Shown: positions 1 through 64,000 of the stretch, piece after piece
Layout of the letters: each line of letters starts with the position of its first letter
How positions within the stretch are numbered: position 1 is the stretch's first letter
Origin: a virus
Strand: one strand, 5' to 3'
Length of the DNA: 64,000 bases
IMG/VR virus record: IMGVR_UViG_3300027832_000009
Span: 23,336 to 87,335 of that record
Program-made: the position numbers and the translations under genes
Notes under the pieces: model-generated
Databases searched by the model: none
Told to the model about the DNA's origin: nothing
Seen by the model: only the letters and a program-made list of their open reading frames with translations

Positions 1-30
1 CTGTGTACTGTGACCTGCTGCCCAATATGC

Positions 31-500
31 TCTGCTTCGAACCCGCAGGGCTGGGATTGCTATGAGAGCGTATATGTGAGGACTTGTGCAGTTGCCCTGC
101 TATGAACCCGCAAGGCTGGGATTGTTGTGAGAGCTTATATGTGAGGAGCTGTGCACTGTGACCTAGAGCTGTCACGATGCGTACCAACACCCCTGTTGCA
201 CTGCTTCGAACCCGCAAGGCTGGGATTGTTGTTGAACGTGTTTTCTTCTGTGCTTGCTTGCCAAGCATACGGCAACTTCGGCGGTTTCGGTGCCCTGCTT
301 CGAACCCGCAGGGCTGGGATTGTTGTGAGAGCGTATATGTGAGGACTTGTGCAGTTGCCCTGCTATGAACCCGCATGGCTGGGATTGTTGTGAGAGCGTA
401 TACGTGAGAGCTTATATGTGAGAGAGTATATGTGAGGAGCTGTATACTTTGGCCCCCTGTTATCCTGCTTCGAACCCGCAAGGCTGGGATTGCTGTCAAA
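31..500 (-). repeat. Array of six family-A structured repeats (non-coding left end)
   Basis: Bases 1-550 hold no credible gene. Six copies of a short element begin at about 31, 95, 199, 293, 358 and 473. On the plus strand each reads CCTGC, then a nine-base loop such as TTCGAACCC or TATGAACCC, then GCAGG or GCAAGG, then CTGGGATTG. CCTGC/GCAGG can pair, and the loop's final CCC can pair with the downstream GGG, giving an H-type pseudoknot that is sterically better in the minus sense. Copies are separated by a second repeated phrase, GAGAGCGTATATGTGAGGA or close variants, which in the minus sense contains TATACG or TATAAG boxes. The array follows the 3' end of the gene at 551-1327. Function is unknown. 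Confidence 0.85.
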
Positions 501-550
501 ATGTGCTGTGAGAGCGTATATGTGCGAGTGTATATGTGAGAGCTCACAGG

Positions 551-1327
551 TTAGGGCGAGAGCCGAGAACCGATGTTGGCCCCGACTGTGCCGCCAGCTG
601 CACCACCAACCAGTCCGCCAACACCAGCCGCCAATCCTCCAGCTGCACCCAACGCCCCACCACCCAAAGAACCACGAAGTGCGGCCATCATCCGGCTCCG
701 CTTCTTGCCCTCCTCATCTACACCTGTATCGCTAAACATGCCGTGCAGCCCGCCAATTGCAGCACCGGCAGCCGCGCCAGCACCAGTCACACCACCAACC
801 CTGCCCATCGCAGCACCACCCGCCAGCTGGCGAATCCGTTGCTGAATACCTGCGTATGGCGACACGTCAGCTTGTGGGATCTCTGCAGCTGGAGGTGCGA
901 TAGGAGCAGCAGGCGGTTGCATGCCTGCAATCTTCCTTTGCCCTGCTACGAACCCGCAAGGCTGGGATGAATCTTTACTCGAAACAACGATTTTCCCAGA
1001 AGAAGTTGCCTGCATACCCTTCCCTGCAAGCCTTGCCCTGCCAATCTTAAATCCTTTCGCTACACCTGCTGCGTGGTTGCCATCCACAGTCCCAGCCGGC
1101 CCCAACGCTCCGTGTGTTTCTATAGGGTTGCCTGCTGGACTGCCTGGCAACCCTGGAAACGCTGTAGCCTTTCCTCGCTGCGTCGAAAGCCCTGTTTGCG
1201 GTATTCCACTCCCCATCACATGTCGTGCCCCAGCCTGCTGTCTTGGTGCTGTGTTACCCGGTGCAACCATTGGTGAAACAAGTGCACTTTTTCTCCACGC
1301 CCTGATCGCTGCAAGTGCATCCGACAT
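551..1327 (-). CDS. Glycine-zipper-rich hypothetical protein with in-frame repeat element
   Basis: A 258-residue protein of unknown function. The start is the ATG at 1327, preceded by AAAGGA; the longer open frame upstream lacks such a site. Residues 1-110 are proline, glycine and alanine rich. Residues from about 160 to the end hold repeated small-residue stretches (GGAAMGRVGG, GAGAAAGAAIGG, GGLVGGAAGG), a glycine-zipper pattern seen in membrane-associating and some virion proteins, so a structural or membrane-active role is possible but only inferred. Residues 120-130 (SSQPCGFVAGQ) are encoded by a copy of the dispersed structured repeat, inserted in a translatable frame. The gene is divergent from the plus gene at 1472. 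Confidence 0.75.
   Translation of the reverse strand: MSDALAAIRAWRKSALVSPMVAPGNTAPRQQAGARHVMGSGIPQTGLSTQRGKATAFPGLPGSPAGNPIETHGALGPAGTVDGNHAAGVAKGFKIGRARLAGKGMQATSSGKIVVSSKDSSQPCGFVAGQRKIAGMQPPAAPIAPPAAEIPQADVSPYAGIQQRIRQLAGGAAMGRVGGVTGAGAAAGAAIGGLHGMFSDTGVDEEGKKRSRMMAALRGSLGGGALGAAGGLAAGVGGLVGGAAGGTVGANIGSRLSP
941..968 (-). repeat. Family-A structured repeat inside a coding region
   Basis: Plus-strand CCTGC, loop TACGAACCC, GCAAGG, CTGGGATG: a near-exact copy of the elements at 31-500. It lies wholly inside the gene at 551-1327 and is read as SQPCGFVAG. The CCC/GGG pairing segment is intact, so the RNA fold could form in the mRNA. Confidence 0.85.
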
Positions 1328-1471
1328 AATAAATCCTTTGTTTCCGCTGGTTTGACTTGATTGGTAGCAAGGGGTGGAGTTCAGGGTTATAGTCTGCCAC
1401 ACAGAGGCAAGGAACACAATACCGCAGAGGTATATCCGTGCCAGCAACGCAAAACACAGGGAGTACAACAG

Positions 1472-2752
1472 ATGACAGAAGCTGCAGAATCCTTCCCCAC
1501 CCACACACACCAATTAATTGACAGTATGAAGGCCCCATACAGGCTGATGACCGAAGGGGAGGTCATTTTTCCCAGCTGTTACATTGGTAATACCAGCACA
1601 GGTACGTGGGAGCTCACTACTGCGGCTTTCTGGCACTCTGAGGCTGTTCCTACAGCATTCCAGCTATTCTGTGCTCCTTCGTCTCCTGAGGACTACAAGA
1701 TCGTCTACGGGGATCAGGTTATCTCTGAGGATGCTGTGTACTGGCATCAGGGGCACTGGATCCCTGTTCCTGTCTGCTGGTACGGTCTTGGCGTCTCCAA
1801 GTACTGGCACAGCGACCCTGGCAGCATAAAGCAGACTGTCAAAGGAAACTCTGCTGTCTATTCAATGTACCGTCAGAGTGCGATGGTCGCACACCCTGTT
1901 CGATCGACGTGGCGGACGTTATCCGCACCTCCGGGACACAGACATCTACAGATCGGTGAGGTCGTCAGACAGAAAGACCTGCGTACGAGTGCTGTAGACA
2001 ACAATAAATGGGCTGACGTGAACGCACCAGTGATCGGAACTACCATCACAGGGGTCACCATAGAGAGCGCTCGCTTTATTCGCCCTATCCCTGTGCATTG
2101 GGTCAATTGGTACGTGAACACCAGACCGGGCTTCGGGGCTAATGCGAACGCTGGGACATCCCTGAGCACTGCTCTGGGTAACATTATCGCTGTTCGCAAG
2201 AAAATGCAGGAAATTCAGCATAACACAGGGCAACCATGCTATGGGATTATCTGGGATACGTTCGGCACAGCGTTGCAGGTCTTCGACAAACCAGTCAACA
2301 CTCAGGATATGTCGCCCACCATCGCAACAATCGGGGATTCTGCTGTCCCTGAGTCTATCCGATGGAACATGGAGTACTCCGTCTACCTCGGAGAGCCAAT
2401 AACCCATAACGGGCTGCTGTCACTAGCCGAGAAGGATATGCCGGCCAGACACAGAATACTGAGCGCTGGCGAAGTCAGTCAGGATGGGGACCTCATCTTC
2501 ACACTGGCTCCCGGGAAGCGATTACCGTTTATCTGGCAGCCTGTGGCACCAAAGTTGTGGTATCAGCCCGGATTACGCCAATACATCTTCTGTCGGCACT
2601 CAGATGCTGTCTGCAACATGGATGCCCCGGAAGTACGGTTAACCTTCCTCACCGAACGGGTGGCCAGTCTGGAGCAGGGGCAGCAGGACCTCAGAGGCCA
2701 AATCCACTCCCTGCTCCAGCGATTAGCCATCCTGACACCAAAGGCCAGCTAA
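1472..2752 (+). CDS. Hypothetical protein, possible virion component
   Basis: A 426-residue protein that I do not recognise. The ATG at 1472 has GGGAG eight bases upstream and is preferred to earlier in-frame starts. It is one of few plus-strand genes here and runs against its neighbours. The middle is rich in aromatic residues (for example YWHQGHWIPVPVCWYGLG) and the last 40 residues (LTERVASLEQGQQDLRGQIH) have heptad spacing typical of a short coiled coil, which could trimerise. That combination would fit a tail or surface protein, but this is inference. It converges with the glycosyltransferase gene ending at 2759, only six bases away, with no obvious terminator between them. Confidence 0.8.
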   Translation: MTEAAESFPTHTHQLIDSMKAPYRLMTEGEVIFPSCYIGNTSTGTWELTTAAFWHSEAVPTAFQLFCAPSSPEDYKIVYGDQVISEDAVYWHQGHWIPVPVCWYGLGVSKYWHSDPGSIKQTVKGNSAVYSMYRQSAMVAHPVRSTWRTLSAPPGHRHLQIGEVVRQKDLRTSAVDNNKWADVNAPVIGTTITGVTIESARFIRPIPVHWVNWYVNTRPGFGANANAGTSLSTALGNIIAVRKKMQEIQHNTGQPCYGIIWDTFGTALQVFDKPVNTQDMSPTIATIGDSAVPESIRWNMEYSVYLGEPITHNGLLSLAEKDMPARHRILSAGEVSQDGDLIFTLAPGKRLPFIWQPVAPKLWYQPGLRQYIFCRHSDAVCNMDAPEVRLTFLTERVASLEQGQQDLRGQIHSLLQRLAILTPKAS

Positions 2753-2758
2753 ACAGAG

Positions 2759-3478
2759 CTATACCGGTGACTCGTAGAGCGGACGAGTCATCAGTGAGCC
2801 GGTTTCGTTATGCATAACGGGCGAGTTCGTGACAACCAGCGTGTTCAGCTTATTCACCAGGAACAGGTCGCAAGGCCAGCCTTGCCTCAAGTCTGCATCA
2901 GCCCAGGCCTTGCGACCTGACTCATTAACAGCGTACATCAAACAACCCTCGTGCCACTTGAGGTCAGGAGGGGTAGTCAGACCCATGGATACCTTCCAAA
3001 GAGGACCCAGGAACCGGATCTGCGCTTCTTCTGTGAGCGGCTTGGTCTGCAACTCACTGAACTGCATGCCGGGCAGCGACACGACCGGCCGAGTAGGTGA
3101 CAGATTCCTGCCGTGGAAGCTGATTGCCTGAATATCAGGGTACGTCTCAAAAACATCATGACACGTATCCATGGCCCTGTGCAAGTACGCCTTATTCAAC
3201 GACCCGAGCTTCACGTCGTCCTCAAAGACCAGCGTAATGGCCGCCTTTGAGCGTTTGTGGATCTGGGTGTGCCCGTACATCGCTCTGTACTGCCTAACCG
3301 CGTAATCCCGCTGAGATGGCCGCCAGGACCGGTCTACCGAGTATTCGGCATGGTCAAACGGTAAATCACTGTCCTCATTCACATACATCGTGTGTGTAAC
3401 ACCTGCATGCTGCAGGAGTTGCGTCGTAGTGCACACCTTTCTCGGGTGGCAAAGCACAAATACTTCAAGATCGATCAT
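2759..3478 (-). CDS. Glycosyltransferase family 25-like protein
   Basis: A 239-residue protein resembling family 25 glycosyltransferases (GT25, LPS-type), which transfer a sugar from a nucleotide donor. Visible signs are TLVFEDDVKLG at residues 82-92, matching the EDD metal/nucleotide-binding motif, and CLMYAVNESGRKAW followed by WPCDLFLVNKL near the end, matching the family's Y-[VI]-[SN]-x-x-[GA] and PVD-like segments. The start is the ATG at 3478 behind GGGGAGAAGGG; the upstream in-frame start would run through a repeat element. The structured repeat at 3498-3526 ends 20 bases before this ATG, so it lies in the leader. The acceptor is unknown; DNA, virion or host surface are all possible. 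Confidence 0.7.
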   Translation of the reverse strand: MIDLEVFVLCHPRKVCTTTQLLQHAGVTHTMYVNEDSDLPFDHAEYSVDRSWRPSQRDYAVRQYRAMYGHTQIHKRSKAAITLVFEDDVKLGSLNKAYLHRAMDTCHDVFETYPDIQAISFHGRNLSPTRPVVSLPGMQFSELQTKPLTEEAQIRFLGPLWKVSMGLTTPPDLKWHEGCLMYAVNESGRKAWADADLRQGWPCDLFLVNKLNTLVVTNSPVMHNETGSLMTRPLYESPV

Positions 3479-3494
3479 ATCACCCTTCTCCCCA

Positions 3495-3579
3495 TTTACA
3501 GATACGAGGCCCCTGCACAGGCGCTGAAACACTACTTATCAGCCACAGCAGCCATTGCTGCAGCCAGCACACGTCTCCA
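3495..3579. repeat. 85-bp direct repeat, copy 1
   Basis: Bases 3495-3579 match 4489-4573 at 83 of 85 positions by direct comparison. The unit contains the structured element (3498-3526) plus the last codons of the small gene ending at 3532. In this copy those codons are in use; in the second copy the same frame is closed by an upstream stop, so that copy looks like a displaced gene end. Confidence 0.9.
3498..3526 (-). repeat. Family-B structured repeat in the leader of the GT25 gene
   Basis: Plus-strand ACAGA, TACGAGGCC, CCTGC, A, CAGGCGCTG. The outer helix is reduced to CAG/CTG; the GCC/GGC pairing is intact. In the minus sense it sits between the end of the 84-residue gene at 3532 and the ribosome binding site of the gene starting at 3478. 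Confidence 0.7.
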
Positions 3580-3783
3580 ACATGTCATACTTATCCCATG
3601 GAACTCAGTATCGATTGCACCCCGCTCTGCAGCCTCCTCCTCGCCTCGCACCCACCGCAGCATCGCATATTGGATGACCTGCACAGTTTCAGGCTCCGTG
3701 TAACCGCACAGCTTGAGCTCCTCCAGACCTGCTGGGATATCCAGCCGGTCAACATTATGACCCGGTACCAAACCATGTCGCAT
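3532..3783 (-). CDS. Small hypothetical protein
   Basis: An 83-residue protein from the ATG at 3783; a GTG at 3792 in the same frame is an alternative and neither has a strong ribosome binding site. It has no recognised domain. Residues 10-60 look alpha-helical and charged. The final codons come from the 85-bp repeat. It follows a terminator at 3851-3882 and a structured repeat at 3817-3846, so it is probably the first gene of a transcript that includes the glycosyltransferase downstream. Confidence 0.55.
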   Translation of the reverse strand: MRHGLVPGHNVDRLDIPAGLEELKLCGYTEPETVQVIQYAMLRWVRGEEEAAERGAIDTEFHGISMTCWRRVLAAAMAAVADK

Positions 3784-3816
3784 CAAGAACACCCATTTCT
3801 ATATCTGTCTGCAGCT

Positions 3817-3846
3817 GCAGAAATGAAGCCTCTACAGAGGCGTGAC
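3817..3846 (-). repeat. Family-B structured repeat between terminator and gene
   Basis: Plus-strand GCAGA, AATGAAGCC, TCTAC, AGA, GGCGTG. The GCC/GGC pairing is kept; the outer helix has one mismatch. The loop variant AATGAA is shared only with the copy at 59457. In the minus sense it follows the terminator at 3851-3882 directly and precedes the gene starting at 3783. Confidence 0.75.
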
Positions 3847-3850
3847 CAAA

Positions 3851-3882
3851 CAAAAAAAGAGCGAGGGGATTAACCCCCGCTC
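3851..3882 (-). terminator. Rho-independent terminator
   Basis: In the minus sense GAGCGGGGG, a TTAAT loop and CCCCTCGCTC form a stem with one bulge, followed by seven T. It closes the transcript carrying the poly-aspartate gene at 3932-4366. Confidence 0.85.
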
Positions 3883-3931
3883 TCTCGCTCAACTCGCCCC
3901 CAGAACAACGCAGGCTGCGTTGTAAGCTGGG

Positions 3932-4366
3932 CTAACCTGCAAAATTGTCGTCATCATCGTCGTCGTCGTCGTCATCGTCGTCGTCGTCATCGTCGTCGTC
4001 GTCATCATCGTCATCGTCTTCCTCCTCGGCGAAGTCGTCGTCTGCATCGGCGAAGTCGTCGTTAACGAAACCATTGACCTTTGCTGCATCCTCCTCTGCG
4101 GGGGCCACCAGCAAATCACTGTCCGCACCGTTGTAGAGCGGCTCATCATGTTCCGGCATATCATCTACCATAAATTCAACATCCTTCATGTTAACGAGGC
4201 CCCACCGAGACGGTAGGGTGTAAGGTTTACAGATACGAGGACCACTCACAGGCACTGACGCAACGGTATCACTGCAACTTGCAGGCAGCAATAGAAAACA
4301 GCTAGCCAACGCGGCAGCCCCAAGAAACTCGTCAAATGTATCCGTCACAAATGATGGGCGTATCAT
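3932..4366 (-). CDS. Hypothetical protein with poly-aspartate tail
   Basis: A 144-residue protein of unknown function starting at the ATG at 4366 behind GGAGAGG. An internal ATG at 4189 (MKDVEFMVDD) could give a shorter form. Residues 13-32 are hydrophobic but lack a convincing signal peptide because acidic residues precede them. Residues 37-47 (SVPVSGPRICK) are encoded by a decayed structured repeat. The C-terminus is dominated by acid: EEE followed by 24 aspartates (bases 3947-4018) and a terminal NFAG. Acidic tails of ssDNA-binding proteins recruit partners, and acidic tails also mimic DNA; either is possible here but unproven. The trinucleotide tract is likely to vary in length. Confidence 0.7.
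   Translation of the reverse strand: MIRPSFVTDTFDEFLGAAALASCFLLLPASCSDTVASVPVSGPRICKPYTLPSRWGLVNMKDVEFMVDDMPEHDEPLYNGADSDLLVAPAEEDAAKVNGFVNDDFADADDDFAEEEDDDDDDDDDDDDDDDDDDDDDDDDNFAG
4229..4258 (-). repeat. Degenerate family-B structured repeat inside a coding region
   Basis: Plus-strand ACAGA, TACGAGGAC, CACTC, ACA, GGCACTG. It matches the copy at 3498 in its first 14 bases and last 9 bases, but helix pairing is poor. It is read as SVPVSGPRICK in the poly-aspartate gene; the same frame of the 3498 copy would read SAPVQGPRICK. Confidence 0.6.
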
Positions 4367-4443
4367 GTCGCAGCCTCTCCAGAAATTCAACCCTCGCAAA
4401 ATGGTCGTACGGAATATCTACCGAAACCGACCGACGAGTGGCT

Positions 4444-4455
4444 GTAACCGGTTAC
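4444..4455. promoter_or_regulatory. Perfect 12-bp palindrome, possible operator
   Basis: GTAACCGGTTAC is self-complementary and lies about 80 bases upstream of the poly-aspartate gene, between it and the structured repeat at 4492. The position suits a protein binding site. No clear sigma70 boxes were identified beside it. Confidence 0.35.
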
Positions 4456-4488
4456 AACCACAAAATCGTCGAAGATTCAAACACAGAG

Positions 4489-4573
4489 TTTACAGATACG
4501 AGGCCCCTGCACAGGCGCTGAAACACTACTTATCAGCCGCAGCAACCATTGCTGCAGCCAGCACACGTCTCCA
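4489..4573. repeat. 85-bp direct repeat, copy 2, with structured element at 4492-4520
   Basis: Second copy of the 85-bp unit (two differences from 3495-3579). The minus-sense frame that ends the gene at 3532-3783 is here preceded by a TGA, so no protein is expected from it. The embedded element (4492-4520) keeps its GCC/GGC pairing and lies in the gap between the zinc-ribbon gene and the poly-aspartate gene. Confidence 0.85.
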
Positions 4574-4590
4574 TAAGCCTCACAACACAG

Positions 4591-4764
4591 TTACTCGACC
4601 TTCTTGCTCCTTGGCGTGTAGCTGGGGTTATCAAACTGGTACAGCTGGGCGCCGCATCGCTGACACTTGTCCGCCCTGTACCAGTGCACAGCCTGACAAC
4701 TGCGGACCCGGCACTTCCAGTAATGCTGGTACCAGCCAGGCACCACCGGCCGCCCGGCTCTCAT
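4591..4764 (-). CDS. Small zinc-ribbon-like protein
   Basis: A 57-residue protein. Its ATG at 4764 overlaps the TGA of the preceding gene (ATGA), which implies translational coupling. It carries CRVRSC at residues 18-23 and CQRC at 34-37, a spacing compatible with one zinc site, with tryptophans and tyrosines in between (WYQHYWK, VHWYRADK). Small zinc ribbons in phages often bind nucleic acid or modify transcription; nothing more specific can be said. The C-terminus is basic (PRSKKVE). Confidence 0.7.
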   Translation of the reverse strand: MRAGRPVVPGWYQHYWKCRVRSCQAVHWYRADKCQRCGAQLYQFDNPSYTPRSKKVE

Positions 4765-5045
4765 ATCTTGGGTATCGCGCTGGTGTCTTCGACAAAATCA
4801 AAATAGAACCGCGGCCTGTGTTGGAAGCACAGAGATCCGACAGCACCATCAGATTTACGCGTCACCACACAGTACGGGGCGATAAACGACCTAACCTCGA
4901 AATCCTCAGTCAGCTGGGCGGTGTCCCATGCTTGCCCGAACAACGCCTCGAGCTCCTCCCGTGTGCGGGGATTCGCATTAATCTCCTCCAGCTGCTTCAT
5001 TCGCAGCGCCTCCACTTCTCGTGGATCGGGTTTAGCTTTTGCCAT
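4761..5045 (-). CDS. Conserved small phage protein with internal start
   Basis: A 94-residue protein nested in phase at the end of the longer frame. The ATG at 5045 has AAGGAGAAG seven bases upstream, one of the best ribosome binding sites here, so independent translation is likely. The segment DFEVRSFIAPYCVVTRK followed by GSLCFQHRPRFYFDF resembles a small uncharacterised protein often seen in tailed phages; this is from memory of such sequences, not a search. The N-terminal 40 residues are charged and probably helical. The downstream zinc-ribbon gene is coupled through ATGA. Confidence 0.65.
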   Translation of the reverse strand: MAKAKPDPREVEALRMKQLEEINANPRTREELEALFGQAWDTAQLTEDFEVRSFIAPYCVVTRKSDGAVGSLCFQHRPRFYFDFVEDTSAIPKI

Positions 5046-6188
5046 TGTGGTCTTCTCCTTCAGGATAGGTTTGTAAAGTGACTGATCTAGTAAAGCGATT
5101 CCCGTTGCGTGCACCGTCACAGGTGGTGTCGAATAGACCTCACCAGACGGAATATCGTTGATAGCTGCCTCGACACAGCCCGTAGCTACCGTCACATTAC
5201 GCCAACCGCTGGCACTGCGTAGTAGGGCCAAATACGTCAACATGCCGCTGGTGCGGATGTTCTCACCATAAAACACAGGTTGCTGCATGGGCCACAGCAC
5301 CACAGCCGACCGCCCTGGTGATGGCCTTGGTATTTCGCACCATGTGAACACATTGGAATCCAGCCAGTGGTTGTACTGCTGGAGCTCCTTATTCAAGATC
5401 TTATTTGCCCACACTTTACCACGACGCATAGCCTCACTAATAGATACGTCATCCTCAGGGAAAGCATCGGCCAACCTGTTCGCAACATCTCGCCACGTTA
5501 CAAAGAAGTACCCATCAATAGCCTCATCAACTACAGTGGGTGTTATTATTACAGGCTGCATGCGGCCGTCCTTGTATTTCACAAACACCACCGCAGCTGT
5601 GAGGCTCTGCAATAAATGGATCTTCTGCCGCAGGTTAGTCATAAGTGCGTAACGTGGACGCAGCATCGACCGCCCCCCATAGATTTTGGTAGTGACACCC
5701 CTTGTGTTGACCTGCCATCTCCTCAGCATGTATTCGAGTATCTTCGGCACACTGCCGTCATCCCCAGTGTGTGCCGATAGCATAGACCTGCTCAGCAGTG
5801 CCTGATCCAATAACTCGTGTGTGACCGTCGACAGGCTTCCACCCAGCGGAGATGAGCCGTACATGGTAACTGTAGGCTTAAGCATGTGACGCCTAGTACC
5901 CGTTTGCCAGCTGTCGGTATAAAACAAGTTATAAAAATACTCAGCGTCAGGTGTTCTTCTCCCCTCTTCTACACAAACAAACTTTGTATACCGGTAGTCA
6001 CCGCCATCACCAGCAATCACATTACGGCCGGGTAGTGTCACACCCTCTGAAGCTGCAAACACAAGTTCCCTGTACCTGCTGTTATCAAGACGAGGGTTAC
6101 GCTGCCTGCTCGGCGATAACTTATCACCTAGGTCGCACCGCACCGGTATCAACAAACGCTCAGCTGTCGCCTGCATTGTAATGTGCAC
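4761..6188 (-). CDS. Paralogue family member 1, read in frame into a second domain
   Basis: A 475-residue open frame from a GTG at 6188 with AGGAG six bases upstream. Residues 1-381 belong to a family of four tandem genes (with those at 6160, 7197 and 8104). Shared features are a W-A segment leading to QQYNHWLDSNVFTWC (near 280-295) and FYGENIRTSGMLTYLALL (near 318-335). Function is unknown. There is no stop before residue 382, where a separate small phage protein begins (next entry), so the frame is either a true fusion or lost its stop codon. It overlaps the preceding gene by 29 bases. Confidence 0.7.
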   Translation of the reverse strand: MHITMQATAERLLIPVRCDLGDKLSPSRQRNPRLDNSRYRELVFAASEGVTLPGRNVIAGDGGDYRYTKFVCVEEGRRTPDAEYFYNLFYTDSWQTGTRRHMLKPTVTMYGSSPLGGSLSTVTHELLDQALLSRSMLSAHTGDDGSVPKILEYMLRRWQVNTRGVTTKIYGGRSMLRPRYALMTNLRQKIHLLQSLTAAVVFVKYKDGRMQPVIITPTVVDEAIDGYFFVTWRDVANRLADAFPEDDVSISEAMRRGKVWANKILNKELQQYNHWLDSNVFTWCEIPRPSPGRSAVVLWPMQQPVFYGENIRTSGMLTYLALLRSASGWRNVTVATGCVEAAINDIPSGEVYSTPPVTVHATGIALLDQSLYKPILKEKTTMAKAKPDPREVEALRMKQLEEINANPRTREELEALFGQAWDTAQLTEDFEVRSFIAPYCVVTRKSDGAVGSLCFQHRPRFYFDFVEDTSAIPKI

Positions 6189-7230
6189 ACGTTTCTCCTA
6201 TGTTTACTGTCGCGATGTCTGGTCTTAATCTCACCGTTGTTGAGGGATGCATAATTTTGATAACGCTTTCAAGACAACGAAGTAGGCCGTTCGTCCTTAT
6301 GTCGCTGCCATAAAACAGTGGTGTATCGAGCACCGTGTCTTCACCGTTAACTTGCGTGCACCATGTGTATACATCCGACGCCAGATACGCGTTGTACTCA
6401 TCAATATCTCTCCGAAGTGCTCTATATGCCCAGTCTTTAGCAGCCTGTACAGCCTCCTTCTTGGGTAGTGAGAGCAGATTCGAATTTACTAACGGCAGCC
6501 TGAACTCGTGCGTTCGCATGAAGAACACACCAGAGATATCCCGCGGCTGTGTGAGATGCGACAGTTCGCGGGATTCTTTTAGTTTTCTACCATCATATTT
6601 CACAAAAATACACGCACCGCACAGGTTCTTTACCCACTCACACAGCTTGTAGAAAGGCACACTGATGGCAACACCACCAGCCGCTTTACTGTCAAGCCTG
6701 CTGTATGTATCGCCAAGAGCGTTGCGGACCTCTCTTGCTACCAAATCCGTCTGCCAGTCTAACTCCGCCAGTATGTCCCTATAACGGGGTGCTCCCCACC
6801 GATCAATGTTGTCCAGCGTCTCCTCTGGGCGGGTATGGCGTAACGCTGGCTCGGTTCGCAGCTCCGACAATATCCTGAACAGCATATACCGCCTACTACC
6901 AGCCTCCTGGAGTCGTATAGGGTTGACTGAGGATAGACTGATCCAACCAGCCGAAGGGAATAGCCAAGTCTGTTGGTCACTCGGTAGCAACCTACCGCCT
7001 TTCGATCCAAACAACACGCAACCGGTAGCGGTAGTGTTGTGCAGCAGAGCTTCTGTTGTTGCCCCGTCATGTATGTTATACGCTTTGAAGTTTTTATATA
7101 CAGTCACCCTAAGACCGGACCTGGGGTTTCGCATGATAGCTGCGTTACCCAGCGGCCCCCTCTCGCCGACAAAATTCAACTTAGCAATTCCTACCGTCAG
7201 TGGCTCGGCTGGGAGGCTAGTAAATCGCAT
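6160..7230 (-). CDS. Paralogue family member 2
   Basis: A 356-residue protein of unknown function, ATG at 7230 with AGGGG seven bases upstream. It shares with its neighbours a tryptophan-alanine helix followed by DIDEYNAYLASDVYTWC, then LFYGSDIRTNGLLRCL. The central CIFVKYDGRKL matches VVFVKYKDGRM of member 1, so both halves align. It overlaps both neighbours (29 and 34 bases), consistent with a polycistronic, translationally coupled run. No signal peptide, membrane helix or catalytic signature is visible. Confidence 0.75.
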   Translation of the reverse strand: MRFTSLPAEPLTVGIAKLNFVGERGPLGNAAIMRNPRSGLRVTVYKNFKAYNIHDGATTEALLHNTTATGCVLFGSKGGRLLPSDQQTWLFPSAGWISLSSVNPIRLQEAGSRRYMLFRILSELRTEPALRHTRPEETLDNIDRWGAPRYRDILAELDWQTDLVAREVRNALGDTYSRLDSKAAGGVAISVPFYKLCEWVKNLCGACIFVKYDGRKLKESRELSHLTQPRDISGVFFMRTHEFRLPLVNSNLLSLPKKEAVQAAKDWAYRALRRDIDEYNAYLASDVYTWCTQVNGEDTVLDTPLFYGSDIRTNGLLRCLESVIKIMHPSTTVRLRPDIATVNIGETCAHYNAGDS

Positions 7231-8102
7231 GCGTCTGCCCCTGTAATGAATTTGAACCTGCTATCCGACCCCGCGGTTGCGAGCGTCTGCAATGTACCAT
7301 TTGTTCGGTGGTCTGCACCGTATCGGTACCGGTGGCCGGACCAGCGTACCGGTGCCACCGGAGTACCGCCAGGCAGTAAAGCGATTTTGTACACCTCGTT
7401 ACTGAACCAGCTATTGTACATTCGGATCTCTTCCGTCACCGCCTCATCTGCCCACCTAAACACCCGCTGCAGTGTTTTACCCTCCAACGAGTCGCGGTCT
7501 TGGTAGTACTGCCGACTTATACAGCTCGCAGCGGCTGCAAATGGTACCACGAAAATTGCAGAGACATCTCGCTCTAACAATTTGCGACTATTGCTTATCC
7601 CCTTCCAGTCCACCCTGTGGAATACACCGTCACGAAACCGCACAGGTACTACAGCTATAGACATCATATGCAACCATACAAGCAGTTGCTGAAACGACGC
7701 AGGTGTTTTTCTGGTATCGCTATACTCCTGCCTCTGTGCCGCAACCCTTCGGTAGTACCTGTCTTCAAACACGAGAAGGTTACGTAACAACTCAGATCTA
7801 ATGCGTCCAACATCTTCAGGAAGTAGGTAGTTGTGGATCTCTAATTCGGTGCTTATTACACTGTCTAAATTTTTTGACTTACTGAGTCCAGGGTGTACTG
7901 TGTAACTACGTACAAGTTCCCCTTTGTATTTACTAAACATCATAACACCACACACCAACGACTCGATCTCCCCCGTGATTCGACTGTACCTTCCGCCAGT
8001 TGCGGGCTCGCCTTTGCAGTCGGCAGACCACCCTTTGCGTAAAGGGTTAATCTTGACTTGCGTGGCGTACACTACAGGCTTGATACTGCTTGTTATCTGC
8101 AC
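7197..8102 (-). CDS. Paralogue family member 3
   Basis: A 301-residue protein, start taken at the GTG at 8102 because GAGAGGGG lies just upstream and member 4 begins at the equivalent GTG. The stop of member 4 (TGA at 8104-8106) is immediately before this start, so the two are coupled. Conserved parts are EIRMYNSWFSNEVYKIALL and YGADHRTNGTLQTLA. It is clearly closer to member 4 than to members 1 and 2, including at the DNA level around the start, which points to a recent duplication. Confidence 0.75.
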   Translation of the reverse strand: MQITSSIKPVVYATQVKINPLRKGWSADCKGEPATGGRYSRITGEIESLVCGVMMFSKYKGELVRSYTVHPGLSKSKNLDSVISTELEIHNYLLPEDVGRIRSELLRNLLVFEDRYYRRVAAQRQEYSDTRKTPASFQQLLVWLHMMSIAVVPVRFRDGVFHRVDWKGISNSRKLLERDVSAIFVVPFAAAASCISRQYYQDRDSLEGKTLQRVFRWADEAVTEEIRMYNSWFSNEVYKIALLPGGTPVAPVRWSGHRYRYGADHRTNGTLQTLATAGSDSRFKFITGADACDLLASQPSH

Positions 8103-8103
8103 A

Positions 8104-8985
8104 TCACACCCCCTCTCTACGTGTAATGAATTTGAACCTATAATCTGCCGCAGTGGCTGCGAGTATCTGCAGTGCGCCATTCGTTCGGTGGTCTGCACCA
8201 TATAGGTGGCCGGACCCCCATAACGTGCTTGTCCCCCCCGACGTACCGTCGGGCAGTAAAGCGATTTTGTACACCTCGTTACTGAGCCAGCTATTGAACA
8301 TTCGGATCTCTTCCGTCACCACCTTACCCGCCCAATTATACACATGCGTCAGGTTTTTACCCTCCAGAGATCCCCGGTCTCGGTAGTACTGCCGACCTAG
8401 ACAGTCCTCAGCGGTATCAAATGACACCAAGAAAATTGCAGAGACATCTCGCTCTACCAATTTGCCTTGGTTGCTTATCCCTCGCCAGTCTACCTTGTGG
8501 AATACACCGTTACGCAACCGCACAGGTACTACAGCTACAAACATCATATCCAGCCATGCAAGCAGCTGGTGAAACGACGCAGGTGTTTTTCTGGTATCTC
8601 TATACTCCTGCCGCTGCGCCGCGACCATTCGGCAGTATCTGTCTTCAGTCATAAGGAGTTTACTTAACAACTCGAGGCGTCTAGTAATCTGATAACTGTC
8701 AGGCTGGTAGATGTGGGCCGCTAATTTAGCGTCTATTACAATATCTAGAGTGTCTACCTTAGGGCGTCTACTGTTTACGCTGCGATTCGATAAACATGCC
8801 CTGCTGTATTTACTAAACGACAGGATATCACACACCAACGACTCGATCTGCCCCGTGATTCGATTGTACCGGTTGCCGCACACTACAGGGTCACCCTCGC
8901 CGTCGCTACCCAGCCTTTTAGGAAAAGGGTTACTCTTGACTTGCGTGGCGTACATTACAGGCTTGACGCTGCTCGTTATCTGCAC
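8104..8985 (-). CDS. Paralogue family member 4
   Basis: A 293-residue protein from the GTG at 8985, behind AGAGGGG. The leader and first 25 codons are nearly the same as in member 3 (bases 8943-9009 resemble 8054-8125). It contains EIRMFNSWLSNEVYKIALL and YGADHRTNGALQIL. It is the first gene of the four-gene run, downstream of the terminator at 9034-9059. No function can be assigned. Confidence 0.75.
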   Translation of the reverse strand: MQITSSVKPVMYATQVKSNPFPKRLGSDGEGDPVVCGNRYNRITGQIESLVCDILSFSKYSRACLSNRSVNSRRPKVDTLDIVIDAKLAAHIYQPDSYQITRRLELLSKLLMTEDRYCRMVAAQRQEYRDTRKTPASFHQLLAWLDMMFVAVVPVRLRNGVFHKVDWRGISNQGKLVERDVSAIFLVSFDTAEDCLGRQYYRDRGSLEGKNLTHVYNWAGKVVTEEIRMFNSWLSNEVYKIALLPDGTSGGTSTLWGSGHLYGADHRTNGALQILAATAADYRFKFITRREGV

Positions 8986-9033
8986 ATCACACCCCTCTCT
9001 ACGTGTAAAAGAGCACAACCCTAGAACACAAAT

Positions 9034-9059
9034 AGCCCACACTCGTATGAGTGTGGGCT
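9034..9059 (-). terminator. Hairpin terminator
   Basis: A perfect 11-bp stem (AGCCCACACTC / GAGTGTGGGCT) with a four-base loop lies just after the ThyX gene. The U-tract is weak on the minus strand (ATTTGTGTTCT), while an AT-rich stretch follows on the plus strand, so it may act in both directions. Confidence 0.7.
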
Positions 9060-9091
9060 ACAAATTCTTTTCTTTAGCTATCAGCTGATAC

Positions 9092-10039
9092 CTACGCCCA
9101 TAGCTCGTCGGTCACAGGCCGGTCAGTCGCCTCATTAGAGATCAGCTTCCTTAACTGCTGCCAACCATGCTCGAAATTACCTGACGCTGCCGCTGCTGCT
9201 TTGTAGCCTTCTAGCGTCGTACAATCTACATTGATGCACTTGGCGGCATGCTCGAGCGCACTTGCGTGCTTAGGTGTATCGGCAACAAGTCTGTCATACA
9301 GATCCAGATCTTTCGCTGGCGCCCTGCTACCGTTATGTGTCAAATACGACACACGAGCGCACCGCGCAGCGGACACCTTCGGTAAGTCGATATAGTCTAT
9401 GTCCCAGTCCTCGACCTTGTCTATGAACGGTAGATGCCAGTCACCAATATGGAGTTGCGAGACCCTCCCCGCTGCCTGATTAGCAGACATACATTCGCGA
9501 ATAAGACCAGCCAGTATCTGGATATGCGGCTCTGCTTTCTCGTGGCAGCGTAATGCGAACAGGTTCGCAAATGAGCTGGTGGTTCCTGAGAGGACCACAG
9601 TGATCCACATCCACGGCTCCAGCAGCCTGTTAGGGATCTGTTTGTGTAGGCCGAGCTTCAGCATCGCCCACGCAACAGCGATCACGAAAAGTCGCAGAGT
9701 GAGCCACAGCCGTCTGCAAACCCAGATTCTCAGTGCAGAAACTTGGGAGTAGGCCTGCATACCTTGCTGAGCCGCCCCCCAATAAACCGGTACAACCGGA
9801 TCCCTATAAACGTCACGAAGCATCTGCCGCACAGGGATGGCTCGGGACGATGCGGAGTTACGTGAGTTTCTGCGGTGAGTCAACAGCTCGCTGTGGATGA
9901 ACCGATTATACCGGATCTCAAGTGTTGTTAGACGGCTTCCGTTTGGGTGCCGACTGTCGGCCAGTACTCGACACCTTATTCCTGACGCTTCGTCGTTTCG
10001 CTGTGTCGCCTCGCTGCTTATCTGTGTCATGCTTCTCAT
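9092..10039 (-). CDS. thyX: Flavin-dependent thymidylate synthase (ThyX)
   Basis: Makes dTMP from dUMP using FAD, methylene-tetrahydrofolate and NADPH. The signature RHRxxSxNxxSxR is present as THRRNSRNSASSR (about residues 54-66), with the first arginine replaced by threonine, as in many phage versions. GLHKQIPNRLLEP, then SSFANLFALRCHEKAEPHI, match the ThyX core that binds FAD and dUMP. At 315 residues it is longer than usual (200-250) because of an extended C-terminal part. The start is uncertain: ATGs at 10039 and 10030 both lack strong sites and overlap the previous gene by over 100 bases. It implies that the phage boosts thymidylate supply during replication. Confidence 0.9.
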   Translation of the reverse strand: MRSMTQISSEATQRNDEASGIRCRVLADSRHPNGSRLTTLEIRYNRFIHSELLTHRRNSRNSASSRAIPVRQMLRDVYRDPVVPVYWGAAQQGMQAYSQVSALRIWVCRRLWLTLRLFVIAVAWAMLKLGLHKQIPNRLLEPWMWITVVLSGTTSSFANLFALRCHEKAEPHIQILAGLIRECMSANQAAGRVSQLHIGDWHLPFIDKVEDWDIDYIDLPKVSAARCARVSYLTHNGSRAPAKDLDLYDRLVADTPKHASALEHAAKCINVDCTTLEGYKAAAAASGNFEHGWQQLRKLISNEATDRPVTDELWA

Positions 10040-10382
10040 GCTTCTGCTTTGCTTTCCCTACTACCTGTGCCTCAATGACATTGAACGTAGACCGTACACC
10101 GTAAAACTCCTGCAACAATATCTGCGTGTAGTGAATCACCTTCTTGAGATCTGTGATACCACCCTCTACGCCGCCTTTCTTTCCGTGCCTCGTGATGTAC
10201 TTGACAACCTCGAACTCGATACCTCCCAAGTTGTTTGCCAACGAGTACGTCACAGGCTCAATACCACATCCCTTGTAGTGGCTACCACCCTGCTGGATCT
10301 CCAGCACACCCTGCTGACGTGCCGCCTTTGCGATTTCCCGTTTCACACGACTAACACGACACACTGAAGCTGAATTAGGCAT
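9918..10382 (-). CDS. DUF3310 family phage protein
   Basis: A 154-residue protein from the ATG at 10382. Residues 32-92, including HYKGCGIEPVTYSLANNLG and FEVVKYITRHGKKGGVEGG, match DUF3310 (PF11753), a small phage domain often found near nucleotide metabolism genes. The remaining tail is basic and low in complexity (KQKHEKHDTDKQRGD, RQSAPKRKPSNN) and overlaps the ThyX gene. A structured repeat lies 20 bases ahead of the ATG. Function of the family is unknown. Confidence 0.8.
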   Translation of the reverse strand: MPNSASVCRVSRVKREIAKAARQQGVLEIQQGGSHYKGCGIEPVTYSLANNLGGIEFEVVKYITRHGKKGGVEGGITDLKKVIHYTQILLQEFYGVRSTFNVIEAQVVGKAKQKHEKHDTDKQRGDTAKRRSVRNKVSSTGRQSAPKRKPSNNT

Positions 10383-10401
10383 ATCTGCGAACCTGTTGAT
10401 G

Positions 10402-10440
10402 TCCTGCTGTGAACCAGCAGGGTTGTGATTGTTATGAGTG
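10402..10440 (-). repeat. Diverged family-A structured repeat in the DUF3310 leader
   Basis: Plus-strand CCTGC, TGTGAACCA, GCAGG, GTTGTGATTG. The five-pair outer helix is perfect; the short helix (CCA against GTG) is not kept. The trailing GATTG and GTTATGAGTGAG match the spacer of the left-end array. It ends 20 bases before the DUF3310 ATG. Confidence 0.75.
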
Positions 10441-10469
10441 AGAGGACCCCCGGAAACCGAGGGTCCTCT
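10441..10469 (-). terminator. Strong hairpin, possible terminator
   Basis: AGAGGACCC and GGGTCCTCT pair, extended by CCG/CGG with a short loop. There is no T-run on either side, so termination would need to be factor-assisted. It separates the virion block from the DUF3310 leader. Confidence 0.5.
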
Positions 10470-10551
10470 ACTGAGCGCAGGGCCACAGATCTTCGCTGAC
10501 TAGACGGTTTATCAGCTAAACCTGCGACCCGCGAATTCGCACAAAGACCTA

Positions 10552-11340
10552 CTACTCCCCATATGGGCCGGTTGGTCCTGTCGCTCCGTCTGGGCTGCTT
10601 GGCGACACAGGCTCAACCACAACAGGCTCAACCACAACAGGCTCAACCACAACAGGCTCAACCTCTGGCTCAACCACAGTAGGCTCAACCACAGCAGGCT
10701 CAACCGCCTCTGGTGCCGCTGGTAGAGTGGCAAACAGCGGACTTGCTGTCTCGCTGAATGACTTGACCGTGCCTACACCATCCGGACCCAGCGGCGCAAC
10801 ATCGTCGATCGCCACAAACTCCGTAATGCTCGGGTGTGATCTGTTCCCGGCGTCGTCGATGTAGCTCAAGGTTATTGTGTACGCCGTGTCTTGCAACACG
10901 GAGAATTGCACAACCTGGTCTGCCAGGGCTGGAACCTTAACAACGAGTGGCTCAGCGTTAGCCTGACTGATAGTCACCTGCTGGATAACCACATCCGAGT
11001 CCGTCAGACGTGGGTCAGCCAGCGTCAGCTGCTTATTGATGTAGGACATAAACTCGCTCTCCGAAATAACGTCAATCTCTGATATTTCTGGCGGTACCAC
11101 AAGGTGCCGCCACACTAATTTCCGCAAATTTTCTTGCGACTTCCTCAAACCTTCTGACTGCGTCATCAATGACGCAGCCGCGCTGAACGTGAACTGCCGC
11201 AGCTCTCGCAACGTGTCCATTTGCACCAGCACCAGTTGCTGCAGCTCAGCCACCTTTAACAGAACTGCCGCAATATCCGGTGCTGGTGCCACTGGCTTTG
11301 ATGTTCCGAATAATCTGCCAAATATACTGCGACCAACCAT
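10552..11340 (-). CDS. Putative virion protein with Ig-like region and VEP repeats
   Basis: A 262-residue protein; ATG at 11340 with GTGGAG upstream. Residues 1-85 hold leucine-rich helical segments suggesting a coiled coil (VAELQQLVLVQMDTLRELRQ). Residues 110-195 have a beta-rich segment (AYTITLSYIDDAGNRSHPS) like a small Ig-like domain. The C-terminus is a run of VVEPVVVEP repeats then GATGPTGPYGE, which has a collagen-like G-x-x pattern. Such architecture is common in phage surface fibres or decoration proteins. The placement downstream of the portal supports a virion role, but the exact one is unknown. Confidence 0.6.
   Translation of the reverse strand: MVGRSIFGRLFGTSKPVAPAPDIAAVLLKVAELQQLVLVQMDTLRELRQFTFSAAASLMTQSEGLRKSQENLRKLVWRHLVVPPEISEIDVISESEFMSYINKQLTLADPRLTDSDVVIQQVTISQANAEPLVVKVPALADQVVQFSVLQDTAYTITLSYIDDAGNRSHPSITEFVAIDDVAPLGPDGVGTVKSFSETASPLFATLPAAPEAVEPAVVEPTVVEPEVEPVVVEPVVVEPVVVEPVSPSSPDGATGPTGPYGE
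10608..10704 (-). repeat. Tandem 15-bp coding repeat (VEPVV)
   Basis: The unit GGCTCAACCACAACA is repeated about four times, followed by degenerate copies. It encodes proline-glutamate-valine repeats in the gene at 10552-11340 and is probably length-variable. Confidence 0.8.
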
Positions 11341-11395
11341 GGTTGGCAATCTCCACTGACCAGTTAAAAAAAACAGCAAAACAAAATGGGCGTTA

Positions 11396-11788
11396 CTACG
11401 GTGTCTCGCCGTGGACGTCCACCGCTTTTGCCCGCCTCTCGAGCATGGTGCTCTCACCACCGTCGTTGCCCCTGCCGGTATTAACGCTAGCAGACAACCT
11501 GTCTGTAAGCGCACTGATTGCAACAGGTTCGACCTCGCGATCGAACTGGATTGTCACCATAAAATAGTCGGTGTTGTGGTCCCTCGTCAGCACGATCCCT
11601 GAAATTGCTGGTGAGATGCTGGCCGTGGAAACCGCGTCATCCACAAGCTCAGCAATTCCTCGCATCAACTTCCCGAGTACGCCAGCAGCAGCTGCTGCGA
11701 CACCAACCTCTCGCAGGGCAGCCTCAGTCGACTCGCCCTGCTCTATCTGCACCTTCGTAGATACTTCGTCTTTTGTTGTTGTGACCAT
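11396..11788 (-). CDS. Hypothetical protein
   Basis: A 130-residue protein, ATG at 11788 behind AGGGGA. Residues 25-60 are alanine and valine rich and likely helical; residues 60-95 (ISGIVLTRDHNTDYFMVTIQ) look beta-stranded. No family was recognised. It lies in the run of small genes downstream of the portal. Confidence 0.7.
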   Translation of the reverse strand: MVTTTKDEVSTKVQIEQGESTEAALREVGVAAAAAGVLGKLMRGIAELVDDAVSTASISPAISGIVLTRDHNTDYFMVTIQFDREVEPVAISALTDRLSASVNTGRGNDGGESTMLERRAKAVDVHGETP

Positions 11789-11817
11789 TTGATCCCCTAT
11801 TAACTGCTGTCTGTGGT

Positions 11818-12105
11818 TTACTCTTCTTGACCAATTTTAGCGATAGCCGCAGCTACCGCCGTGTACACCAGCACATCGTCGGCACGTAATGCCAGCATGC
11901 TTGACTCGTACTCTGTGTCCTCTAACTCCAGCATCCCCTGCACAATCTCTTGTGCTATCTCCTCCACCTGCTGCTCGGTCCGCAGCTGCTCCGGCATCGC
12001 TACCTCCAGAGGTCGGATATTAAACGCTTTCACCAGATTCTGCGACACATCCCCAAACTGGTCTCTCAACCGTTGGCGGTAACTAGACTGGTCGTCTTGA
12101 CTCAT
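11818..12105 (-). CDS. Small hypothetical protein
   Basis: A 95-residue acidic helical protein with glutamate-rich segments (EQQVEEIAQEIVQGMLELED). Its ATG overlaps the TGA of the glycosyltransferase gene (ATGA), so the two are translated together. No domain was recognised. Confidence 0.75.
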   Translation of the reverse strand: MSQDDQSSYRQRLRDQFGDVSQNLVKAFNIRPLEVAMPEQLRTEQQVEEIAQEIVQGMLELEDTEYESSMLALRADDVLVYTAVAAAIAKIGQEE

Positions 12106-12926
12106 AGCTCTACTCCAGCTTCAAATCTCTTAACCTTGTCCGCCATGGCGTATGGCGGAGACACATTCAACCCTATCCTAACAACACGCTGATTTAAGCT
12201 CCACCGTTTACCTGGTCGGACCAGCGACGTCACGCCAATGTGCTGGCAGATTCCTGGGTTTATCACACCTACCCACAGCCCTGCGGCTGCGGCCGAATTA
12301 CGCAACAGGTCGTCAAATCGCTTCGTTACGTTTGGTGGCTGCTTCAAAAAATTCGCCTGCTCGTACACCCGCCTGCTCACATACAGACACTGCGCGGTAA
12401 TACCCGACGACACAGCTCCCTGCGTGTGACCCTTGTGAAAACTTTTACCGAGCTTCACACCAGCCAACACACCGAGAGGGTTGCTGTTACCCCAGCTGTT
12501 CACTATTTGCAAAAGTTGAGTATACCACTCCACCTTTAATAGAATGTCATCCTGCAGCAGGATTACCCCCTCCGCCTCGGTTGTCTCAAACAACCTTCGC
12601 AATACATGACAAGAGGCTTTCACTACACCCATGGGTTGCTTACTTACACTAACAGATACCCTATCTGCCAACGGTGTCAGCTTCCTGTTACCTGCTGGCA
12701 ACACAGAGAAGCCGTAACCGCTCCACTTGCTGATCTTGGGCCAGTCATACTTAACCTCTAAAAGTGGGCCTCTGCCGTAGTAAGCCTTCGCCGATGCATC
12801 TGTGCTGCAATCATCATGCACCATTACCCTCACGTCTGCCGGTAACTGCGTAGCACTCAGCGACCGTAACGTGATGTCGAGATACCCTGCTCTATTTCTA
12901 GTCAGTACACAAATTGGTGGTTGCAT
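12102..12926 (-). CDS. Glycosyltransferase, family 2-like (GT-A)
   Basis: A 274-residue protein. PICVLTRNRAGYLDITLRSL at the N-terminus is the nucleotide-sugar-binding beginning of GT-A enzymes, VHDDCSTDAS (residues 36-45) is the usual acidic donor-binding loop, and ILLQDDILL (122-130) supplies a second aspartate pair in the place of the DxD motif. It sits between the portal and small virion-type genes, so its target may be a capsid protein, though DNA base glycosylation is an alternative. It overlaps the downstream gene by ATGA. Confidence 0.75.
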   Translation of the reverse strand: MQPPICVLTRNRAGYLDITLRSLSATQLPADVRVMVHDDCSTDASAKAYYGRGPLLEVKYDWPKISKWSGYGFSVLPAGNRKLTPLADRVSVSVSKQPMGVVKASCHVLRRLFETTEAEGVILLQDDILLKVEWYTQLLQIVNSWGNSNPLGVLAGVKLGKSFHKGHTQGAVSSGITAQCLYVSRRVYEQANFLKQPPNVTKRFDDLLRNSAAAAGLWVGVINPGICQHIGVTSLVRPGKRWSLNQRVVRIGLNVSPPYAMADKVKRFEAGVEL

Positions 12927-12944
12927 TATTTGCGGACCTATGCC

Positions 12945-14933
12945 CTACATTGCTGCTGGTGCTGGTGCTTGCTGCTGTTGCTGCATCAGCATATCGCCAC
13001 CTTGGAGCCTCGCCTGATTTCGCATCTCATCCAGTTGCGATTTAACCAAGTCTGCCATGACTGGGTTCTCTTTCCTCAGCTGGATCAGATAACTCTTCCT
13101 CTGACTCTCAGGCATTGTCATCGCCTGCTGAGCCAGTGTAGTAGCCTGAGATACCATCTCTTCTACTGTAGTTGGCTGGTTCGGTGTCGGTAGCTGCTGG
13201 GCAGCGAATTGCTGAGATGCCCCTCCCGGGGCGGCACCCGCCGGCGCAGCTCCACCAGCGGCAGGTGCAGCTGGTGCTCCGCCGCCAGGCATTGCTCCCG
13301 GCATTCCCTGCATCATTGGCATCTGCCCTGGCATCCCCGGCATAGGTGGCGGAGGGGCGCCACCGGCTGGCTGGCCTTGTACCGCAGTTGCCTCCATTGA
13401 TGCAGCCTGATCCATCTCCTTCTGCTGCTTTTCCGTCTCCTCTGCAACTATTCGCTCTTCCTCCAGCTTCAGCCGTTCTTCTTCTGCGAAGTCTGCACCC
13501 ACAGAGGCCATACCCGTTGTGCGACTCATCTGGCCGCCCATCATCAGTTGAAGTTTCGCCATCTGTCGATTCAGGTCATCCGCATGGGTAACCTTGGTCA
13601 GGCGAGCAGTAACCGGCTGCCAGTTAAAGATCTCACCAACTCGCTGCACTATATGAGCGAGCTGCTTATTCAGTGCGTTTACCAGGCTGGACCAGTATGC
13701 CTCGAACAGCCGCAGCGCCGCGGGTGCTGCCTGCATGCTCATCGAACCTTTGTACATTTCTACCGGGATACCAATGGCTGTCAGCAGCGTATCCATACCG
13801 AGCTCTAGTAGCTCCTTCGGAGCCAGTTGCGTAGCATCCCCACCCAGCGCGTGATACTCGATCGGCGAGGGTAGGACATTCCACTCTGTCGGGTTAGCCC
13901 TGCGCCGCTTGATCATGGACCGGACACGGGAGCTAAAGTCGCCCATGTTCAGCATTATTACAGGGTCGTTAAGGTCTCCCCCATCCCCACTGCTACCTTT
14001 ACGCGGGGCAGGTGTGATCACTCGAAACGGGATAATGTAATCTAACGCCAGAGCTTCATTGTAGGCGTGCAGCAGCTGGACGTACCAAGCCTGCCTGAAG
14101 TTAGCCAGAACTCTACTTATTCCCCATCCGTGACTACGGATACCGGCGAGCGGCTGCTCTTTCATGTGGTACACGACATCCTTATCGAACCACAAGTGCT
14201 GATTGTTCTTTACAGCGTCCACAACTTCCCAATTTGCCCGCTCAAGCTGAAACAGCTCTCCGCGACGCAGCTGGGATCTGTAGTCTTCTGGTATCTTCCA
14301 GATGTAAGCACTCTGACCTGTCAGCTGGTCGTAGCAAATCGCCATCTCGTGTGGGGACCATCGCTTTACAACGACATCGCCAGTAACCCCGGCCCTTCTG
14401 TCAATATGCCGCCAGTCACCCGAGTATCCGCACTGCTTGCAGGTGGCATTAAATTTGAATCCGTTGAAGCTATACCCGAATGACGAACTGTTCGCGATCT
14501 TGTTCAGCGGGCTCTCGAAGCCACATTTTCGGCAGGCGAGGTATCGCTTGAATGGCATCAACACAGACGTGAATGAATTACCGTAGGTCAGGTAATCCAG
14601 CCCGATCGTAAGCAGTAGCTCGCGGATACCGAGTTTGTCTTCAAGAAAGTCTATGTACTGCTGCTTTTCTTGTTTACCAAGTCGCTGCGCACCGTCCCCA
14701 TCAGACTTCGCAACAATCTCCACTTCCGTGATAAAGTAAGCGACAATCCTGGAGATCGCCGAGCGGTAAACACCGCTGGCATTGATGATAAACTCGGTCC
14801 AGCGGTTGGCCTCATCTATTGTGGATGGCATAGCCATCGAAGAGAAACTCATGAAGGGGTCGGCAAACTGGTGCGGGTCTTTACCCGACCACATGCCGCT
14901 GGAGATCATTGAGTCTAGGCCGGGAGCAGCCAT
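12945..14933 (-). CDS. Phage portal protein
   Basis: A 662-residue protein of the dodecameric portal type, which forms the DNA entry channel and docks the terminase. Support: length, the N-terminal helical pattern with RWTEFIINASGVYRSAISR, GLDYLTYGNSFTSVLMP, and the later GIPVEMYKGSMSMQAAPAALRLFEAYW region that corresponds to the stem/wing section. An insertion with CRKCGF and CKQCGYSG gives a four-cysteine zinc site, known in some phage portals. From about residue 470 the chain is helical and then very rich in Met, Pro, Gly, Ala and Gln, with MPGMPGQMPMMQGMPG. The terminase gene is 38 kb away on the other strand, an unusual separation. Confidence 0.85.
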   Translation of the reverse strand: MAAPGLDSMISSGMWSGKDPHQFADPFMSFSSMAMPSTIDEANRWTEFIINASGVYRSAISRIVAYFITEVEIVAKSDGDGAQRLGKQEKQQYIDFLEDKLGIRELLLTIGLDYLTYGNSFTSVLMPFKRYLACRKCGFESPLNKIANSSSFGYSFNGFKFNATCKQCGYSGDWRHIDRRAGVTGDVVVKRWSPHEMAICYDQLTGQSAYIWKIPEDYRSQLRRGELFQLERANWEVVDAVKNNQHLWFDKDVVYHMKEQPLAGIRSHGWGISRVLANFRQAWYVQLLHAYNEALALDYIIPFRVITPAPRKGSSGDGGDLNDPVIMLNMGDFSSRVRSMIKRRRANPTEWNVLPSPIEYHALGGDATQLAPKELLELGMDTLLTAIGIPVEMYKGSMSMQAAPAALRLFEAYWSSLVNALNKQLAHIVQRVGEIFNWQPVTARLTKVTHADDLNRQMAKLQLMMGGQMSRTTGMASVGADFAEEERLKLEEERIVAEETEKQQKEMDQAASMEATAVQGQPAGGAPPPPMPGMPGQMPMMQGMPGAMPGGGAPAAPAAGGAAPAGAAPGGASQQFAAQQLPTPNQPTTVEEMVSQATTLAQQAMTMPESQRKSYLIQLRKENPVMADLVKSQLDEMRNQARLQGGDMLMQQQQQAPAPAAM

Positions 14934-14950
14934 ACCATCACCATCCGCCT

Positions 14951-14964
14951 TGGTTATTAATAAC
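14951..14964. promoter_or_regulatory. Palindrome GTTATTAATAAC, copy 1
   Basis: GTTATTAATAAC (14953-14964) with one extra flanking TG. The same core, in a perfect 18-bp palindrome, recurs at 30766 and 47085, always just after a minus-strand coding region or ahead of one. Here it is between the small gene ending at 14970 and the portal start. Confidence 0.5.
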
Positions 14965-14969
14965 GAACT

Positions 14970-15140
14970 TTAAGCCTGGCGGGTCTGACGAGCTGCTGTT
15001 GCGAGCCGCTTCACAGTATCACCATCCAATGTTTCTTCCCGCTTCGCTGTCTCCATTAGCGGTATGGCTACCAACTTTTTCTGCATTTCAACAGATGTCG
15101 GCAAAGTTGTTGCCTCGCTGACTACGCCTCTCTTCTCCAT
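14970..15140 (-). CDS. Small hypothetical protein upstream of portal
   Basis: A 56-residue highly charged protein (MEKRGVVSEATTLP at the start, RQTRQA at the end). The ATG at 15140 is 2 bases past the TAA of the preceding gene and has GGGAG upstream. It is probably helical. No family was recognised. Confidence 0.65.
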   Translation of the reverse strand: MEKRGVVSEATTLPTSVEMQKKLVAIPLMETAKREETLDGDTVKRLATAARQTRQA

Positions 15141-15142
15141 TA

Positions 15143-15910
15143 TTACTCTCCCGCCTCTGGGTCGCTCACTATAAGTAAGACGCAGTACTCTAGCGTACCG
15201 TGCTTGAATTGTATACCTGTTGTCGCTATTTCCCAGACGTCTGCTGTGCCTACAACATTAACAAAGATACGCGGCTGAGGGCCGCCCTCCTGACCAGTCA
15301 TGTCTGGAAAATAACATACACCAGCATTTCTTGCGTGGTCAACCACAAGAATAAGCATATTACCTTGCCGCAACACTTCGGAGTACTGCGATGTCAGTTT
15401 GCCAAACCCGGCGACTTGGAACAGCACAGATTTTGCTGTTGATGGCGGTGCTTGTATCACTGGTTGTTGCGGTTGTTGTGCAGATCTGCGGCCAGCAACT
15501 AGCGCTTCCAAGTCCACCCGCTGCATATCTGGAATGGGCGGACCTACTGCTGATGTGGGACCTATAGACCCTAGAGGCATTGCTGGGTTACCTTCTTGAA
15601 CACTCAATGGTCGGGATGCAATAGGGTTACCTGTGGTCAGGCTTTGTAGAGCTTGGTGCCTTAAACTCTGCACAGTCACAGATCGCTGCTCCGGTCTACC
15701 CGGGTCGTAGTTGATCGTCATATTGCCCACATCGTGCGGGTCGAACGATTGTGGTACTCCGCCAGGTGTAGCCGGTGGGATGATTACAGTAGCGATTCCC
15801 TTCTTCGGTGCCATGTGCTGCGAGACATGTCTGGTGTCTCCAAGCACCCTCCCATCATCGTCTCTCGCCCACCCCTCGAGCTCATTACTGAATTTTATGT
15901 ACCCTACCAT
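15143..15910 (-). CDS. Hypothetical protein
   Basis: A 255-residue protein from the ATG at 15910 behind AGGA. The first 100 residues and last 80 look folded (VLFQVAGFGKLTSQYSEVL, GNMLILVVDHARNAGVCYF), with a proline/glycine-rich linker between. No domain was recognised. It starts a transcription unit after the terminator at 15926-15965 and leads into the portal gene, so a head-related role is plausible. Confidence 0.7.
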   Translation of the reverse strand: MVGYIKFSNELEGWARDDDGRVLGDTRHVSQHMAPKKGIATVIIPPATPGGVPQSFDPHDVGNMTINYDPGRPEQRSVTVQSLRHQALQSLTTGNPIASRPLSVQEGNPAMPLGSIGPTSAVGPPIPDMQRVDLEALVAGRRSAQQPQQPVIQAPPSTAKSVLFQVAGFGKLTSQYSEVLRQGNMLILVVDHARNAGVCYFPDMTGQEGGPQPRIFVNVVGTADVWEIATTGIQFKHGTLEYCVLLIVSDPEAGE

Positions 15911-15925
15911 GGTCCTGCTCTGCCT

Positions 15926-15965
15926 AAAAAAAAAGAATAATACGGGCCGGACAACTGTCCGGCCC
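15926..15965 (-). terminator. Rho-independent terminator
   Basis: GGGCCGGACA and TGTCCGGCCC form a perfect 10-bp stem with a two-base loop, followed on the minus strand by GTATTATTC and nine T. It ends the transcript through the gene at 15975-16409. Confidence 0.9.
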
Positions 15966-15974
15966 ATATCATAT

Positions 15975-16409
15975 CTACATAAACAACAACGGGTTAGCCG
16001 CCGCCACAACCTGTGTAGGTACTGTCAGGAACAACAGCATCATAACAATCTTGGAGGGGTGGCCAGCTTCAGCTGCCTGCCATACTTGCTGATGGTAATG
16101 TACAGCTAACTGTGTCAGCAATACATAGGCCTTAGCGTCGGGTAACAAGAACGCTGCAGAATGACCGCACTCCCCATCTTCGCCGACTGTCGCCGACATG
16201 ACGCACACAATACAAAAATCACTATCGTCACCCACCCAAGGGGTAGCCAACGAAGCGATAGTGTACCGCTGCAACCAGAGAAGTACAGCCTCGGCCGGTA
16301 AAAGGTGACTATCCGTAACTGCCCCGCTCGGGGCAAGTACTGTGTACTCATCTATTATCGACTGCAACGCTGCTCCCGTCCGCCCAAAGACATCTGTCAT
16401 ACTTTTCAT
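15975..16409 (-). CDS. Hypothetical protein
   Basis: A 144-residue protein; its ATG at 16409 overlaps the TGA of the previous gene. The middle is hydrophobic with several cysteines (DFCIVCVMSATVGEDGECG), and the C-terminus KIVMMLLFLTVPTQVVAAA could be a membrane or buried helix. No family was recognised. Confidence 0.7.
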   Translation of the reverse strand: MKSMTDVFGRTGAALQSIIDEYTVLAPSGAVTDSHLLPAEAVLLWLQRYTIASLATPWVGDDSDFCIVCVMSATVGEDGECGHSAAFLLPDAKAYVLLTQLAVHYHQQVWQAAEAGHPSKIVMMLLFLTVPTQVVAAANPLLFM

Positions 16410-17845
16410 CGTATGGTTAGTGTCCTGTAAGCGCCGAGGTCTTCAGCACCCAACTGTACGCCGCGTTGGGAGAACAGTATGTGCTGCGTCACCCCCATTC
16501 GGCGAGCGAATAAGGGGCTGGTTGGGTTACCAGCTGCCAGGTCCAAGTCCGCGCAATCCAGCTTGTCAGCCAGGTGCGGATACTTGCACAAGCAAACCCC
16601 TACAGCAAGGTCATCCTTCTGCTGGTCACTTAACTCTGTGACCGGCGGTATGACCGTCCGCATTTCTTCTCGCGGGTTTAGCAGACTTGGCAGTATCGCC
16701 TCGTCGCTGTAAAACGACTCGAGCGGTCCAAGGAGGTCTCGGATGGTTGGTATCAACGATACCAACTTATCCGTAATTCCCCCCTCAACCTCCCGGGCAG
16801 ACTCCTCATCCCAGCGTACATCGAGCTCTTTTGCCGATTCGGCCTGTAGCTGCAGCTCGTTAAGCTGCCGCACACAAGACAAGACATCGACGACAGGCTC
16901 GCCATTGCTGTCCTCCCCCTGCATGTATGCAGCCAGCCGAGCTGTATTCATCACAGCCAGCGTAGTACCGCAAAAGCGGTACGGGTTAGGTACCTGCGAA
17001 CCACATAGCTCCTTGAAGTCCTCAAAGATCTCTGTGTTTGGCAGCCTGCTCTTACACAGGTAGTCAGCCCGCACCAACCAGTGATTGGTTGGGTTACCGG
17101 CGACCATTGGTTGCCGACACATGATCTGCCGTATAGTTCTGCCGTCTATCCTTCGAGACAACACCTCTTGAAGGTTTGCCGCCGCGTAAGTTACATCACA
17201 CCTTGCGATGCCTGCGGCCACTACCGCCGCGACCCGGCCACCAATTGCGACGTTAGATGGGTCGCATTTCACTAGCAGTTTCGGCATAACCGGAACGGTT
17301 TCCGGTTGCACCTGTGCTTGTGCTGCTTGCACACCCTCTCGGAGCGTCTGCAAGCCAAGCCACGCCCATTGCATATCGGCATCTTCGATAAGGTCTGGTG
17401 TGACCGGTGCTGCATTGATGATCTTACCTGTAGCCTCCGGAAAGGCTACCCACCCGAGATTCTTGAATCCGTGGGTACTATACTGTACCCAACCGTCTAC
17501 AAGATTTCCTCGGATCTCCCACAACGGGAGGTCGATCACACTGCGTGTACCCGGTGCGTCGAGCCTTCCCCGATATGTCACCACCGCGGCGGCGGTCTGG
17601 CCCAGTGGGGCCACTATGTCCTTCACATCCCATATCATCGTGCCATGGGGCCACGGGGATGCGCCCCACTGCAAACCGCGAACAATAGCGAGCTGCTTGT
17701 GGATAATTGGGAACGTGTACCGCGTCTCCGCCCTCTCTGCTGAGGTGGTGGGTTTCCGGAACACTCGCTTTGGGTGTCCCTCTCCGGCTGCGATTACTTC
17801 GGTGATCGCTGCGGTAATTGCTGCTGTTACTGTTGACTGCGTCAT
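16406..17845 (-). CDS. Large hypothetical protein, candidate virion component
   Basis: A 479-residue protein from the ATG at 17845; an upstream TTG in frame is less likely. It is mostly a folded globular sequence with no recognised motif. Position just upstream of the portal-containing transcript and length would suit a head or internal virion protein, but I see no capsid fold signature. It is coupled to the next gene by ATGA. Confidence 0.7.
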   Translation of the reverse strand: MTQSTVTAAITAAITEVIAAGEGHPKRVFRKPTTSAERAETRYTFPIIHKQLAIVRGLQWGASPWPHGTMIWDVKDIVAPLGQTAAAVVTYRGRLDAPGTRSVIDLPLWEIRGNLVDGWVQYSTHGFKNLGWVAFPEATGKIINAAPVTPDLIEDADMQWAWLGLQTLREGVQAAQAQVQPETVPVMPKLLVKCDPSNVAIGGRVAAVVAAGIARCDVTYAAANLQEVLSRRIDGRTIRQIMCRQPMVAGNPTNHWLVRADYLCKSRLPNTEIFEDFKELCGSQVPNPYRFCGTTLAVMNTARLAAYMQGEDSNGEPVVDVLSCVRQLNELQLQAESAKELDVRWDEESAREVEGGITDKLVSLIPTIRDLLGPLESFYSDEAILPSLLNPREEMRTVIPPVTELSDQQKDDLAVGVCLCKYPHLADKLDCADLDLAAGNPTSPLFARRMGVTQHILFSQRGVQLGAEDLGAYRTLTIR

Positions 17846-17884
17846 GACTGAGTCTTTCAAAAGAAAGCTATCCAAAAAATTAGG

Positions 17885-18112
17885 TCAGCCACACTTTGTG
17901 ACTAACCTCCTTAAACAATCCATTGTCCGATCTGGCACATCTTGCAATGTACGACCGGCGTCTAGCTGAGCCTGCGTTACCACAAGCTGCTCACCTCTGG
18001 ATCCCTTTATTTCATTTACGAACGTGAGCAGGATTCCACCCACGACTTTACGTTTCCGCTTCACTGGGCGGCCCTCGTAAAACTCTCGGCTATGCCGCTG
18101 TTCGTGCGACAT
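17885..18112 (-). CDS. Small basic hypothetical protein
   Basis: A 75-residue protein. The ATG at 18112 has AAAGGGGGACC upstream and is preferred to the ATG at 18139, which has none. The first half is very basic (RPVKRKRKVVGG), suggesting nucleic-acid contact. The gap 18140-18214 is AT-rich (TATAGCATATCTATTAGAC on the minus strand) and may hold a promoter for this gene. Confidence 0.6.
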   Translation of the reverse strand: MSHEQRHSREFYEGRPVKRKRKVVGGILLTFVNEIKGSRGEQLVVTQAQLDAGRTLQDVPDRTMDCLRRLVTKCG

Positions 18113-18214
18113 TGGTCCCCCTTTGCTACGCGTAGCCATTAGACGAAGTTACACACTATGTCTAATAGATATGCTATACAACATACATACTAACTGACGC
18201 GTTTACTCGCTGAG

Positions 18215-18967
18215 TTAAAACAGTTGCGTGCCGCCACTGTCCTCATCGTAGTCTTCTTCCCCCAACTGGTCTTCTTCCTCATCACCAGGCTCCTCGCTGA
18301 TCAGGCTACCGAGCTGCGATACCTCCGTAACCGGAAGCTCGCTACCTAACCAGCCGTCTTCAACTATATCCCCAGCAACTTGAGGTAATGCAAGCGATAG
18401 TGCGCCATACGGCGTTATCAGCGACTGATTGGCCCCGCGTGTTATGTGCATTCTCTGCCCGAGAAAACAAAACATGTAGACCGACTCCCCAGTCTTCGCC
18501 CTTATCGCATCAATGAGCCCCTCCACATTCTCGAATGTCTGCAACTCCGGGGCTGCAGTCTCGGGGATCACCAGCAAGAAAAACGCACTGCCAGCCTCCC
18601 TACGCTGATTCAGCAGCGTCACCATCAGAGAACCCATAGCGCCAGGTACTGCTATTGCTGGCTGTGGTTGCGAGACCTGTAACAGTGCAGCTGGTGGTAC
18701 CACTGGCACAGCCTCGGCTGATGCGGGCTGTTGCAACCTTAACTGCAACAGCAGTGCCTGCAAAACAGTAGCCAACTCCGGCGTGGCTACGGCACCGCCC
18801 TGTGTTGACGGTGGTGCTGTTTCTGCCGCCGGCTCGGATTGTTGTAACGCCGCCCCGAGTTGCTGCGGTGGTGGAAACGTTGAGGCTGGTCGCTTACCTG
18901 CACTGCCACGTGGTGGGACTGCAGCTTGCGGCTGCGGGTTACCTGGCTCTGTGATACTGTTCGACAT
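18215..18967 (-). CDS. Hypothetical protein with proline/glutamine-rich N-terminus and acidic tail
   Basis: A 250-residue protein, ATG at 18967 behind AGGAG. Residues 1-110 are low in complexity (Pro, Gln, Ala). Residues 115-200 look folded (SAFFLLVIPETAAPELQTF, ESVYMFCFLGQRMHITRG). The tail is acidic (EEPGDEEEDQLGEEDYDED). No family was recognised. Confidence 0.7.
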   Translation of the reverse strand: MSNSITEPGNPQPQAAVPPRGSAGKRPASTFPPPQQLGAALQQSEPAAETAPPSTQGGAVATPELATVLQALLLQLRLQQPASAEAVPVVPPAALLQVSQPQPAIAVPGAMGSLMVTLLNQRREAGSAFFLLVIPETAAPELQTFENVEGLIDAIRAKTGESVYMFCFLGQRMHITRGANQSLITPYGALSLALPQVAGDIVEDGWLGSELPVTEVSQLGSLISEEPGDEEEDQLGEEDYDEDSGGTQLF

Positions 18968-18971
18968 TTCG

Positions 18972-19241
18972 CTACTCCTGATACAGAATCACGATCGCCA
19001 GCATGATACATTTGACAGCATACGGATCTTTATCCGTACCGTGCCACACTGTATGCATACCGAGGGTTCCAGGGTTGACGATGATGCTACCAGTCTCAAC
19101 CACCCAATCTGCTACCTGCTGATCCAGACTAAGCTGGCTAACGGATGGCGGAGAGAACTCCACATACCGCGACCCCTCTTCGTCTACCACCCGCTGATAC
19201 CACCGGGTCTCGGTAAATGTCCGTGTAAAGAAGACAGTCAC
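18972..19241 (-). CDS. Small hypothetical protein
   Basis: An 89-residue protein from a GTG that overlaps the previous TGA (GTGA), with a GGGGG binding site upstream. Aromatic and beta-rich (RYVEFSPPSVSQLSLDQQVA), ending in a hydrophobic helix (CIMLAIVILYQE). No family was recognised. Confidence 0.65.
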   Translation of the reverse strand: MTVFFTRTFTETRWYQRVVDEEGSRYVEFSPPSVSQLSLDQQVADWVVETGSIIVNPGTLGMHTVWHGTDKDPYAVKCIMLAIVILYQE

Positions 19242-19615
19242 TGTTCGCTGCCCCCTCGCTTGATGGGCGGTGCGGGAATTCCGAAAGTTTCCTCTGGCTC
19301 TACTGCCGGCTCTTCTGCTGCAGCCGATGCAACTCCAGAAGCCGCCACCTCGCTGCGGTCGAACTCAAAGCCTTTAGGGTCCAGCTTCTTTGGCCTGATA
19401 AGAAACTCTCCCTTCCTCGTATCGAATACTATGTCTGTCAGCACCTCGCGGCCGCTATTGCCGAGGGCTTTGAGCCGGCCGATCGGGATGTACCTCTTGC
19501 CAACAACCGGCTCTGGCTCGATAACCAGCCGCTGAAGCCCAGTAATAGCTTCACCTTTTGCCGTAACAGCTATTAAACTCTCGTCAGTACCTGTCAGGGT
19601 GAATATCAACTGCAT
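19238..19615 (-). CDS. Hypothetical protein
   Basis: A 125-residue protein with a compact beta-rich N-terminal part (MQLIFTLTGTDESLIAVTA, KRYIPIGRLKALG) and an alanine/glutamate/proline linker at the end. The start overlaps the previous gene's end, so it is coupled. No family was recognised. Confidence 0.7.
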   Translation of the reverse strand: MQLIFTLTGTDESLIAVTAKGEAITGLQRLVIEPEPVVGKRYIPIGRLKALGNSGREVLTDIVFDTRKGEFLIRPKKLDPKGFEFDRSEVAASGVASAAAEEPAVEPEETFGIPAPPIKRGGSEQ

Positions 19616-20229
19616 GCTAATTCCAGTTTAGAAAGTTCTTCTGTTGTGTATGGTGGAGCTACAGCATACTTTGGCAGCAGCCCGCTACCCACCAACCTTG
19701 GTAATAAATGGTAGAATCCGGTGTCATGATTCACCGCGAAAACTTGTACTGTAACAATTGGCAGCGCCGGTAATAAAGGGGATTTCTGCATAGCCACTAC
19801 ATCCACCACAGCGACAGTGTGCAACAGCACCTGATATGTGGTCATGTCACTAGCTATAAACGCAGCACTCCCTACGAAATTTCGCAAGCCCTCCCAAAGA
19901 TCTTTACGGACAGCGTAAATGCGGCGATCCAAGTCTACAAACTTGTTTAACACGAGCTGCTGACCCAGCCCGTCGAATAACGCTGGCCCACTATCAAACA
20001 CGGCCACAGCATCTGTGGCGTCCTCTACAGCTGTCAGGAAGTCTCGCACCAGGTCGCGGTTCAGGCCTGGTATCGTTGCGTGAAGCACACCTGATGTGCA
20101 CAGCACGAAATGGGCCTGCATATCCAGCAGTGTAAACTTGCTGACATCAGTCCTCGGCGGCTCCTCCGCTATCTCCAGCTTCCGCACAATCGACTGTATC
20201 GGGTTGGCCATCTCTGCTAGTGGGTCCAT
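19606..20229 (-). CDS. Hypothetical protein
   Basis: A 207-residue protein, ATG at 20229 with AGGA eight bases upstream; a second ATG at 20211 is possible. The sequence is globular, alternating beta and helix (LLHTVAVVDVVAMQKSPLL). It overlaps the preceding gene by 83 bases, more than its neighbours, so one of the two boundaries may be off. Confidence 0.65.
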   Translation of the reverse strand: MDPLAEMANPIQSIVRKLEIAEEPPRTDVSKFTLLDMQAHFVLCTSGVLHATIPGLNRDLVRDFLTAVEDATDAVAVFDSGPALFDGLGQQLVLNKFVDLDRRIYAVRKDLWEGLRNFVGSAAFIASDMTTYQVLLHTVAVVDVVAMQKSPLLPALPIVTVQVFAVNHDTGFYHLLPRLVGSGLLPKYAVAPPYTTEELSKLELACS

Positions 20230-20638
20230 CGATCATATCCTGCACACCTTGCCGCGAGATGTGTTGACAAAAATACGGGTAGAGTTCGAAAGAAGACTTA
20301 CCAGCATCCAGCTCTCTCTGGAACTGCCGGCAGAAAATGTCAACAGCTGGTACCACTCTGTTGAGTAGACCCCCCACAACCTCCGAAGCTGTCGGTGTCC
20401 CCATTGTGCGGGATTTGTGCACGGCTATCTCTGTCATGCCGCTCAGCAGCGATGCCTCGTCGCTGGTTGTTTTCCATGTACGCAGCTCGTGCGCTCGTGC
20501 GTTAACGATAACGCACAGAGCTCTCCGCAGCTGTACCTCGAGGGCAATAGAGCAAGCCAGCTGCGGGCTCTCTGACACAAGGTGCCTAATATCCCTGATT
20601 ACACTGTTCTGCTGATCTGATAAGTTCGGCTCTATCAC
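20147..20638 (-). CDS. Hypothetical protein
   Basis: A 163-residue mostly helical protein from a GTG at 20638 with AGGAG ten bases upstream. The C-terminal 30 residues are acidic and low in complexity (GDSGGAAED) and lie in the overlap with the next gene. No family was recognised. Confidence 0.65.
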   Translation of the reverse strand: MIEPNLSDQQNSVIRDIRHLVSESPQLACSIALEVQLRRALCVIVNARAHELRTWKTTSDEASLLSGMTEIAVHKSRTMGTPTASEVVGGLLNRVVPAVDIFCRQFQRELDAGKSSFELYPYFCQHISRQGVQDMIDGPTSRDGQPDTVDCAEAGDSGGAAED

Positions 20639-20724
20639 GGCTGCTTCGCTCCTGTGTTACCCTCGCTGAATACCAATGCACACTCTCCACCGAGTTTACA
20701 CGACCGGCAGCTGCATTTGCAAAC

Positions 20725-21432
20725 TTACCGCTGCGTATACTCAGCAAGACCCTCTTTGTACATGTCTATACCGAGGCTGCAGCAAAACACCGCGTCTGCC
20801 ACATTGTCATCCCCAACTGCGCGGGCTTCTTCTTCCGATGAATCTACCAGATTCATCCCATATTTAGTATTGGCTGCTCGCACCATATCCAACTTGCTGG
20901 CTACACCCTTACCAGTTGCGTACTTCTTTATCGTACCAATATCCTGCGGTTGAGTAGGTACCCCATTCGCCTCTGCCCACGATAACACTGTCATCTTCAG
21001 CCCGCCCAGGAACTCCTGCGACGTTGCAGCCCTGGCCACAATAGCAGCTGGCGACAGTCTACCCTTAAACTGTTCCGCTGGTGGTGTGTACTTCACATTC
21101 TCAAACGAGATGAAATCTGGCTTTGTCACAGCCAAGAACTGCCGCAGTCTGAGATGCCTTAACGCACCCGAGTCAAACGGCCCTACAGACAGATCCCATA
21201 TCCCAGCAACGATCAGCTGCCCGTCAAGAGGTTTATCTTTCTGCAGGTCGCAAACAGCGAACCCGCATTTCGTACCCAGGTCCAGCCCGATTACGCGGAC
21301 AAACACCCCGTCAGGAACGGGGTGCTCCGTCGCAAACGATGCCGGATCCTTCCGCAACCTCAGCCGCCCTGTCGGTAGCGGGGTGACTGCGTCACCAAGA
21401 GTCGCAGAGGATACTGCTCGTTTTTTTGCCAC
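20725..21432 (-). CDS. RuvC-like Holliday junction resolvase
   Basis: A 235-residue protein with the RNase H-like fold of RuvC resolvases, which cut four-way DNA junctions during recombination and packaging. VIGLDLGTKCGFAV (D51) is the first acidic motif, FISFENV (E111) the second, and VGDDNVADAVF (D208, D209, D213) the C-terminal motif, so the catalytic set looks complete. The 40-residue N-terminal extension is basic. Start taken at the GTG at 21432, just after the preceding stop; a GTG at 21462 would add ten residues. It fits with the recombination genes elsewhere in the window. Confidence 0.85.
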   Translation of the reverse strand: MAKKRAVSSATLGDAVTPLPTGRLRLRKDPASFATEHPVPDGVFVRVIGLDLGTKCGFAVCDLQKDKPLDGQLIVAGIWDLSVGPFDSGALRHLRLRQFLAVTKPDFISFENVKYTPPAEQFKGRLSPAAIVARAATSQEFLGGLKMTVLSWAEANGVPTQPQDIGTIKKYATGKGVASKLDMVRAANTKYGMNLVDSSEEEARAVGDDNVADAVFCCSLGIDMYKEGLAEYTQR

Positions 21433-21434
21433 GG

Positions 21435-22199
21435 TTAAGTCCCACTTCCTAGTTTGTACCACTCCTGCAGGATTTCACAGTACCGGATCAGCATATCGTC
21501 GGCAGTCAGTACTGTACCCGGTGGTACACCCAGACCGTAGAGTGGCAGCATGAAGCTACGCAGCGACCACTTCGACTTAGAGCGAATAGCTGCAGCATTA
21601 CGCTGCCACTCTGCCAACGGTACTGAAGACATCGCATACACGCCCTCGTCGGCTTGTCGCAGTTTTTCTATATTCGCCGTATCCACCACCCCACCGAGCA
21701 ACGTGGACGAGTCAAGCTGCTCGTCAACGGTGACGGGTAAATGCGGCTTCAAGAAGTTCCAATGAAACGACAGCAACCCATGCCCGACTACAGGTGTACC
21801 TGCAAGAATCGCGTCAGCGATACTCGCCGCCATAGTTGCTACAGCCTCCCGGCCATCAATTGCGCTGTGCTGTACTGCACTGCCATAGTCAGGATACTGT
21901 CCAGTACCCTGCGCAGGCTCTGCCATCCTCAATCTGTCGAGGTCGTTGTGCAGTCTTTCCAAGATCGGTGCTGGTGTGTTACTGAAATTCCACCGCAGCA
22001 TGCCCCGGGCCAAATTCCGAATAACTGGAGTTGCCCCACCAAGCTGCACCAACGCAACTGAGTGGTCTACCACAGTTGCTGATGTCGCACTGAAGCCGCT
22101 TGTCTCCATGTACACACACAGAAACGACCCTGGTATTGGGTATCTCTGCAAGTGTCGCAAAACCTGCTCGCGACCCTCTACTGGTAACGTTGCTACCAT
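21435..22199 (-). CDS. Degenerate DnaQ-like exonuclease-fold protein
   Basis: A 254-residue protein whose motif order matches DEDDh 3'-5' exonucleases but with key residues changed. FLCVYMETSGF (residues 26-36) corresponds to the usual D-x-E-T-x-G but has methionine for the first aspartate; VVGHGLLSFHWNFLKPHL corresponds to the G-H-N-x-x-F-D-x-x-F-L motif but lacks the aspartate; GGVVDTANIEKLRQ matches the following D-T strand. It is probably a catalytically dead relative with a structural or nucleic-acid-binding role. It is adjacent to the resolvase gene. Confidence 0.5.
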   Translation of the reverse strand: MVATLPVEGREQVLRHLQRYPIPGSFLCVYMETSGFSATSATVVDHSVALVQLGGATPVIRNLARGMLRWNFSNTPAPILERLHNDLDRLRMAEPAQGTGQYPDYGSAVQHSAIDGREAVATMAASIADAILAGTPVVGHGLLSFHWNFLKPHLPVTVDEQLDSSTLLGGVVDTANIEKLRQADEGVYAMSSVPLAEWQRNAAAIRSKSKWSLRSFMLPLYGLGVPPGTVLTADDMLIRYCEILQEWYKLGSGT

Positions 22200-22216
22200 A
22201 AACTCCTGCTCTCTGC

Positions 22217-22972
22217 TCAGCGTGTTGCTGAAACTAGTTTTCTGAATAGCCGCAATACACGGCTGTTTTTTAACACCTCTCGCACTGCGTCGATCTTCAG
22301 GTTGGCGATCTTCGCCGCTCCCTGTAATCGTTCATTCGCTATCTGCAGCTCCTGCAGCTGCTCCTGCAGACCCCGATTCTTTGTAACCTGCTCTGCAACG
22401 CTGTCCACGAGCTCTTGTCGCAACCTTCTAGCTTGCTCCAGTGCTCGACGCGTCTCACTCACCTCCACGCGCAACAACGCTATCGCGTCTACCGGAGTCT
22501 GGTCGCCGTCTCCCCCCCTCGGCGACCGACGGTCAGCCAGCGACCTCGCCGCTGCCAACATGCGAGCCATATCCGGCGCTGCGTCGCTAGCCTCACCTTG
22601 CAGCGTCACGTCACGCACAGCAACGAACCACCCAGCTGCTATAGACTCACCAAACCGGGCAAAAACCAAATCTTGCACAACCAGTCGGGACTCCAAGAAC
22701 CCACTGCGTTGCAGTGCATCAAACGGTGAGCTGATAGTCGGTTCTCTAATATACATCGCCAACGCGGCACCCAGCTTACCACACGCCTCGGCGATCTCCT
22801 GCTCACTGATCTGGTGTGTATGACAAGCTTGCTTCGTTGCGTCGCCCCAGTTGCACTCATCCAGCTTGGAAAACACTTCTGCAACCAGTGCAGGGAACAG
22901 GTAAGCGATGTCGCGATAAGGTGAGTAACCCTGCAACCCTGCGGAATTCTGCGGTCTGATATTCATAGTCAC
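22217..22972 (-). CDS. Hypothetical protein with C-terminal coiled coil
   Basis: A 251-residue protein from a GTG that overlaps the previous TGA, with GGAG seven bases ahead. Residues 1-150 are globular. Residues 160-235 have long heptads (LLRVEVSETRRALEQARRL, LQEQLQELQIANERLQG), a clear coiled coil. No family was recognised. Confidence 0.75.
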   Translation of the reverse strand: MTMNIRPQNSAGLQGYSPYRDIAYLFPALVAEVFSKLDECNWGDATKQACHTHQISEQEIAEACGKLGAALAMYIREPTISSPFDALQRSGFLESRLVVQDLVFARFGESIAAGWFVAVRDVTLQGEASDAAPDMARMLAAARSLADRRSPRGGDGDQTPVDAIALLRVEVSETRRALEQARRLRQELVDSVAEQVTKNRGLQEQLQELQIANERLQGAAKIANLKIDAVREVLKNSRVLRLFRKLVSATR

Positions 22973-23295
22973 TGAAACGCTCCGTTAACACACTGAGATA
23001 TGACACTACTCTGAGTTTCCTCATCCAGAATTGCGAACGCAGCCAAGTGCGCGTCCCAAACCCGCAACCCCTCTACGGACTGACAATGTCGAGACTCCTC
23101 GACTATAAACTCACCAGTATTGTAGTAGGCGTAAACAACCGCCTTATCTATGCCTGCAGCAAGCATTGCTTGCGCTACCTGCGGTACACCTTTTGGTTTG
23201 TGTGGGGGCTCTGCCGCTTTCTTGCTGTTACCGCAACACTTCTTGACCTTTTTATTACTGCCGCAGGGACACATCATATTTCGTTCACTGGTCAC
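22969..23295 (-). CDS. SEC-C motif protein
   Basis: A 108-residue protein with CPCGSNKKVKKCCG near the N-terminus (C9, C11, C20, C21), the SEC-C zinc motif first described at the SecA C-terminus and found in many small proteins. The GTG at 23295 is chosen because GGAG lies six bases upstream; the next in-frame ATGs at the motif itself are alternatives. The remainder is globular and unassigned. GTGA overlap couples it to the following gene. Confidence 0.75.
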   Translation of the reverse strand: MTSERNMMCPCGSNKKVKKCCGNSKKAAEPPHKPKGVPQVAQAMLAAGIDKAVVYAYYNTGEFIVEESRHCQSVEGLRVWDAHLAAFAILDEETQSSVISQCVNGAFQ

Positions 23296-23310
23296 TACTG
23301 ACTCCACACT

Positions 23311-24180
23311 TTAACGCTTGGCGATATCTACAAGACACCGCTGGTGACTAAGACACTGAGCACACACAGTTGCTGCTGGTGCAGCCGGGTCAAACAACGC
23401 GTCTGCATTCATGCACTTGTCGCAGAAGCCTAGCGTATATGACAACGGCCGCACAGCGAACGGGCACTCATTTCTACCTATCGCACACTTCGTGCAGGGG
23501 TGGGTGTAACCTCGTGGGCAACCCGCCTTGTGTCGACACCTGACCGCCAGGAAGTTATCCCTGTTCCATTTACACAGACTATCCGGGCACTCTACTTCCT
23601 TGAACCCGGGTATACCGTCCCTGACACACGACTGCTCAAACTTACCGTAAAATCTTAGGTAAGTCATGTCCAGCGTGTGACGGTACGGGTATCGCCCGTT
23701 AGCGGCAGAGAATCCGATTTTTCTGGCTATGTGTTTGATAGCACCCGCGCTCAGGTATCTGGTAACCGTCAGACCGCTGCCTGTACCGCTCAAGATCCGG
23801 AAGACGCACTCCGATACAATATTCGCATAACGGAGTACACGCGATAGAGACCTTATCTCTACAGCCATCCACTCCTCGCTGTGCTGCCCAACCCACGGCC
23901 TAGCCGCTGCACCGCTCTGGAGTGTTTCAAGATTTCCAGCCATCAACCAAGCCAGCTTTACCGCTACACCGACCGGAATTGCTTCATTAATATGCGGCCG
24001 AACAGTTTCGAGTATCGCATTGTATGGTACGCCAGGCATAACTTTCTTTAACAGCCTGCACAGCTCGCTGAACTCTTCAGCTTCCCTGAGAGGCTTACCT
24101 ACGAAATGCACAAACGCCTTGGAATATAGCGTCTGTCGCAGTTTGTCTATTCTTGTGATGCCAATTTTCGGCCTGTCCAT
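23311..24180 (-). CDS. Cysteine-rich hypothetical protein
   Basis: A 289-residue protein, ATG at 24180 behind AGGG. The N-terminal 150 residues are helical. The C-terminal half holds many cysteines in pairs (CPDSLCKWN, CRHKAGC, CTKCAIGRNEC, CDKC, CAQC), enough for three zinc sites, as in zinc-ribbon proteins. Function is unknown; a nucleic-acid-binding or regulatory protein is a reasonable guess. Confidence 0.7.
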   Translation of the reverse strand: MDRPKIGITRIDKLRQTLYSKAFVHFVGKPLREAEEFSELCRLLKKVMPGVPYNAILETVRPHINEAIPVGVAVKLAWLMAGNLETLQSGAAARPWVGQHSEEWMAVEIRSLSRVLRYANIVSECVFRILSGTGSGLTVTRYLSAGAIKHIARKIGFSAANGRYPYRHTLDMTYLRFYGKFEQSCVRDGIPGFKEVECPDSLCKWNRDNFLAVRCRHKAGCPRGYTHPCTKCAIGRNECPFAVRPLSYTLGFCDKCMNADALFDPAAPAATVCAQCLSHQRCLVDIAKR

Positions 24181-24189
24181 AACACCCTA

Positions 24190-24660
24190 TCACTTAACTG
24201 GTTGAACGATTCTCCGAACTCGCGACGGCTGTGCCGGCTCTACTGGTGTTGTACTGAGGGTGTCCAGTTGCTGTAGTTCTTCTGCTGCCTCCACCTCTGC
24301 GACCTCTCCCGGCTGCGGCAAAGGTGACGCTGCTGGCTCAGCCAGCAGATTGTGTGTATTTACTGCCTCGTAGCAATACGACCGCAACTGCTCAGCCGCC
24401 ACTGCCAGTCGCGTCACTTCCGCTAACAGCTCAATAGCAACCCTGTTCGGGCCGTTCGCTAGAACTGTTGCAATCACCTCTTCTGTGAGTAGCGGGCTCA
24501 GTACTATCTCGCCTGTTGGTGTGTTAGCCATACGCACCACAACTACAGCCCCAGGTTGCGTGAGCAAATCGGTCTGCGCAGCTGCTTCCGCATAAGCCGA
24601 GTAGAGACGAAAAGCTTCCTGCGTCATCTCTGCAATTTCTGTTAAACACCTGTCTATCAT
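24190..24660 (-). CDS. Hypothetical protein
   Basis: A 156-residue protein from the ATG at 24660 with AAAGGAG upstream. Helical first half, then beta (GAVVVVRMANTPTGEIVLS), then an acidic tail. No family was recognised. The start overlaps the end of the previous gene by one base. Confidence 0.7.
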   Translation of the reverse strand: MIDRCLTEIAEMTQEAFRLYSAYAEAAAQTDLLTQPGAVVVVRMANTPTGEIVLSPLLTEEVIATVLANGPNRVAIELLAEVTRLAVAAEQLRSYCYEAVNTHNLLAEPAASPLPQPGEVAEVEAAEELQQLDTLSTTPVEPAQPSRVRRIVQPVK

Positions 24661-25043
24661 CACAACTCCTTTACAAAAAATGCCACACCATGAAAAATTT
24701 TCCAAACATTTTCACCGTTATGCACAGCGGCATACGGTATGTTGCCAACTGATATCACAACCCGCGAAGCGTTCAAGCTGTTAGCGCTGCTATCTATAAT
24801 CATCCCTAACTTTGTAGCGAACAGCACAATAGCTGTAAGCGATGGCGCCGTTATGTATCGCTGCACGGGTATTTCTATTGATGAGCTGGTCGATGACCGC
24901 TGCCAGTGTATTGTATCGTCCAACAGACTTGTCTTAGGTACAAACCACGAGCCGCGAGGTCCTCCACCTGACATAATGTCTGCGTGCTTCTTGTCCGGGC
25001 CGCCCATCGCCTCAATGTCCAACACTCTGTGATCTAACTGCAC
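24660..25043 (-). CDS. Hypothetical protein
   Basis: A 127-residue protein. The GTG at 25043 has AAAGG seven bases upstream and begins 17 bases after the glycosyltransferase stop; an upstream GTG at 25097 would overlap that gene. Beta-rich (SLTAIVLFATKLGMIIDS). No family was recognised. Confidence 0.6.
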   Translation of the reverse strand: MQLDHRVLDIEAMGGPDKKHADIMSGGGPRGSWFVPKTSLLDDTIHWQRSSTSSSIEIPVQRYITAPSLTAIVLFATKLGMIIDSSANSLNASRVVISVGNIPYAAVHNGENVWKIFHGVAFFVKEL

Positions 25044-25059
25044 TGCATAACCTTTACGT

Positions 25060-25884
25060 TTAAGGGGAGTACGGGGAGTACTGAAGTCCGTGCTCACCTA
25101 CAGAGAACAACTGATCCGCTGGGTGCAACAACGTCGTCGCCTGATCTAGTGACGTTGCCGCACTATTGCGACCTATCTGCGGCTCGCTAACCCCTCTACG
25201 AGGCGCGGCCGATTCTTTACCTGCTGCATCCGCGTTTACAGCTACTCCGCCTGCAGTGTAATTAATCAACTTGATACCAGCGTGCCGACACGCTTCACCG
25301 AGCATCGAGTCACCACCATTGTGAGACAGATTCAACCACGGGTAATTCAGATTGTGTAGTACAGCAGTTTGAATTAACCACCAACTACCCTGAATAAACG
25401 AAACTTTATCCGGTGCTATACCAGTATTTGAGTTATACCACGGTTGAGATTTCACCCACGATCTCTGCTGCCCCAACCACGGGATCGTGTACGCTCTACC
25501 GAGCAAGCCTGGGCTGGTACCTAACTGGCCCACCAAAGTTGATAACCATGAAGCCTGACGCGACACACTCCCGCTAATTAAAAATGTGTCATCGTCAAAC
25601 CACATGATATAGTCAGACTTCGCAGCCTCCCCGACACCGTAAAACATCTCGCGCATCATGGGATATTTACGAAGGTTGCTGTCACTTTCAACAATAACAG
25701 CACGACTATACTCGCCGAGGGTGCTGTAGACATAATCTTTTGTGACCTGCGCTACAGCATTCAACCCTACTACTATATTCACATCATCGAACCACGCTGC
25801 CTGCAGGATACTTTCAATACATCGCTTTGCGAGTGTCGGGTAGTCGCCGTACAGAAGCACGCAAACAGTTACTCTAGCAGACAT
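25060..25884 (-). CDS. Glycosyltransferase, GT-A fold (family 2-like)
   Basis: A 274-residue protein. VTVCVLLYGDYPTLAKRCI is a typical GT-A beginning, YIMWFDDDTFL (residues 92-102) is the metal-binding DxD region, and HNGGDSMLGEACRHAG resembles the later G-[DE]-D catalytic stretch. The ATG at 25884 has AAGGG upstream. It is the third glycosyltransferase of the window. Substrates are unknown. Confidence 0.75.
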   Translation of the reverse strand: MSARVTVCVLLYGDYPTLAKRCIESILQAAWFDDVNIVVGLNAVAQVTKDYVYSTLGEYSRAVIVESDSNLRKYPMMREMFYGVGEAAKSDYIMWFDDDTFLISGSVSRQASWLSTLVGQLGTSPGLLGRAYTIPWLGQQRSWVKSQPWYNSNTGIAPDKVSFIQGSWWLIQTAVLHNLNYPWLNLSHNGGDSMLGEACRHAGIKLINYTAGGVAVNADAAGKESAAPRRGVSEPQIGRNSAATSLDQATTLLHPADQLFSVGEHGLQYSPYSP

Positions 25885-25912
25885 GCCGTAGCCCTTATTC
25901 TAACGACTAGCA

Positions 25913-26824
25913 TTAAGCCGGAACAGCTGATGCGGATCGCGATCTACGTGTCGGTGGTGGGTCTACAGGCGTGTCCGCATCTTGCTCAATTGCCCGACTT
26001 GCCCGTGTTCCGCTGGCCTCTACGGCTGCGGCAACTCCGCTTCTCGCCTCAGTCGCATCCTCTTCACGTGCTTTCAACGTGTCGTTGATCCTTGTGACAG
26101 CTGCGTCGCTGAGTTCTGAAATTACCTGCAGCTCACCTGCTAGTTTGCTGGAAGCTTCAAGCATCTGCTCAGCGTAGGACAACATGGCGTCGTCCAGCTC
26201 GCTGTCCTCCATATTGCTGAGCTCCCGAAAAATGCTGTGTGCCTCCCCGTTCCAGAGCTGATCGTGCAACCGCTGCATTCTCGCCAGTTCTTTGATCAGC
26301 GATCTGATTTGTTTCTCTACCGTTACAGGTACAGCGAACGGCCTACCGTGGCCGCTGTTAGGGTCCTCTTTGGCGGCCTTGATTTCTGCGTGTAGCGCCG
26401 GAGCTGTCAGCTCTTCCCGCACCGCTCGCGAAGCCCACTTCTTCCTTTCTGTCTTCGTAGCACAGGTTAGTAGTATTGGAATATGTGACCAGGTCAGCCC
26501 TACCCCAGTCTTTGCGTTCTTGAGATCCAGCAGCCACTGCAAGTCCTCCGTAGAGAAGTTCTCAAAGAATCGCAACGCTGTAGTTACCGTTGATGCGTGC
26601 TTAGCAACAGCCTCCAACAGAAGCTCGAGGCCGTCTGTACCGTCTGTCCCGCGGTAGCGATCCCCGTCCTCTTTAACCGCCTGCACTGTCTTACCTAGTT
26701 TGTAGTACCACTGAATTGTACCGTCTCGCTGAGCCTGAATCTGCTGCTCCACAACTGCGAGCTTAGTCAGGAGTGGGGCCGGCATACGCTCGACAACTAC
26801 ATCTCTAACACTTTTCTCTACCAC
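25913..26824 (-). CDS. Helical hypothetical protein, possibly DUF1016-like N-terminal region
   Basis: A 303-residue protein from a GTG at 26824 with AGGAG upstream. Residues 35-150 (YYKLGKTVQAVKEDGDRY, LTWSHIPILLTCATKTERK, WASRAVREELTAPALHAEI) loosely resemble the helix-turn-helix part of DUF1016 or ParB-type proteins, so DNA binding is possible. The rest is helical with a low-complexity basic tail (PPPTRRSRSASAVPA). The assignment is weak. Confidence 0.6.
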   Translation of the reverse strand: MVEKSVRDVVVERMPAPLLTKLAVVEQQIQAQRDGTIQWYYKLGKTVQAVKEDGDRYRGTDGTDGLELLLEAVAKHASTVTTALRFFENFSTEDLQWLLDLKNAKTGVGLTWSHIPILLTCATKTERKKWASRAVREELTAPALHAEIKAAKEDPNSGHGRPFAVPVTVEKQIRSLIKELARMQRLHDQLWNGEAHSIFRELSNMEDSELDDAMLSYAEQMLEASSKLAGELQVISELSDAAVTRINDTLKAREEDATEARSGVAAAVEASGTRASRAIEQDADTPVDPPPTRRSRSASAVPA

Positions 26825-26859
26825 AAAAATCTCCTACAGGGTCTAACCCGTAAAAATTG

Positions 26860-27993
26860 TCACACAAAAAGAACACGACCTACCAACAACTTGTAGGCGA
26901 CAAGCTCAGCACACTCTCGCAGATCTGGTCGCAGCGTTCTGGCTGTTCCCAGCAGTTGCAAAAACAGATCCAGCGCAGCTTTCTTGGCGTACTCGGTACC
27001 CAGGTGCAGTGGTGGAGCCTCTAGCTCACCGTCGCTGTCTGTTCGCAGTGTTCGCTTCAGGATATCTTGAGACAGCTCTTGCTGCAAACCAAGGCTTCGC
27101 AGAATACGGACAACAGCGCGAGATTGAACCTCTACAGCTTTTGTCGACATTTCGACACTGTAACCCAGTGGCCGAGATGCGACTGTTGAAATACCGTGCT
27201 CCAGAGCCGCCCACTCGAACTTCTTGTCAAAAACTGTCGAGAACAACTGCGCAACCTTGCCGCCGAAAGTTACAGCATTGTGCTTGCGAGACATCCTGGC
27301 ACCGAACGGCTTGAACGGTGCCAGACTGACCCCGTGTGATGAAAACACCGCCACAGACCCACGCAGGGCTGCCCCGCTTGCCTCCTGAACTGTGAAATAG
27401 TACCCCTCGTTGAATGAGTAGGTCTTATCTCGCATAGTAATAATAACCGACGACGCTGGTTTTCGGAACCAGAGTGTCATCCCCCTACCAATCAGTCGAG
27501 CCCCGTAAAAACTACAGGTCGTACCGTGTACGTCTTCGCAAATAGTCAGCGATGTCTGCAACACCTCATGATTTTTGATGTACTGCTGACTGTTACCTAC
27601 CAGACCCTCCAAACTGTGGGTCTTCCTATTCACGATCATTCTGTACTTGGCTAACTCTGCAAATCGCAATTCGACGAGCTTGTTCCACACTCGTACTGCA
27701 AACGCGACGTCGAAAACACGGCTGGCGTCTGTGTCAGCTGTACCTATGCCCGCCAACGACTTAACGACACGGGCTGTGCCCGGTCCAAGCTTGTGTGCGA
27801 CTTGCTGAAACATAGACCTACTCAAAACGGCAGACCCATGAATTGTCTTGCCGTTTTTACCGAGCTTCAGCTGGTCCACTGCAATAATGTCTACCAGCTC
27901 TGTGTGCGAGTCCGTCGCTTTCAGTGTCTTCTGCAGTAACTGCAGCTGACCTTGTCCGAATGTCACCAGCTCCGGCTCACTGTAAATTTGCAT
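26860..27993 (-). CDS. Hypothetical protein
   Basis: A 377-residue protein, ATG at 27993, with an in-frame start at 28014 as an alternative. It has stretches reminiscent of the phage/plasmid DUF932 group (FAVRVWNKLVELRFAELAKY followed by RMIV), but the likeness is short. The rest (SSVIITMRDKTYSFNEGYY) is globular. It overlaps the preceding gene by 17 bases. Confidence 0.65.
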   Translation of the reverse strand: MQIYSEPELVTFGQGQLQLLQKTLKATDSHTELVDIIAVDQLKLGKNGKTIHGSAVLSRSMFQQVAHKLGPGTARVVKSLAGIGTADTDASRVFDVAFAVRVWNKLVELRFAELAKYRMIVNRKTHSLEGLVGNSQQYIKNHEVLQTSLTICEDVHGTTCSFYGARLIGRGMTLWFRKPASSVIITMRDKTYSFNEGYYFTVQEASGAALRGSVAVFSSHGVSLAPFKPFGARMSRKHNAVTFGGKVAQLFSTVFDKKFEWAALEHGISTVASRPLGYSVEMSTKAVEVQSRAVVRILRSLGLQQELSQDILKRTLRTDSDGELEAPPLHLGTEYAKKAALDLFLQLLGTARTLRPDLRECAELVAYKLLVGRVLFV

Positions 27994-28576
27994 TACTCGC
28001 CCAGTCCGTACCAACAGTGTGCGTAAACGACCTCAGCCCTTCCAACACATAGTAGGTACCACGAAACCAGAACATAAACCTGCGGCACAGTGTTTCCTGC
28101 ACTTCTTCAGGTTCCGTATCGAAATCAGGCATACCAGTCTGGGATACCTGATTATGCATTACCTGGATGGATGCCTGCTTAGCCCAGCTACAGCGGAACA
28201 CCAACCCAAATCTGACAGCTTTGACGTTTATCTCGTGCTCGCTGGCTACCTTGGCGTACTCATCAATCAGCTTCAGCTTAGACAGCTTACCACCAAGCAG
28301 CGAGGCATAAGGTAGTTTTCCAGAGTACCTGTTAGTGCTAGCCGCTAACCGCACAGGATAAGAGGGGAACACAGTGGCAAACTCTGCAAAGGCTACCCTC
28401 GGGCTGCCTGTCAGGTTCTGCTGGTGCCGCTTCAATGCTGGGAGCTGTAGCTGGCTACTCGATAACTGCAGCAGCTTCGCAACAACTGCCTCCTCAAACT
28501 TACCTGTGTCACGGTTGCTACTGTTGTCTTCCGCGTCCTGCTTCAGCTTTTTGAAAAGCTTGTGACTATCATTCAT
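27977..28576 (-). CDS. Hypothetical protein
   Basis: A 199-residue protein from the ATG at 28576 with AGGAG eleven bases upstream. Basic and helical N-terminus, then a mixed region with several aromatic residues (RRFMFWFRGTYYVLEGL). No family was recognised. It is probably co-transcribed with the following gene. Confidence 0.65.
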   Translation of the reverse strand: MNDSHKLFKKLKQDAEDNSSNRDTGKFEEAVVAKLLQLSSSQLQLPALKRHQQNLTGSPRVAFAEFATVFPSYPVRLAASTNRYSGKLPYASLLGGKLSKLKLIDEYAKVASEHEINVKAVRFGLVFRCSWAKQASIQVMHNQVSQTGMPDFDTEPEEVQETLCRRFMFWFRGTYYVLEGLRSFTHTVGTDWASNANLQ

Positions 28577-28603
28577 ATTCAGCGTTTCTCCTTCATATTA
28601 CTT

Positions 28604-28669
28604 AGATGCAACCGCGTTGGCGGTCACCCGTTTTCACATGGAACTTCTTTCGCTCCAACCGGCTGATCT
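28604..28669. repeat. 66-bp direct repeat, copy 1
   Basis: Matches 29080-29145 with only scattered differences (common pieces GATGCAACCG, TTTTCACATGGAAC, CAACCGGCTGATCT). This copy encodes the end of the small minus gene at 28624; the second copy encodes the end of the plus gene at 28861. Confidence 0.85.
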
Positions 28670-28830
28670 TTGTCGTTCGTTTTCGACACAGGTATGCCGT
28701 CCGTGATGACAAGCACGCCACAATCAGTCGCACCGAAATGTGACACCTGCTGACCGTCCTGCAGCGCTTGATTCAAATCCCCCAAATACGCCGTGCGGTT
28801 ATTACTAAACCAAAATGCTCGTCTGCCCAC
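28624..28830 (-). CDS. Small hypothetical protein
   Basis: A 68-residue protein. The GTG at 28830 has AGGGG nine bases ahead; an ATG at 28869 would overlap the divergent plus-strand gene. YLGDLNQALQDGQQVSHFG and DCGVLVITDGIPV suggest a small alpha/beta fold. The last codons fall in the 66-bp repeat. Confidence 0.5.
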   Translation of the reverse strand: MGRRAFWFSNNRTAYLGDLNQALQDGQQVSHFGATDCGVLVITDGIPVSKTNDKDQPVGAKEVPCENG

Positions 28831-28860
28831 TGGTTTTACCCCTACAAAAGAATGTTGAAG

Positions 28861-29142
28861 ATGGCCCATAAATTCGAGCCTGGTGATGTGGTAAAGCTAA
28901 ACAGCGATACCAAACAGAACCCTGACATGACCGTACAAGGTCACACTGGAAACGGAAAAGTCGTCTGCAATTGGCGATCCGGCCCGCAGCCGTTTGAAGA
29001 AGAATTTGACGAACGGCAACTACAGCTTGTGCGTAGTGCGGACGATGCCGCAAAACCCAAATCACAAAAACGAACAATAAGATGCAACCGAGTTGTCGGT
29101 CACCTGTTTTCACATGGAACGTCACTCGCTACAACCGGCTGA
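28861..29142 (+). CDS. DUF2158 (YodC-like) protein
   Basis: A 93-residue plus-strand protein. FEPGDVVKLNSDTKQNPDM, MTVQGHTGNGKVVCNW and FDERQLQLV match the small DUF2158 family (PF09926), whose pattern is GDxVxLKSG...MTV...VxCxWF...F...L. The last 20 residues come from the 66-bp repeat and look appended. No strong ribosome binding site is seen. It is an isolated plus-strand gene in a minus-strand region, compatible with recent acquisition. Confidence 0.65.
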   Translation: MAHKFEPGDVVKLNSDTKQNPDMTVQGHTGNGKVVCNWRSGPQPFEEEFDERQLQLVRSADDAAKPKSQKRTIRCNRVVGHLFSHGTSLATTG

Positions 29143-29145
29143 TCT
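29080..29145. repeat. 66-bp direct repeat, copy 2
   Basis: Second copy of the unit at 28604-28669, same orientation. On the minus strand it would read RDQPVVASDVPCENR, similar to the end of the 28624 gene, but nothing opens that frame here. It may mark a cassette insertion carrying the DUF2158 gene between the repeats. Confidence 0.85.
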
Positions 29146-29151
29146 CTAGCC

Positions 29152-29346
29152 TTATGCGGACTTAGGAACGACTTGCTCGGTCACACGGAGCCATTTTACA
29201 ATTGGCTGCACCCTACCACCATAATCTGCTGCGTACCACCCGTGTGTTTTCGTCCACATGATTTTCCCCCACCACCCATCTGCACGCATCGCAACTACCG
29301 ACTCGCCGTGCTCCGGTAGATTATCTTCGACACTTATCCACTCCAT
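29152..29346 (-). CDS. DUF551 family protein
   Basis: A 64-residue protein. MEWISVEDNLPEHGESVVA at the start and HGWYAADYGG followed by VKWLRVTE match DUF551 (PF04448), a small phage/prophage domain with WISVxxxLPE at its start. ATG at 29346 behind GGAGAT. Function unknown. Confidence 0.8.
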   Translation of the reverse strand: MEWISVEDNLPEHGESVVAMRADGWWGKIMWTKTHGWYAADYGGRVQPIVKWLRVTEQVVPKSA

Positions 29347-29377
29347 ACATATCTCCAATAATCGCCACCTGATTAAT

Positions 29378-30697
29378 TTAGTCGTCGCCACCATCACCCT
29401 CCAGCATGTCCGGGAAGTCCGCAGCGCTGAAACTTGCAGGGTCGTCTCTGAATTGCTGCAGGTTTACCAGCAGCGCCGCCCGCTGCTTATCACTCTCGGC
29501 CGACATAAACTCTGAGTACGGGATACGTTGATCCCAAACTGTTCGCACCTCGATGCCCAGGATTTCGTACAACTGCACCAAAATATCCTGCCGAGTCTCC
29601 AGCAGCCTACCAAGCTGCCGGAATGTGGTCGGAGAGTCTTTCGGTACGCCCAGCACATTCGACCACGCCTTTCGCGTAGTCTTGCTGATTACGTGGATAT
29701 CACACACCTCCTGAAGCCTCCTGTATAAGCCCTTCTTCCCTTTACAGCTCTCGAACGCCAGCAGTAGCTCTATGCTCGCTGTCTCCCAGTCCCAGGCTGT
29801 CTCCTGACGAGGTTTACCATTTGGACCGGGTGCTCTCCACCACAGCAGATCCGCTTTGACAGAGAATCTTGAAGGGCCGAGGCTGTTCTTCTGCAGCGTA
29901 AACTGCACAGTGATACCGCCGTAATTCGCCTTGTCGATGTCCTTTATTCGGACCATCTTGATCTCGTAAGTCTCCATGAACTTCACAGACTTACCGCCGG
30001 GTATGTCGTCTTTGGGTCTCCCCATCGCATCTGTACCAGGTTTGAGATGGTTTGTCCCGACAACCGTGAACGGGTAGTTGCGAAGCTGTCCCGGCATAGC
30101 CCTCATGAAGCGGCTGATCAGGTTAGCCATCACAGCAAAACCCCTGGATGCAAAACCGTCCGAGTGGATATTCTCCAACTCGGCTGCTGTGCCCGTTGCT
30201 GTAATGCTGTCAACACCCAGTATGAGGGGCCACACTGCTCCGGCCGTTTTAGAGTCTTCGTAGATCTCTTTGGTGGAACTAAGTGTCCGGATCAGGAACT
30301 CCTGCCACTCCTCCAACGAGGTCGTATCCTCCTTGAAGAACTTGGATGCCCACTCCGGGTTGTACTTCAGTATACTGCGACGAAGTTCTGGGCTGTCCTT
30401 ATTCTCGTTCTGGGCTAGCGCTGCCCCGCCGTTCGCCATGTAGTGCCACCGCATTATCTCATAGAGAAACGCCGACTTGCAGGAACCCTCCTGCCCTGTC
30501 AGCTGCACAATCTTACTCAGCGGAAAGACAGTCGAGCGGAAAAAGTACCGCATCACCAGCGACGGTAACGGGATACCTGTAACTACGCCGACGTCAGCCG
30601 GCTGGACGCTGCCCTTACCTTGCTGCACCCGCTGAGCGGATAACCCTGCAAAACTAGCCGCCACAGAATCCACTGACTTACCAGATTTCTTTGCCAT
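29378..30697 (-). CDS. RecA/UvsX-like recombinase
   Basis: A 439-residue ATPase that would form filaments on single-stranded DNA and drive strand exchange. Walker A is GQEGSCKS at residues 68-75 and Walker B is WPLILGVDS near 156-164. GTNHLKPG and DIPGGKSVKFMETYEIKMVRI match the RecA L2 and following strand that carry the GG-x-x-x-K-F signature. The C-terminus is acidic (DFPDMLEGDGGDD), as in RecA/UvsX proteins that contact ssDNA-binding protein. ATG at 30697 with GAGAGAG upstream. It follows a possible ssDNA-binding protein and the polymerase, forming a replication/recombination module. Confidence 0.9.
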   Translation of the reverse strand: MAKKSGKSVDSVAASFAGLSAQRVQQGKGSVQPADVGVVTGIPLPSLVMRYFFRSTVFPLSKIVQLTGQEGSCKSAFLYEIMRWHYMANGGAALAQNENKDSPELRRSILKYNPEWASKFFKEDTTSLEEWQEFLIRTLSSTKEIYEDSKTAGAVWPLILGVDSITATGTAAELENIHSDGFASRGFAVMANLISRFMRAMPGQLRNYPFTVVGTNHLKPGTDAMGRPKDDIPGGKSVKFMETYEIKMVRIKDIDKANYGGITVQFTLQKNSLGPSRFSVKADLLWWRAPGPNGKPRQETAWDWETASIELLLAFESCKGKKGLYRRLQEVCDIHVISKTTRKAWSNVLGVPKDSPTTFRQLGRLLETRQDILVQLYEILGIEVRTVWDQRIPYSEFMSAESDKQRAALLVNLQQFRDDPASFSAADFPDMLEGDGGDD

Positions 30698-30723
30698 AAA
30701 TCACTCTCTCTGACACCTGGTTG

Positions 30724-30759
30724 CAAAACAAAGCCCACGCGGAACGACCCGCGTGGGCT
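30724..30759 (-). terminator. Hairpin terminator
   Basis: AGCCCACGCG and CGCGTGGGCT form a perfect 10-bp stem with an eight-base loop, followed on the minus strand by TTGTTTTG. It separates the gene at 30787 from the recombinase gene. Confidence 0.8.
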
Positions 30760-30765
30760 GACTAA

Positions 30766-30783
30766 CTGGTTATTAATAACCAG
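30766..30783. promoter_or_regulatory. 18-bp perfect palindrome, copy 2
   Basis: CTGGTTATTAATAACCAG is fully self-complementary and shares its 14-base core with the sites at 14951 and 47085. It lies four bases after the stop of the gene at 30787 and just before the terminator hairpin. Confidence 0.6.
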
Positions 30784-30786
30784 AGA

Positions 30787-32721
30787 CTATTGAGCAGTTA
30801 CTCCTGCAGCTGCCTGTGCTGCCGCAAGTGCTAACTGTGCTCGACCGCCACCAGCCGCTGCAGGTTGTGCAACCTGTGCCGGCATCTGCTGAGCTACCCC
30901 TCCAACCTGCTGCTGAGGTGCAGGGTTAGTAGGATACGCTACTGGCATCGCAAAACCTGCGGCTGGTTGTGTCGCCACGTTGGACACAGGTAGCGGCATT
31001 ACCGTTGGCTGAACCACCGCTACCGGAGGCATACCAGCCACAAGACCAGCCATGGCAGCGCCCACCTGTGCGGGTTGCTGCATCTGCTGAGGCATCTGCT
31101 GCATCGGCATCTGCTGCATCGGCATCTGCTGCATCGGCATCTGCTGCATCGGCATCTGCTGCATCGGCATCTGCTGCATCGGCATCTGCTGCATCGGCAT
31201 CTGCTGCATCGGCATCTGCTGCGGCATACCCGCCTGCTGTGTCAGCTGGTGGGCAGGGAACCCGCTGTTTACCTGAGGCATATGCGCCTGCGGCAAACCA
31301 CCGACAGCCGGAAACACCGCAGCCGGGTTTCCAACAAACGGCGCCGCAACTGTCGCGTTTGCGGTTGCTGCGTCGGCATACATTGCAGGCTGCTGTGCCG
31401 GGTCTACCAGCACAGCCTGCGGTACAGGGTTTAGCGTAGATGGTAGACTAGGCATCGCGCCCTGTGGCTGTGGCATTACCTGCGAGCCGGTTAACCCGTG
31501 TGCTCCGTAGACCCCAGGCATCCCCTGCACACTTGGTGCACCGTACATCCCCGGCATGCTCTGCACACCCGGCATACCCTGCATCCCGTAACCTTGCGGC
31601 ATCATCCCGTGCATAACACCCGGCATACCGTATCCGCCACCAGCCACAGACATGGCCGCTACAGCCAGCTGCCGAACACGATCTGGAATCCACTCAGGGT
31701 GGTCGTGGAACGCGTAGAGAATAACACTTGGTGGGAACTTGTCCGCAATCCACTGAGCCTGCTGCTCATAATCATGGAACACCAGCGAGGTATCCCACTG
31801 GATAGACTGCCCCACCAATTGCGACTTGAACGCCGAGAAGTCCGCGCCAAGTCCGTTGAAGTTATCCTCAGCGTAACACGCATACGACGTGTTACCACCA
31901 CCCTGCGATCGACCACTCCACTGCTGGGCAGCTTGAGCAGCCCAAGCTGCTGGTCCGTTAGGTTGACCCGCAGATGCTCTCGCAACACGTGGGTCGGGTT
32001 CGTCCCCTTTCCAGAACGTCACAAACCGGCCGCAACCGGGCTCAAGCGATACCATGTCCCCGTTAACGAACGAGTTCTGATAGTCCTGCGTTCTAGGATC
32101 TGCTCCGGGTAGCATCGCATTCATGAGCGCCTGCAGCTGCCCTGCGGCAGATTGCGTCATACCCAGCAACTGCGGCTTATCTACCCAACCTTTTGGTGGG
32201 TGATTAATCACATTCTTGTGTTGAAAAACCAACACCTGAGAAAAGAACGCCATGCTTGGTTTTGGGAGCGCTGCCGAACGACCTGTGCCGCCCTGCAACA
32301 ACGCCGCCCAACCCTGCTGGTCTTGCGCGTTCTTCACAGCGTTACTAACTGCGTTATACAAAATGTGCGGCGGGCTCTCCTCCACAGGCGGGCTGTGAGT
32401 ATCCATCACATCCCGAATCAGAAATGAAGCCCCACCACCAGAAGCGTCGCGGCCGAAGTTGGTAACTGCTGGGTACGCCCGAATCCAATCCCCGAACGCA
32501 TTCGGCTCTGCTGATAAGCGGTAAGGCTCAAACAGCGGATTCTCTGGAGTAGCCCCGGACTGCTTGGGTGGCAGAAATCGCACAGTGCACGCACCGCCCC
32601 CCCACGCCAGTCGATACAAGTCCACCATGTTGTGGTCAACCATGAACTGACCACCGAATCTGCCGCCAGTCAACTGCGATTGCTCACGAAAACTGTACGC
32701 ACCTGTTGGATTATGAACCAT
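30787..32721 (-). CDS. Possible ssDNA-binding protein with Met/Gln-rich repeat tail
   Basis: A 644-residue protein. The N-terminal 380 residues look folded: CTVRFLPPKQSGATPENPL near residue 45, VFQHKNVINHPPKGW, GDMVSLEPGCGRFVTFWKG, an order reminiscent of T4 gp32-type ssDNA-binding proteins (R-F-L-P at the first strand). The C-terminal 260 residues are low in complexity, with MPGV/MPGM repeats and nine copies of MPMQQ. Location between the recombinase and the DNA polymerase supports an ssDNA-binding role, but no acidic tail or zinc motif is seen, so this remains an inference. ATG at 32721 with AAGGA upstream. Confidence 0.55.
   Translation of the reverse strand: MVHNPTGAYSFREQSQLTGGRFGGQFMVDHNMVDLYRLAWGGGACTVRFLPPKQSGATPENPLFEPYRLSAEPNAFGDWIRAYPAVTNFGRDASGGGASFLIRDVMDTHSPPVEESPPHILYNAVSNAVKNAQDQQGWAALLQGGTGRSAALPKPSMAFFSQVLVFQHKNVINHPPKGWVDKPQLLGMTQSAAGQLQALMNAMLPGADPRTQDYQNSFVNGDMVSLEPGCGRFVTFWKGDEPDPRVARASAGQPNGPAAWAAQAAQQWSGRSQGGGNTSYACYAEDNFNGLGADFSAFKSQLVGQSIQWDTSLVFHDYEQQAQWIADKFPPSVILYAFHDHPEWIPDRVRQLAVAAMSVAGGGYGMPGVMHGMMPQGYGMQGMPGVQSMPGMYGAPSVQGMPGVYGAHGLTGSQVMPQPQGAMPSLPSTLNPVPQAVLVDPAQQPAMYADAATANATVAAPFVGNPAAVFPAVGGLPQAHMPQVNSGFPAHQLTQQAGMPQQMPMQQMPMQQMPMQQMPMQQMPMQQMPMQQMPMQQMPMQQMPQQMQQPAQVGAAMAGLVAGMPPVAVVQPTVMPLPVSNVATQPAAGFAMPVAYPTNPAPQQQVGGVAQQMPAQVAQPAAAGGGRAQLALAAAQAAAGVTAQ
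31085..31226 (-). repeat. Tandem 15-bp coding repeat (MPMQQ)
   Basis: About nine nearly identical copies of ATCTGCTGCATCGGC encode the pentapeptide MPMQQ. The codons are almost unvaried, which points to recent expansion by slippage. Confidence 0.95.
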
Positions 32722-32752
32722 TACTCAAAATTCCTTAGTACAGAAAAAACAG

Positions 32753-35700
32753 TTAAATGAATTCGACAGGGACACCTGCCGCTGTAGCCGTCTCCTCAGT
32801 CATAGACTCACCCCAATTCAGCTGTACCTTGTAATCGATACCGAAATTGTAAGGTGCCCCTACCGTGATTGGCTTATTGTCCAAACTGCGAGGCCACACT
32901 GGGACCTGCTCAATCATACACTTCCTGAGCGTCCCTGCTCGCACAACATTACCACTGCTGTCTACCTCATCGCACACAAACTCTCGTATGTGCGGTATCG
33001 GTACCTCGAACAGCAGCGAGTCATGAATCTGCATGAGGATTCTGAACGGTACGCTGCCTACCAGTTTCTTCTCCTCTGAGAAGTTGTGGATTGCAACCCA
33101 TACCGCATCCGCCACACAATTCTGGATCGGGAAGTTTTTTCCCTGCCGACGCTGATCTGATTCAACAGACCTGTTTCTCGTTACAGTGAACCTTCTGTAA
33201 CGGCCGAATGATCCGGCCAACCAACGCGGATTCTGCGTTCTCTCTTCGCACATGTCAAGGAAGGGAAGGGTCAACGGGTATTGCATGAAATACGCGTCAA
33301 TAATCTGCTGACACTGATCAGCCGTAACGTCTGTCCCCTCCTCCTGACACTGCCGGGCTATAGCTTCAGCCCCCCTACCGTAGGGGATGCCAAAGTTGAC
33401 ACTTTGGTGTGTCAGGATACCACCATAGGTGACGACGTGTGTAGAGTCCGTAGTACAATCATAAACTCTTCGATCACCTACTGCTGTCACTTCCCGCGCT
33501 AGCTGGAAGTTTGCTCTCAGTTCCAACAACGCATTCAACTCGTTGTAAGCCGCTGTGGCCTCCTCTGATAGCCGGCCAGGTTCTACAGCACCAAGAATCA
33601 ACCGCAGCCGTGTAGGACTAAGGCTGACTCGTGCACTCACTCTCGTACATTCACGGCACTTCTCTTTGGTCTTACCTGTCACATACGGCAACAGCACAGT
33701 CAACCTACCAACCTGGTGCGGAATGATGTCTCTGTCCTGTTTGTACGCCCCGCTAGCCACACACTGAGCTGTTTTGCGTTGTGTGATGAATCCGATGTGC
33801 TCCAGGAAATTATCCCGAGACGTGTTACCTCGCACAGCGATCGCATAGTACGTCCCGTCGTAGCCAGCTCGGCTCTCTGGGGATACTTTACAGATCACAG
33901 CAAATGCAGCCAGCAACTGCTGCAGTCCGTACGCCAGCTCGTTACTCGCGGTGGAGTACGTGATCCCAAAGCTGCTGCCGTTACGCTTTGCCGACCCGTC
34001 ACCTTCGAACATCCACCTCAGCATGATTCGCAGCAGGTGCTGGGGCCATGACCATACAAACTCTGGCATCTTGAGGTTGTGAGAACCTCTACCACAAAAC
34101 TCGCACAACCAGCGAGACAACTCCACGGAATTTATGGCATGTTGAACCGCTCCTTTTGCATTTGCTTGAGGTGATCGTACCCTGTCGCCAAACAGCCGGA
34201 GTAGCAATTGAGTAACTGCTGCAGAAAACTCTGGGTCGTACGCCTCGGATATCCCAATCTGAATACAGCCTCTAACCGGGTCATTGCTACCTTCTGCCAG
34301 AAACAAACCAATAAACGCAGCCCAGTCTTCGTTGAACGTAGTTGGGAAGTTTATTGATTTGAAACTTGCCAGCTGCTCGCACGGAATTGTCACGAACTCT
34401 GTGTTGTCCCCAAACGGCCCCACAGCCTGTCTGACAGCAACCCAATCCCCAACAGCGATGTCTTCAGCATACCGGAATCCATACGAGCCATCAGCGTCGA
34501 TCACTCGATACTGGTGAGCCCCGGTTGAAGTCAGGCTGAACCCCATCTCTGTTTCTACCTTCAGGCAGGGTTTAATCCCGCCGGAATAGACCCCAAGCAG
34601 CGGCAGATCTTGCCGCTCACTAGCCAGCTGCACAACTCCCGGCCTGGCTTGCCATTCGTCGTCGTTCAAACCTGCGGCCACTGCTTCAATTAGCAACATA
34701 CCTTGGGAAGTATGCAGTCTTGTACCCTCCACAACACACTTTGCAGCATTTCTAAACTGCGGAAACCCTGCTTTTACCAGCCCTTTTTTAGTTGGTTCGC
34801 AGTCTAGCTTAAACGCTTTAACAGCCTGATTGCTGTGGATGTCGTAATACTCTGGGTGATTCTCCGGCAGAATATTTCTTCTGACGTGCTCAATCATCGC
34901 GGCATCTCCGGACAGCCACGCTATCACAGCCAGCTCGGCCCCGGTGTAGTCTGCCTCTATCAGAACGTACCCTGGGGAGGCTTTTAACACGCTGCGGATA
35001 GGGTGTGAGTAACACGGGGCACCCAACACGCTGAGATAATCGCCCTGCGCCTTCCTCTCTCCGGTGACCCTGTCCGTTGCCCAGGATCCCAAAATTCTTT
35101 TGTAGTCCGCCTCGCGTCGCGACGAGATAGCTTGCAGGTTTGGGCGTGAGCTGGAGCCTCGCCCAGTTTCCATCGTCTGCCTGAATCTTGTCCTCACTTT
35201 ACCGTCATCATTTGCCAAACTGGCAATACCCTTATCGTAAACAAAAAATCCGGCTGTGTTTTTTTGAAATTCTCCATTCGTGTTTGTGAAAGGTGTTCTT
35301 AGAAGACCCTTCAGCGTTTGCGAAACAAACACAATATCTCGCAAGAGCATGACCAGCGGGTTACGGTACCCGAGAATGCCCAACGTCTCCTTATCCGCCG
35401 CTGGTGTGTGAACGGCCTCTGCTCTTCGCATGACGACCTTGTCCCACGTCATCGACCGCTTACCTGTTGTCTTCAACGGGGTAAACCCCAACGACAACGC
35501 ACCCTCGGGGCGCTGCGCCCTCCGCTGATTTGTAATTGGGTCAATCTTGGGGGAGAACGGCGTCCCAAACAAAAACTCCACCTTATGTGGGGCGCTGCTT
35601 GGATTGAAGGTGGGCCAACTGATTTGAGATCTCAGGTGCGTCAACAGCCTATTATGCACATCGATGAACAACAACGCCAACATATCGATCCGCGGAAAAT

Positions 35701-37408
35701 CGACGCTGATCCCTGTCATCTCCATTTCCAACACGCCGAGACTGGCGCTGTGTGAAACGAAATACGACTCCCACGAACTGTTACCAAACGAATCTCTGTC
35801 CAGCAGTCCGCCCTCCTGCATATGCTTGAAACAGATTCTCCGGCAACAGTCTACGTCCAGGTGTGCATAGTTGTACCCAAACTCTGGGTCTGTCGGCTCG
35901 GGGTGTAGCAACCACTTCGGCAAAAACCCATAACCCTCGAGCTGATCTTTAGTGATCCCCAACTGTTTGCACCGCTCGGTCACCGCGTCCCGGATGAGTC
36001 TGTCGTACGCCGGGGCATCCGTGTGCTTAATTGTCTGCTCTGTCAGCCCGTAGAGTGCTGTCTCATCCACAGCGTGACATTGCAGGATTGTGTCAAACCC
36101 GCCGTGAGACCGCATCTGCGATAACTCAGCTGGTGGTGCGTACGACTCTCTCGCATCGATGCCTGCGTGCACCAGCCACGGCAAGTCCGCTCTAAAGAAG
36201 TGGCCTCCAACTCTTGGACGCCAGTTCGCAGCGGGATCTGGCAGGAGCAGCCGCTTTAACTCTGTTATCGCCGCATCAATACTCGGCTTGAATGCCGGCA
36301 CCCCATTCTGGTGTCGCAGGATCACCGCAAAACCTTCTTTATGTTTTGTCGAGAATTGGATCGTTCGAAGGTAGGCACCCTCGTCAGTCGGGTACGCTCC
36401 ATCCCACTCCCCGTCCACAGCAATCAGGTTTCGCCACGGGTCCGTATCGTTGCGTATCTCGTCAATTATTTCCCGCAATTGCCGCTGCTTGTAGATATTG
36501 ATGTGCCGCAAGCCTGTCTCTTGCTGACCTACCTCGATACCTCGTGTTAACCTGGCAAACGTACTGAACGTAGCACAGAAGTCATCCAGCTTTTCCGGTT
36601 GTAGAGCTACCGCACCAGGACTCTCCGCAACCATGACCCGGGCTGTCTTGAACATAGGCTCCCCGCCTGGGAGTGTCAAGTTAATGTACTTGTCAGCCAC
36701 TCGTCCCAGCATGTCCCTGATGGTTTGTTTGTCTCCCAAAATAGCCTTAACAGCTTCAGACCCAAGACAGAGGATAAAATCTGGCTGCACCAGCCGCAGC
36801 TCCTGCTCAAGCAGGATCGCATTAGACTTAATGTGGTCTTTTGGTATCGCATGACTCTGGGGGTTTACAATCGGCCACTTCACTACAGGGGTCACGTACC
36901 AGGTTTGCGAGTCTGTAACACCTGCCGTCAGCATAGCTTGCTGCACCACTGTCGCCGCATCACTTACCAGGTGGCTTCTGGCCGCCATCTCGTCACGACC
37001 TGGGCACTTATAGATCACCATCACACTGGACCGCCTCGGTCCTCCGGCTTGGTAGACCAAGACCTGGTGAAACTTGTGCCCTGGAAGCATTGGCGCATCA
37101 ACATAAGTCGACTTCAGCGGTACCCGCATTGTGAAGCGTGGGTCATAAAGCGCTCGTCTATACAGGTAATTCAGGGCTGGTCCGAATTCCTGTGGCTGTC
37201 CGGCAGCTCGGCTCCTCGCTGTAGCTGCTGTGGGCTGCGGATCCCCAAGTGCTTCCGCCATAAGCCTAAAGACGTGGCCCGGTGGAGGCATACCTGGGCT
37301 GTTTAACGGGTAGAACGGGTACTCTCTGTTGAACTCCTCGCTAACAGGTTTCCCCGCTAAAAGTCGCTGAAATTGCTCACTGTCTACAACGTTCTCAAAC
37401 GAATTCAT
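32753..37408 (-). CDS. Family A DNA polymerase with UDG-like N-terminal domain and intein
   Basis: The replicative polymerase, 1551 residues from the ATG at 37408 (AAAGG eight bases upstream; a GTG at 37417 would add three). Domains: residues 95-290 resemble family 4/UdgX uracil-DNA glycosylases (VMVIYKCPGRDE, FILCLGSEAVKAIL, VMVAESPGAV), though the usual E and H are replaced. Residues 325-530 are a DnaQ-type exonuclease (AVDGEWDG with D332 and E334; YAHLD with D518). The polymerase has motif A EADYTGAEL (D820), motif B RNAAK/SVNFGIPYG split by the intein, and motif C QIHDSLLFEV (H1462, D1463). Without the intein the enzyme is 1106 residues. Primase and helicase genes follow upstream. Confidence 0.95.
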   Translation of the reverse strand: MNSFENVVDSEQFQRLLAGKPVSEEFNREYPFYPLNSPGMPPPGHVFRLMAEALGDPQPTAATARSRAAGQPQEFGPALNYLYRRALYDPRFTMRVPLKSTYVDAPMLPGHKFHQVLVYQAGGPRRSSVMVIYKCPGRDEMAARSHLVSDAATVVQQAMLTAGVTDSQTWYVTPVVKWPIVNPQSHAIPKDHIKSNAILLEQELRLVQPDFILCLGSEAVKAILGDKQTIRDMLGRVADKYINLTLPGGEPMFKTARVMVAESPGAVALQPEKLDDFCATFSTFARLTRGIEVGQQETGLRHINIYKQRQLREIIDEIRNDTDPWRNLIAVDGEWDGAYPTDEGAYLRTIQFSTKHKEGFAVILRHQNGVPAFKPSIDAAITELKRLLLPDPAANWRPRVGGHFFRADLPWLVHAGIDARESYAPPAELSQMRSHGGFDTILQCHAVDETALYGLTEQTIKHTDAPAYDRLIRDAVTERCKQLGITKDQLEGYGFLPKWLLHPEPTDPEFGYNYAHLDVDCCRRICFKHMQEGGLLDRDSFGNSSWESYFVSHSASLGVLEMEMTGISVDFPRIDMLALLFIDVHNRLLTHLRSQISWPTFNPSSAPHKVEFLFGTPFSPKIDPITNQRRAQRPEGALSLGFTPLKTTGKRSMTWDKVVMRRAEAVHTPAADKETLGILGYRNPLVMLLRDIVFVSQTLKGLLRTPFTNTNGEFQKNTAGFFVYDKGIASLANDDGKVRTRFRQTMETGRGSSSRPNLQAISSRREADYKRILGSWATDRVTGERKAQGDYLSVLGAPCYSHPIRSVLKASPGYVLIEADYTGAELAVIAWLSGDAAMIEHVRRNILPENHPEYYDIHSNQAVKAFKLDCEPTKKGLVKAGFPQFRNAAKCVVEGTRLHTSQGMLLIEAVAAGLNDDEWQARPGVVQLASERQDLPLLGVYSGGIKPCLKVETEMGFSLTSTGAHQYRVIDADGSYGFRYAEDIAVGDWVAVRQAVGPFGDNTEFVTIPCEQLASFKSINFPTTFNEDWAAFIGLFLAEGSNDPVRGCIQIGISEAYDPEFSAAVTQLLLRLFGDRVRSPQANAKGAVQHAINSVELSRWLCEFCGRGSHNLKMPEFVWSWPQHLLRIMLRWMFEGDGSAKRNGSSFGITYSTASNELAYGLQQLLAAFAVICKVSPESRAGYDGTYYAIAVRGNTSRDNFLEHIGFITQRKTAQCVASGAYKQDRDIIPHQVGRLTVLLPYVTGKTKEKCRECTRVSARVSLSPTRLRLILGAVEPGRLSEEATAAYNELNALLELRANFQLAREVTAVGDRRVYDCTTDSTHVVTYGGILTHQSVNFGIPYGRGAEAIARQCQEEGTDVTADQCQQIIDAYFMQYPLTLPFLDMCEERTQNPRWLAGSFGRYRRFTVTRNRSVESDQRRQGKNFPIQNCVADAVWVAIHNFSEEKKLVGSVPFRILMQIHDSLLFEVPIPHIREFVCDEVDSSGNVVRAGTLRKCMIEQVPVWPRSLDNKPITVGAPYNFGIDYKVQLNWGESMTEETATAAGVPVEFI
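33404..34738 (-). other. Intein with LAGLIDADG homing endonuclease domain
   Basis: A 445-residue protein-splicing element, polymerase residues 891-1335. It begins with CVVEGTRLHT (Cys1, block A) and ends VTYGGILTHQ, followed by Ser as the first extein residue. VYDCTTDSTHVVTYGG is the C-terminal block F region. Two LAGLIDADG helices are visible: FIGLFLAEG (about 1032-1040) and LRWMFEGDG (about 1130-1138), both with the acidic residue kept, so homing may be active. The C-terminal residue is Gln instead of the usual Asn. A four-cysteine cluster hint (CRECTRV) occurs late in the insert. Removing it restores the polymerase motif K-x-x-N-F-G-x-x-Y-G exactly. Confidence 0.95.
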
Positions 37409-37426
37409 ACAACACACCTTTCCTAG

Positions 37427-38539
37427 CTAGCTGGGCGCTGTTATGCGGACCCCTCTAGCTGAGCACTGTGAAACAATAATGGACCAGTTTACCTCTCGGG
37501 GTAGAGATCCGGGATCTGTGCCGTCTGGCAACCTCACTGACAATACTGGTGACTGGCTGCACGCGGCAGTCAGTCGCTGCAATGCAATAGCTGTCTCCTC
37601 TACCGCTTCCGGATCATAGAGTAGCACTATCGGCTTACCGGCACAGTTCACAGCCAGCAGCTGTGCCTGCTGCTGAGACAGGCTTGAGCCCATGGTAGCA
37701 ACGCCAGGGTTACCAATTCTGTGTACGTCGGTAAGTCCTTCTGTGATGACAACACACGGACATTGCGAAGCCACATCAAAGTTGTACAGGATACGCTGCT
37801 TCTTTAGCCCTGGCATCGTGTAATACTTGGGTGTTGTCTTCCAGTTGCTCAGTTCTCCGAGGTGCCTACCCTGCCAACCCACATACTGCGAGTTGAACCA
37901 CACAGGGAATATTATCCTACCTGCCGCCGTCGCATATCTGTCGCTGGCTGACGAGCAGTAGCCCGCCCCCCACTGCCTTAAACTGTCCAGCGTATATTGT
38001 CTCTCTACTAGCATATACTGCAGAGCTGGGTGATTAGGATTAGATACATATAAGTCAGCCAGCGGTAATACCACACCCGGCGGGGAGGCTTCTCGCACAG
38101 TAACAGCTTCTTCTGCTGTCGTCTCAGACTCTCGCACGCCGAACAAGTTATTACCTCGCTCACTCGCGTTGCGAAACCCGTAAATCAAATCGTAAAGTTT
38201 CTGCTGGTTTGTGCCCTGCGTCAGGCAGCTCTCGTTGTAACAGATAGCCAAAAACTTCATCGGCCACCCGTCGTGACCCACCTGCCCAAACATGTGGTTA
38301 ACCCACAGTCTCTGCCGGGTATCGCGACAGAAAGGACAAGGTATCGTGTAATACTCTCCGGCCACCTCAACATTCAGTCTTGGTCGTTGTACCAGCATGG
38401 ACTGCCTGGCTGTTGCGATGAATGGGAGCCCCTCGTTTGCTACACCCACTTGACCATCTGTAAGTGCCCACAACTTGTCATACAATCCTCTACATAACAC
38501 GCTATGGCCAAGATATTCATGATGTCCTGCACCTAACAT
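37427..38539 (-). CDS. DNA primase (TOPRIM type)
   Basis: A 370-residue primase that would lay RNA primers for lagging-strand synthesis. CPFCRD (68-73) and CYNESC (about 99-104) form a zinc site. AGRIIFPVWFNSQYVGWQGR is the primase RNA-polymerase domain start; VVITEGLTDVHRIG supplies the TOPRIM glutamate, GVATMGSSLSQQQAQLL and IVLLYDPEAV (DxE/D variant) the remaining strands. At 370 residues it is short, lacking a fused helicase, which is encoded next to it (38540). ATG directly follows the helicase stop. Confidence 0.9.
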   Translation of the reverse strand: MLGAGHHEYLGHSVLCRGLYDKLWALTDGQVGVANEGLPFIATARQSMLVQRPRLNVEVAGEYYTIPCPFCRDTRQRLWVNHMFGQVGHDGWPMKFLAICYNESCLTQGTNQQKLYDLIYGFRNASERGNNLFGVRESETTAEEAVTVREASPPGVVLPLADLYVSNPNHPALQYMLVERQYTLDSLRQWGAGYCSSASDRYATAAGRIIFPVWFNSQYVGWQGRHLGELSNWKTTPKYYTMPGLKKQRILYNFDVASQCPCVVITEGLTDVHRIGNPGVATMGSSLSQQQAQLLAVNCAGKPIVLLYDPEAVEETAIALQRLTAACSQSPVLSVRLPDGTDPGSLPREVNWSIIVSQCSARGVRITAPS

Positions 38540-40234
38540 CTAAGTATTGCCGCTCCCTTCCAGTTCTGGCATAGTCGCCTGCGGAGGCATAGCCGATAAG
38601 TTTGTCCTCCTCGACAGTGTTTGAATGGCTCCAATAGCCGCAGCCTCTGTTGCGCTGAGGAACCCTGCTCCAGAGTCGCTCACCACGTACTGCGATGAAA
38701 CATCCACCATAAGTGCAAACTCTGGGTGGATTTTTAGAATTGCCGGAGCCACATTCTCATTCGCCCTGTTACGGGTCTTTGAGAAGTTAAACATTCGGCA
38801 ACCCGTCACAGGGTCGGCCACCCCGAGTACCCCGCATACTGCCATGTTTTCCGCAAAAGACTTCGAGTCCGCCGCGTCAGTATGTTTCAGTCTGCGGGTC
38901 GGTGCGCTTTTACCTATCTCGCCGTTGAGCTGGTGCAGCACCCAAACCGGGCACTGAAACCTCTCGGCGATCTGCTGACGCACACGACTACCGAAATACT
39001 TCAGCAATGGTGTTCTTTTTCCCTCGTCCATGCCGTTGGCGTGCATGTGCCTCTCTACAACCAACCCTGCATAATCTATGACAACCATAGAGACCTCCAC
39101 ATTGTCCAGTGACTCCACAAGTCTGCTGATATGTGCTTCAATCTCGTCGATGTAGCCGGTCCCCGCATTCGGATACTCCACAGATCCCGATATGTCCAGT
39201 ACACGGAAGCAGGCTGTCAGGATCGGCCGTCTGAGTTCGTACCTCTCCCGCTCTGAGAGGACATGCGGCTGACCTCGCTGGTCTTCCCGCTCATACGGCA
39301 ACAACGTCGCTTGCGTTGTCATGTTCGTGAATGGGTCTGGTACGCTGACCCTGTCTCGCGGGATGCGAAAGAATCCAGACCACACCTTCGGCCGCAACAG
39401 CACTGCAGACTCTTCAGCCGTTACATAGATCGAAATCTTAGGTCTAGTGTTGTTTTGTTGGGCCATAAACCAACACAACGACGCATTTGAAATTGCCAAA
39501 TGCACACCCATTGTCGTTTTACCGCCACCTGTTGGACCCAGTAGACCGTACACCTCGCCCGCCCGCTGCCCGCCCAACGCGGTATCCATGAACGTAGTGC
39601 CTGTCGGTGTCAGCTCCAGTTGTGTGTTGATCGCGGTTCCAAATTCTGGCGCCATTTCAACTACTGGTAGGTCGGATAGGGTATTTGCCTCGCTGTGCAA
39701 CCGTGTAGCTGCTTGTAATACGCCAAACAGATCCACCGGTACAGATTGCATCCCTGCGTTGTTTATGATTCTGCGTACGGGTGAAAACACACCCCTCGCA
39801 ATAATCAGCCGCCGCAAAATGGTCCTGGCTAGCTCTGCGTTAGGTCCGCCTGTCGTCACGCTTGGGTTGGCTACAGCGTATAGCAGACCATACTCGTTGC
39901 GAATAAATAACGCCTGGTTCTGCTGTGCCATCAGGACAATGGCTGGGTTGTTGCCGAGCTCCTGCTGCACCACATAAACGAGTGACTCATACGTCACGCC
40001 ACCATACTGATTCCACGATGCCGATATAGCCGCCCATGTCAGGCTAAGCAGTATCTCGTCGTCTCTGAAATAACTCGCCTGCAGCTGGCGGCTCGCCTCT
40101 GCAAACATAGGTTTATTTGTTCCGCATACAATCAACAAAAACTCAATCGCCGTTGAGTCTACTGCAGACTCGACGACAATAGGTCTCTGCGAATACGCAA
40201 CAATGTCGCGTATCCCCTGGTCTTGCACTGCCAT
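38540..40234 (-). CDS. Replicative DNA helicase (DnaB/RecA-fold)
   Basis: A 564-residue replicative helicase. Walker A is LLGPTGGGKTT (231-241), Walker B VVIDYAGLVVE (384-394), and VWVLHQLNGEIGKSAPTRR is the later polynucleotide-binding segment followed by the arginine-bearing strand. Residues 1-190 form a helical N-terminal domain as in DnaB, where it binds primase. It is adjacent to the primase gene with no gap, fitting a functional pair. Confidence 0.9.
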   Translation of the reverse strand: MAVQDQGIRDIVAYSQRPIVVESAVDSTAIEFLLIVCGTNKPMFAEASRQLQASYFRDDEILLSLTWAAISASWNQYGGVTYESLVYVVQQELGNNPAIVLMAQQNQALFIRNEYGLLYAVANPSVTTGGPNAELARTILRRLIIARGVFSPVRRIINNAGMQSVPVDLFGVLQAATRLHSEANTLSDLPVVEMAPEFGTAINTQLELTPTGTTFMDTALGGQRAGEVYGLLGPTGGGKTTMGVHLAISNASLCWFMAQQNNTRPKISIYVTAEESAVLLRPKVWSGFFRIPRDRVSVPDPFTNMTTQATLLPYEREDQRGQPHVLSERERYELRRPILTACFRVLDISGSVEYPNAGTGYIDEIEAHISRLVESLDNVEVSMVVIDYAGLVVERHMHANGMDEGKRTPLLKYFGSRVRQQIAERFQCPVWVLHQLNGEIGKSAPTRRLKHTDAADSKSFAENMAVCGVLGVADPVTGCRMFNFSKTRNRANENVAPAILKIHPEFALMVDVSSQYVVSDSGAGFLSATEAAAIGAIQTLSRRTNLSAMPPQATMPELEGSGNT

Positions 40235-40259
40235 GGAGACATCCTAAAACAATTAGCGG

Positions 40260-40985
40260 CTACAGCCCCATTTCCGCACGAATTAAACACGCTGCCGTCT
40301 GCAGTTGCGCCGGTACGCCACTACAGAGTGCTCTATCATACTGCTCTGCTTCAAACACATACTGCACCAACGCTGACCTGAAACTGGCCACCGCTATGTG
40401 ATTTATCGCCTGCTCTATGGCTACACAGAACCTGGTGAATGGCGTGATGACACACCCCGTGCGATCCGTCAAGGCGTACGAAAGTGCGTCACGCTCTGAC
40501 CACCCCAGATTCCGCATCAACGGCATGGCCACCATACCGATCTGCGTCTGATCTGACTTTAGCTGCTTCCGAATATGCTCAACCCGGTCGACGTGAAATT
40601 GCTGCCAGTTCTCAGCCGCCCACTCTGAATAGAGCATGCGGGCAGCTGGAAAAGGTAACCCGCCATCCCTGCGTTTTGAGAACGCCTCGAACTGGGCTCT
40701 GATATACAGGTCTGGCGGTGCTTTCAGGTGCAGCAAATGGATAGCTAGTCGTTCCCAGGCATTCCTGCCAGCCCTAGCGGCTGACAGGGCTTTGTCACCA
40801 TCTACGACCCGTATGCCGTAATCGCGGTACCTTGCATCCCCTAGCATTCTGACAGAGTTGCAATAAATGGCCCGAATGGCAGAGGCAAGCTCCTCAGCCG
40901 CCCTACCTATAGGAATCGAAGTGACTACTGCCGACGCTGCTGCATCATCGCAGTCTTCCGTCATTAACAGTATCGCCCTACTCAT
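40260..40985 (-). CDS. Hypothetical protein in the replication block
   Basis: A 241-residue, mostly helical protein; ATG at 40985 behind AGGAG. No motif was recognised. It sits between the replicative helicase and an SF2 helicase, so a helicase loader or accessory is conceivable, but no ATPase motif is present. It overlaps the upstream gene by four bases (ATGA). Confidence 0.7.
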   Translation of the reverse strand: MSRAILLMTEDCDDAAASAVVTSIPIGRAAEELASAIRAIYCNSVRMLGDARYRDYGIRVVDGDKALSAARAGRNAWERLAIHLLHLKAPPDLYIRAQFEAFSKRRDGGLPFPAARMLYSEWAAENWQQFHVDRVEHIRKQLKSDQTQIGMVAMPLMRNLGWSERDALSYALTDRTGCVITPFTRFCVAIEQAINHIAVASFRSALVQYVFEAEQYDRALCSGVPAQLQTAACLIRAEMGL

Positions 40986-42487
40986 GGAATTCTCCTTGCT
41001 GGTGCACCTGCACTCAGCCAGCCTAGCTTCTTATAATGCTTTCCCCGCACTTCAGATCTTCGCAGGAATCGCTTATCGAAAAGGTCATAACAGTCTACCA
41101 ATACAGCCCCAGTTTTGTCAGCGGCAATACGACTCAATCTGCCGGGTCCTTGATTATCGATGATCTCAGACGCTCTGGCATCCACTCGGTACAGGACGCG
41201 CAAATGCGGGAAGTCTACCCCGGTTGCCCAGACATCTGTAGCGATGACACGGCGAACCGTGCCTGTGGTGAACCCTTCGCGTAACTCGTCCCTGCGTCTT
41301 ACAGTCATCTGCACAAAATTCTCGCCGACAAGGCCGTGGTTTTTGTACTTTACCATCTTCTCGGCCGTGATCGGTCCGTGGCACAATTCAAAATCTGGCA
41401 ACTGTTTTGCCAGGTTTGCAGCGTGCTCAAACTTCTCGCACAGAATCAGTATCTGCGTATCGTCTGGGTAGCTCCTTCTGATGTCATCAACAATAAGCTG
41501 GTTTCTACCATGGTTAGACCAGACACCAGCCCGCATGGCCCGGGCATCCTGCAGCGAGGCGAAACCAGCTACAGGATTATCAGATAGGTGGATGTGAAGC
41601 CACCTGACGGTAATTGGTACAACAAGACCTAGCGCCTCCGCTTCCACATAACCCATCTTGTAAATACGAGAACCGAAAAGCACCTCCAGCTCTCGATCTG
41701 CCTGATCGAGTCGCATGTCGCACGTTCCAGTGAACCCAAAATTTCGTGTCGCACTCCAAGTGAAACCGATATCTCGGGAGTGTGTCGGGGCTGCCATCTT
41801 GTGGACCTCGTCCGCTAGCAGGAAGTCCGCATCACCATCTGATTTTTTCATGCTGTTCGCAACGAATACAGTCAGCCGGCTACCGAAGAAGTTCTGCCCT
41901 GCTCCGACCAATCCCACATTACTGTAATACTTTGTAAGGCGTCTACAGATGCTGCGAGCTAAGTCTGCACCAGGTACAGCGATGTGAAATTTAGCTTTAG
42001 GGTATAAGGCGGCCAGCATGGCAAATATCTCACCCTTACCGAACCCCATTGTCGCATCTACGATACCGCACTGATTTGCAGCTATCAACTGCAGGCACTG
42101 CTCCTGCCCTGGTCTGAACTCGAACATGCTCCTTAACTTGTCCCAGTTCGGCTCGTAGCATGTCGGCCGCACTCGCTCTGGTGACATGTCGTAGTACTCC
42201 ACCGGCACACCACGACTATGAAGCCAACTATAAACTCTAGTTAGCATCCCAAACCCCGTGACAATAGCGCCGTAGTTGTCGTAACTAAACAGCCTTGTGC
42301 TGGTCACCTGCACATTTTGAGTCTCTCCGCTTGGTCCGTATCTGGCGTAACCTCTTAACAGCTGCACTTTTCCGTATGTTAGTTCAGCCTCCAGTGCTTC
42401 TTTAAGCTCTACTGGAGGGCTTTCCAGCTTGTCGTCGCTAATTGAAATCACTGTACCCGCTCTGCGTATCAGTATCCTCTGCGTCAT
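40982..42487 (-). CDS. SF2 DEAD/DEAH-box helicase (UvsW-like)
   Basis: A 501-residue superfamily 2 helicase. RPGQEQCLQLIAANQ is the Q-like/motif preceding Walker A, MGFGKGE (near 147) is Walker A (an atypical G-F-G-K-G), LADEVHKMA is motif II (DEVH), FTGTCD is motif III, and VIATDVWATGVDFPHLR followed by NQGPGRLSRI are motifs V and VI. T4 UvsW and similar phage enzymes remodel recombination intermediates and this position among recombination genes fits that. ATG at 42487 behind GAGGA. Confidence 0.9.
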   Translation of the reverse strand: MTQRILIRRAGTVISISDDKLESPPVELKEALEAELTYGKVQLLRGYARYGPSGETQNVQVTSTRLFSYDNYGAIVTGFGMLTRVYSWLHSRGVPVEYYDMSPERVRPTCYEPNWDKLRSMFEFRPGQEQCLQLIAANQCGIVDATMGFGKGEIFAMLAALYPKAKFHIAVPGADLARSICRRLTKYYSNVGLVGAGQNFFGSRLTVFVANSMKKSDGDADFLLADEVHKMAAPTHSRDIGFTWSATRNFGFTGTCDMRLDQADRELEVLFGSRIYKMGYVEAEALGLVVPITVRWLHIHLSDNPVAGFASLQDARAMRAGVWSNHGRNQLIVDDIRRSYPDDTQILILCEKFEHAANLAKQLPDFELCHGPITAEKMVKYKNHGLVGENFVQMTVRRRDELREGFTTGTVRRVIATDVWATGVDFPHLRVLYRVDARASEIIDNQGPGRLSRIAADKTGAVLVDCYDLFDKRFLRRSEVRGKHYKKLGWLSAGAPARRIP

Positions 42488-42499
42488 AATTCCTCTGCC

Positions 42500-43372
42500 T
42501 TATCCAAGTCTTGCCTCTGTGTGTTTAAGCCAAGCCTCTGCATCTTGCTGCTTAAAACACAGCTGCGGGTCAAATATTCCTGTCATGTGCGGGTGGTTCA
42601 CCGCGTACAAACTGTTATGCCAAACTCGAACAAGGAAGTTAACGAGAGCTCTAGTGCTGCGAAGTGCTTCCACCTCGTCACTTGTGGAGCTCTGAATTAT
42701 GTCACGAGCGATTCTAGATACACCCTCTCGCATAACCAGCAGACTGTGCTCGTCGCGCCCGTTGTACACCATATCCAACACTTGGCTGCACTTGCTGTAT
42801 TTAGGCGACTTATCCCCCGCCAGCACGGCGCAAATATGCCGAGGTGTTAATCTCAGGTATGTGTGAATCCCAACATAACCGGGTTTCCCTTCTCGCAAAA
42901 ACCACCTCGGATCAAGGATGCTCTGCATTATACCACGCAATTGCGGTGGCGGCTCTGGCGTCAGAAAGCTCAACCCGGGCCAGAATGGGAGCGTTGTCGC
43001 CGATACGCTGCTGTCCGTCATATATCTCAGCACATCACAAAACGCAGCGTTCACCACTATCCAACCACCTGTGCTGGATCTTCGTTTACATCTTTTAAGT
43101 CGTTGCAGGATGCTGTCTGCAGATGTTGATGCGTTCTCTCTGTGCGTATTTGGCCCAGCTACGAGAATGGTGCAGCGGTCTCCGCAGCGTCTGTAGAGCT
43201 GCAAAATCAGGTCAGCGTTCCATAGTGTCCCCGTTGTAAAAACCTTGGCATAAGTTTTCCTTAATTCTGTAAAAAGCACATCGAGTGGGCCACAGTACTC
43301 CGAGCAGGTTAACCCCTGCGCGGAGACCATGATCTTCCCACTGACTACCGTAAACACAACAATTTCCGACAT
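42500..43372 (-). CDS. Hypothetical protein downstream of SbcC
   Basis: A 290-residue protein. The ATG at 43372 overlaps the TAA of the SbcC gene by one base (TAATG). An opening beta segment (EIVVFTVVSGKIMVSA) and VLFTELRKTYAKVFTTG, ILVAGPNTHRENA suggest an alpha/beta fold like a nuclease or TOPRIM, but no catalytic motif is clear. Confidence 0.7.
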   Translation of the reverse strand: MSEIVVFTVVSGKIMVSAQGLTCSEYCGPLDVLFTELRKTYAKVFTTGTLWNADLILQLYRRCGDRCTILVAGPNTHRENASTSADSILQRLKRCKRRSSTGGWIVVNAAFCDVLRYMTDSSVSATTLPFWPGLSFLTPEPPPQLRGIMQSILDPRWFLREGKPGYVGIHTYLRLTPRHICAVLAGDKSPKYSKCSQVLDMVYNGRDEHSLLVMREGVSRIARDIIQSSTSDEVEALRSTRALVNFLVRVWHNSLYAVNHPHMTGIFDPQLCFKQQDAEAWLKHTEARLG

Positions 43373-45510
43373 TACGTCAGCTCTATAACCTTGCTGAAAA
43401 GATGGTCTAGCCGTCTCTCGTGCGTCACCACGACACACTGCAGACCAGAAGATTCTGACATCCTTTTCAGGTGCGTAAACACTGGCTCAAACGCTTCAAT
43501 GCGCCGAGAGTCCAGAAACGCTGTCGGCTCATCCAACAGCAGACAATTCACTTGTGGGATGATCGTCCGTGTCATCGCTAAACGAAACGCAAACGCCATC
43601 GCGACTTTCTGCCCCTGGCTCAGCCGCTGGGCTGGTTGCACTGTACCGTCGACGAACGATGCCGTAAAGGATGCCTCGTCTGCAACATCAATCCGGAAGT
43701 CCGCATCAAACAACTCCAGCTGCTGATTTATTGCACCACGGAGCCGCTGCAGGTTGGATTGCACGACAATTGCCGGGGCTGATTGACTGTGCAGTATTCT
43801 TTGTGTTTCCACAAAAATACCTCGCACATCACGTACAGCTCTGGCCTCTTCTTCTGCTGCCAGCGTTGCAGTCAGCTGACTCTCCAGCTGCAGAACACGA
43901 TCAGCGAGCACTGTCTCCGTCGTGTTTGCCTGCTGAATAGCTGCGACCACAAGTTGCCACGTTGCCAAATCTGCAGAGATCTCCGGCTCCTTGCTGTAAT
44001 CCACAACAAACGCCGACCTTGAGTCGATCGCTGCCTGTTTCCTGGTCGTTGCTTCCGTGAGTGTTGTAGTGGCTCGCAATACCTCCGATTGCCTTCCTGT
44101 GAGGGTGCTCTGCAGCTCCCGCAACGCCTGCCACAGTTGCTGCAGCTGCGTCACAGCATACACGACATCGCGACGATCCGATGGTGGTGGCACTGGTGGT
44201 GCCACCATAGTTTGCGACGCTGCCTGTAGTTGGTTCCGGCAGCTCTCTGAATAGGTTACGGCTTTCGTTAGACTTGCTTTATAAGCCGCCGCGCTGTCCA
44301 GTCGTCTAGAGATGGTGAGTCGCTCTGTTAATTTCGGCTCTAGGTCCTTCACCGCCTGTTGCTTACGTTCCAGCACGTGTGTACCTACCGCTCCGCACGT
44401 AGGACACTTATCGAACGCAGGCATATTGGCCAGTTGTGACAACACCGCAATATCTGTAGCTAGCTCGTTACGCCTCCCCTCATCCTGTCGAACTTGCTCG
44501 TCACTCAGTAACTGTTCCGGTGATGCCGTGTCTCGTAGTACTTGCTCCGCTTCTGTTGCCACAACACAAGCTGCCTCTAGCTGTGCCACATACTTGGAGG
44601 ATGCTACTCTTACCGCCTCCACCTGATCGTACAACAGCCAAGCTTTGGCCTGCACATCAACGTACGCCTCATCTACGCCAGCTATTGCCATCTCTTTGCT
44701 GATAATAACTGCCTCCAGCAGCTTTACAGCAAGTGCTGCCTCTGCTGCCGGAGCCGTAGCCACGGCCTCCTGCTCTGTATACAGCGTCACATGCGTATCC
44801 AGCCTCTTGGAGAGCTCGATCTCCCGCAGCACTCTCTCACAGAGCTGTAACTCTGCTTGCACGGATGCTGCAGTATTCGGGTTTGCTGCGATAGCCTCCT
44901 GACACCGCCGCAGCTCCAGTCTGCAGTTAGTCAGCTTGACAGTTACAGCCGCCGAGTCTTCACTCATGACCGGCACCTCCATTCTGGAGATAAACCCGGT
45001 CAACTCTTGTAGGGCTGTCTCAGCCCTCTCCAAACGGAACAACTTCTGAAACTGCGACCGTCGGGCTGCCGGGGATTGGTCCAGAAACGAGAACAGTTCA
45101 GAGTGTGTCACTACCACCATAGCTCTCAGGATTTCCTGCGACACCCCGAGCATACTTTCGACTGCTGCCTTCACAGCTGCGTCGCCCGAGATCTCCTCCC
45201 TCCCGTTTATTGTCATAATTGCCGTGGGTGTTTTAGGCCTCAAATTGCGGCGGATCACAACTGTGCTGCCGCCGTGCTCAAACACGAGTTCCACGAATGA
45301 CTTGGCGTTCTTCCCAGCTCGCTGATTGATGTTATCAGCTTTCACACCTGCCGTATCTATCTCGCCCGTGAGAGCAAAACCGACAGCGTTCAGGATGTTT
45401 GACTTCCCTGAGCCGTTCGCGCCAACGATTGCATTCAATCCGTCACCAAACACGATCACCTTGGATTCGTGTTGGCAGAAATTAGACACTTCCAATTGTA
45501 TCAACCGCAC
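43372..45510 (-). CDS. SbcC/Rad50/gp46-like SMC ATPase
   Basis: A 712-residue SMC-type ATPase that partners the SbcD-like nuclease in end processing. IVGANGSGKSN (28-38) is Walker A; LSQGQKVAMAFAFRLA is the ABC signature; CLLLDEPTAFLD is Walker B with the D-loop; CVVVTHERRLD supplies the switch histidine. The middle is a long coiled coil broken by KCPTCGAVG, the CxxC zinc hook that dimerises two molecules. The GTG at 45510 has AGGGAG upstream and starts at RLIQLEVSNFCQHE, the expected first strand. It overlaps the SbcD gene by 29 bases. Confidence 0.95.
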   Translation of the reverse strand: MRLIQLEVSNFCQHESKVIVFGDGLNAIVGANGSGKSNILNAVGFALTGEIDTAGVKADNINQRAGKNAKSFVELVFEHGGSTVVIRRNLRPKTPTAIMTINGREEISGDAAVKAAVESMLGVSQEILRAMVVVTHSELFSFLDQSPAARRSQFQKLFRLERAETALQELTGFISRMEVPVMSEDSAAVTVKLTNCRLELRRCQEAIAANPNTAASVQAELQLCERVLREIELSKRLDTHVTLYTEQEAVATAPAAEAALAVKLLEAVIISKEMAIAGVDEAYVDVQAKAWLLYDQVEAVRVASSKYVAQLEAACVVATEAEQVLRDTASPEQLLSDEQVRQDEGRRNELATDIAVLSQLANMPAFDKCPTCGAVGTHVLERKQQAVKDLEPKLTERLTISRRLDSAAAYKASLTKAVTYSESCRNQLQAASQTMVAPPVPPPSDRRDVVYAVTQLQQLWQALRELQSTLTGRQSEVLRATTTLTEATTRKQAAIDSRSAFVVDYSKEPEISADLATWQLVVAAIQQANTTETVLADRVLQLESQLTATLAAEEEARAVRDVRGIFVETQRILHSQSAPAIVVQSNLQRLRGAINQQLELFDADFRIDVADEASFTASFVDGTVQPAQRLSQGQKVAMAFAFRLAMTRTIIPQVNCLLLDEPTAFLDSRRIEAFEPVFTHLKRMSESSGLQCVVVTHERRLDHLFSKVIELT

Positions 45511-46687
45511 GACTGCTGCTCCCTGTTTTGTATTTTTGCACAAACTCTGACAACACTGCTGGGCCGCTACCTTTAGCGGACTCAATTAGCAGTAACGCTA
45601 CCACTTTCGCTTCTTCAGACACATTCTCAACCATTCCCACAGCTGCTTCCAGGGTTACCAACTCGCTAGCTGCAACTGCGGTAGCCGCCGCCTCTCTGAA
45701 TTGTGTCAGCACAGCATCACCCGCTGTCCGACTGGCAATCAGGTGCACCCCGGCCGCCTTAGCTGCCGCCTGCAACACCACAAACACGTTGCCGCTCATG
45801 GAGTCATTGTAAGCGACGCTCACAATCGGCTGCCGAATATCCTGCGGGTTATGCGGGCTTGTGAGCTCACCAGCTCGCCGGATCATTGGTACCAGGCTAG
45901 CCAGCTCTTCCTCGTTTTGCAGCACATACCTCTGCACCGGTCTCGACAGTAACGGGATCCCTGTATACGTCAGAGACTGTCCTGTCGGTGACATTGTGGT
46001 GTGCAGCGTAAACACAAAGTGATTGCTGGGCTCATTTACGGCATTTACGCACACTGCCCCCGGTGATAATAACGAGACCGCTCCACCGTCTGCCGCTGAT
46101 CCTGTGGACGCCAGCACCATGTGCAGATCGCCGCTCGCTACAGCTATCGCTCGTGGTAACCAGGAAGCCTCTGCTGTCTCCGATGACCCCATCTTGCCAA
46201 ACTCTGCCCACGCTTGATGCGTAAACAAGATCTGAGCCTCTGCTGGTATGTGAGCAAGAGATTGTTTGAATACAGGTAGCGGCTGATAGTCCAACCCATA
46301 ACAGGCGACCTGCTGCTGCCCATCCTGCGTCGGCAGATAGTGCACCTTCTCGTGCAGCCATATCGGCCACGCATGCACACTAGGCCACGGCGTAGCACAG
46401 TAGTCGTGATTCCCCTGGATGAAATACACAGCGATATTATGACTCTGCAGCTCATCCATCTTTTGACAGAAAACCTGCACTACCGTCGACGGGACGGACC
46501 GCGAGTCGAAAATGTCTCCCAGCAACACCAGCGGTAACTGCAGCTGTATCGCTATCGCCACAGCTTGGCTAAAAGCACAGATAGCGTCTCCAGTAATGTC
46601 TCTCCGAGAAACCCATGTCCTATCTGCCAGGTGCAGGTCGCCTACAATCACAGCGACAGCATTATTATTAGAAATACAATTCTCCAC
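45482..46687 (-). CDS. SbcD/Mre11/gp47-like nuclease
   Basis: A 401-residue metallophosphoesterase. VIVGDLHLAD (D17, H19), LLGDIFDSR (D58), QGNHDYC (N93, H94, D95) and ILFTHQAW are the metal-binding motifs. With the SbcC-like ATPase it would trim DNA ends and remove hairpins. Start is a GTG sharing one base with the stop of the upstream gene (TAGTG), with GAGGAG eight bases ahead. Confidence 0.95.
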   Translation of the reverse strand: MENCISNNNAVAVIVGDLHLADRTWVSRRDITGDAICAFSQAVAIAIQLQLPLVLLGDIFDSRSVPSTVVQVFCQKMDELQSHNIAVYFIQGNHDYCATPWPSVHAWPIWLHEKVHYLPTQDGQQQVACYGLDYQPLPVFKQSLAHIPAEAQILFTHQAWAEFGKMGSSETAEASWLPRAIAVASGDLHMVLASTGSAADGGAVSLLSPGAVCVNAVNEPSNHFVFTLHTTMSPTGQSLTYTGIPLLSRPVQRYVLQNEEELASLVPMIRRAGELTSPHNPQDIRQPIVSVAYNDSMSGNVFVVLQAAAKAAGVHLIASRTAGDAVLTQFREAAATAVAASELVTLEAAVGMVENVSEEAKVVALLLIESAKGSGPAVLSEFVQKYKTGSSSRAVDTIGSV

Positions 46688-47049
46688 TACATTATCTCCT
46701 CTTCCAGTGTATTTGTTGGTTTAGACCCTACACAATTTTCCTGACAACAAAGCGGGCAGAGTGACACTCTACTAAGTCTTTGCTTCTTTACTCTACGCCA
46801 CCTTCTACCAATGGTTAACAGCTGCGTGACCCGCGTATCTGAACTGGAAGATATGGCGCTCGCTGCTTTTACCATCCCTGAAATAAGCTCAGCTGTTGGC
46901 CCGACCCTCGGCCCGGCGCCTCCGAGTTTTGTTGTTAAACTCTCTGACGACGCTGCCTCCACCAGCAGTGAACGCATAGTGAGAAGCTTACTACAGCCAC
47001 CACACAGCAGTCTGTTAATGTACACCTGCTCAAACATGGTTAATTTCAC
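46687..47049 (-). CDS. Cysteine-pair hypothetical protein
   Basis: A 120-residue protein with CGGC at residues 16-19 and CPLCCQENC near 97, enough for one zinc site joining both ends. GTG at 47049 (AGAGGTAGAG upstream) or ATG at 47037. It precedes and is coupled with the SbcD gene. Confidence 0.7.
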   Translation of the reverse strand: MKLTMFEQVYINRLLCGGCSKLLTMRSLLVEAASSESLTTKLGGAGPRVGPTAELISGMVKAASAISSSSDTRVTQLLTIGRRWRRVKKQRLSRVSLCPLCCQENCVGSKPTNTLEEEIM

Positions 47050-47084
47050 GGTTTGCTCTACCTCTGTTAAACCCGTGGCACGAC

Positions 47085-47102
47085 TTGGTTATTAATAACC
47101 AA
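47085..47102. promoter_or_regulatory. 18-bp perfect palindrome, copy 3
   Basis: TTGGTTATTAATAACCAA, with the same core as 14951 and 30766. It lies 36 bases upstream of the gene starting at 47049, so here it is in the leader/promoter region of the SbcD-SbcC transcript. Confidence 0.6.
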
Positions 47103-47172
47103 ATATCGAGGTGTAAAACTTCTGCTCATTCTCGACAGATTTCACAGCTATTACGCCGCTGAGATGGCGCAG

Positions 47173-47204
47173 ACGCAGCCGGGATTTTAAGGCCCCGGCT
47201 GCGT
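47173..47204 (-). terminator. Strong hairpin, probable terminator
   Basis: ACGCAGCCGGG and CCCGGCTGCGT form a perfect 11-bp stem with a ten-base loop, between the gene at 47289 and the SbcD operon. No T-run follows. The remaining non-coding gap (47050-47288) shows no convincing gene. Confidence 0.6.
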
Positions 47205-47288
47205 GATTGGTGTGCTCAGCCTGACCGGAGACGGAGCAACAGGTACCTCCATGGCAAGAGGTCCTGTGAATCATACACCGAAAATCGC

Positions 47289-48515
47289 TTATTCCTTAAC
47301 TGTTTGGTCACTTTTTTGCATGACAACTCTCAAATACCCTGCCGGCATAATAAAGTCGTACTGACCCAGAAGTGCGTACTCTCGCGGAGGTAGCTCTTGC
47401 ACAATCAGCGGGTTACTTGGTGGTGAGTCTGCGTCTGCCAAGAACGCGTCAACATATGGGCCACCCTTGTCATCCCCGTTGACAATCCGGATCGTCACAA
47501 GGTACGTGGTGCCCTCTGCTGTGATTTTGTCTTCCCAAAACCACAGGGTCTCCCCCGCCCCCTTCTCGGCGACTGCGGTCTTAGCGCTCAACCACCGCCG
47601 AGCATTCGCCAGCTCTTCCGGCTCGACATCGATGATCCACGCTTCCAGACGCGGTAGCACAGCGTAATTAGCGTTTGAAGGTGCCAGTGGTAGCGGTGAG
47701 TCACAACTCGTGACTGATGTCGCTGCAATGTCCTCCAACCTCTGCCCACCGTCTTCCAGAATGTCTACGTAGCCGCGACCACCTTCCTCTGTGAAGGTCA
47801 ACACAACAGCCCGGAACTGCACACCGGATGGGTGCGTGTAGATCACACGAGCACCCGGTGCAAACACAGCAGGTCCGCTGCTCTCAGTCTTTTTCCGAGT
47901 TTTCTTCGTAGTCGGTGCTACTGGTGCTGCTGCTGCTGTCGCCGCAGGTACAACCGCTGAGCCCTCTGCTGCCGCCGCAGACGCCTCAGGAGCTGCCTGA
48001 GCCTGATTCTGAGCCTCTCCAGCCACAGAAGCCTCCACAGAGCCTCCTGTGGTTTCTGGTGCGGCTTCTGCTGTGGTAGCTGCTGCCGGTGTATCGGTCG
48101 TGTCGAATGCCCCATCCATGAACATTTTCTGCAGATTCGGGTTATCCACCCACTGCAGCAACGTCAGCGGGACTGCCGTCTGAGTGGATTCGGCTTCGCG
48201 AACCATGTCGACGTACAGAGCCAGGTACCCAATCACTTCCTTTGCCGACCACTGCCGTACGCCCAGCTTGGCGGCAGTTGTCTTGGCTCTCGGCAACCGA
48301 GACGAGATGATCAGCTCGGGGATTGTGTTCCCTTCTGTGAGGGGATTTGCAAACGGCGTATACATCTGCAGGAACGTTTCGAACGGGAGCGACGGGGTCA
48401 GCATTCGCATGAACAAATACAACGTCACCAACTCAATCTGCTTTGCGTCTCCTCGAAACGCATCGCAACCACCCTGCTTACCAAACTCTGCTAAAAGTTG
48501 AGGGATTGTTTTCAT
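47289..48515 (-). CDS. Hypothetical protein with alanine-rich linker
   Basis: A 408-residue protein, ATG at 48515 behind AGGTAGAAG. Residues 1-135 are helical, 136-215 an alanine/glutamate/proline linker with a basic patch (TTKKTRKKTESSG), and 218-268 (GARVIYTHPSGVQFRAVVL, RGYVDILEDGGQRLEDI) resemble a small SH3/Tudor-like barrel. The last 120 residues are globular. No family is recognised; the barrel and basic linker would suit nucleic-acid binding. Confidence 0.7.
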   Translation of the reverse strand: MKTIPQLLAEFGKQGGCDAFRGDAKQIELVTLYLFMRMLTPSLPFETFLQMYTPFANPLTEGNTIPELIISSRLPRAKTTAAKLGVRQWSAKEVIGYLALYVDMVREAESTQTAVPLTLLQWVDNPNLQKMFMDGAFDTTDTPAAATTAEAAPETTGGSVEASVAGEAQNQAQAAPEASAAAAEGSAVVPAATAAAAPVAPTTKKTRKKTESSGPAVFAPGARVIYTHPSGVQFRAVVLTFTEEGGRGYVDILEDGGQRLEDIAATSVTSCDSPLPLAPSNANYAVLPRLEAWIIDVEPEELANARRWLSAKTAVAEKGAGETLWFWEDKITAEGTTYLVTIRIVNGDDKGGPYVDAFLADADSPPSNPLIVQELPPREYALLGQYDFIMPAGYLRVVMQKSDQTVKE

Positions 48516-48522
48516 CTTCTAC

Positions 48523-49587
48523 CTAACTGCTTTCTGTTTGTTGGAATTCACCACTACGACTGTACTGAGAAATTTTAACCTGCTGCAGAACCCGATTGTA
48601 GGCCAGCAGCAACTCGTCGTCTGCGGTCAGCCACTCCGGCCGATACCTCAAGACTCTAGCGAACCACGACCGAAACTTCGAGCGATGGATCGCTCTGCTC
48701 GTCCACATGTTTTCATACACCACCCCATCTTTGGTTTTGCAGACGGGTTCCATGTTCGAAGTGAGCAAGAGCGTAGGTGGTACCGCAACATGCTGACTGA
48801 CCGTCGTGAGCAACGTGAAGATCTCCACGTGCAGCTGATACTGGCCGACTTTGGTCTTGGTAAACCAGAACCGCACGCTGCGAAAATAACCTTTCAGAGA
48901 CTTCGCGTTATCTACAACTTTGCCGCTCTCTCTCTTTCGCTGAATGTCCCGCATAACGTGCAGCGCTGCAGCTTCCAGATCCACCACCGTACTGTACGTG
49001 TACCGATGCCGTCGAACAACTACCGTCATAGCTCTGTGAGATATACCTAACCTCGGGCCGAACTGGATGGCTTTGCAACAGGCCTCAAACATCTGCCAGG
49101 CTTTGCGGGAATAACAGAACGGGCAAATCCGAATCATACCACAAGCCCAGCTGTGGGGCGTCACGCTGACTGTCAGCGGTCGACAGTTGATTCGCGTGTT
49201 CCATGTGGAGTCACAAGAATTATAGATCGCAGCTCTGCGGATCTTCTGCGCTGCCTCCGCCCACCGAAATCTCGCACACAGGATTCCATTCCAGACTTTC
49301 GTTTCGTCACGTGGAGCTGCTCTTCTAGTCGCTGTGCGAGCCACCGCGCTCAAGATGTACGAATGAAAGTTTGTTCGCTTCCCTCTGTGATGCTTACCCG
49401 GTCTGAACCTGGTGACTGCCAAGTCACCTTCTCTGGGTGTCGCAGGTTGTGGTGTTAAATTCGCTGAAGCTGCTGACTCATGTGTCGCTGGTTCAGCTTC
49501 TGGTTCTGGTTGGTCTGCTGGCACTCCCAGCTGTGTGTCGCCTGTGTCGTCATCTGTGGGATCTGTGAGATCTGTGTCGTCTGTCAT
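48523..49587 (-). CDS. Hypothetical protein with cysteine motif, weakly Rep-like
   Basis: A 354-residue protein. After an acidic N-terminus, residues 150-175 hold CGMIRICPFCYSRKAWQMF and later GYFRSVRFWFTKTK, then GQYQLHVEIFTLL. The order of a CxxC cluster followed by a hydrophobic strand with His recalls rolling-circle Rep proteins, but the second histidine of the HUH motif and a clear catalytic tyrosine are not evident. It lies beside the 1.4-kb repeat array, which makes a DNA-binding initiator-like role worth testing. The start lacks a strong ribosome binding site. Confidence 0.6.
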   Translation of the reverse strand: MTDDTDLTDPTDDDTGDTQLGVPADQPEPEAEPATHESAASANLTPQPATPREGDLAVTRFRPGKHHRGKRTNFHSYILSAVARTATRRAAPRDETKVWNGILCARFRWAEAAQKIRRAAIYNSCDSTWNTRINCRPLTVSVTPHSWACGMIRICPFCYSRKAWQMFEACCKAIQFGPRLGISHRAMTVVVRRHRYTYSTVVDLEAAALHVMRDIQRKRESGKVVDNAKSLKGYFRSVRFWFTKTKVGQYQLHVEIFTLLTTVSQHVAVPPTLLLTSNMEPVCKTKDGVVYENMWTSRAIHRSKFRSWFARVLRYRPEWLTADDELLLAYNRVLQQVKISQYSRSGEFQQTESS

Positions 49588-49637
49588 GGTATCTGCTTTC
49601 TGTTTGCTGGTTTATGGTTACTCGCTCTACTGGCGTC

Positions 49638-50995
49638 GCAGATATGAGACCTCTGCGCAGGTATTGGTTATTCGTATCCACGATTAGCCCTCCCCGGTGC
49701 TCAGATACGATGCCTCTGAGCTGGCGATGATGTGTCGCGGATGTGTCGCTGACTACTGTACAGTAGATGTGCGTTGAAAGACCCGCCACATTGTGGGGCT
49801 ATATGTGGCCGGAGCGCTAGCGACGAAGCCTCAACATATAGCCCCACGCATGTGGTACTACTCGCTAGAGTAGAACCCGGAATATCGCCTAAATGACCTT
49901 TTTTTGACCCATTTTTCATAAGTGATTTACTGGACTTTTCACATTCTGATCAACTTGCGACACATTAACGAGGCGACACACAGCTGTACAAACGTCTGCT
50001 GCGTTTGTTGATTTCTGCTGTACGGCGCCGTACAACGCAGTTTTGGTGAAAATCGTGAAGTTGCACCCTCGTTCATGTCACTAATCTGTACAGATTAGCC
50101 GGTACATCAGAATTGGGGTTTAGACTGTTTGGAATGCTGTAGCCGGTGTCCCGTATGCTGCTGTGTGTTCAGTCTTTTGTTCATTACTGTACGACATTTG
50201 CAGCTACGAGGCCTCTGTGGGGTCGCTGTCAGATCACGGTAGTGGCTATCTCCGTCACTTCGCAGATACGAAGCCTCTGCGGGGGCGCGGTGACTTGCGC
50301 GAGGGTAACAATCCAGCAAGGTTATCGGTGATCGGCTCGTGGTTCTCGTCCTGCAGATACGAAGCCTCTGCGGGGGCACTGTTGGATTTACTGTGCTCGA
50401 CACACGTCTCTCTTCGAGTCCGCGGATATGCGGTCTCTGTTACGTGCGTGTTACGTGCGTGTTACGTGCGTGTTACGTGCGTGTTACGTGCGTGTTACGT
50501 GCGTGTTACGTGCGTGCGATCTTCAGGCTTGCATCTCAGATACGACGCCGCTGAGGGGGCACTGTTACGCGGACTGCTGCGATACGTCGATCTGCAGATA
50601 CGAAGCCTCTGCAGAGGCATTGTCGGATCCCATCGACCATCCATCCGCAGATATGAGGCCTCTGTGGTGGCACTGATACGCGGACTGCACCGGTACTCGG
50701 ATCTGCAGATACGAAGCCTCTGCAGTGGTATTGTTGGGTTTGCTGTGCTCACTGCTGTTGACTCCAAGTCCGCAGATACGAGGCCTCTGTGGTGGCATTG
50801 ATACCATACGAAAGGTGGGCGCAGTATGTCTGAGGGTCTCAGATACGAAGCCCCTGAGCGGGCACTGATACGCAAACTGCATAGGCACTTGCCTCTGCAG
50901 ATACGAGGCCTCCGCAGAGGCACTGTTGGGTTTACTGTGCTCGCAGCTGTCGAGAGTTTTGATCTGCAGATATGAGGCCTCTACAGCGGCACTAT
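49638..50995 (-). repeat. Array of at least 14 family-B structured repeats (1.4-kb non-coding region)
   Basis: Bases 49588-51004 contain no credible gene. Copies begin at about 49638, 49700, 50200, 50262, 50353, 50422, 50535, 50594, 50647, 50705, 50772, 50838, 50897 and 50966, mostly 53-70 bp apart. The plus-strand form is GCAGA, TACGAAGCC, TCTGC, then two to four bases, then GGCATTG. The outer helix changes in concert (GCAGA/TCTGC; CTCAGA/TCTGAG; CGCAGA/TCTGTG) and the short helix too (GCC/GGC; ACC/GGT at 49638; GCC/GGT at 50705). Spacers fall into two recurring types, one with TTGGGTTTACTGTGCTC and one with GATACGCGGACTGC. Possibilities are an RNA gene array, a replication origin or a recombination region. 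Confidence 0.9.
50439..50515. repeat. Seven perfect tandem copies of an 11-bp unit
   Basis: GTTACGTGCGT is repeated seven times without change. It abuts the degenerate element at 50422 and replaces the pairing segment expected downstream of that element, so it looks like a local slippage expansion. Confidence 0.95.
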
Positions 50996-51004
50996 TTGAG
51001 TCCG

Positions 51005-51670
51005 TCAGGCGAGTGAGTAAACATCCAGCGGACCCGTCATAGGGTCCTCGAAATCCAGCTCACTGATGACCCGGGCTGCATTCTGAGCAACCGTGAGATC
51101 TGCCGGTGTTAGTTGGGCTGCTGAGCACATAGCCACACGAGACAGCCCAGCAATGAGATCGGCTGCCCAGTTGAACCTGCTCCGCTGACGGCTTTCCCAG
51201 TGAAAATGGCAGACGTACCCCAACGTTCGCAGGTATCTCAAAGACGCCCAGAACGCCCCGTGTTTGCGAGGTACTCGCATATCGTTCGCCATGGCGGCGT
51301 TCCCCCAGGTTGCGACAACCTGGGAATCTGTCACGACATGCACGTTGAGAAACCCTTGAGACTCAAGCCGGGCTTTGCCGTACTGTCCGTCAAACCAGTT
51401 GAGTAAGCTGAGATACGGCATGGTTTCCGCAAGATTGATAGACCCTGCGTTCATGGCTCCGAAATTGACTCGTCGTCCCTTGGTTTGGTTGTCAATTAAG
51501 ATCCCCGCCCACCCGCACGGCCTGTCCACAGCGTTTCCGCTGCCATCTCCGAGTAGTAGTAGATCCCAGACAGTAATACCGAGACGTTGCAATAAGGGTT
51601 GCAGCGGGTCTAGCTGCTCCAGTTGGGGAGATCTACCTTCCGATGTTGGGGTGGTTTGTTGTGGCTGCAA
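51005..51670 (-). CDS. Ribonuclease H-like protein
   Basis: A 221-residue protein with the RNase HI fold. LLLGDGSG (D42), INLAETMPYLSLL (E82), HVVTDSQVV (D115) and NWAADLIAG (D171) supply the four acidic residues of the D-E-D-D active site, so it should cut RNA in RNA/DNA hybrids, for example primers. The TTG at 51670 has GGAG seven bases upstream. It lies immediately downstream of small membrane-type genes and is followed by the repeat array. Confidence 0.85.
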   Translation of the reverse strand: MQPQQTTPTSEGRSPQLEQLDPLQPLLQRLGITVWDLLLLGDGSGNAVDRPCGWAGILIDNQTKGRRVNFGAMNAGSINLAETMPYLSLLNWFDGQYGKARLESQGFLNVHVVTDSQVVATWGNAAMANDMRVPRKHGAFWASLRYLRTLGYVCHFHWESRQRSRFNWAADLIAGLSRVAMCSAAQLTPADLTVAQNAARVISELDFEDPMTGPLDVYSLA

Positions 51671-52019
51671 TGCTGCTCTCCATTTTCTGAAGATGCTTAG
51701 CCTTTTCGGCCATTAACGCATCTGCGGCTGACAATAACGTAGCCTGCTTGGTTTGTAAAAATTGCTGCAGCGACAACGTTTGTTGCTGCAGTCGTATAAT
51801 CTCACTGGGTCCGCTTATGGGGCCACCTTGCCCAGTAACAAAGACCGTTGGCAGGTTCTCCAGCGGCGGCTGCCATGATAGTACGATAGCGGCCGACTGC
51901 AGCTCGGGATAATTGCTCAGCAAAGATTTCAGAAAAGTCTGAGATCCTGCCGCTACACTCTCCCAGAACAGCGGTTTAATGCTGACAGTGTCATCAGAAT
52001 TTGTCGGTAACTGCGACAT
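51633..52019 (-). CDS. Hypothetical protein
   Basis: A 128-residue protein, ATG at 52019 behind AAGG. The last 60 residues are a probable coiled coil (IIRLQQQTLSLQQFLQTKQA). No family was recognised. It overlaps both neighbours. Confidence 0.65.
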   Translation of the reverse strand: MSQLPTNSDDTVSIKPLFWESVAAGSQTFLKSLLSNYPELQSAAIVLSWQPPLENLPTVFVTGQGGPISGPSEIIRLQQQTLSLQQFLQTKQATLLSAADALMAEKAKHLQKMESSIAATTNHPNIGR

Positions 52020-52440
52020 CGAAAACCTTACCTAAAAGAGTCAAAATACGCGTTATGGCCAAGCTGTAGACCGGAAGCCGTAACAGTTCTTGCGCCCAGC
52101 TTGGTGTCATCGCGGTTATCAATAACCAAACCAGAATCCAAAAAGGTAGCTGATAACGCTGACAAAACTTGCAAGTTAACAGCTCTGCCAACAAACACGG
52201 GCACCAGGCATAGAAGACAGCCGGCCCTGTTTCCACAGTGACCTCTGGCAGCTTCTCCAACTCAGCTACAAATGCGTCCGTACCCTCGGGATCGTCACAC
52301 CGTTCTGTGACCTGCCTAACAACTGTCCGCCAACGCTCGAAAATGCTGCCGTTAGCCCACACGTCCATCGCGGCACTGGCTGCAAGTCCTGCTAAAACCA
52401 GATCTGTTAAGGTTATAATCTGAATTCTCCTCGGCCCCAA
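51994..52440 (-). CDS. Membrane protein, possibly DUF1360-like
   Basis: Up to 148 residues. Two or three hydrophobic segments (TLTDLVLAGLAASAAMD, PFWILVWLLITAM, LPVYSLAITRILTLLG) and WCPCLLAELLTCKFCQRYQ, a cysteine-containing turn before a helix that recalls DUF1360 membrane proteins. The start is unclear: a TTG at 52440 lacks a binding site, while GAGGAG lies seven bases ahead of an ATT at about 52419. Confidence 0.6.
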   Translation of the reverse strand: MGPRRIQIITLTDLVLAGLAASAAMDVWANGSIFERWRTVVRQVTERCDDPEGTDAFVAELEKLPEVTVETGPAVFYAWCPCLLAELLTCKFCQRYQLPFWILVWLLITAMTPSWAQELLRLPVYSLAITRILTLLGKVFDVAVTDKF

Positions 52441-52631
52441 AGTTGCGTGTGGCCAGCATCCGGTTGCGTGATCTGTGCCTGTCTGGCAATATCAGCACCC
52501 GGGAAAGGGTACGCCAATGGTATGTTGTGAATAGGGTGTCTGGCTGGAGCTAGCCTGCTGCCTCCGCCTGTGGTCGCAGAAGCTTTCCCTTTTCTCATCA
52601 TGTACAATAGAGCGCTGCTGGACACACGCAT
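52413..52631 (-). CDS. Small hypothetical protein
   Basis: A 72-residue protein, ATG at 52631 with AAGGGG six bases upstream. Proline, glycine and alanine rich, with no clear domain. It overlaps the next gene by 28 bases. Confidence 0.6.
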   Translation of the reverse strand: MRVSSSALLYMMRKGKASATTGGGSRLAPARHPIHNIPLAYPFPGADIARQAQITQPDAGHTQLWGRGEFRL

Positions 52632-52662
52632 AAAGATCCCCTTCAGTTACCAAGACAGGAAT

Positions 52663-52818
52663 TTACACCCTGCTGTAGATATTATGAGACACAAGCCAAA
52701 TCATGAAAATCACCGGATCTGTTGTGATAGCATACAGTATACCTGCTGCTGCCGTACACCATAATGCAGATTTACCGATACACAGCCACTCCAAATACGA
52801 ATCACCAGTAGTAAACAT
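52663..52818 (-). CDS. Small membrane protein divergent from the terminase
   Basis: A 51-residue protein from the ATG at 52818 with GAGGTGG seven bases ahead. SALWCTAAAGILYAITTDP and VIFMIWLVSHNI are probable membrane helices. Its start is one base from the divergent terminase ATG (CATTATG), an unusually tight arrangement in which each gene's leader lies in the other's coding region. No family was recognised. Confidence 0.55.
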   Translation of the reverse strand: MFTTGDSYLEWLCIGKSALWCTAAAGILYAITTDPVIFMIWLVSHNIYSRV

Positions 52819-52819
52819 T

Positions 52820-54700
52820 ATGACCACCTCTAAAAATAGTGCGACAGACCGCAGCGTCATAAAATCTGGACGCAAGAACGGACAATCGCAGCTTACTGTT
52901 TCTGAACAACTCCATCACCTTAAAAAATTCGCAGCCGCTGGCGGCTTACACACGATAGAGCCACTGCTGCCAGTATGCCTGTCGTTAAATGGTAAGCCTT
53001 ACGACCTTGAAGACCATTTTGCATTCTCTCCGATCTATAAAACCAGGATGCCGTCCCAGTGCGTAATTGTCAGCGGGCGACAGGTTGGAAAATCCGCCAA
53101 CCAAGCTGCCCACTCCGTACTTCTGTCTAACCTCCGATCATACTTTCGTACACTATTTATAACGCCTCTGTATGAGCAGGTACGGCGTTTCTCTGCTAAC
53201 TATGTAACCCCGTTTATAAATCAGTCTCCAATTAAATCTTTGTGGACAGGAACCAATACGCAGAACTCTGTATTGAGTAAAACCTTCCGTAATAATTCGT
53301 TGATGACATTTTCATTTACCGGCACTAATTGTGACAGGGTTCGCGGTGCCTCTAGTGACTGTGTTATAATCGACGAGATTCAAGACTTTGACAGCGACCA
53401 CTTCCCTATTATCAAGGAGACTATGTCTCACTCCGAATGGGGTATATCCAGGTACACGGGAACACCCAAGACACTTGACAACACCATACATGGGTTATGG
53501 AAAAGAAGCTCACAGGCGGAGTGGTTCGTACCGTGTGGTTGCGGTGTCGAGAATATCCCGTCTCTGGAGTACCATCTGGAAGCCATGATTGGACCGTTCC
53601 GCAATGACATTAGTGAAAATGCACCCGGTACTATTTGCTATAATTGCCGTAAACCGGTTAACCCACGAGGCGGTCACTGGGTTCACCGGTACCCGGATAG
53701 GCGGTGGGATTTTGCTGGGTACCATATACCGCAGCTTATTATGCCTTTGCACTACTCCAGCCCCAGAAAATGGGACGAGTTGCTCGCTAAACAGCGGGGG
53801 TGGGGCAACTACACACAAGCCAGGTTTTATAACGAGGTACTGGGTGAGTCTGTTGACGCAGGGCAGCAACTTGTTTCCGAGACCGAACTAAAGAGGTCGG
53901 CTAGTCTGCCGTGGGCTAACAATACCAGCAAACCAGACAAGCTCATGCTGGAGCATCTGAGGCATTACACCACCAGAGTACTAGCTGTTGACTGGGGTGG
54001 TGGTGGGGAGGCCGGCGTCAGTTTCACGACACTCGCGCTGCTCGGTTTTTCTCCGGATGGGAAAATACACTGCTTGTGGGGTAAGAAGCTGGTCGCATCG
54101 CAAGAGCACCTACGAGAAGCCAAAGAGATTATGCACTGGATGCAGATATTCTCTCCGGATTTTCTGGTGCATGACTACACTGGTGCGGGTGTTGTGAGAG
54201 AAGCTGTTCTGGTGCAGGCCGGGTTCAGGTTGGATCGGGTTATGCCAATCGAGTATATCCGGGCTGGTATAGGGAACATGATGCGGTATATCCCACCCTC
54301 GATTCTTCACAACCGTGGTCGTTACAGGTTGGACAAGACGCGATCACTACTGTGGACTTGTCAGGCGATAAAGTTGGGTTTTCTTACGTTTTTCGAATAC
54401 GACCACGTCAATGACGACAACCCAGGACTTCTGCACGACTTCCTGGCGTTGGTAGAATCCAAGACCGAGAGCCGACTGGCGGGGGACATCTACACGATCG
54501 TAAGAAACCAGATGCTCTCAGATGACTTCGCTCAAGCGATCAACATTGGTTGTTGTGCGTTGTGGCACATCAACGGAGCCTGGCCGAATTTTGCAGACGC
54601 CGCGGCAGTGGGGCAGATCTCTATTGAGGGATTGCGGGCTTTCGATAATTGTGAGTGGGATGATGTGTCCGGCAGCAGTATATTCAACACCACGCAGTAG
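52820..54700 (+). CDS. terL: Terminase large subunit
   Basis: A 626-residue packaging motor: an ATPase that pumps DNA through the portal and a nuclease that cuts concatemers. Walker A is SGRQVGKS (85-92) and Walker B VIIDEIQDFD (182-191), with GTPKT the coupling motif. VLAVDWGGGGEAG, DFLVHDYTGAG and the late LLHDFLALVES supply RNase H-like nuclease acidic residues. An inserted zinc site is seen as PCGCG and CYNCRKP. The ATG at 52820 is chosen because a minus-strand gene with a good ribosome binding site starts one base away; an earlier ATG at 52703 would be the complement of that gene. It has the opposite orientation to most of the window. Confidence 0.9.
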   Translation: MTTSKNSATDRSVIKSGRKNGQSQLTVSEQLHHLKKFAAAGGLHTIEPLLPVCLSLNGKPYDLEDHFAFSPIYKTRMPSQCVIVSGRQVGKSANQAAHSVLLSNLRSYFRTLFITPLYEQVRRFSANYVTPFINQSPIKSLWTGTNTQNSVLSKTFRNNSLMTFSFTGTNCDRVRGASSDCVIIDEIQDFDSDHFPIIKETMSHSEWGISRYTGTPKTLDNTIHGLWKRSSQAEWFVPCGCGVENIPSLEYHLEAMIGPFRNDISENAPGTICYNCRKPVNPRGGHWVHRYPDRRWDFAGYHIPQLIMPLHYSSPRKWDELLAKQRGWGNYTQARFYNEVLGESVDAGQQLVSETELKRSASLPWANNTSKPDKLMLEHLRHYTTRVLAVDWGGGGEAGVSFTTLALLGFSPDGKIHCLWGKKLVASQEHLREAKEIMHWMQIFSPDFLVHDYTGAGVVREAVLVQAGFRLDRVMPIEYIRAGIGNMMRYIPPSILHNRGRYRLDKTRSLLWTCQAIKLGFLTFFEYDHVNDDNPGLLHDFLALVESKTESRLAGDIYTIVRNQMLSDDFAQAINIGCCALWHINGAWPNFADAAAVGQISIEGLRAFDNCEWDDVSGSSIFNTTQ

Positions 54701-54807
54701 CCCGCTCTTCGCTGCTATCTTCCATTATTTTCCTTTAACCTGTATTATGTGACACTTCGAACACCGGCTAACAGGTTGCCGATTCTACCCAGCTCAGGGA
54801 GCACGTT

Positions 54808-55968
54808 ATGCTTATCGTAGATCAATCAACAGATATCAGTGGGCAGGTTCTGCGACAGATCGCAGCAACACACCCTCTTCCTCTTTTCGTAAAGTCTGCA
54901 GGAGAGGCATCTAATCTGGGAGACACGGAGGAGCTGGCTGCGCATATTTACGCTTACCAACAGCAGCGGATGTTCCCTTGCCATACGAAGTCGGCTACGT
55001 GGTTATCTGCTGCGTATTTTGCCCAGCAGCAAGACTCTGTACACCCAGCGGACAGGCCGCAGATTGTAGATCACCTACAGAAGCAGGCTAATTTCTTCAA
55101 CATCGGCCCAGTCGTTGCAACGATCCTTGCCGCACCTGTGTTTGAAGAGGAGTCCCTCCCGGACAGCAGTTACGCGCTGATCGTCAAGACCGCAGATGAT
55201 CGCACGGAGCGGCTACTTCCTTTGCGGGATGCAGAAGAAGTGAAGGTTGCCGCGGACTGGTTCTACGCTGGGTGGAAGGATATGCCGTTCGATATTCGGC
55301 ACGAGATCGCTACACGTATCCACAGCAAACTGGCTGAGAGTGACACCACAGAGAACCACGAGCAGCTCGAGAAGACAGCCGGCATGGGTTTCTGTGACAA
55401 GGATGATATTGTGAGTGCGTGGGCGGTGCGAGGGCTGTTGACCCGCTCAACATTCCCCGAGCACTCCAAGCAGGCGATCGAGATCGCTGAGACCGTCAGG
55501 AAGGCTGATATTGATCTCCGGGATACCTCTCTCCGGATCAAGATGGCCGCCACAATGGATGATTTCGATATCGCTACGAATCTTCGCAGCCGGTATTGTG
55601 ACACCATCACCTGGCCAGAGAACACACTGTTCCACATCACTGAAAAGCAGGCTATGGCGTTTGTTGATGACCATGTCATGCTGTTGAATGGGTCTGTGTA
55701 CAAGAAAGCAGATCTCGCCAAGATCAGCAGTGGTCAGCTGCAGGACTGGCTTGGTGATGCTTTCGCAGACAAGTGCGGGGGTGTGCTGCCAGACCCGGAA
55801 AGGATTGCGAAAGCTGCTGCAGCATTGAATGAAGACAGCACGCGGCTGTTTAATAAACTGGCACAATCTGCCGGTATCTATCCGACAGCTGTAGGTCCGG
55901 AACCAGTGCCGTCACTGTCACAGGCGCAAATTGACAGTTTTGCCAGTAGCTATATGCCGGTGGTGTGA
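54808..55968 (+). CDS. Hypothetical protein downstream of terminase
   Basis: A 386-residue protein, ATG at 54808 behind GGGAG. Mostly helical and acidic, with no recognised motif. It is the only other gene on the plus strand here and probably shares a transcript with the terminase; virion assembly or scaffolding is possible. Confidence 0.8.
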   Translation: MLIVDQSTDISGQVLRQIAATHPLPLFVKSAGEASNLGDTEELAAHIYAYQQQRMFPCHTKSATWLSAAYFAQQQDSVHPADRPQIVDHLQKQANFFNIGPVVATILAAPVFEEESLPDSSYALIVKTADDRTERLLPLRDAEEVKVAADWFYAGWKDMPFDIRHEIATRIHSKLAESDTTENHEQLEKTAGMGFCDKDDIVSAWAVRGLLTRSTFPEHSKQAIEIAETVRKADIDLRDTSLRIKMAATMDDFDIATNLRSRYCDTITWPENTLFHITEKQAMAFVDDHVMLLNGSVYKKADLAKISSGQLQDWLGDAFADKCGGVLPDPERIAKAAAALNEDSTRLFNKLAQSAGIYPTAVGPEPVPSLSQAQIDSFASSYMPVV

Positions 55969-55977
55969 GCATCAAAC

Positions 55978-56007
55978 ACCTGGCGGCTATTGCTGCAGCC
56001 GCCAGGT
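55978..56007. terminator. Bidirectional hairpin between converging genes
   Basis: ACCTGGCGGCT and AGCCGCCAGGT form a perfect 11-bp stem with an eight-base loop, followed on the plus strand by TTGGTTG. It lies between the stops of two converging genes (55968 and 56021). Confidence 0.75.
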
Positions 56008-56020
56008 TTGGTTGAGTATT

Positions 56021-56773
56021 CTACACATCTGCCTGAATTGTGACGTGTGTCACTGACGTGTTACAGATTTGCTTTGGCTGTAACACTGTCTCCCATCTCG
56101 GATCCCGGTCAGACCAGCAAAACCTGCATTTAGCGCAGGTCATGGTTGTTGCCAGCTGCACACCGTTTTCTACAGGGCAAACCATCACACTGTTACCCTT
56201 CTTGAGTACAGTCTTGGTGTTGTCTCGAAAAATCAGGTCTGCATCTTTTGGTGCTGCGGCCGCATCTGCGTCATCAACAGCTAGGTACGCTCTGCGGATT
56301 CCTGCGATATACGGTGCCGCAGAATCGTCTCGGTCCATTGACCACCAGAGTTGCATGTTTGGTACAGCCCCCAGCTTCAAGAGAGGGATCAGGAGCTCCT
56401 CTACACGCCAGGATCTCGTGTACGCGTAGAATTGCACGTTCTTCAGGTTCTGGGCGACCTCGACCCATTTTCGGATGTAGTCAGGGCTGTAGAAGTCCCC
56501 GCTGACATGCACGCGAACCACATTTACACACATTGAGCTTATCTTTGCTGTGATCCAAGCTGCGAAGTTCTCTGACTCCGCCAGATCTTTGTTCTTTTGC
56601 AAAATGTCGATGTTTCTCGGCATGCGAAAGAAACCGGCTTTTGCGTAACACAAGGCTTTGCACGTCGCTGTCTCTCCGGGACACGTGTGGGCCGCACCAG
56701 CAGGCAATGACCATGCCCCGACAGTGCGGCCCAGTTTGGAATTTCCGAAGGTGACAGCCGAGTGAGTTATCAT
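56021..56773 (-). CDS. Gp88-domain phage protein
   Basis: A 250-residue protein matching the domain named for mycobacteriophage gene product 88 (PF17338). NSKLGRTVGAWSLPAGAAHT, TCPGETATCKALCYAKAGFF, VRVHVSGDFYSPDYIRKWVE and FYAYTRSWRVEEL are the conserved blocks; the TCPG...C...CYA cysteines and H-x-S-G-D-F suggest a metal site, and CAKCRFCWSD near the end adds more cysteines. The family has no established biochemical role. ATG at 56773 with AGGT upstream. Confidence 0.85.
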   Translation of the reverse strand: MITHSAVTFGNSKLGRTVGAWSLPAGAAHTCPGETATCKALCYAKAGFFRMPRNIDILQKNKDLAESENFAAWITAKISSMCVNVVRVHVSGDFYSPDYIRKWVEVAQNLKNVQFYAYTRSWRVEELLIPLLKLGAVPNMQLWWSMDRDDSAAPYIAGIRRAYLAVDDADAAAAPKDADLIFRDNTKTVLKKGNSVMVCPVENGVQLATTMTCAKCRFCWSDRDPRWETVLQPKQICNTSVTHVTIQADV

Positions 56774-56806
56774 ACATTTACCTACTCAGCGGCACCCGGC
56801 AACACA

Positions 56807-58000
56807 TTAACCCATATCAATAGCACGGGTTGGCCGCTGACGATCTTCGCCATAACGATCCCTCGCTACCTGCAAGGGTTGTGATAAAAAACGCTTTAAG
56901 TCTTCCTGCTCTGTCAGCCTTTGCGGGCTGCTCCATGGTCGCACCTCCGTCGGAGCATCATGACGAACAGGTGTTGCTAACAAATACGACCGCACGAACA
57001 CTGCAACAGAGTTAGGTAGTGCGACACCGATACGTAAACTGGTCTGCAGCATAGAACGTATAGCTGGTAAGTTGGCTAACCACCTCTTAGCCTCTATCCC
57101 ACCAGTCATACTCGCTGCAACGAAGTAGTCCGGGTCTTTGCTGTGCAGGGATAGGCAGTTAGCCACAGCCCAATTGAGTGTGCTATACAACAATTCCGGA
57201 GCCATCTCAGTTATCCGAACCTGCACTGGCGAGCCTGCGGGTCCTGGTAGCGTCCAGTTCTCTGCATTGTGCCAATCTGGCACAATCTGGGTAGCGGATA
57301 AAGCAGCTATGTTGCTAACTGCTGCTCGTCGAGCAGGTGTGGCGACCGGCTGATGGGTAGGTACAACAGGTGCAATAGATCCTCCTCTACGTTGACTGTT
57401 ATGTGGATTGACAGTACTGTAATTGGGTGGGCTATTACTAGTACGAACAGGCTGGGTTGCTCGAGTGCTTGACGACAGCCCAAAAGCTAAATTCAGAACA
57501 TGTCGTTGATGCTCTCGCTCCGCAGCTTGCGTGTTGGTATCGGCATTGGTTAAGGTAGGGGTAACTGAGTTTGCAACGGCAAGGCTATCCTCGCTAGCAC
57601 GTCCTTCTGCAACCTCCAACCTGATTCGCTCTTCAATTACGACTTGAAGTTGTGCCGGGGTAGTTTCCGCTAGAGACCTACGAATCAACTCCCTGGACAC
57701 GCCAGTCATGATCACTAGCTGATCTTCTATAATCGCTAACCTTCTCTGTCTTACAACAGGGCTGTTATCGTGCAATTCAGCAACACTCGCAGCAATGTCC
57801 CTGAGTTCCTCGATAGATGCTAACCAGCGTAGTTGCACAGCGTCCCGCTCACTCGCTCCGCCGCCCTCCCAGCTCCAGCTAGTGGACTGACCACGTTGTT
57901 GTGGATAATTTCTTCCCCACATATCTCTAGTAGCTTGTGCTACTTGCTCTGGGGTACGTCTTGCACCACCCGGTTGTGCCCTGCTGCCAGCGATTGTCAT
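56807..58000 (-). CDS. Hypothetical protein
   Basis: A 397-residue protein, ATG at 58000 behind AGGGA. Helical N-terminus (residues 45-140), a low-complexity middle (SNSPPNYSTVNPHNSQRRGG), and a globular C-terminal half (APELLYSTLNWAVANCLSL). No family is recognised. It is transcribed with the Ycf46-like cluster and may belong to it. Confidence 0.7.
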   Translation of the reverse strand: MTIAGSRAQPGGARRTPEQVAQATRDMWGRNYPQQRGQSTSWSWEGGGASERDAVQLRWLASIEELRDIAASVAELHDNSPVVRQRRLAIIEDQLVIMTGVSRELIRRSLAETTPAQLQVVIEERIRLEVAEGRASEDSLAVANSVTPTLTNADTNTQAAEREHQRHVLNLAFGLSSSTRATQPVRTSNSPPNYSTVNPHNSQRRGGSIAPVVPTHQPVATPARRAAVSNIAALSATQIVPDWHNAENWTLPGPAGSPVQVRITEMAPELLYSTLNWAVANCLSLHSKDPDYFVAASMTGGIEAKRWLANLPAIRSMLQTSLRIGVALPNSVAVFVRSYLLATPVRHDAPTEVRPWSSPQRLTEQEDLKRFLSQPLQVARDRYGEDRQRPTRAIDMG

Positions 58001-58042
58001 GTCCCGTTCCCTCTACCTGCCAGCAGGTTACTGCAAGCAGAA

Positions 58043-59239
58043 CTAAGATTCTACGTCATCGTTATCCATGAACAGCATCGCTCGGGACGGGCGACCCCCG
58101 TTGAGCTGCTGCATGGTACGTTCCATCTCCTCTGCAGAAGACACCTCTGCGCGGATCTGGCCGATCTGGCTTCTGAAGGTCTCAGCAATCCGCGGTATTG
58201 TGCCGTCCACTGCCCGCAAATCTGCTGGTGCAACGTTGTTCAGAAGTGTCTTCACTTCTGCCATCTGTTGCAATAATCGGTCCGTTGCTACAAATTTGAA
58301 ATCCTCCAGCTTCTCCAGGGCTCGTCGTACTGTCTCAAATGTCCTAGCAGTGACACGCCCGTTGCGAGATATCAGATTCTCCACATTTTCCAGTGTGCGT
58401 GCAAGCTCCTCTCTAGGTTCTCTGATCATGCTGGCGATAGCCAGCTCGACCTGCTCTGTGCATGCCTGCCGGATAACGTCCGCGTGCTCGTTCAAATCAC
58501 CCAGCGACAGCACAGTAGGCTGCCCTGCTGTATCTGTAGCCAGTTCCATTGGCGTAACACTGAGGTTGAACTTGCCACGCATTGCCGCAGTTGTCTGTGG
58601 AATACGTGCTCTGATAGCATCCCAGCACGGGCATTTGGCCTCAAGCTGCTGCATGATGGATGCGTAGTCTGCAGTGAACGCATTCACAGCTTCCCAGAAG
58701 CAGTAAGCTACGGACTGCTCTGTCTTGAGCGGATCGTACACTGGTGTTGCGTCACCCAGCCGCTCAATCGGTGTAGCAGCACCCAGTCGCTCCCGCAACC
58801 TGCCCAGTTCGTAAGAGCTCATCAGCCCGTCCTCGCCTCTCGCAAGCTGATACTTGAGCGAGCCGATAGTCTGACCAAACAATTGCCCCATGAAGGACGA
58901 AACGGCAGACTTCGGGATAATCCGTACACCATTTACAGCGAATCCTACGCTGAACCGATTCTTCAGTGCAGAGATTCTCGCTGTGATAGTGTCAAACCTG
59001 GCTTTCCACGGTTTGTTGTCCGCATCCACAGGAAACTTGTCGGTCATCAGTTTTACACGTGGTGTTGTGACAGCTTCTGTCACAATACGTCCGCCGACAT
59101 TTACCTCGGCACCTTTCGGTAATTGAATGTGGCCCCTCCACACACTTAGAGTCGGGGACATCAACACGACATTCTCTGTCAGGAAGGTCGTGCTTACATC
59201 TGTTTCTGTTGTCATCGGTTCGTCTTCCAGTACCGGCAT
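58043..59239 (-). CDS. Possible DUF3150 family protein
   Basis: A 398-residue protein from the ATG at 59239 behind AGGAGGTGG, a very strong site. LSVWRGHIQLPKG, MTDKFPVDADNKPWKARFD, FAVNGVRIIPKSAVSSFMG are in an order reminiscent of DUF3150 proteins, which often sit near AAA+ ATPases in phages and integrative elements. The C-terminal third is helical. The assignment is from remembered pattern only. Here the AAA+ gene is three genes upstream. Confidence 0.65.
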   Translation of the reverse strand: MPVLEDEPMTTETDVSTTFLTENVVLMSPTLSVWRGHIQLPKGAEVNVGGRIVTEAVTTPRVKLMTDKFPVDADNKPWKARFDTITARISALKNRFSVGFAVNGVRIIPKSAVSSFMGQLFGQTIGSLKYQLARGEDGLMSSYELGRLRERLGAATPIERLGDATPVYDPLKTEQSVAYCFWEAVNAFTADYASIMQQLEAKCPCWDAIRARIPQTTAAMRGKFNLSVTPMELATDTAGQPTVLSLGDLNEHADVIRQACTEQVELAIASMIREPREELARTLENVENLISRNGRVTARTFETVRRALEKLEDFKFVATDRLLQQMAEVKTLLNNVAPADLRAVDGTIPRIAETFRSQIGQIRAEVSSAEEMERTMQQLNGGRPSRAMLFMDNDDVES

Positions 59240-59294
59240 GGTACCACCTCCTAAGAATTTGATAGTTCGCAAGGTTTGGTTACTGATAATGCTG

Positions 59295-59310
59295 TCAGAC
59301 AGCTGTCTGA
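59295..59310. promoter_or_regulatory. 16-bp perfect palindrome
   Basis: TCAGACAGCTGTCTGA is self-complementary and lies about 56 bases upstream of the strong start at 59239, in the gap 59240-59474. It could be an operator. The gap otherwise holds a plus-strand promoter and one structured repeat. Confidence 0.45.
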
Positions 59311-59422
59311 ACCCATCCTCAGTCCTCCCTCCGCCAAAGTTTTGGTCCAGAAATCTGCATGTCTAGTCCCCTCTGTTTCTTGTTATCTCGTGGTGCTGTT
59401 ACACAATTTTTTACCTGTGCAG

Positions 59423-59450
59423 TTGACCTGCCTCAAGTTCAGCGTATAGT
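59423..59450 (+). promoter_or_regulatory. Sigma70-like promoter facing the structured repeat
   Basis: TTGACC, 16 bases, TATAGT on the plus strand. A start about seven bases on would put the structured repeat (59457-59484) at the very 5' end of the RNA. No plus-strand gene follows, so the product would be a short or antisense RNA against the gene at 59475-59873. Confidence 0.5.
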
Positions 59451-59456
59451 GCTAGT

Positions 59457-59484
59457 CATGCCTCTGCAGAGGCTTCATTTCTGC
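59457..59484 (+). repeat. Family-B structured repeat in opposite orientation
   Basis: Plus-strand CAT, GCC, TCT, GCAGA, GGC, TTCATT, TCTGC: the reverse complement of all other copies, with both helices perfect. It overlaps the last ten bases of the gene at 59475 and directly follows the promoter at 59423-59450. Its TTCATT loop matches the copy at 3817. Confidence 0.8.
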
Positions 59485-59873
59485 AGACATACGCGCGGCG
59501 GGATGTTGTTAGCAACCAACCAGTCAACCTCTGCCGTTAACGCAGCGGTGTTGTTCGAGAACGGACCCAATACTGGTCCTTTAACCGGCAGCAGATCTGC
59601 CCACCACAGCTCCCTGTACGCAGAAGCCAGCGTTATTCCATCATCTGAATACTGGCAAAAGCACCCAGCTTCCTGATCCCGATCGCACAACCAGCGAACA
59701 GCTGCTTTGCTGAGTTCTGCACCTGGCTCAACGTGCGAGGCCCGGTTAGTCTCTGTTTCACCGAGCGTCTTGAGAACCTTATCCATGTCTGGGTTGTAGA
59801 TACCACGCACATGCTGCGTGTTGGACGACAACCCTGTTCGTGGTATCACAATGACCGTCTTCTTGTCTGCCAC
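59475..59873 (-). CDS. Hypothetical protein beside the DUF2997-like gene
   Basis: A 132-residue protein from a GTG at 59873 (GGGGCG upstream). Its beginning KKTVIVIPRTGLSSNTQ resembles TITIAIPRKGLSRGDRS of the DUF2997-like gene at 59958, suggesting a duplicated N-terminus. The C-terminal half (WWADLLPVKGPVLGPFSNN) is unassigned. It ends inside the structured repeat. Confidence 0.65.
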   Translation of the reverse strand: MADKKTVIVIPRTGLSSNTQHVRGIYNPDMDKVLKTLGETETNRASHVEPGAELSKAAVRWLCDRDQEAGCFCQYSDDGITLASAYRELWWADLLPVKGPVLGPFSNNTAALTAEVDWLVANNIPPRVCLQK

Positions 59874-59884
59874 AGCTTCGCCCC

Positions 59885-59919
59885 AAAAAAAGAAAGGCTG
59901 CGGATAAATATCCGCAGCC
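59885..59919 (-). terminator. Rho-independent terminator
   Basis: GGCTGCGGATA and TATCCGCAGCC form an 11-bp stem with a two-base loop, followed on the minus strand by TTTCTTTTTTT. It follows the DUF2997-like gene. Confidence 0.9.
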
Positions 59920-59957
59920 AGGGTAATTCAAGTTGCAACACACGGCCGCCAAGCTGG

Positions 59958-60164
59958 CTACTCGAGACGGGTCTCGATTTGTGGCACTTTGTAATAGTCT
60001 TCCGTCAGTGTCTGCTCCGTTGGAGCTTTGGAGACGGCCTCTTCAAACATCTTCGTGACGTCCACACAGGACGTCCCCTCCAAACCACCGACGTTGTAGG
60101 TGATTGATCGATCTCCCCGCGAGAGCCCCTTGCGAGGTATTGCGATTGTGATTGTGAACGGCAT
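59958..60164 (-). CDS. DUF2997-like small protein
   Basis: A 68-residue protein, ATG at 60164 with AGGTT upstream. TITIAIPRKGL at the start, VGGLEGTSCVDVTKMFEEAV in the middle and LTEDYYKVPQ at the end follow the pattern of DUF2997 (beta-strand pair, G-x-G-x-x-C, helix, then an E-Y-Y segment). In cyanobacteria DUF2997 genes neighbour DUF1257 and Ycf46-type ATPase genes, and both are next to it here, which strengthens the call. Function is unknown. Confidence 0.7.
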   Translation of the reverse strand: MPFTITIAIPRKGLSRGDRSITYNVGGLEGTSCVDVTKMFEEAVSKAPTEQTLTEDYYKVPQIETRLE

Positions 60165-60190
60165 CTGGAACCTGCTGCTTGAGTTGGTAG

Positions 60191-60219
60191 AAAAACGGCC
60201 AGTGTGGTTACACTGGCCG
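60191..60219 (-). terminator. Rho-independent terminator
   Basis: CGGCCAGTGT and ACACTGGCCG form a perfect 10-bp stem with a four-base loop, followed on the minus strand by TTTTT. It follows the DUF1257 gene. Confidence 0.9.
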
Positions 60220-60251
60220 CGGATTGAGCTGTCTCACACCTGCTGTACTGC

Positions 60252-60617
60252 CTAGTAAGACGTTATGGTCTGAACCATGTCGCCTTTTTCATCCACAGTC
60301 TGGTCGACCGTGTAACCAAGCATCTCTGCCTGTTCTCGTGTGACTGTCGCTGCGTAGTTCTGCAGCAGATGGTCCAAGCAGTCCTGCTTGCCCCATGTTT
60401 CACCGTAGTTGTCGTAATGCGCCTTGCCGGCACCGTCAAAAACAACTGGGTAATTCCAGGTTTTGAACTTCACAGCGTAGCCGGTCACCAGTGTGCCGTC
60501 GAACATTCGGTGCTCGCTGGCGGACTGAGAGCACTCTGCTCCGACCGTTGCTGCAGCCAGTTTCAAGGCGTTGATGTTCGTGACATCTACCGACTTGACT
60601 GTAGTCGTATGTGACAT
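60252..60617 (-). CDS. DUF1257 (Ycf35-like) protein
   Basis: A 121-residue protein from the ATG at 60617 behind AGGGAGA. MSHTTTVKSVDVTNINALKL, then VGAECS, GYAVKFKTWNYPVVFDG, YGETWGKQDCLDHLLQNYA and EQAEMLGYTV follow the DUF1257 family (PF06868), whose members start MSHFT-x-[IV]-K-[ST]. Plastid Ycf35 belongs to this family. Function is unknown. It is transcribed just after the Ycf46-like ATPase. Confidence 0.85.
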   Translation of the reverse strand: MSHTTTVKSVDVTNINALKLAAATVGAECSQSASEHRMFDGTLVTGYAVKFKTWNYPVVFDGAGKAHYDNYGETWGKQDCLDHLLQNYAATVTREQAEMLGYTVDQTVDEKGDMVQTITSY

Positions 60618-60646
60618 GTAATTCGTCTCCCTGTAAGTGAAAGAGG

Positions 60647-60668
60647 AGCCGCTACACATGTAGCGGCT
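60647..60668 (-). terminator. Hairpin between AAA+ and DUF1257 genes
   Basis: AGCCGCTA and TAGCGGCT form an 8-bp stem with a six-base loop, followed on the minus strand by CCTCTTTC. The weak T-tract suggests attenuation or partial termination more than a full stop. Confidence 0.5.
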
Positions 60669-60715
60669 ATCATGAGTGGTCCTGTTAAAATCGTAGACAC
60701 ATAGTCACAGCAGGT

Positions 60716-62482
60716 CTAGTTGTCTATAGACCGGCGGCGGACTCGCGGAGATCCTGTTGTGACAGGTGCAACCGCTATTGGTTCGCTTGCGTACCCGGTC
60801 ACAGGTGTCGCTTTTGCACTGCAGAACGCCTGCATTTGCTGGATAGTTTCCTTTTCTGTTTTTGCCATCGGGTTGATGCTTGTGATGGCCCTCAACAACT
60901 GCGGCATTGTTGGTACGCCGTTACCGTTCTCCGCCATAGCGATATGGCGGGCCTCCTTTACTGCCTCCTCCAACTCGGAGCCGACAAACGCGTCGCTGAT
61001 TTCGTCGAACTGCCGCCAGAACTCATCTGCGAGTCCAAGCTGTGCAATATCCACACCACGCTTCCGCAGGTGCACTGTCAGGATGTTTCTGCGGGCCTCC
61101 GTTGTTGGTAGATCCGTATAGAACATCTTGTCAAATCGGCCCGCTCTCAGCATTTCCGGCGGGATCCCATCTGTTCGGTTCAGTGTAGCGATCACAAACG
61201 TCCGAGAGGTGTTCTCTGCCAGCCATGTTAGCAGAGCTCCAAAGATTCGGCGAGTCACGCCAGAGTCGCCGCTGGACTGGTGAGCATTCCCCAGAGCTTT
61301 GTCAACCTCGTCTAGCACAAGGACGCACCCATTCTGCGCATCCAGGATTTTCAACGCCGCTCTGAGTCTGGCTTCAGACTCGCCTACCAGTGAGCCAAAC
61401 ACCGCTCCGATATCCATGCTGTAACCCGGCAAGCCGAGCTCCACGCAGGTGGCTTTCGCCAACTGGGACTTACCAGTGCCGGGAATACCCAGAACAGCCA
61501 CACCGCGAGGTGGGTCGATCTGGTGCTCCTTTGCTGCACTGGAATACGACAACTTACGTCGTCGCAACCACGCCAGGTACGCGTCGAAACCGCAGAGATC
61601 GCTCATATCCGTGATCTGCGACGGTGGAATGAATGTGAGCACCTCGGACTTCTTGACCACCGCCGCTTTTTCGGTCATCAGTGTCGGGATAACCTTCTCG
61701 TGCCCCAACGACTTGAACTGCGTGATACAGCGTGCCAAGACGTTCTCAGCCTCGAGGTAAGTCAAACCAGCCAAGTTGTCGACAACTGCGTCCCTGCGAG
61801 CTGGTGTGAATGTCGCAATGTCGGCGGCTGCTCCCGTAGAGGCCTGCAGTGCTGTTTCCTGCAGCCTGTCCGCCAGCTCCTTGAATGTCGGAGCGTCCGG
61901 CAGGGGTAGAGACGAGACTGAGATATACGGCCGAGCCTTCATATCCAGATCGACGTTCGCTGAAACAATAAATAGCGGGTGACGGTACCCCTCCATAGTC
62001 AGCCGCTGTCTGGCGGCCAGGTAACACAACTTTTGGCGGATCAGCGGGTTCTTCATGAAGTCGTCCAGATCGTGAAACACAAACAAGCACCTCTTCGGGA
62101 AGTTCTTGCTTGCGTTTGCCGCGGTCTGCGGCACCGGGATGATGGCCTCCAGTGCTTCAGATGGGTTCCTGTACTTCGCGTCCTGAAACTCGGTCGGAAC
62201 GTGGTTGATTCCTTCCAGGAGCCCGATGTAGGAGTAAAACCCTCGTACAGGATCCCAGCAGACCATCATGTTGTTCAGGAATTTTGGCTCCCTTTCCGTC
62301 TTCGTCATGTCTATTGCGACGCTGCGAAGTAGCGTCTCAGCCTGCAGAAGTTCGGCTGTCTGGATATACAAAACCTGGTAAGCTGCGCGAACTCGGCAGA
62401 TCAGGTCTATTCGTAGATCCGCAAGCTGTGAGCGTACGGATGCAGACGAGTCTGCCGGCGTTACTGATTCCACTGTGGACAT
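60716..62482 (-). CDS. Ycf46-like AAA+ ATPase
   Basis: A 588-residue AAA+ protein. The N-terminal half matches the Ycf46 group: AYQVLYIQTAELLQAE near residue 35, CWDPVRGFYSYIG near 75, KRCLFVFHDLDDFMKNPLIRQ near 130, then LFIVSANVDLD and a YISVSSLPLPD strand. The AAA+ domain has Walker A GIPGTGKS (332-339), Walker B CVLVLDEVDKA (386-396), sensor 1 FVIATLNRTDGIP and RAGRFDKMFY with the arginine fingers. Such ATPases remodel protein partners; the substrate here may be the DUF1257/DUF2997 proteins or a host target. ATG at 62482 with GAGAGAG upstream. Confidence 0.85.
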   Translation of the reverse strand: MSTVESVTPADSSASVRSQLADLRIDLICRVRAAYQVLYIQTAELLQAETLLRSVAIDMTKTEREPKFLNNMMVCWDPVRGFYSYIGLLEGINHVPTEFQDAKYRNPSEALEAIIPVPQTAANASKNFPKRCLFVFHDLDDFMKNPLIRQKLCYLAARQRLTMEGYRHPLFIVSANVDLDMKARPYISVSSLPLPDAPTFKELADRLQETALQASTGAAADIATFTPARRDAVVDNLAGLTYLEAENVLARCITQFKSLGHEKVIPTLMTEKAAVVKKSEVLTFIPPSQITDMSDLCGFDAYLAWLRRRKLSYSSAAKEHQIDPPRGVAVLGIPGTGKSQLAKATCVELGLPGYSMDIGAVFGSLVGESEARLRAALKILDAQNGCVLVLDEVDKALGNAHQSSGDSGVTRRIFGALLTWLAENTSRTFVIATLNRTDGIPPEMLRAGRFDKMFYTDLPTTEARRNILTVHLRKRGVDIAQLGLADEFWRQFDEISDAFVGSELEEAVKEARHIAMAENGNGVPTMPQLLRAITSINPMAKTEKETIQQMQAFCSAKATPVTGYASEPIAVAPVTTGSPRVRRRSIDN

Positions 62483-62496
62483 AATCTATCTCTCTC

Positions 62497-63168
62497 TCAT
62501 CGGATCTGTTGGAGCTGCTTTACAATCTCTGCCGAATCTCCATTGATTAACGGAAGAGACTGCAGCTGCTGCGTTAATTTTGCAATGTTCTCTTTGAGCA
62601 TCTGATTGATGCTATCTGTCTTGCTGTTCTCAAATCCGATTACGGCAGCTGCCATCTCCGGATCCTCACTGAACGAGCCAATATCAAACGGAACTCTGAC
62701 GTTTGCTACTATACGTAGAACGTCTGGAGGTGTCACTATCCCCTCCATATCCAGTACAGCGCTGATGTACCCGACAATCTCGTCACTAAACGGGTTATCA
62801 GTTTCTGGAGGCATCAGCAACATGGATTCTGTGATGCCCCAGGAACACTCAGCTGCATCTGCTGGATCCCACAGTTCTGGGTTAAACACACCACCAGACA
62901 GCACATTGCAGTGCATGACGAAGTCTGGCAAGCTATTGAAGAAACTGTCTGTTGTGAGCAGAGTTATGCCGGACATAACCCTGCTCAGCAACGGCTCTTT
63001 GAGGGGTATATTGAAGTCATCTGCAATTTCGTGTCTGATGGTTTCGGGTAGCCAATCGAGCAGCTCCATCCCGTACACATCCAACAAACCTATGATGGCA
63101 GGTGTCGTAAACAGGCTCTGATCTGTCAGAACCTGCCTGTAAAACGTTCGTTGTTGCAGTGTTAACAC
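62497..63168 (-). CDS. Hypothetical protein
   Basis: A 223-residue acidic helical protein from a GTG at 63168 with GGGGGTG upstream. No motif is recognised. It precedes the AAA+ gene by 14 bases and is probably in the same operon, so it may be a partner. Confidence 0.7.
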   Translation of the reverse strand: MLTLQQRTFYRQVLTDQSLFTTPAIIGLLDVYGMELLDWLPETIRHEIADDFNIPLKEPLLSRVMSGITLLTTDSFFNSLPDFVMHCNVLSGGVFNPELWDPADAAECSWGITESMLLMPPETDNPFSDEIVGYISAVLDMEGIVTPPDVLRIVANVRVPFDIGSFSEDPEMAAAVIGFENSKTDSINQMLKENIAKLTQQLQSLPLINGDSAEIVKQLQQIR

Positions 63169-63188
63169 AATACACCCCCGGGTTGTTA

Positions 63189-63623
63189 CTACTTACACTT
63201 CTGGCGAACAAGCAGCTTGAGATCCAACGTGATCGTCTCGACTACCTCTTTAAGCTCGTCTGCTGAGACGTTTCGGAATCTCCAGATGTCCCAGTTGCCA
63301 TCAGTGGTTGTGATGTACCTGCGACTACTGAGCCGAAGTTCGCATTTCTCGCTTTTGCGGATCTCCTCATGCACCACCCACAACCCGCCACTTATGCGGA
63401 GCTGTGTGAGGTACATGAAACAGATATCCTGCGATAGATACTTGAGTAATCGCAGAAAGATCTGCAGGGCGAGATGGTCTAGCTGGGAGTACTCGCGTTT
63501 CTTGTTTTCCTCTACAAGTGCTGGTGTAGACCAACCCATGCTGTGAAAAAACCGCTGAAGCTGCTCATCGGACAGCTCAGCCTCGATAATGTAACCAAGC
63601 GACACATCCGATTTTGCCACCAT
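63189..63623 (-). CDS. Hypothetical protein
   Basis: A 144-residue protein. The ATG at 63623 has GGGGG six bases upstream and overlaps the preceding TGA by one base. Mixed alpha/beta, ending with DELKEVVETITLDLKLLV. No family was recognised. Confidence 0.7.
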   Translation of the reverse strand: MVAKSDVSLGYIIEAELSDEQLQRFFHSMGWSTPALVEENKKREYSQLDHLALQIFLRLLKYLSQDICFMYLTQLRISGGLWVVHEEIRKSEKCELRLSSRRYITTTDGNWDIWRFRNVSADELKEVVETITLDLKLLVRQKCK

Positions 63624-63889
63624 CAGATGCCCCCAGCCAGCTTGTACTCGGCGTGGTAACAAACAGCAGAGTTACCAGGTGTCAGCGCTTCAAACGGCTT
63701 CCCGTCTTTGTTTACTGGGTAGACGGTGGGCTCGTTGGACAGCCCTGCTCGATTCAGTCCACGAACCTGTGCTTCCTGCAGCACGGCTTTCTTCATGTCC
63801 ATTGTGCGAAGCTCATCGGCGGTCTCGCCAGAGATAACGATCACACCACGCATGCCAGAGATTTCTGCAGAAACGATGTTCAATGTCAT
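63623..63889 (-). CDS. Small hypothetical protein
   Basis: An 88-residue protein from the ATG at 63889, with a GGA eight bases ahead. GMRGVIVISGETADELRTMD and NEPTVYPVNKDGKPFEAL suggest a small beta-rich fold. No family is recognised. It is the first gene after the terminator at 63951. Confidence 0.65.
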   Translation of the reverse strand: MTLNIVSAEISGMRGVIVISGETADELRTMDMKKAVLQEAQVRGLNRAGLSNEPTVYPVNKDGKPFEALTPGNSAVCYHAEYKLAGGI

Positions 63890-63950
63890 TTTTGAATTCC
63901 AATATTTTGAAGTGAAAACGGTTACACAACTGTGGATTATCCCTGATAGA

Positions 63951-63980
63951 TAAAAAAAAGCCACAGAGAGAGGTGGCTTT
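63951..63980 (-). terminator. Rho-independent terminator
   Basis: AAAGCCAC and GTGGCTTT form an 8-bp stem with an eight-base loop, followed on the minus strand by eight T. It ends a transcript whose gene lies beyond the right edge of the window. Confidence 0.85.
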
Positions 63981-64000
63981 AATACGCGCACCTCCTGTGG

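Follow-up and report, generated by a model that had tools for sequence, protein, structure and literature searches.

A Ycf46-type ATPase with DUF1257-like and DUF2997 partners in a phage gene cluster

We argue that a gene cluster in this virus is probably a phage Ycf46 machine, an ATP-driven remodeller with small-protein adaptors and an exchangeable partner. The window is the whole 64,000-nucleotide stretch that was analysed, taken from IMG/VR record IMGVR_UViG_3300027832_000009. The genes all lie on the minus strand in the order AAA+, DUF1257-like, DUF2997, a 132-aa protein we call P120, and DUF3150-like (Table 1). The initial annotation had read Ycf46-like AAA+, DUF1257 and DUF2997 genes in this order, and each is found where it was placed or close to it. 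The DUF1257-like gene has a conserved MSH start at 60617 in a frame open from 60659, and the DUF3150-like gene has an alternative TTG start at 59272. What we computed is family membership, the ATPase residues, a tandem-AAA fold, linkage in both phages and cyanobacteria, and an invariant cysteine.

Table 1. Genes and hairpins of the cluster, in window coordinates
Feature	Position	Strand	Details
Ycf46-type tandem AAA+ ATPase	60716..62482	-	588 aa; PF00004 9.8e-26
Perfect hairpin without clear U-tract, AAA+/DUF1257 gap	60647..60668	-	inverted repeat I6
DUF1257 (Ycf35-like) protein	60252..60617	-	121 aa; PF06868 E 0.0039 as single sequence
Intrinsic-terminator-like hairpin, DUF1257/DUF2997 gap	60195..60220	-	11-pair stem, then TTTTC
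DUF2997 protein	59958..60164	-	68 aa; PF11211 28.2 bits, curated cut-off 24.1
Intrinsic-terminator-like hairpin, DUF2997/132-aa gap	59896..59919	-	perfect 11-nt arms, then TTTCTTTTTT
132-aa protein, P120 family	59475..59873	-	alignment with orthologues L002-L006; profile matches
DUF3150-like protein, mainly helical	58043..59242	-	399 aa; PF11348 E 1.7e-4 singly

The ATPase is homologous to Ycf46 over both of its ATPase units, and it is linked to DUF1257 and DUF2997 in the window as Ycf46 is in cyanobacteria. Aligned by hhalign with the cyanobacterial Ycf46 L093 it gives Prob 100 and E 1.7e-86 over profile columns 22-533, although identity between the phage and cyanobacterial ATPases is only about 30%. 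The N-terminal unit (about 19-278) is degenerate and its sequence has no Walker A. The C-terminal AAA+ unit (about 298-560) has the intact Walker A, Walker B, sensor 1 and arginine finger that mark Ycf46. Its Walker A GxGK, Walker B DE, sensor-1 N and R449 are invariant across 49 viral sequences. Scanning IMG/VR with the window ATPase as a single query gave no relative, a nucleotide search of phages gave no match, and the relatives used here came from an alignment search. The DUF1257 and DUF2997 alignments varied too much to be scanned in back-translated form, as did those of the ATPases for the genome contigs. The genome scan started from an approximate Ycf46 query, which brought back plastid sequences 80-81% identical and a cyanobacterial relative at 39%. 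These database sequences were the basis of everything that followed.

The predicted structure of the ATPase (pLDDT 85.5) matches p97/Cdc48 in Foldseek (E 1.3e-19). The likeness to Cdc48/p97 (VCP) and further tandem AAA+ remodellers lies in the tandem AAA units and in the classical Walker A/B and arginine finger of the active unit. Unlike Cdc48/p97, the phage ATPase has a degenerate first unit and no p97-type N-domain, and its cofactors show no recognisable kinship with Ufd1-Npl4. At the putative pore-loop position L often takes the place of an aromatic residue, so strong unfolding is not assured. A different comparison would make the cluster a defence or superinfection exclusion system akin to IetAS, directed against other phages, and the second ATPase unit does match PADLOC IetA models (E 2e-19). 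However, this match is limited to the common AAA core, with no similarity to IetA over the N-terminal Ycf46 unit, and cyanobacterial Ycf46 matches IetA better (3e-26). An IetAS locus pairs a full-length IetA-like ATPase with a neighbouring IetS-type protease. No such pair was found here, and the protease models gave no hit in those neighbouring proteins that were tested. We regard an IetAS-like role as highly improbable.

The two small proteins are placed in DUF1257 and DUF2997 by profiles, DUF1257 at the level of the family only. Taken singly, the DUF1257-like protein scores 17.8 bits, below the Pfam cut-off of 22.2, so we name it DUF1257-like and treat it as a remote relative. Its family is clearer: 30 of 44 viral homologues match PF06868 (best 1.7e-16), and a profile built from viral sequences only picks up cyanobacterial DUF1257 (best 2e-31). 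The DUF2997 protein passes its curated cut-off, and 43/43 viral homologues match PF11211. The only fully invariant residues of DUF2997 are a G-x-x-C (G30 and C33 in the window), counted over 43 viral rows and 77 cyanobacterial rows that are partly redundant. There is one natural DUF1257-DUF2997 fusion (L079:9353-9934). Apparent fusions of both families in another genome are long upstream frames in GC-rich DNA, and a Corndog-type phage protein (L007:8186-8527) initially aligned as DUF1257 was later dropped. The DUF1257 model (pLDDT 88.9) has the topology b-a-bbbb-a-bb, perhaps a weak hint of a TBP-like arrangement. Foldseek found no match for it in PDB or BFVD, and no solved relative.

The last two genes were described less firmly at the outset. 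The 132-aa protein had been likened to the beginning of DUF2997; an N-terminal pattern is indeed shared by eye, but the protein has no Pfam match. P120 is a small family that sits in the same place, downstream of DUF2997, in related phages, and its profile matches in 26 viral loci. What had been called a possible DUF3150 protein turns out to be a real member of the module. It scores 21.4 bits singly against a PF11348 cut-off of 24.9, so we call it DUF3150-like, but 15 of 16 aligned homologues match the family (best 1e-24). DUF3150 recurs in 21 viral AAA loci, and in 19 of them it lies no more than 2 kb from the AAA gene.

Terminators or hairpins were also said to separate each of the genes. 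Those in two gaps are strong, the one between the AAA+ and DUF1257 genes lacks a U-tract, and the gap before the DUF3150 gene has no convincing terminator hairpin. The same gaps in two related phages hold nothing comparable to the strong terminator-like hairpins of the window, so these are a local feature at most. Graded expression by internal terminators, as the initial annotation proposed, is therefore weakly supported at best.

The genes also recur together elsewhere. The order AAA > P210 > DUF1257 > DUF2997 > P120 is found in phages of Rhizobium, Rhodobacter, Pseudomonas, Aeromonas and Agrobacterium, and in several cultured phages the module genes sit shortly ahead of replication genes. 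The same module (EVC24_084 to 088) is present in Rhizobium phage RHph_I4, where the DUF1257 and DUF2997 domains are already annotated in GenBank. This phage differs from the window in having P210 between AAA and DUF1257. A 223-aa protein upstream of the window ATPase (62497-63168) was considered as P210 and rejected on comparison. L338C, a relative of RHph_I4, has no DUF3150, whereas the window has one at the end. DUF1257 and DUF2997 accompany about half of the 87 viral loci with a Ycf46-type ATPase, and 34 of the 87 have a different helical partner. At least one of DUF1257, DUF2997, DUF3150 or H7 lies near the AAA gene, all on the same strand, in 82/87 of these loci, a figure that partly reflects selection since the loci were picked by their AAA gene. 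The better evidence for linkage is the close spacing, together with the fact that H7 loci form a single AAA clade (support 0.98) in which nearly all lack the DUFs. H7 looks like DUF3150 by eye, but homology between them was not accepted (hhalign Prob 3.4). The claim of a dedicated, recurrent phage cluster thus holds when neighbourhoods are compared, as the gene set is present in many unrelated phages.

The genes could of course lie side by side in a block of phage genes by chance, with no joint function. Phage genes often run on one strand, so a shared strand says little. This explanation is nevertheless contradicted by the recurrence in distant phages, by the natural fusion, and by strict co-occurrence and linkage in cyanobacteria, which leaves it extremely improbable. 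Across 98 cyanobacterial genomes DUF2997 is only ever found with Ycf46 (p=1e-22), and DUF1257 adjoins Ycf46 in 42 of them. Counted by gene, 52/110 cyanobacterial DUF1257 genes have a Ycf46-like gene no more than 4 kb away, and 55/110 have DUF2997 within the same distance. The co-occurrence that the initial annotation stated for cyanobacteria is thereby borne out, and the families do meet in other genomes. It must be noted that in most cyanobacteria the DUF2997-DUF1257 pair is apart from Ycf46, which argues against taking a tight complex for granted.

The closest known system is cyanobacterial and plastid Ycf46 (slr0374 in Synechocystis), which shares full-length ATPase homology, the same small partners and local linkage. 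Four cyanobacterial paralogue loci (L165, L166, L167 and L168) even have the phage order AAA-DUF1257-DUF2997. Phages differ in adding DUF3150, P210, P120 or H7, and cyanobacteria often have the DUF2997-DUF1257 pair split from Ycf46. DUF3150 is present in 1 of the 98 cyanobacterial genomes. The fed7 ferredoxin belongs to the Synechocystis cluster (PMC4284462) and was not seen beside the phage genes read.

This kinship raises the possibility that the set consists of auxiliary metabolic genes aiding photosynthesis or CO2 use in a cyanobacterial host. In Synechocystis Ycf46 has a link to CO2 use, as the carbonic anhydrase EcaB is less active when slr0374 is inactivated (Jiang et al. 2015, as cited in PMC7496141). 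In red algal plastids the presence of ycf35 and that of ycf46 both track habitat (PMC5940233). However, non-photosynthetic bacteria (Rhizobium, Pseudomonas, Aeromonas, Agrobacterium and Mycobacterium) are among those that the cultured phages infect, and the low identity between phage and cyanobacterial ATPases speaks against recent capture. An origin as photosynthesis genes is rejected on host range, and a metabolic role is very unlikely.

A more serious alternative is host takeover or counter-defence, in which phage DUF1257-DUF2997, whether or not a phage ATPase comes with it, plugs into or poisons the Ycf46 machine of the host and some hosts stand guard with DUF1257 decoys. The T4-like cyanophages P-SSM2 and P-SSM7 have an overlapping DUF2997-DUF1257 pair, which in P-SSM2 is PSSM2_178/179, and no Ycf46 gene was detected in either by a search whose positive control worked. 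Copies of the host DUF1257 that is linked to Ycf46 turn up in two cyanobacterial conflict loci, one with a NACHT gene and one with a set of MoxR-vWA genes, and a decoy role has been proposed for inactive host modules in such systems (PMC7159879). Against this, most of the phages found have their own ATPase and would not need host Ycf46, and the decoy-like cases number only two, one of them in a gene broken into frames. We think takeover unlikely as an account of the cluster. A broader picture, which we offer as a doubtful but conceivable one, makes the Ycf46 machine a battleground between phage and host. Many phages would bring the whole machine together with exchangeable partners for its target, cyanophages would bring an adaptor pair that redirects host Ycf46, and cyanobacteria would answer with NACHT or MoxR-vWA systems carrying DUF1257 decoys.

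We favour a phage form of the Ycf46 machine. The ATPase lacks a protease domain and would remodel proteins in the manner of Cdc48/p97, probably as a hexameric ring. Its dedicated small cofactors would be DUF1257 and DUF2997, most likely an adaptor that delivers substrate to the ring, by analogy with how Cdc48/p97 uses adaptors. Since DUF1257 has no recognisable solved structure, its adaptor role is argued purely from linkage. The invariant cysteine of DUF2997 would be essential to the adaptor. The exchangeable phage partner, usually adjoining the ATPase, would be DUF3150 here and P210 or H7 elsewhere, and it probably sets the target. During infection such a machine would spend ATP on dismantling or remodelling a phage or host protein complex, and in this way it may be useful to the phage.

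Both Ycf46 and Ycf35 are long-standing entries in lists of plastid genes, and we know of no established activity for either. The families themselves are already known, while the phage module appears not to be described in the literature searched. Our results join Ycf46, Ycf35 and DUF2997 into one module, in cells and phages alike, that is not tied to photosynthesis. The module or a relative of its ATPase is present in cultured phages of Pseudomonas, Rhizobium, Aeromonas and Mycobacterium, so the role of the module can be tested by gene removals and pull-downs. DUF3150 and the invariant DUF2997 cysteine are new handles on families without an assigned function.

The IMG/VR virus record that contains the window is 87,335 bases long. 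It encodes a large terminase, a DNA polymerase, a UvsX-like recombinase and an SbcC-like protein, so by gene content its source is a tailed phage. A Gp88 family protein (PF17338, 1.9e-33) lies at window 56021-56773, beside the strand switch that follows the genes on the terminase side. Beyond the window, the same record encodes an 817-aa protein consisting largely of short V-x-x-Q-V-x-E/D-Q-type repeats (L178:17457-19910).

Taken as single sequences, the window's DUF1257 and DUF3150 proteins fall under the Pfam cut-offs. Both assignments hold at the level of aligned families, where 30/44 relatives match DUF1257 and 15/16 match DUF3150. DUF2997 is matched by 43/43 family members. The DUF1257 and DUF2997 memberships proposed in the initial annotation are borne out this way, and the DUF3150 protein it called possible is a real module member.

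Gene clusters and related loci (L-numbers are retrieved loci)
Feature	Location	Strand	Remarks
AAA+ ATPase, DUF1257-like, DUF2997, 132-aa and DUF3150-like genes	window 62482 to 58043	minus	gene calls and Pfam
DUF2997-DUF1257 pair, P-SSM2	L181:4802-5381		close upstream of DNA polymerase gp43
DUF2997-DUF1257 pair, P-SSM7	L182:4832-5384		just before psbA
NNH2-NACHT gene in three frames, DUF1257 copy at end	L186:1147-4275		cyanobacterial genome G092
MoxR-type AAA and vWA genes, then short gene, mostly DUF1257 of Ycf46-linked type	L190:2737-6598		cyanobacterial genome G063

The ATPase had been called Ycf46-like, and a cyanobacterial Ycf46 can be aligned to all of it, N-terminal unit included. Its predicted model (mean pLDDT 85.5) is a tandem pair of AAA-like units, and the nearest structure is p97/Cdc48 (E 1.3e-19, about 600 columns). 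Walker A is missing from the first unit. In the second, the catalytic residues (G335, G337, K338, D391, E392, N435 and R449) do not vary across 49 viral sequences. There is no protease domain in the protein. As modelled, it has the build expected of a protein remodeller with a single active ring.

The same cluster recurs in other phages, as a dedicated phage cluster should. The order AAA > P210 > DUF1257 > DUF2997 > P120, where P120 is the family of the 132-aa protein, is common to Rhizobium L338C and RHph_I4, Rhodobacter RcKickapoo and RcTiptonus, Pseudomonas SM1, Aeromonas HJ05 and Agrobacterium JP1. Other genes are inserted in some of these arrays, and replication genes follow the array in several. 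The cultured P210 phages cluster with the window ATPase (support 0.96). In the Corndog-like mycobacteriophage SchoolBus the ATPase is followed by a protein of the helical H7 family. We compared 87 viral ATPase loci: the window, six cultured phages and 80 IMG/VR loci, a few of which are near-duplicates. Within 10 kb of the ATPase, DUF1257 is found in 44, DUF2997 in 43, H7 in 34 and DUF3150 in 21; at least one of the four is found in 82/87. All 142 matches share the ATPase's strand, which is weak evidence alone because phage genes are usually co-oriented. DUF1257 and DUF2997 are also naturally fused in a single ORF (L079:9353-9934). The H7 loci form a single clade in the ATPase tree (support 0.98) and only two have the DUFs, which makes them a built-in negative control.

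Relatives of the window DUF3150 protein, found with a profile seeded from it, adjoin the ATPase in many loci (e.g. L014, L018, L029, L065 and L084), and lie within 2 kb of it in 19/21. DUF3150 was not found in the six cultured phages tested and occurs in 1/98 cyanobacterial genomes. Therefore DUF3150, P210 and H7 look like alternative partners, with no detectable homology between H7 and DUF3150.

The claim that terminators or hairpins separate the genes survives in part. The DUF1257/DUF2997 gap and the DUF2997/132-aa gap each contain one strong terminator-like hairpin, but the corresponding gaps of two related phages have no strong ones. Region-wide there are 11 terminator-like sites against 6.7 expected (sd 2.3). 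Graded expression via terminators is thus only possible, as a local feature. An Rfam search gave no family match.

Co-occurrence in cyanobacteria had also been claimed. Among 98 genomes the Ycf46-like ATPase is present in 62, DUF2997 in 58 and DUF1257 in 51. DUF2997 never occurs without the ATPase (both/ATPase only/DUF only/neither: 58/4/0/36, p=1e-22) and DUF1257 does so once (50/12/1/35, p=3e-15), p-values that overstate independence because the genomes are mutually related. A DUF1257 gene is within 4 kb of a Ycf46-like gene in 42 genomes; 97/110 cyanobacterial DUF1257 genes have the ATPase or DUF2997 nearby, and 10/110 have both. Across all 120 viral and cyanobacterial DUF2997 rows, the latter partly redundant, only two residues never vary: a Gly and, three positions on, a Cys. 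In one cyanobacterium an intein apparently splits the Walker A motif of a Ycf46-like ATPase, with DUF2997 and DUF1257 alongside (L158:6935-9613, genome G096). Plastid-type ycf46 in MAG contigs labelled Saprospiraceae, Lokiarchaeota and Pelagibacteraceae (L090, L091 and L092) is probably plastid contamination of those bins.

It is worth considering phage-host conflict. The T4-like cyanophages P-SSM2 and P-SSM7 have overlapping DUF2997-DUF1257 pairs over Pfam cut-offs; no Ycf46 gene was detected in either by a search that detects it in three control phages. Copies of Ycf46-linked DUF1257 are present in two cyanobacterial conflict loci, those tabulated for G092 and G063. The DUF1257 end of the G092 gene is 78% identical (85/109) to that genome's own Ycf46-linked DUF1257, a decoy-like layout. 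Inactive host modules have been proposed as decoys for invader proteins in such systems (PMC7159879; its main text does not mention DUF1257). These pairs and copies suggest, but do not prove, a tie between the module and conflict.

None of the protein families is new, and in one GenBank record DUF1257 and DUF2997 are already labelled side by side. Our search of a mostly open-access literature found no paper joining Ycf46, DUF1257, DUF2997 and DUF3150 in phages.

One can imagine a photosynthetic role for the gene set. Loss of Ycf46 in Synechocystis is cited as lowering the activity of carbonic anhydrase EcaB (Jiang et al. 2015, cited in PMC7496141), and in red algal plastids habitat tracks the presence of ycf35 and likewise of ycf46 (PMC5940233). 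However, such a role cannot account for phages of Rhizobium, Pseudomonas and Mycobacterium. Family, fold and linkage are established computationally, and the scenario we regard as best supported is a p97-like remodeller driven by ATP: the ATPase would work as a ring, DUF1257 and DUF2997 would act as adaptors, and an exchangeable partner would determine the target.
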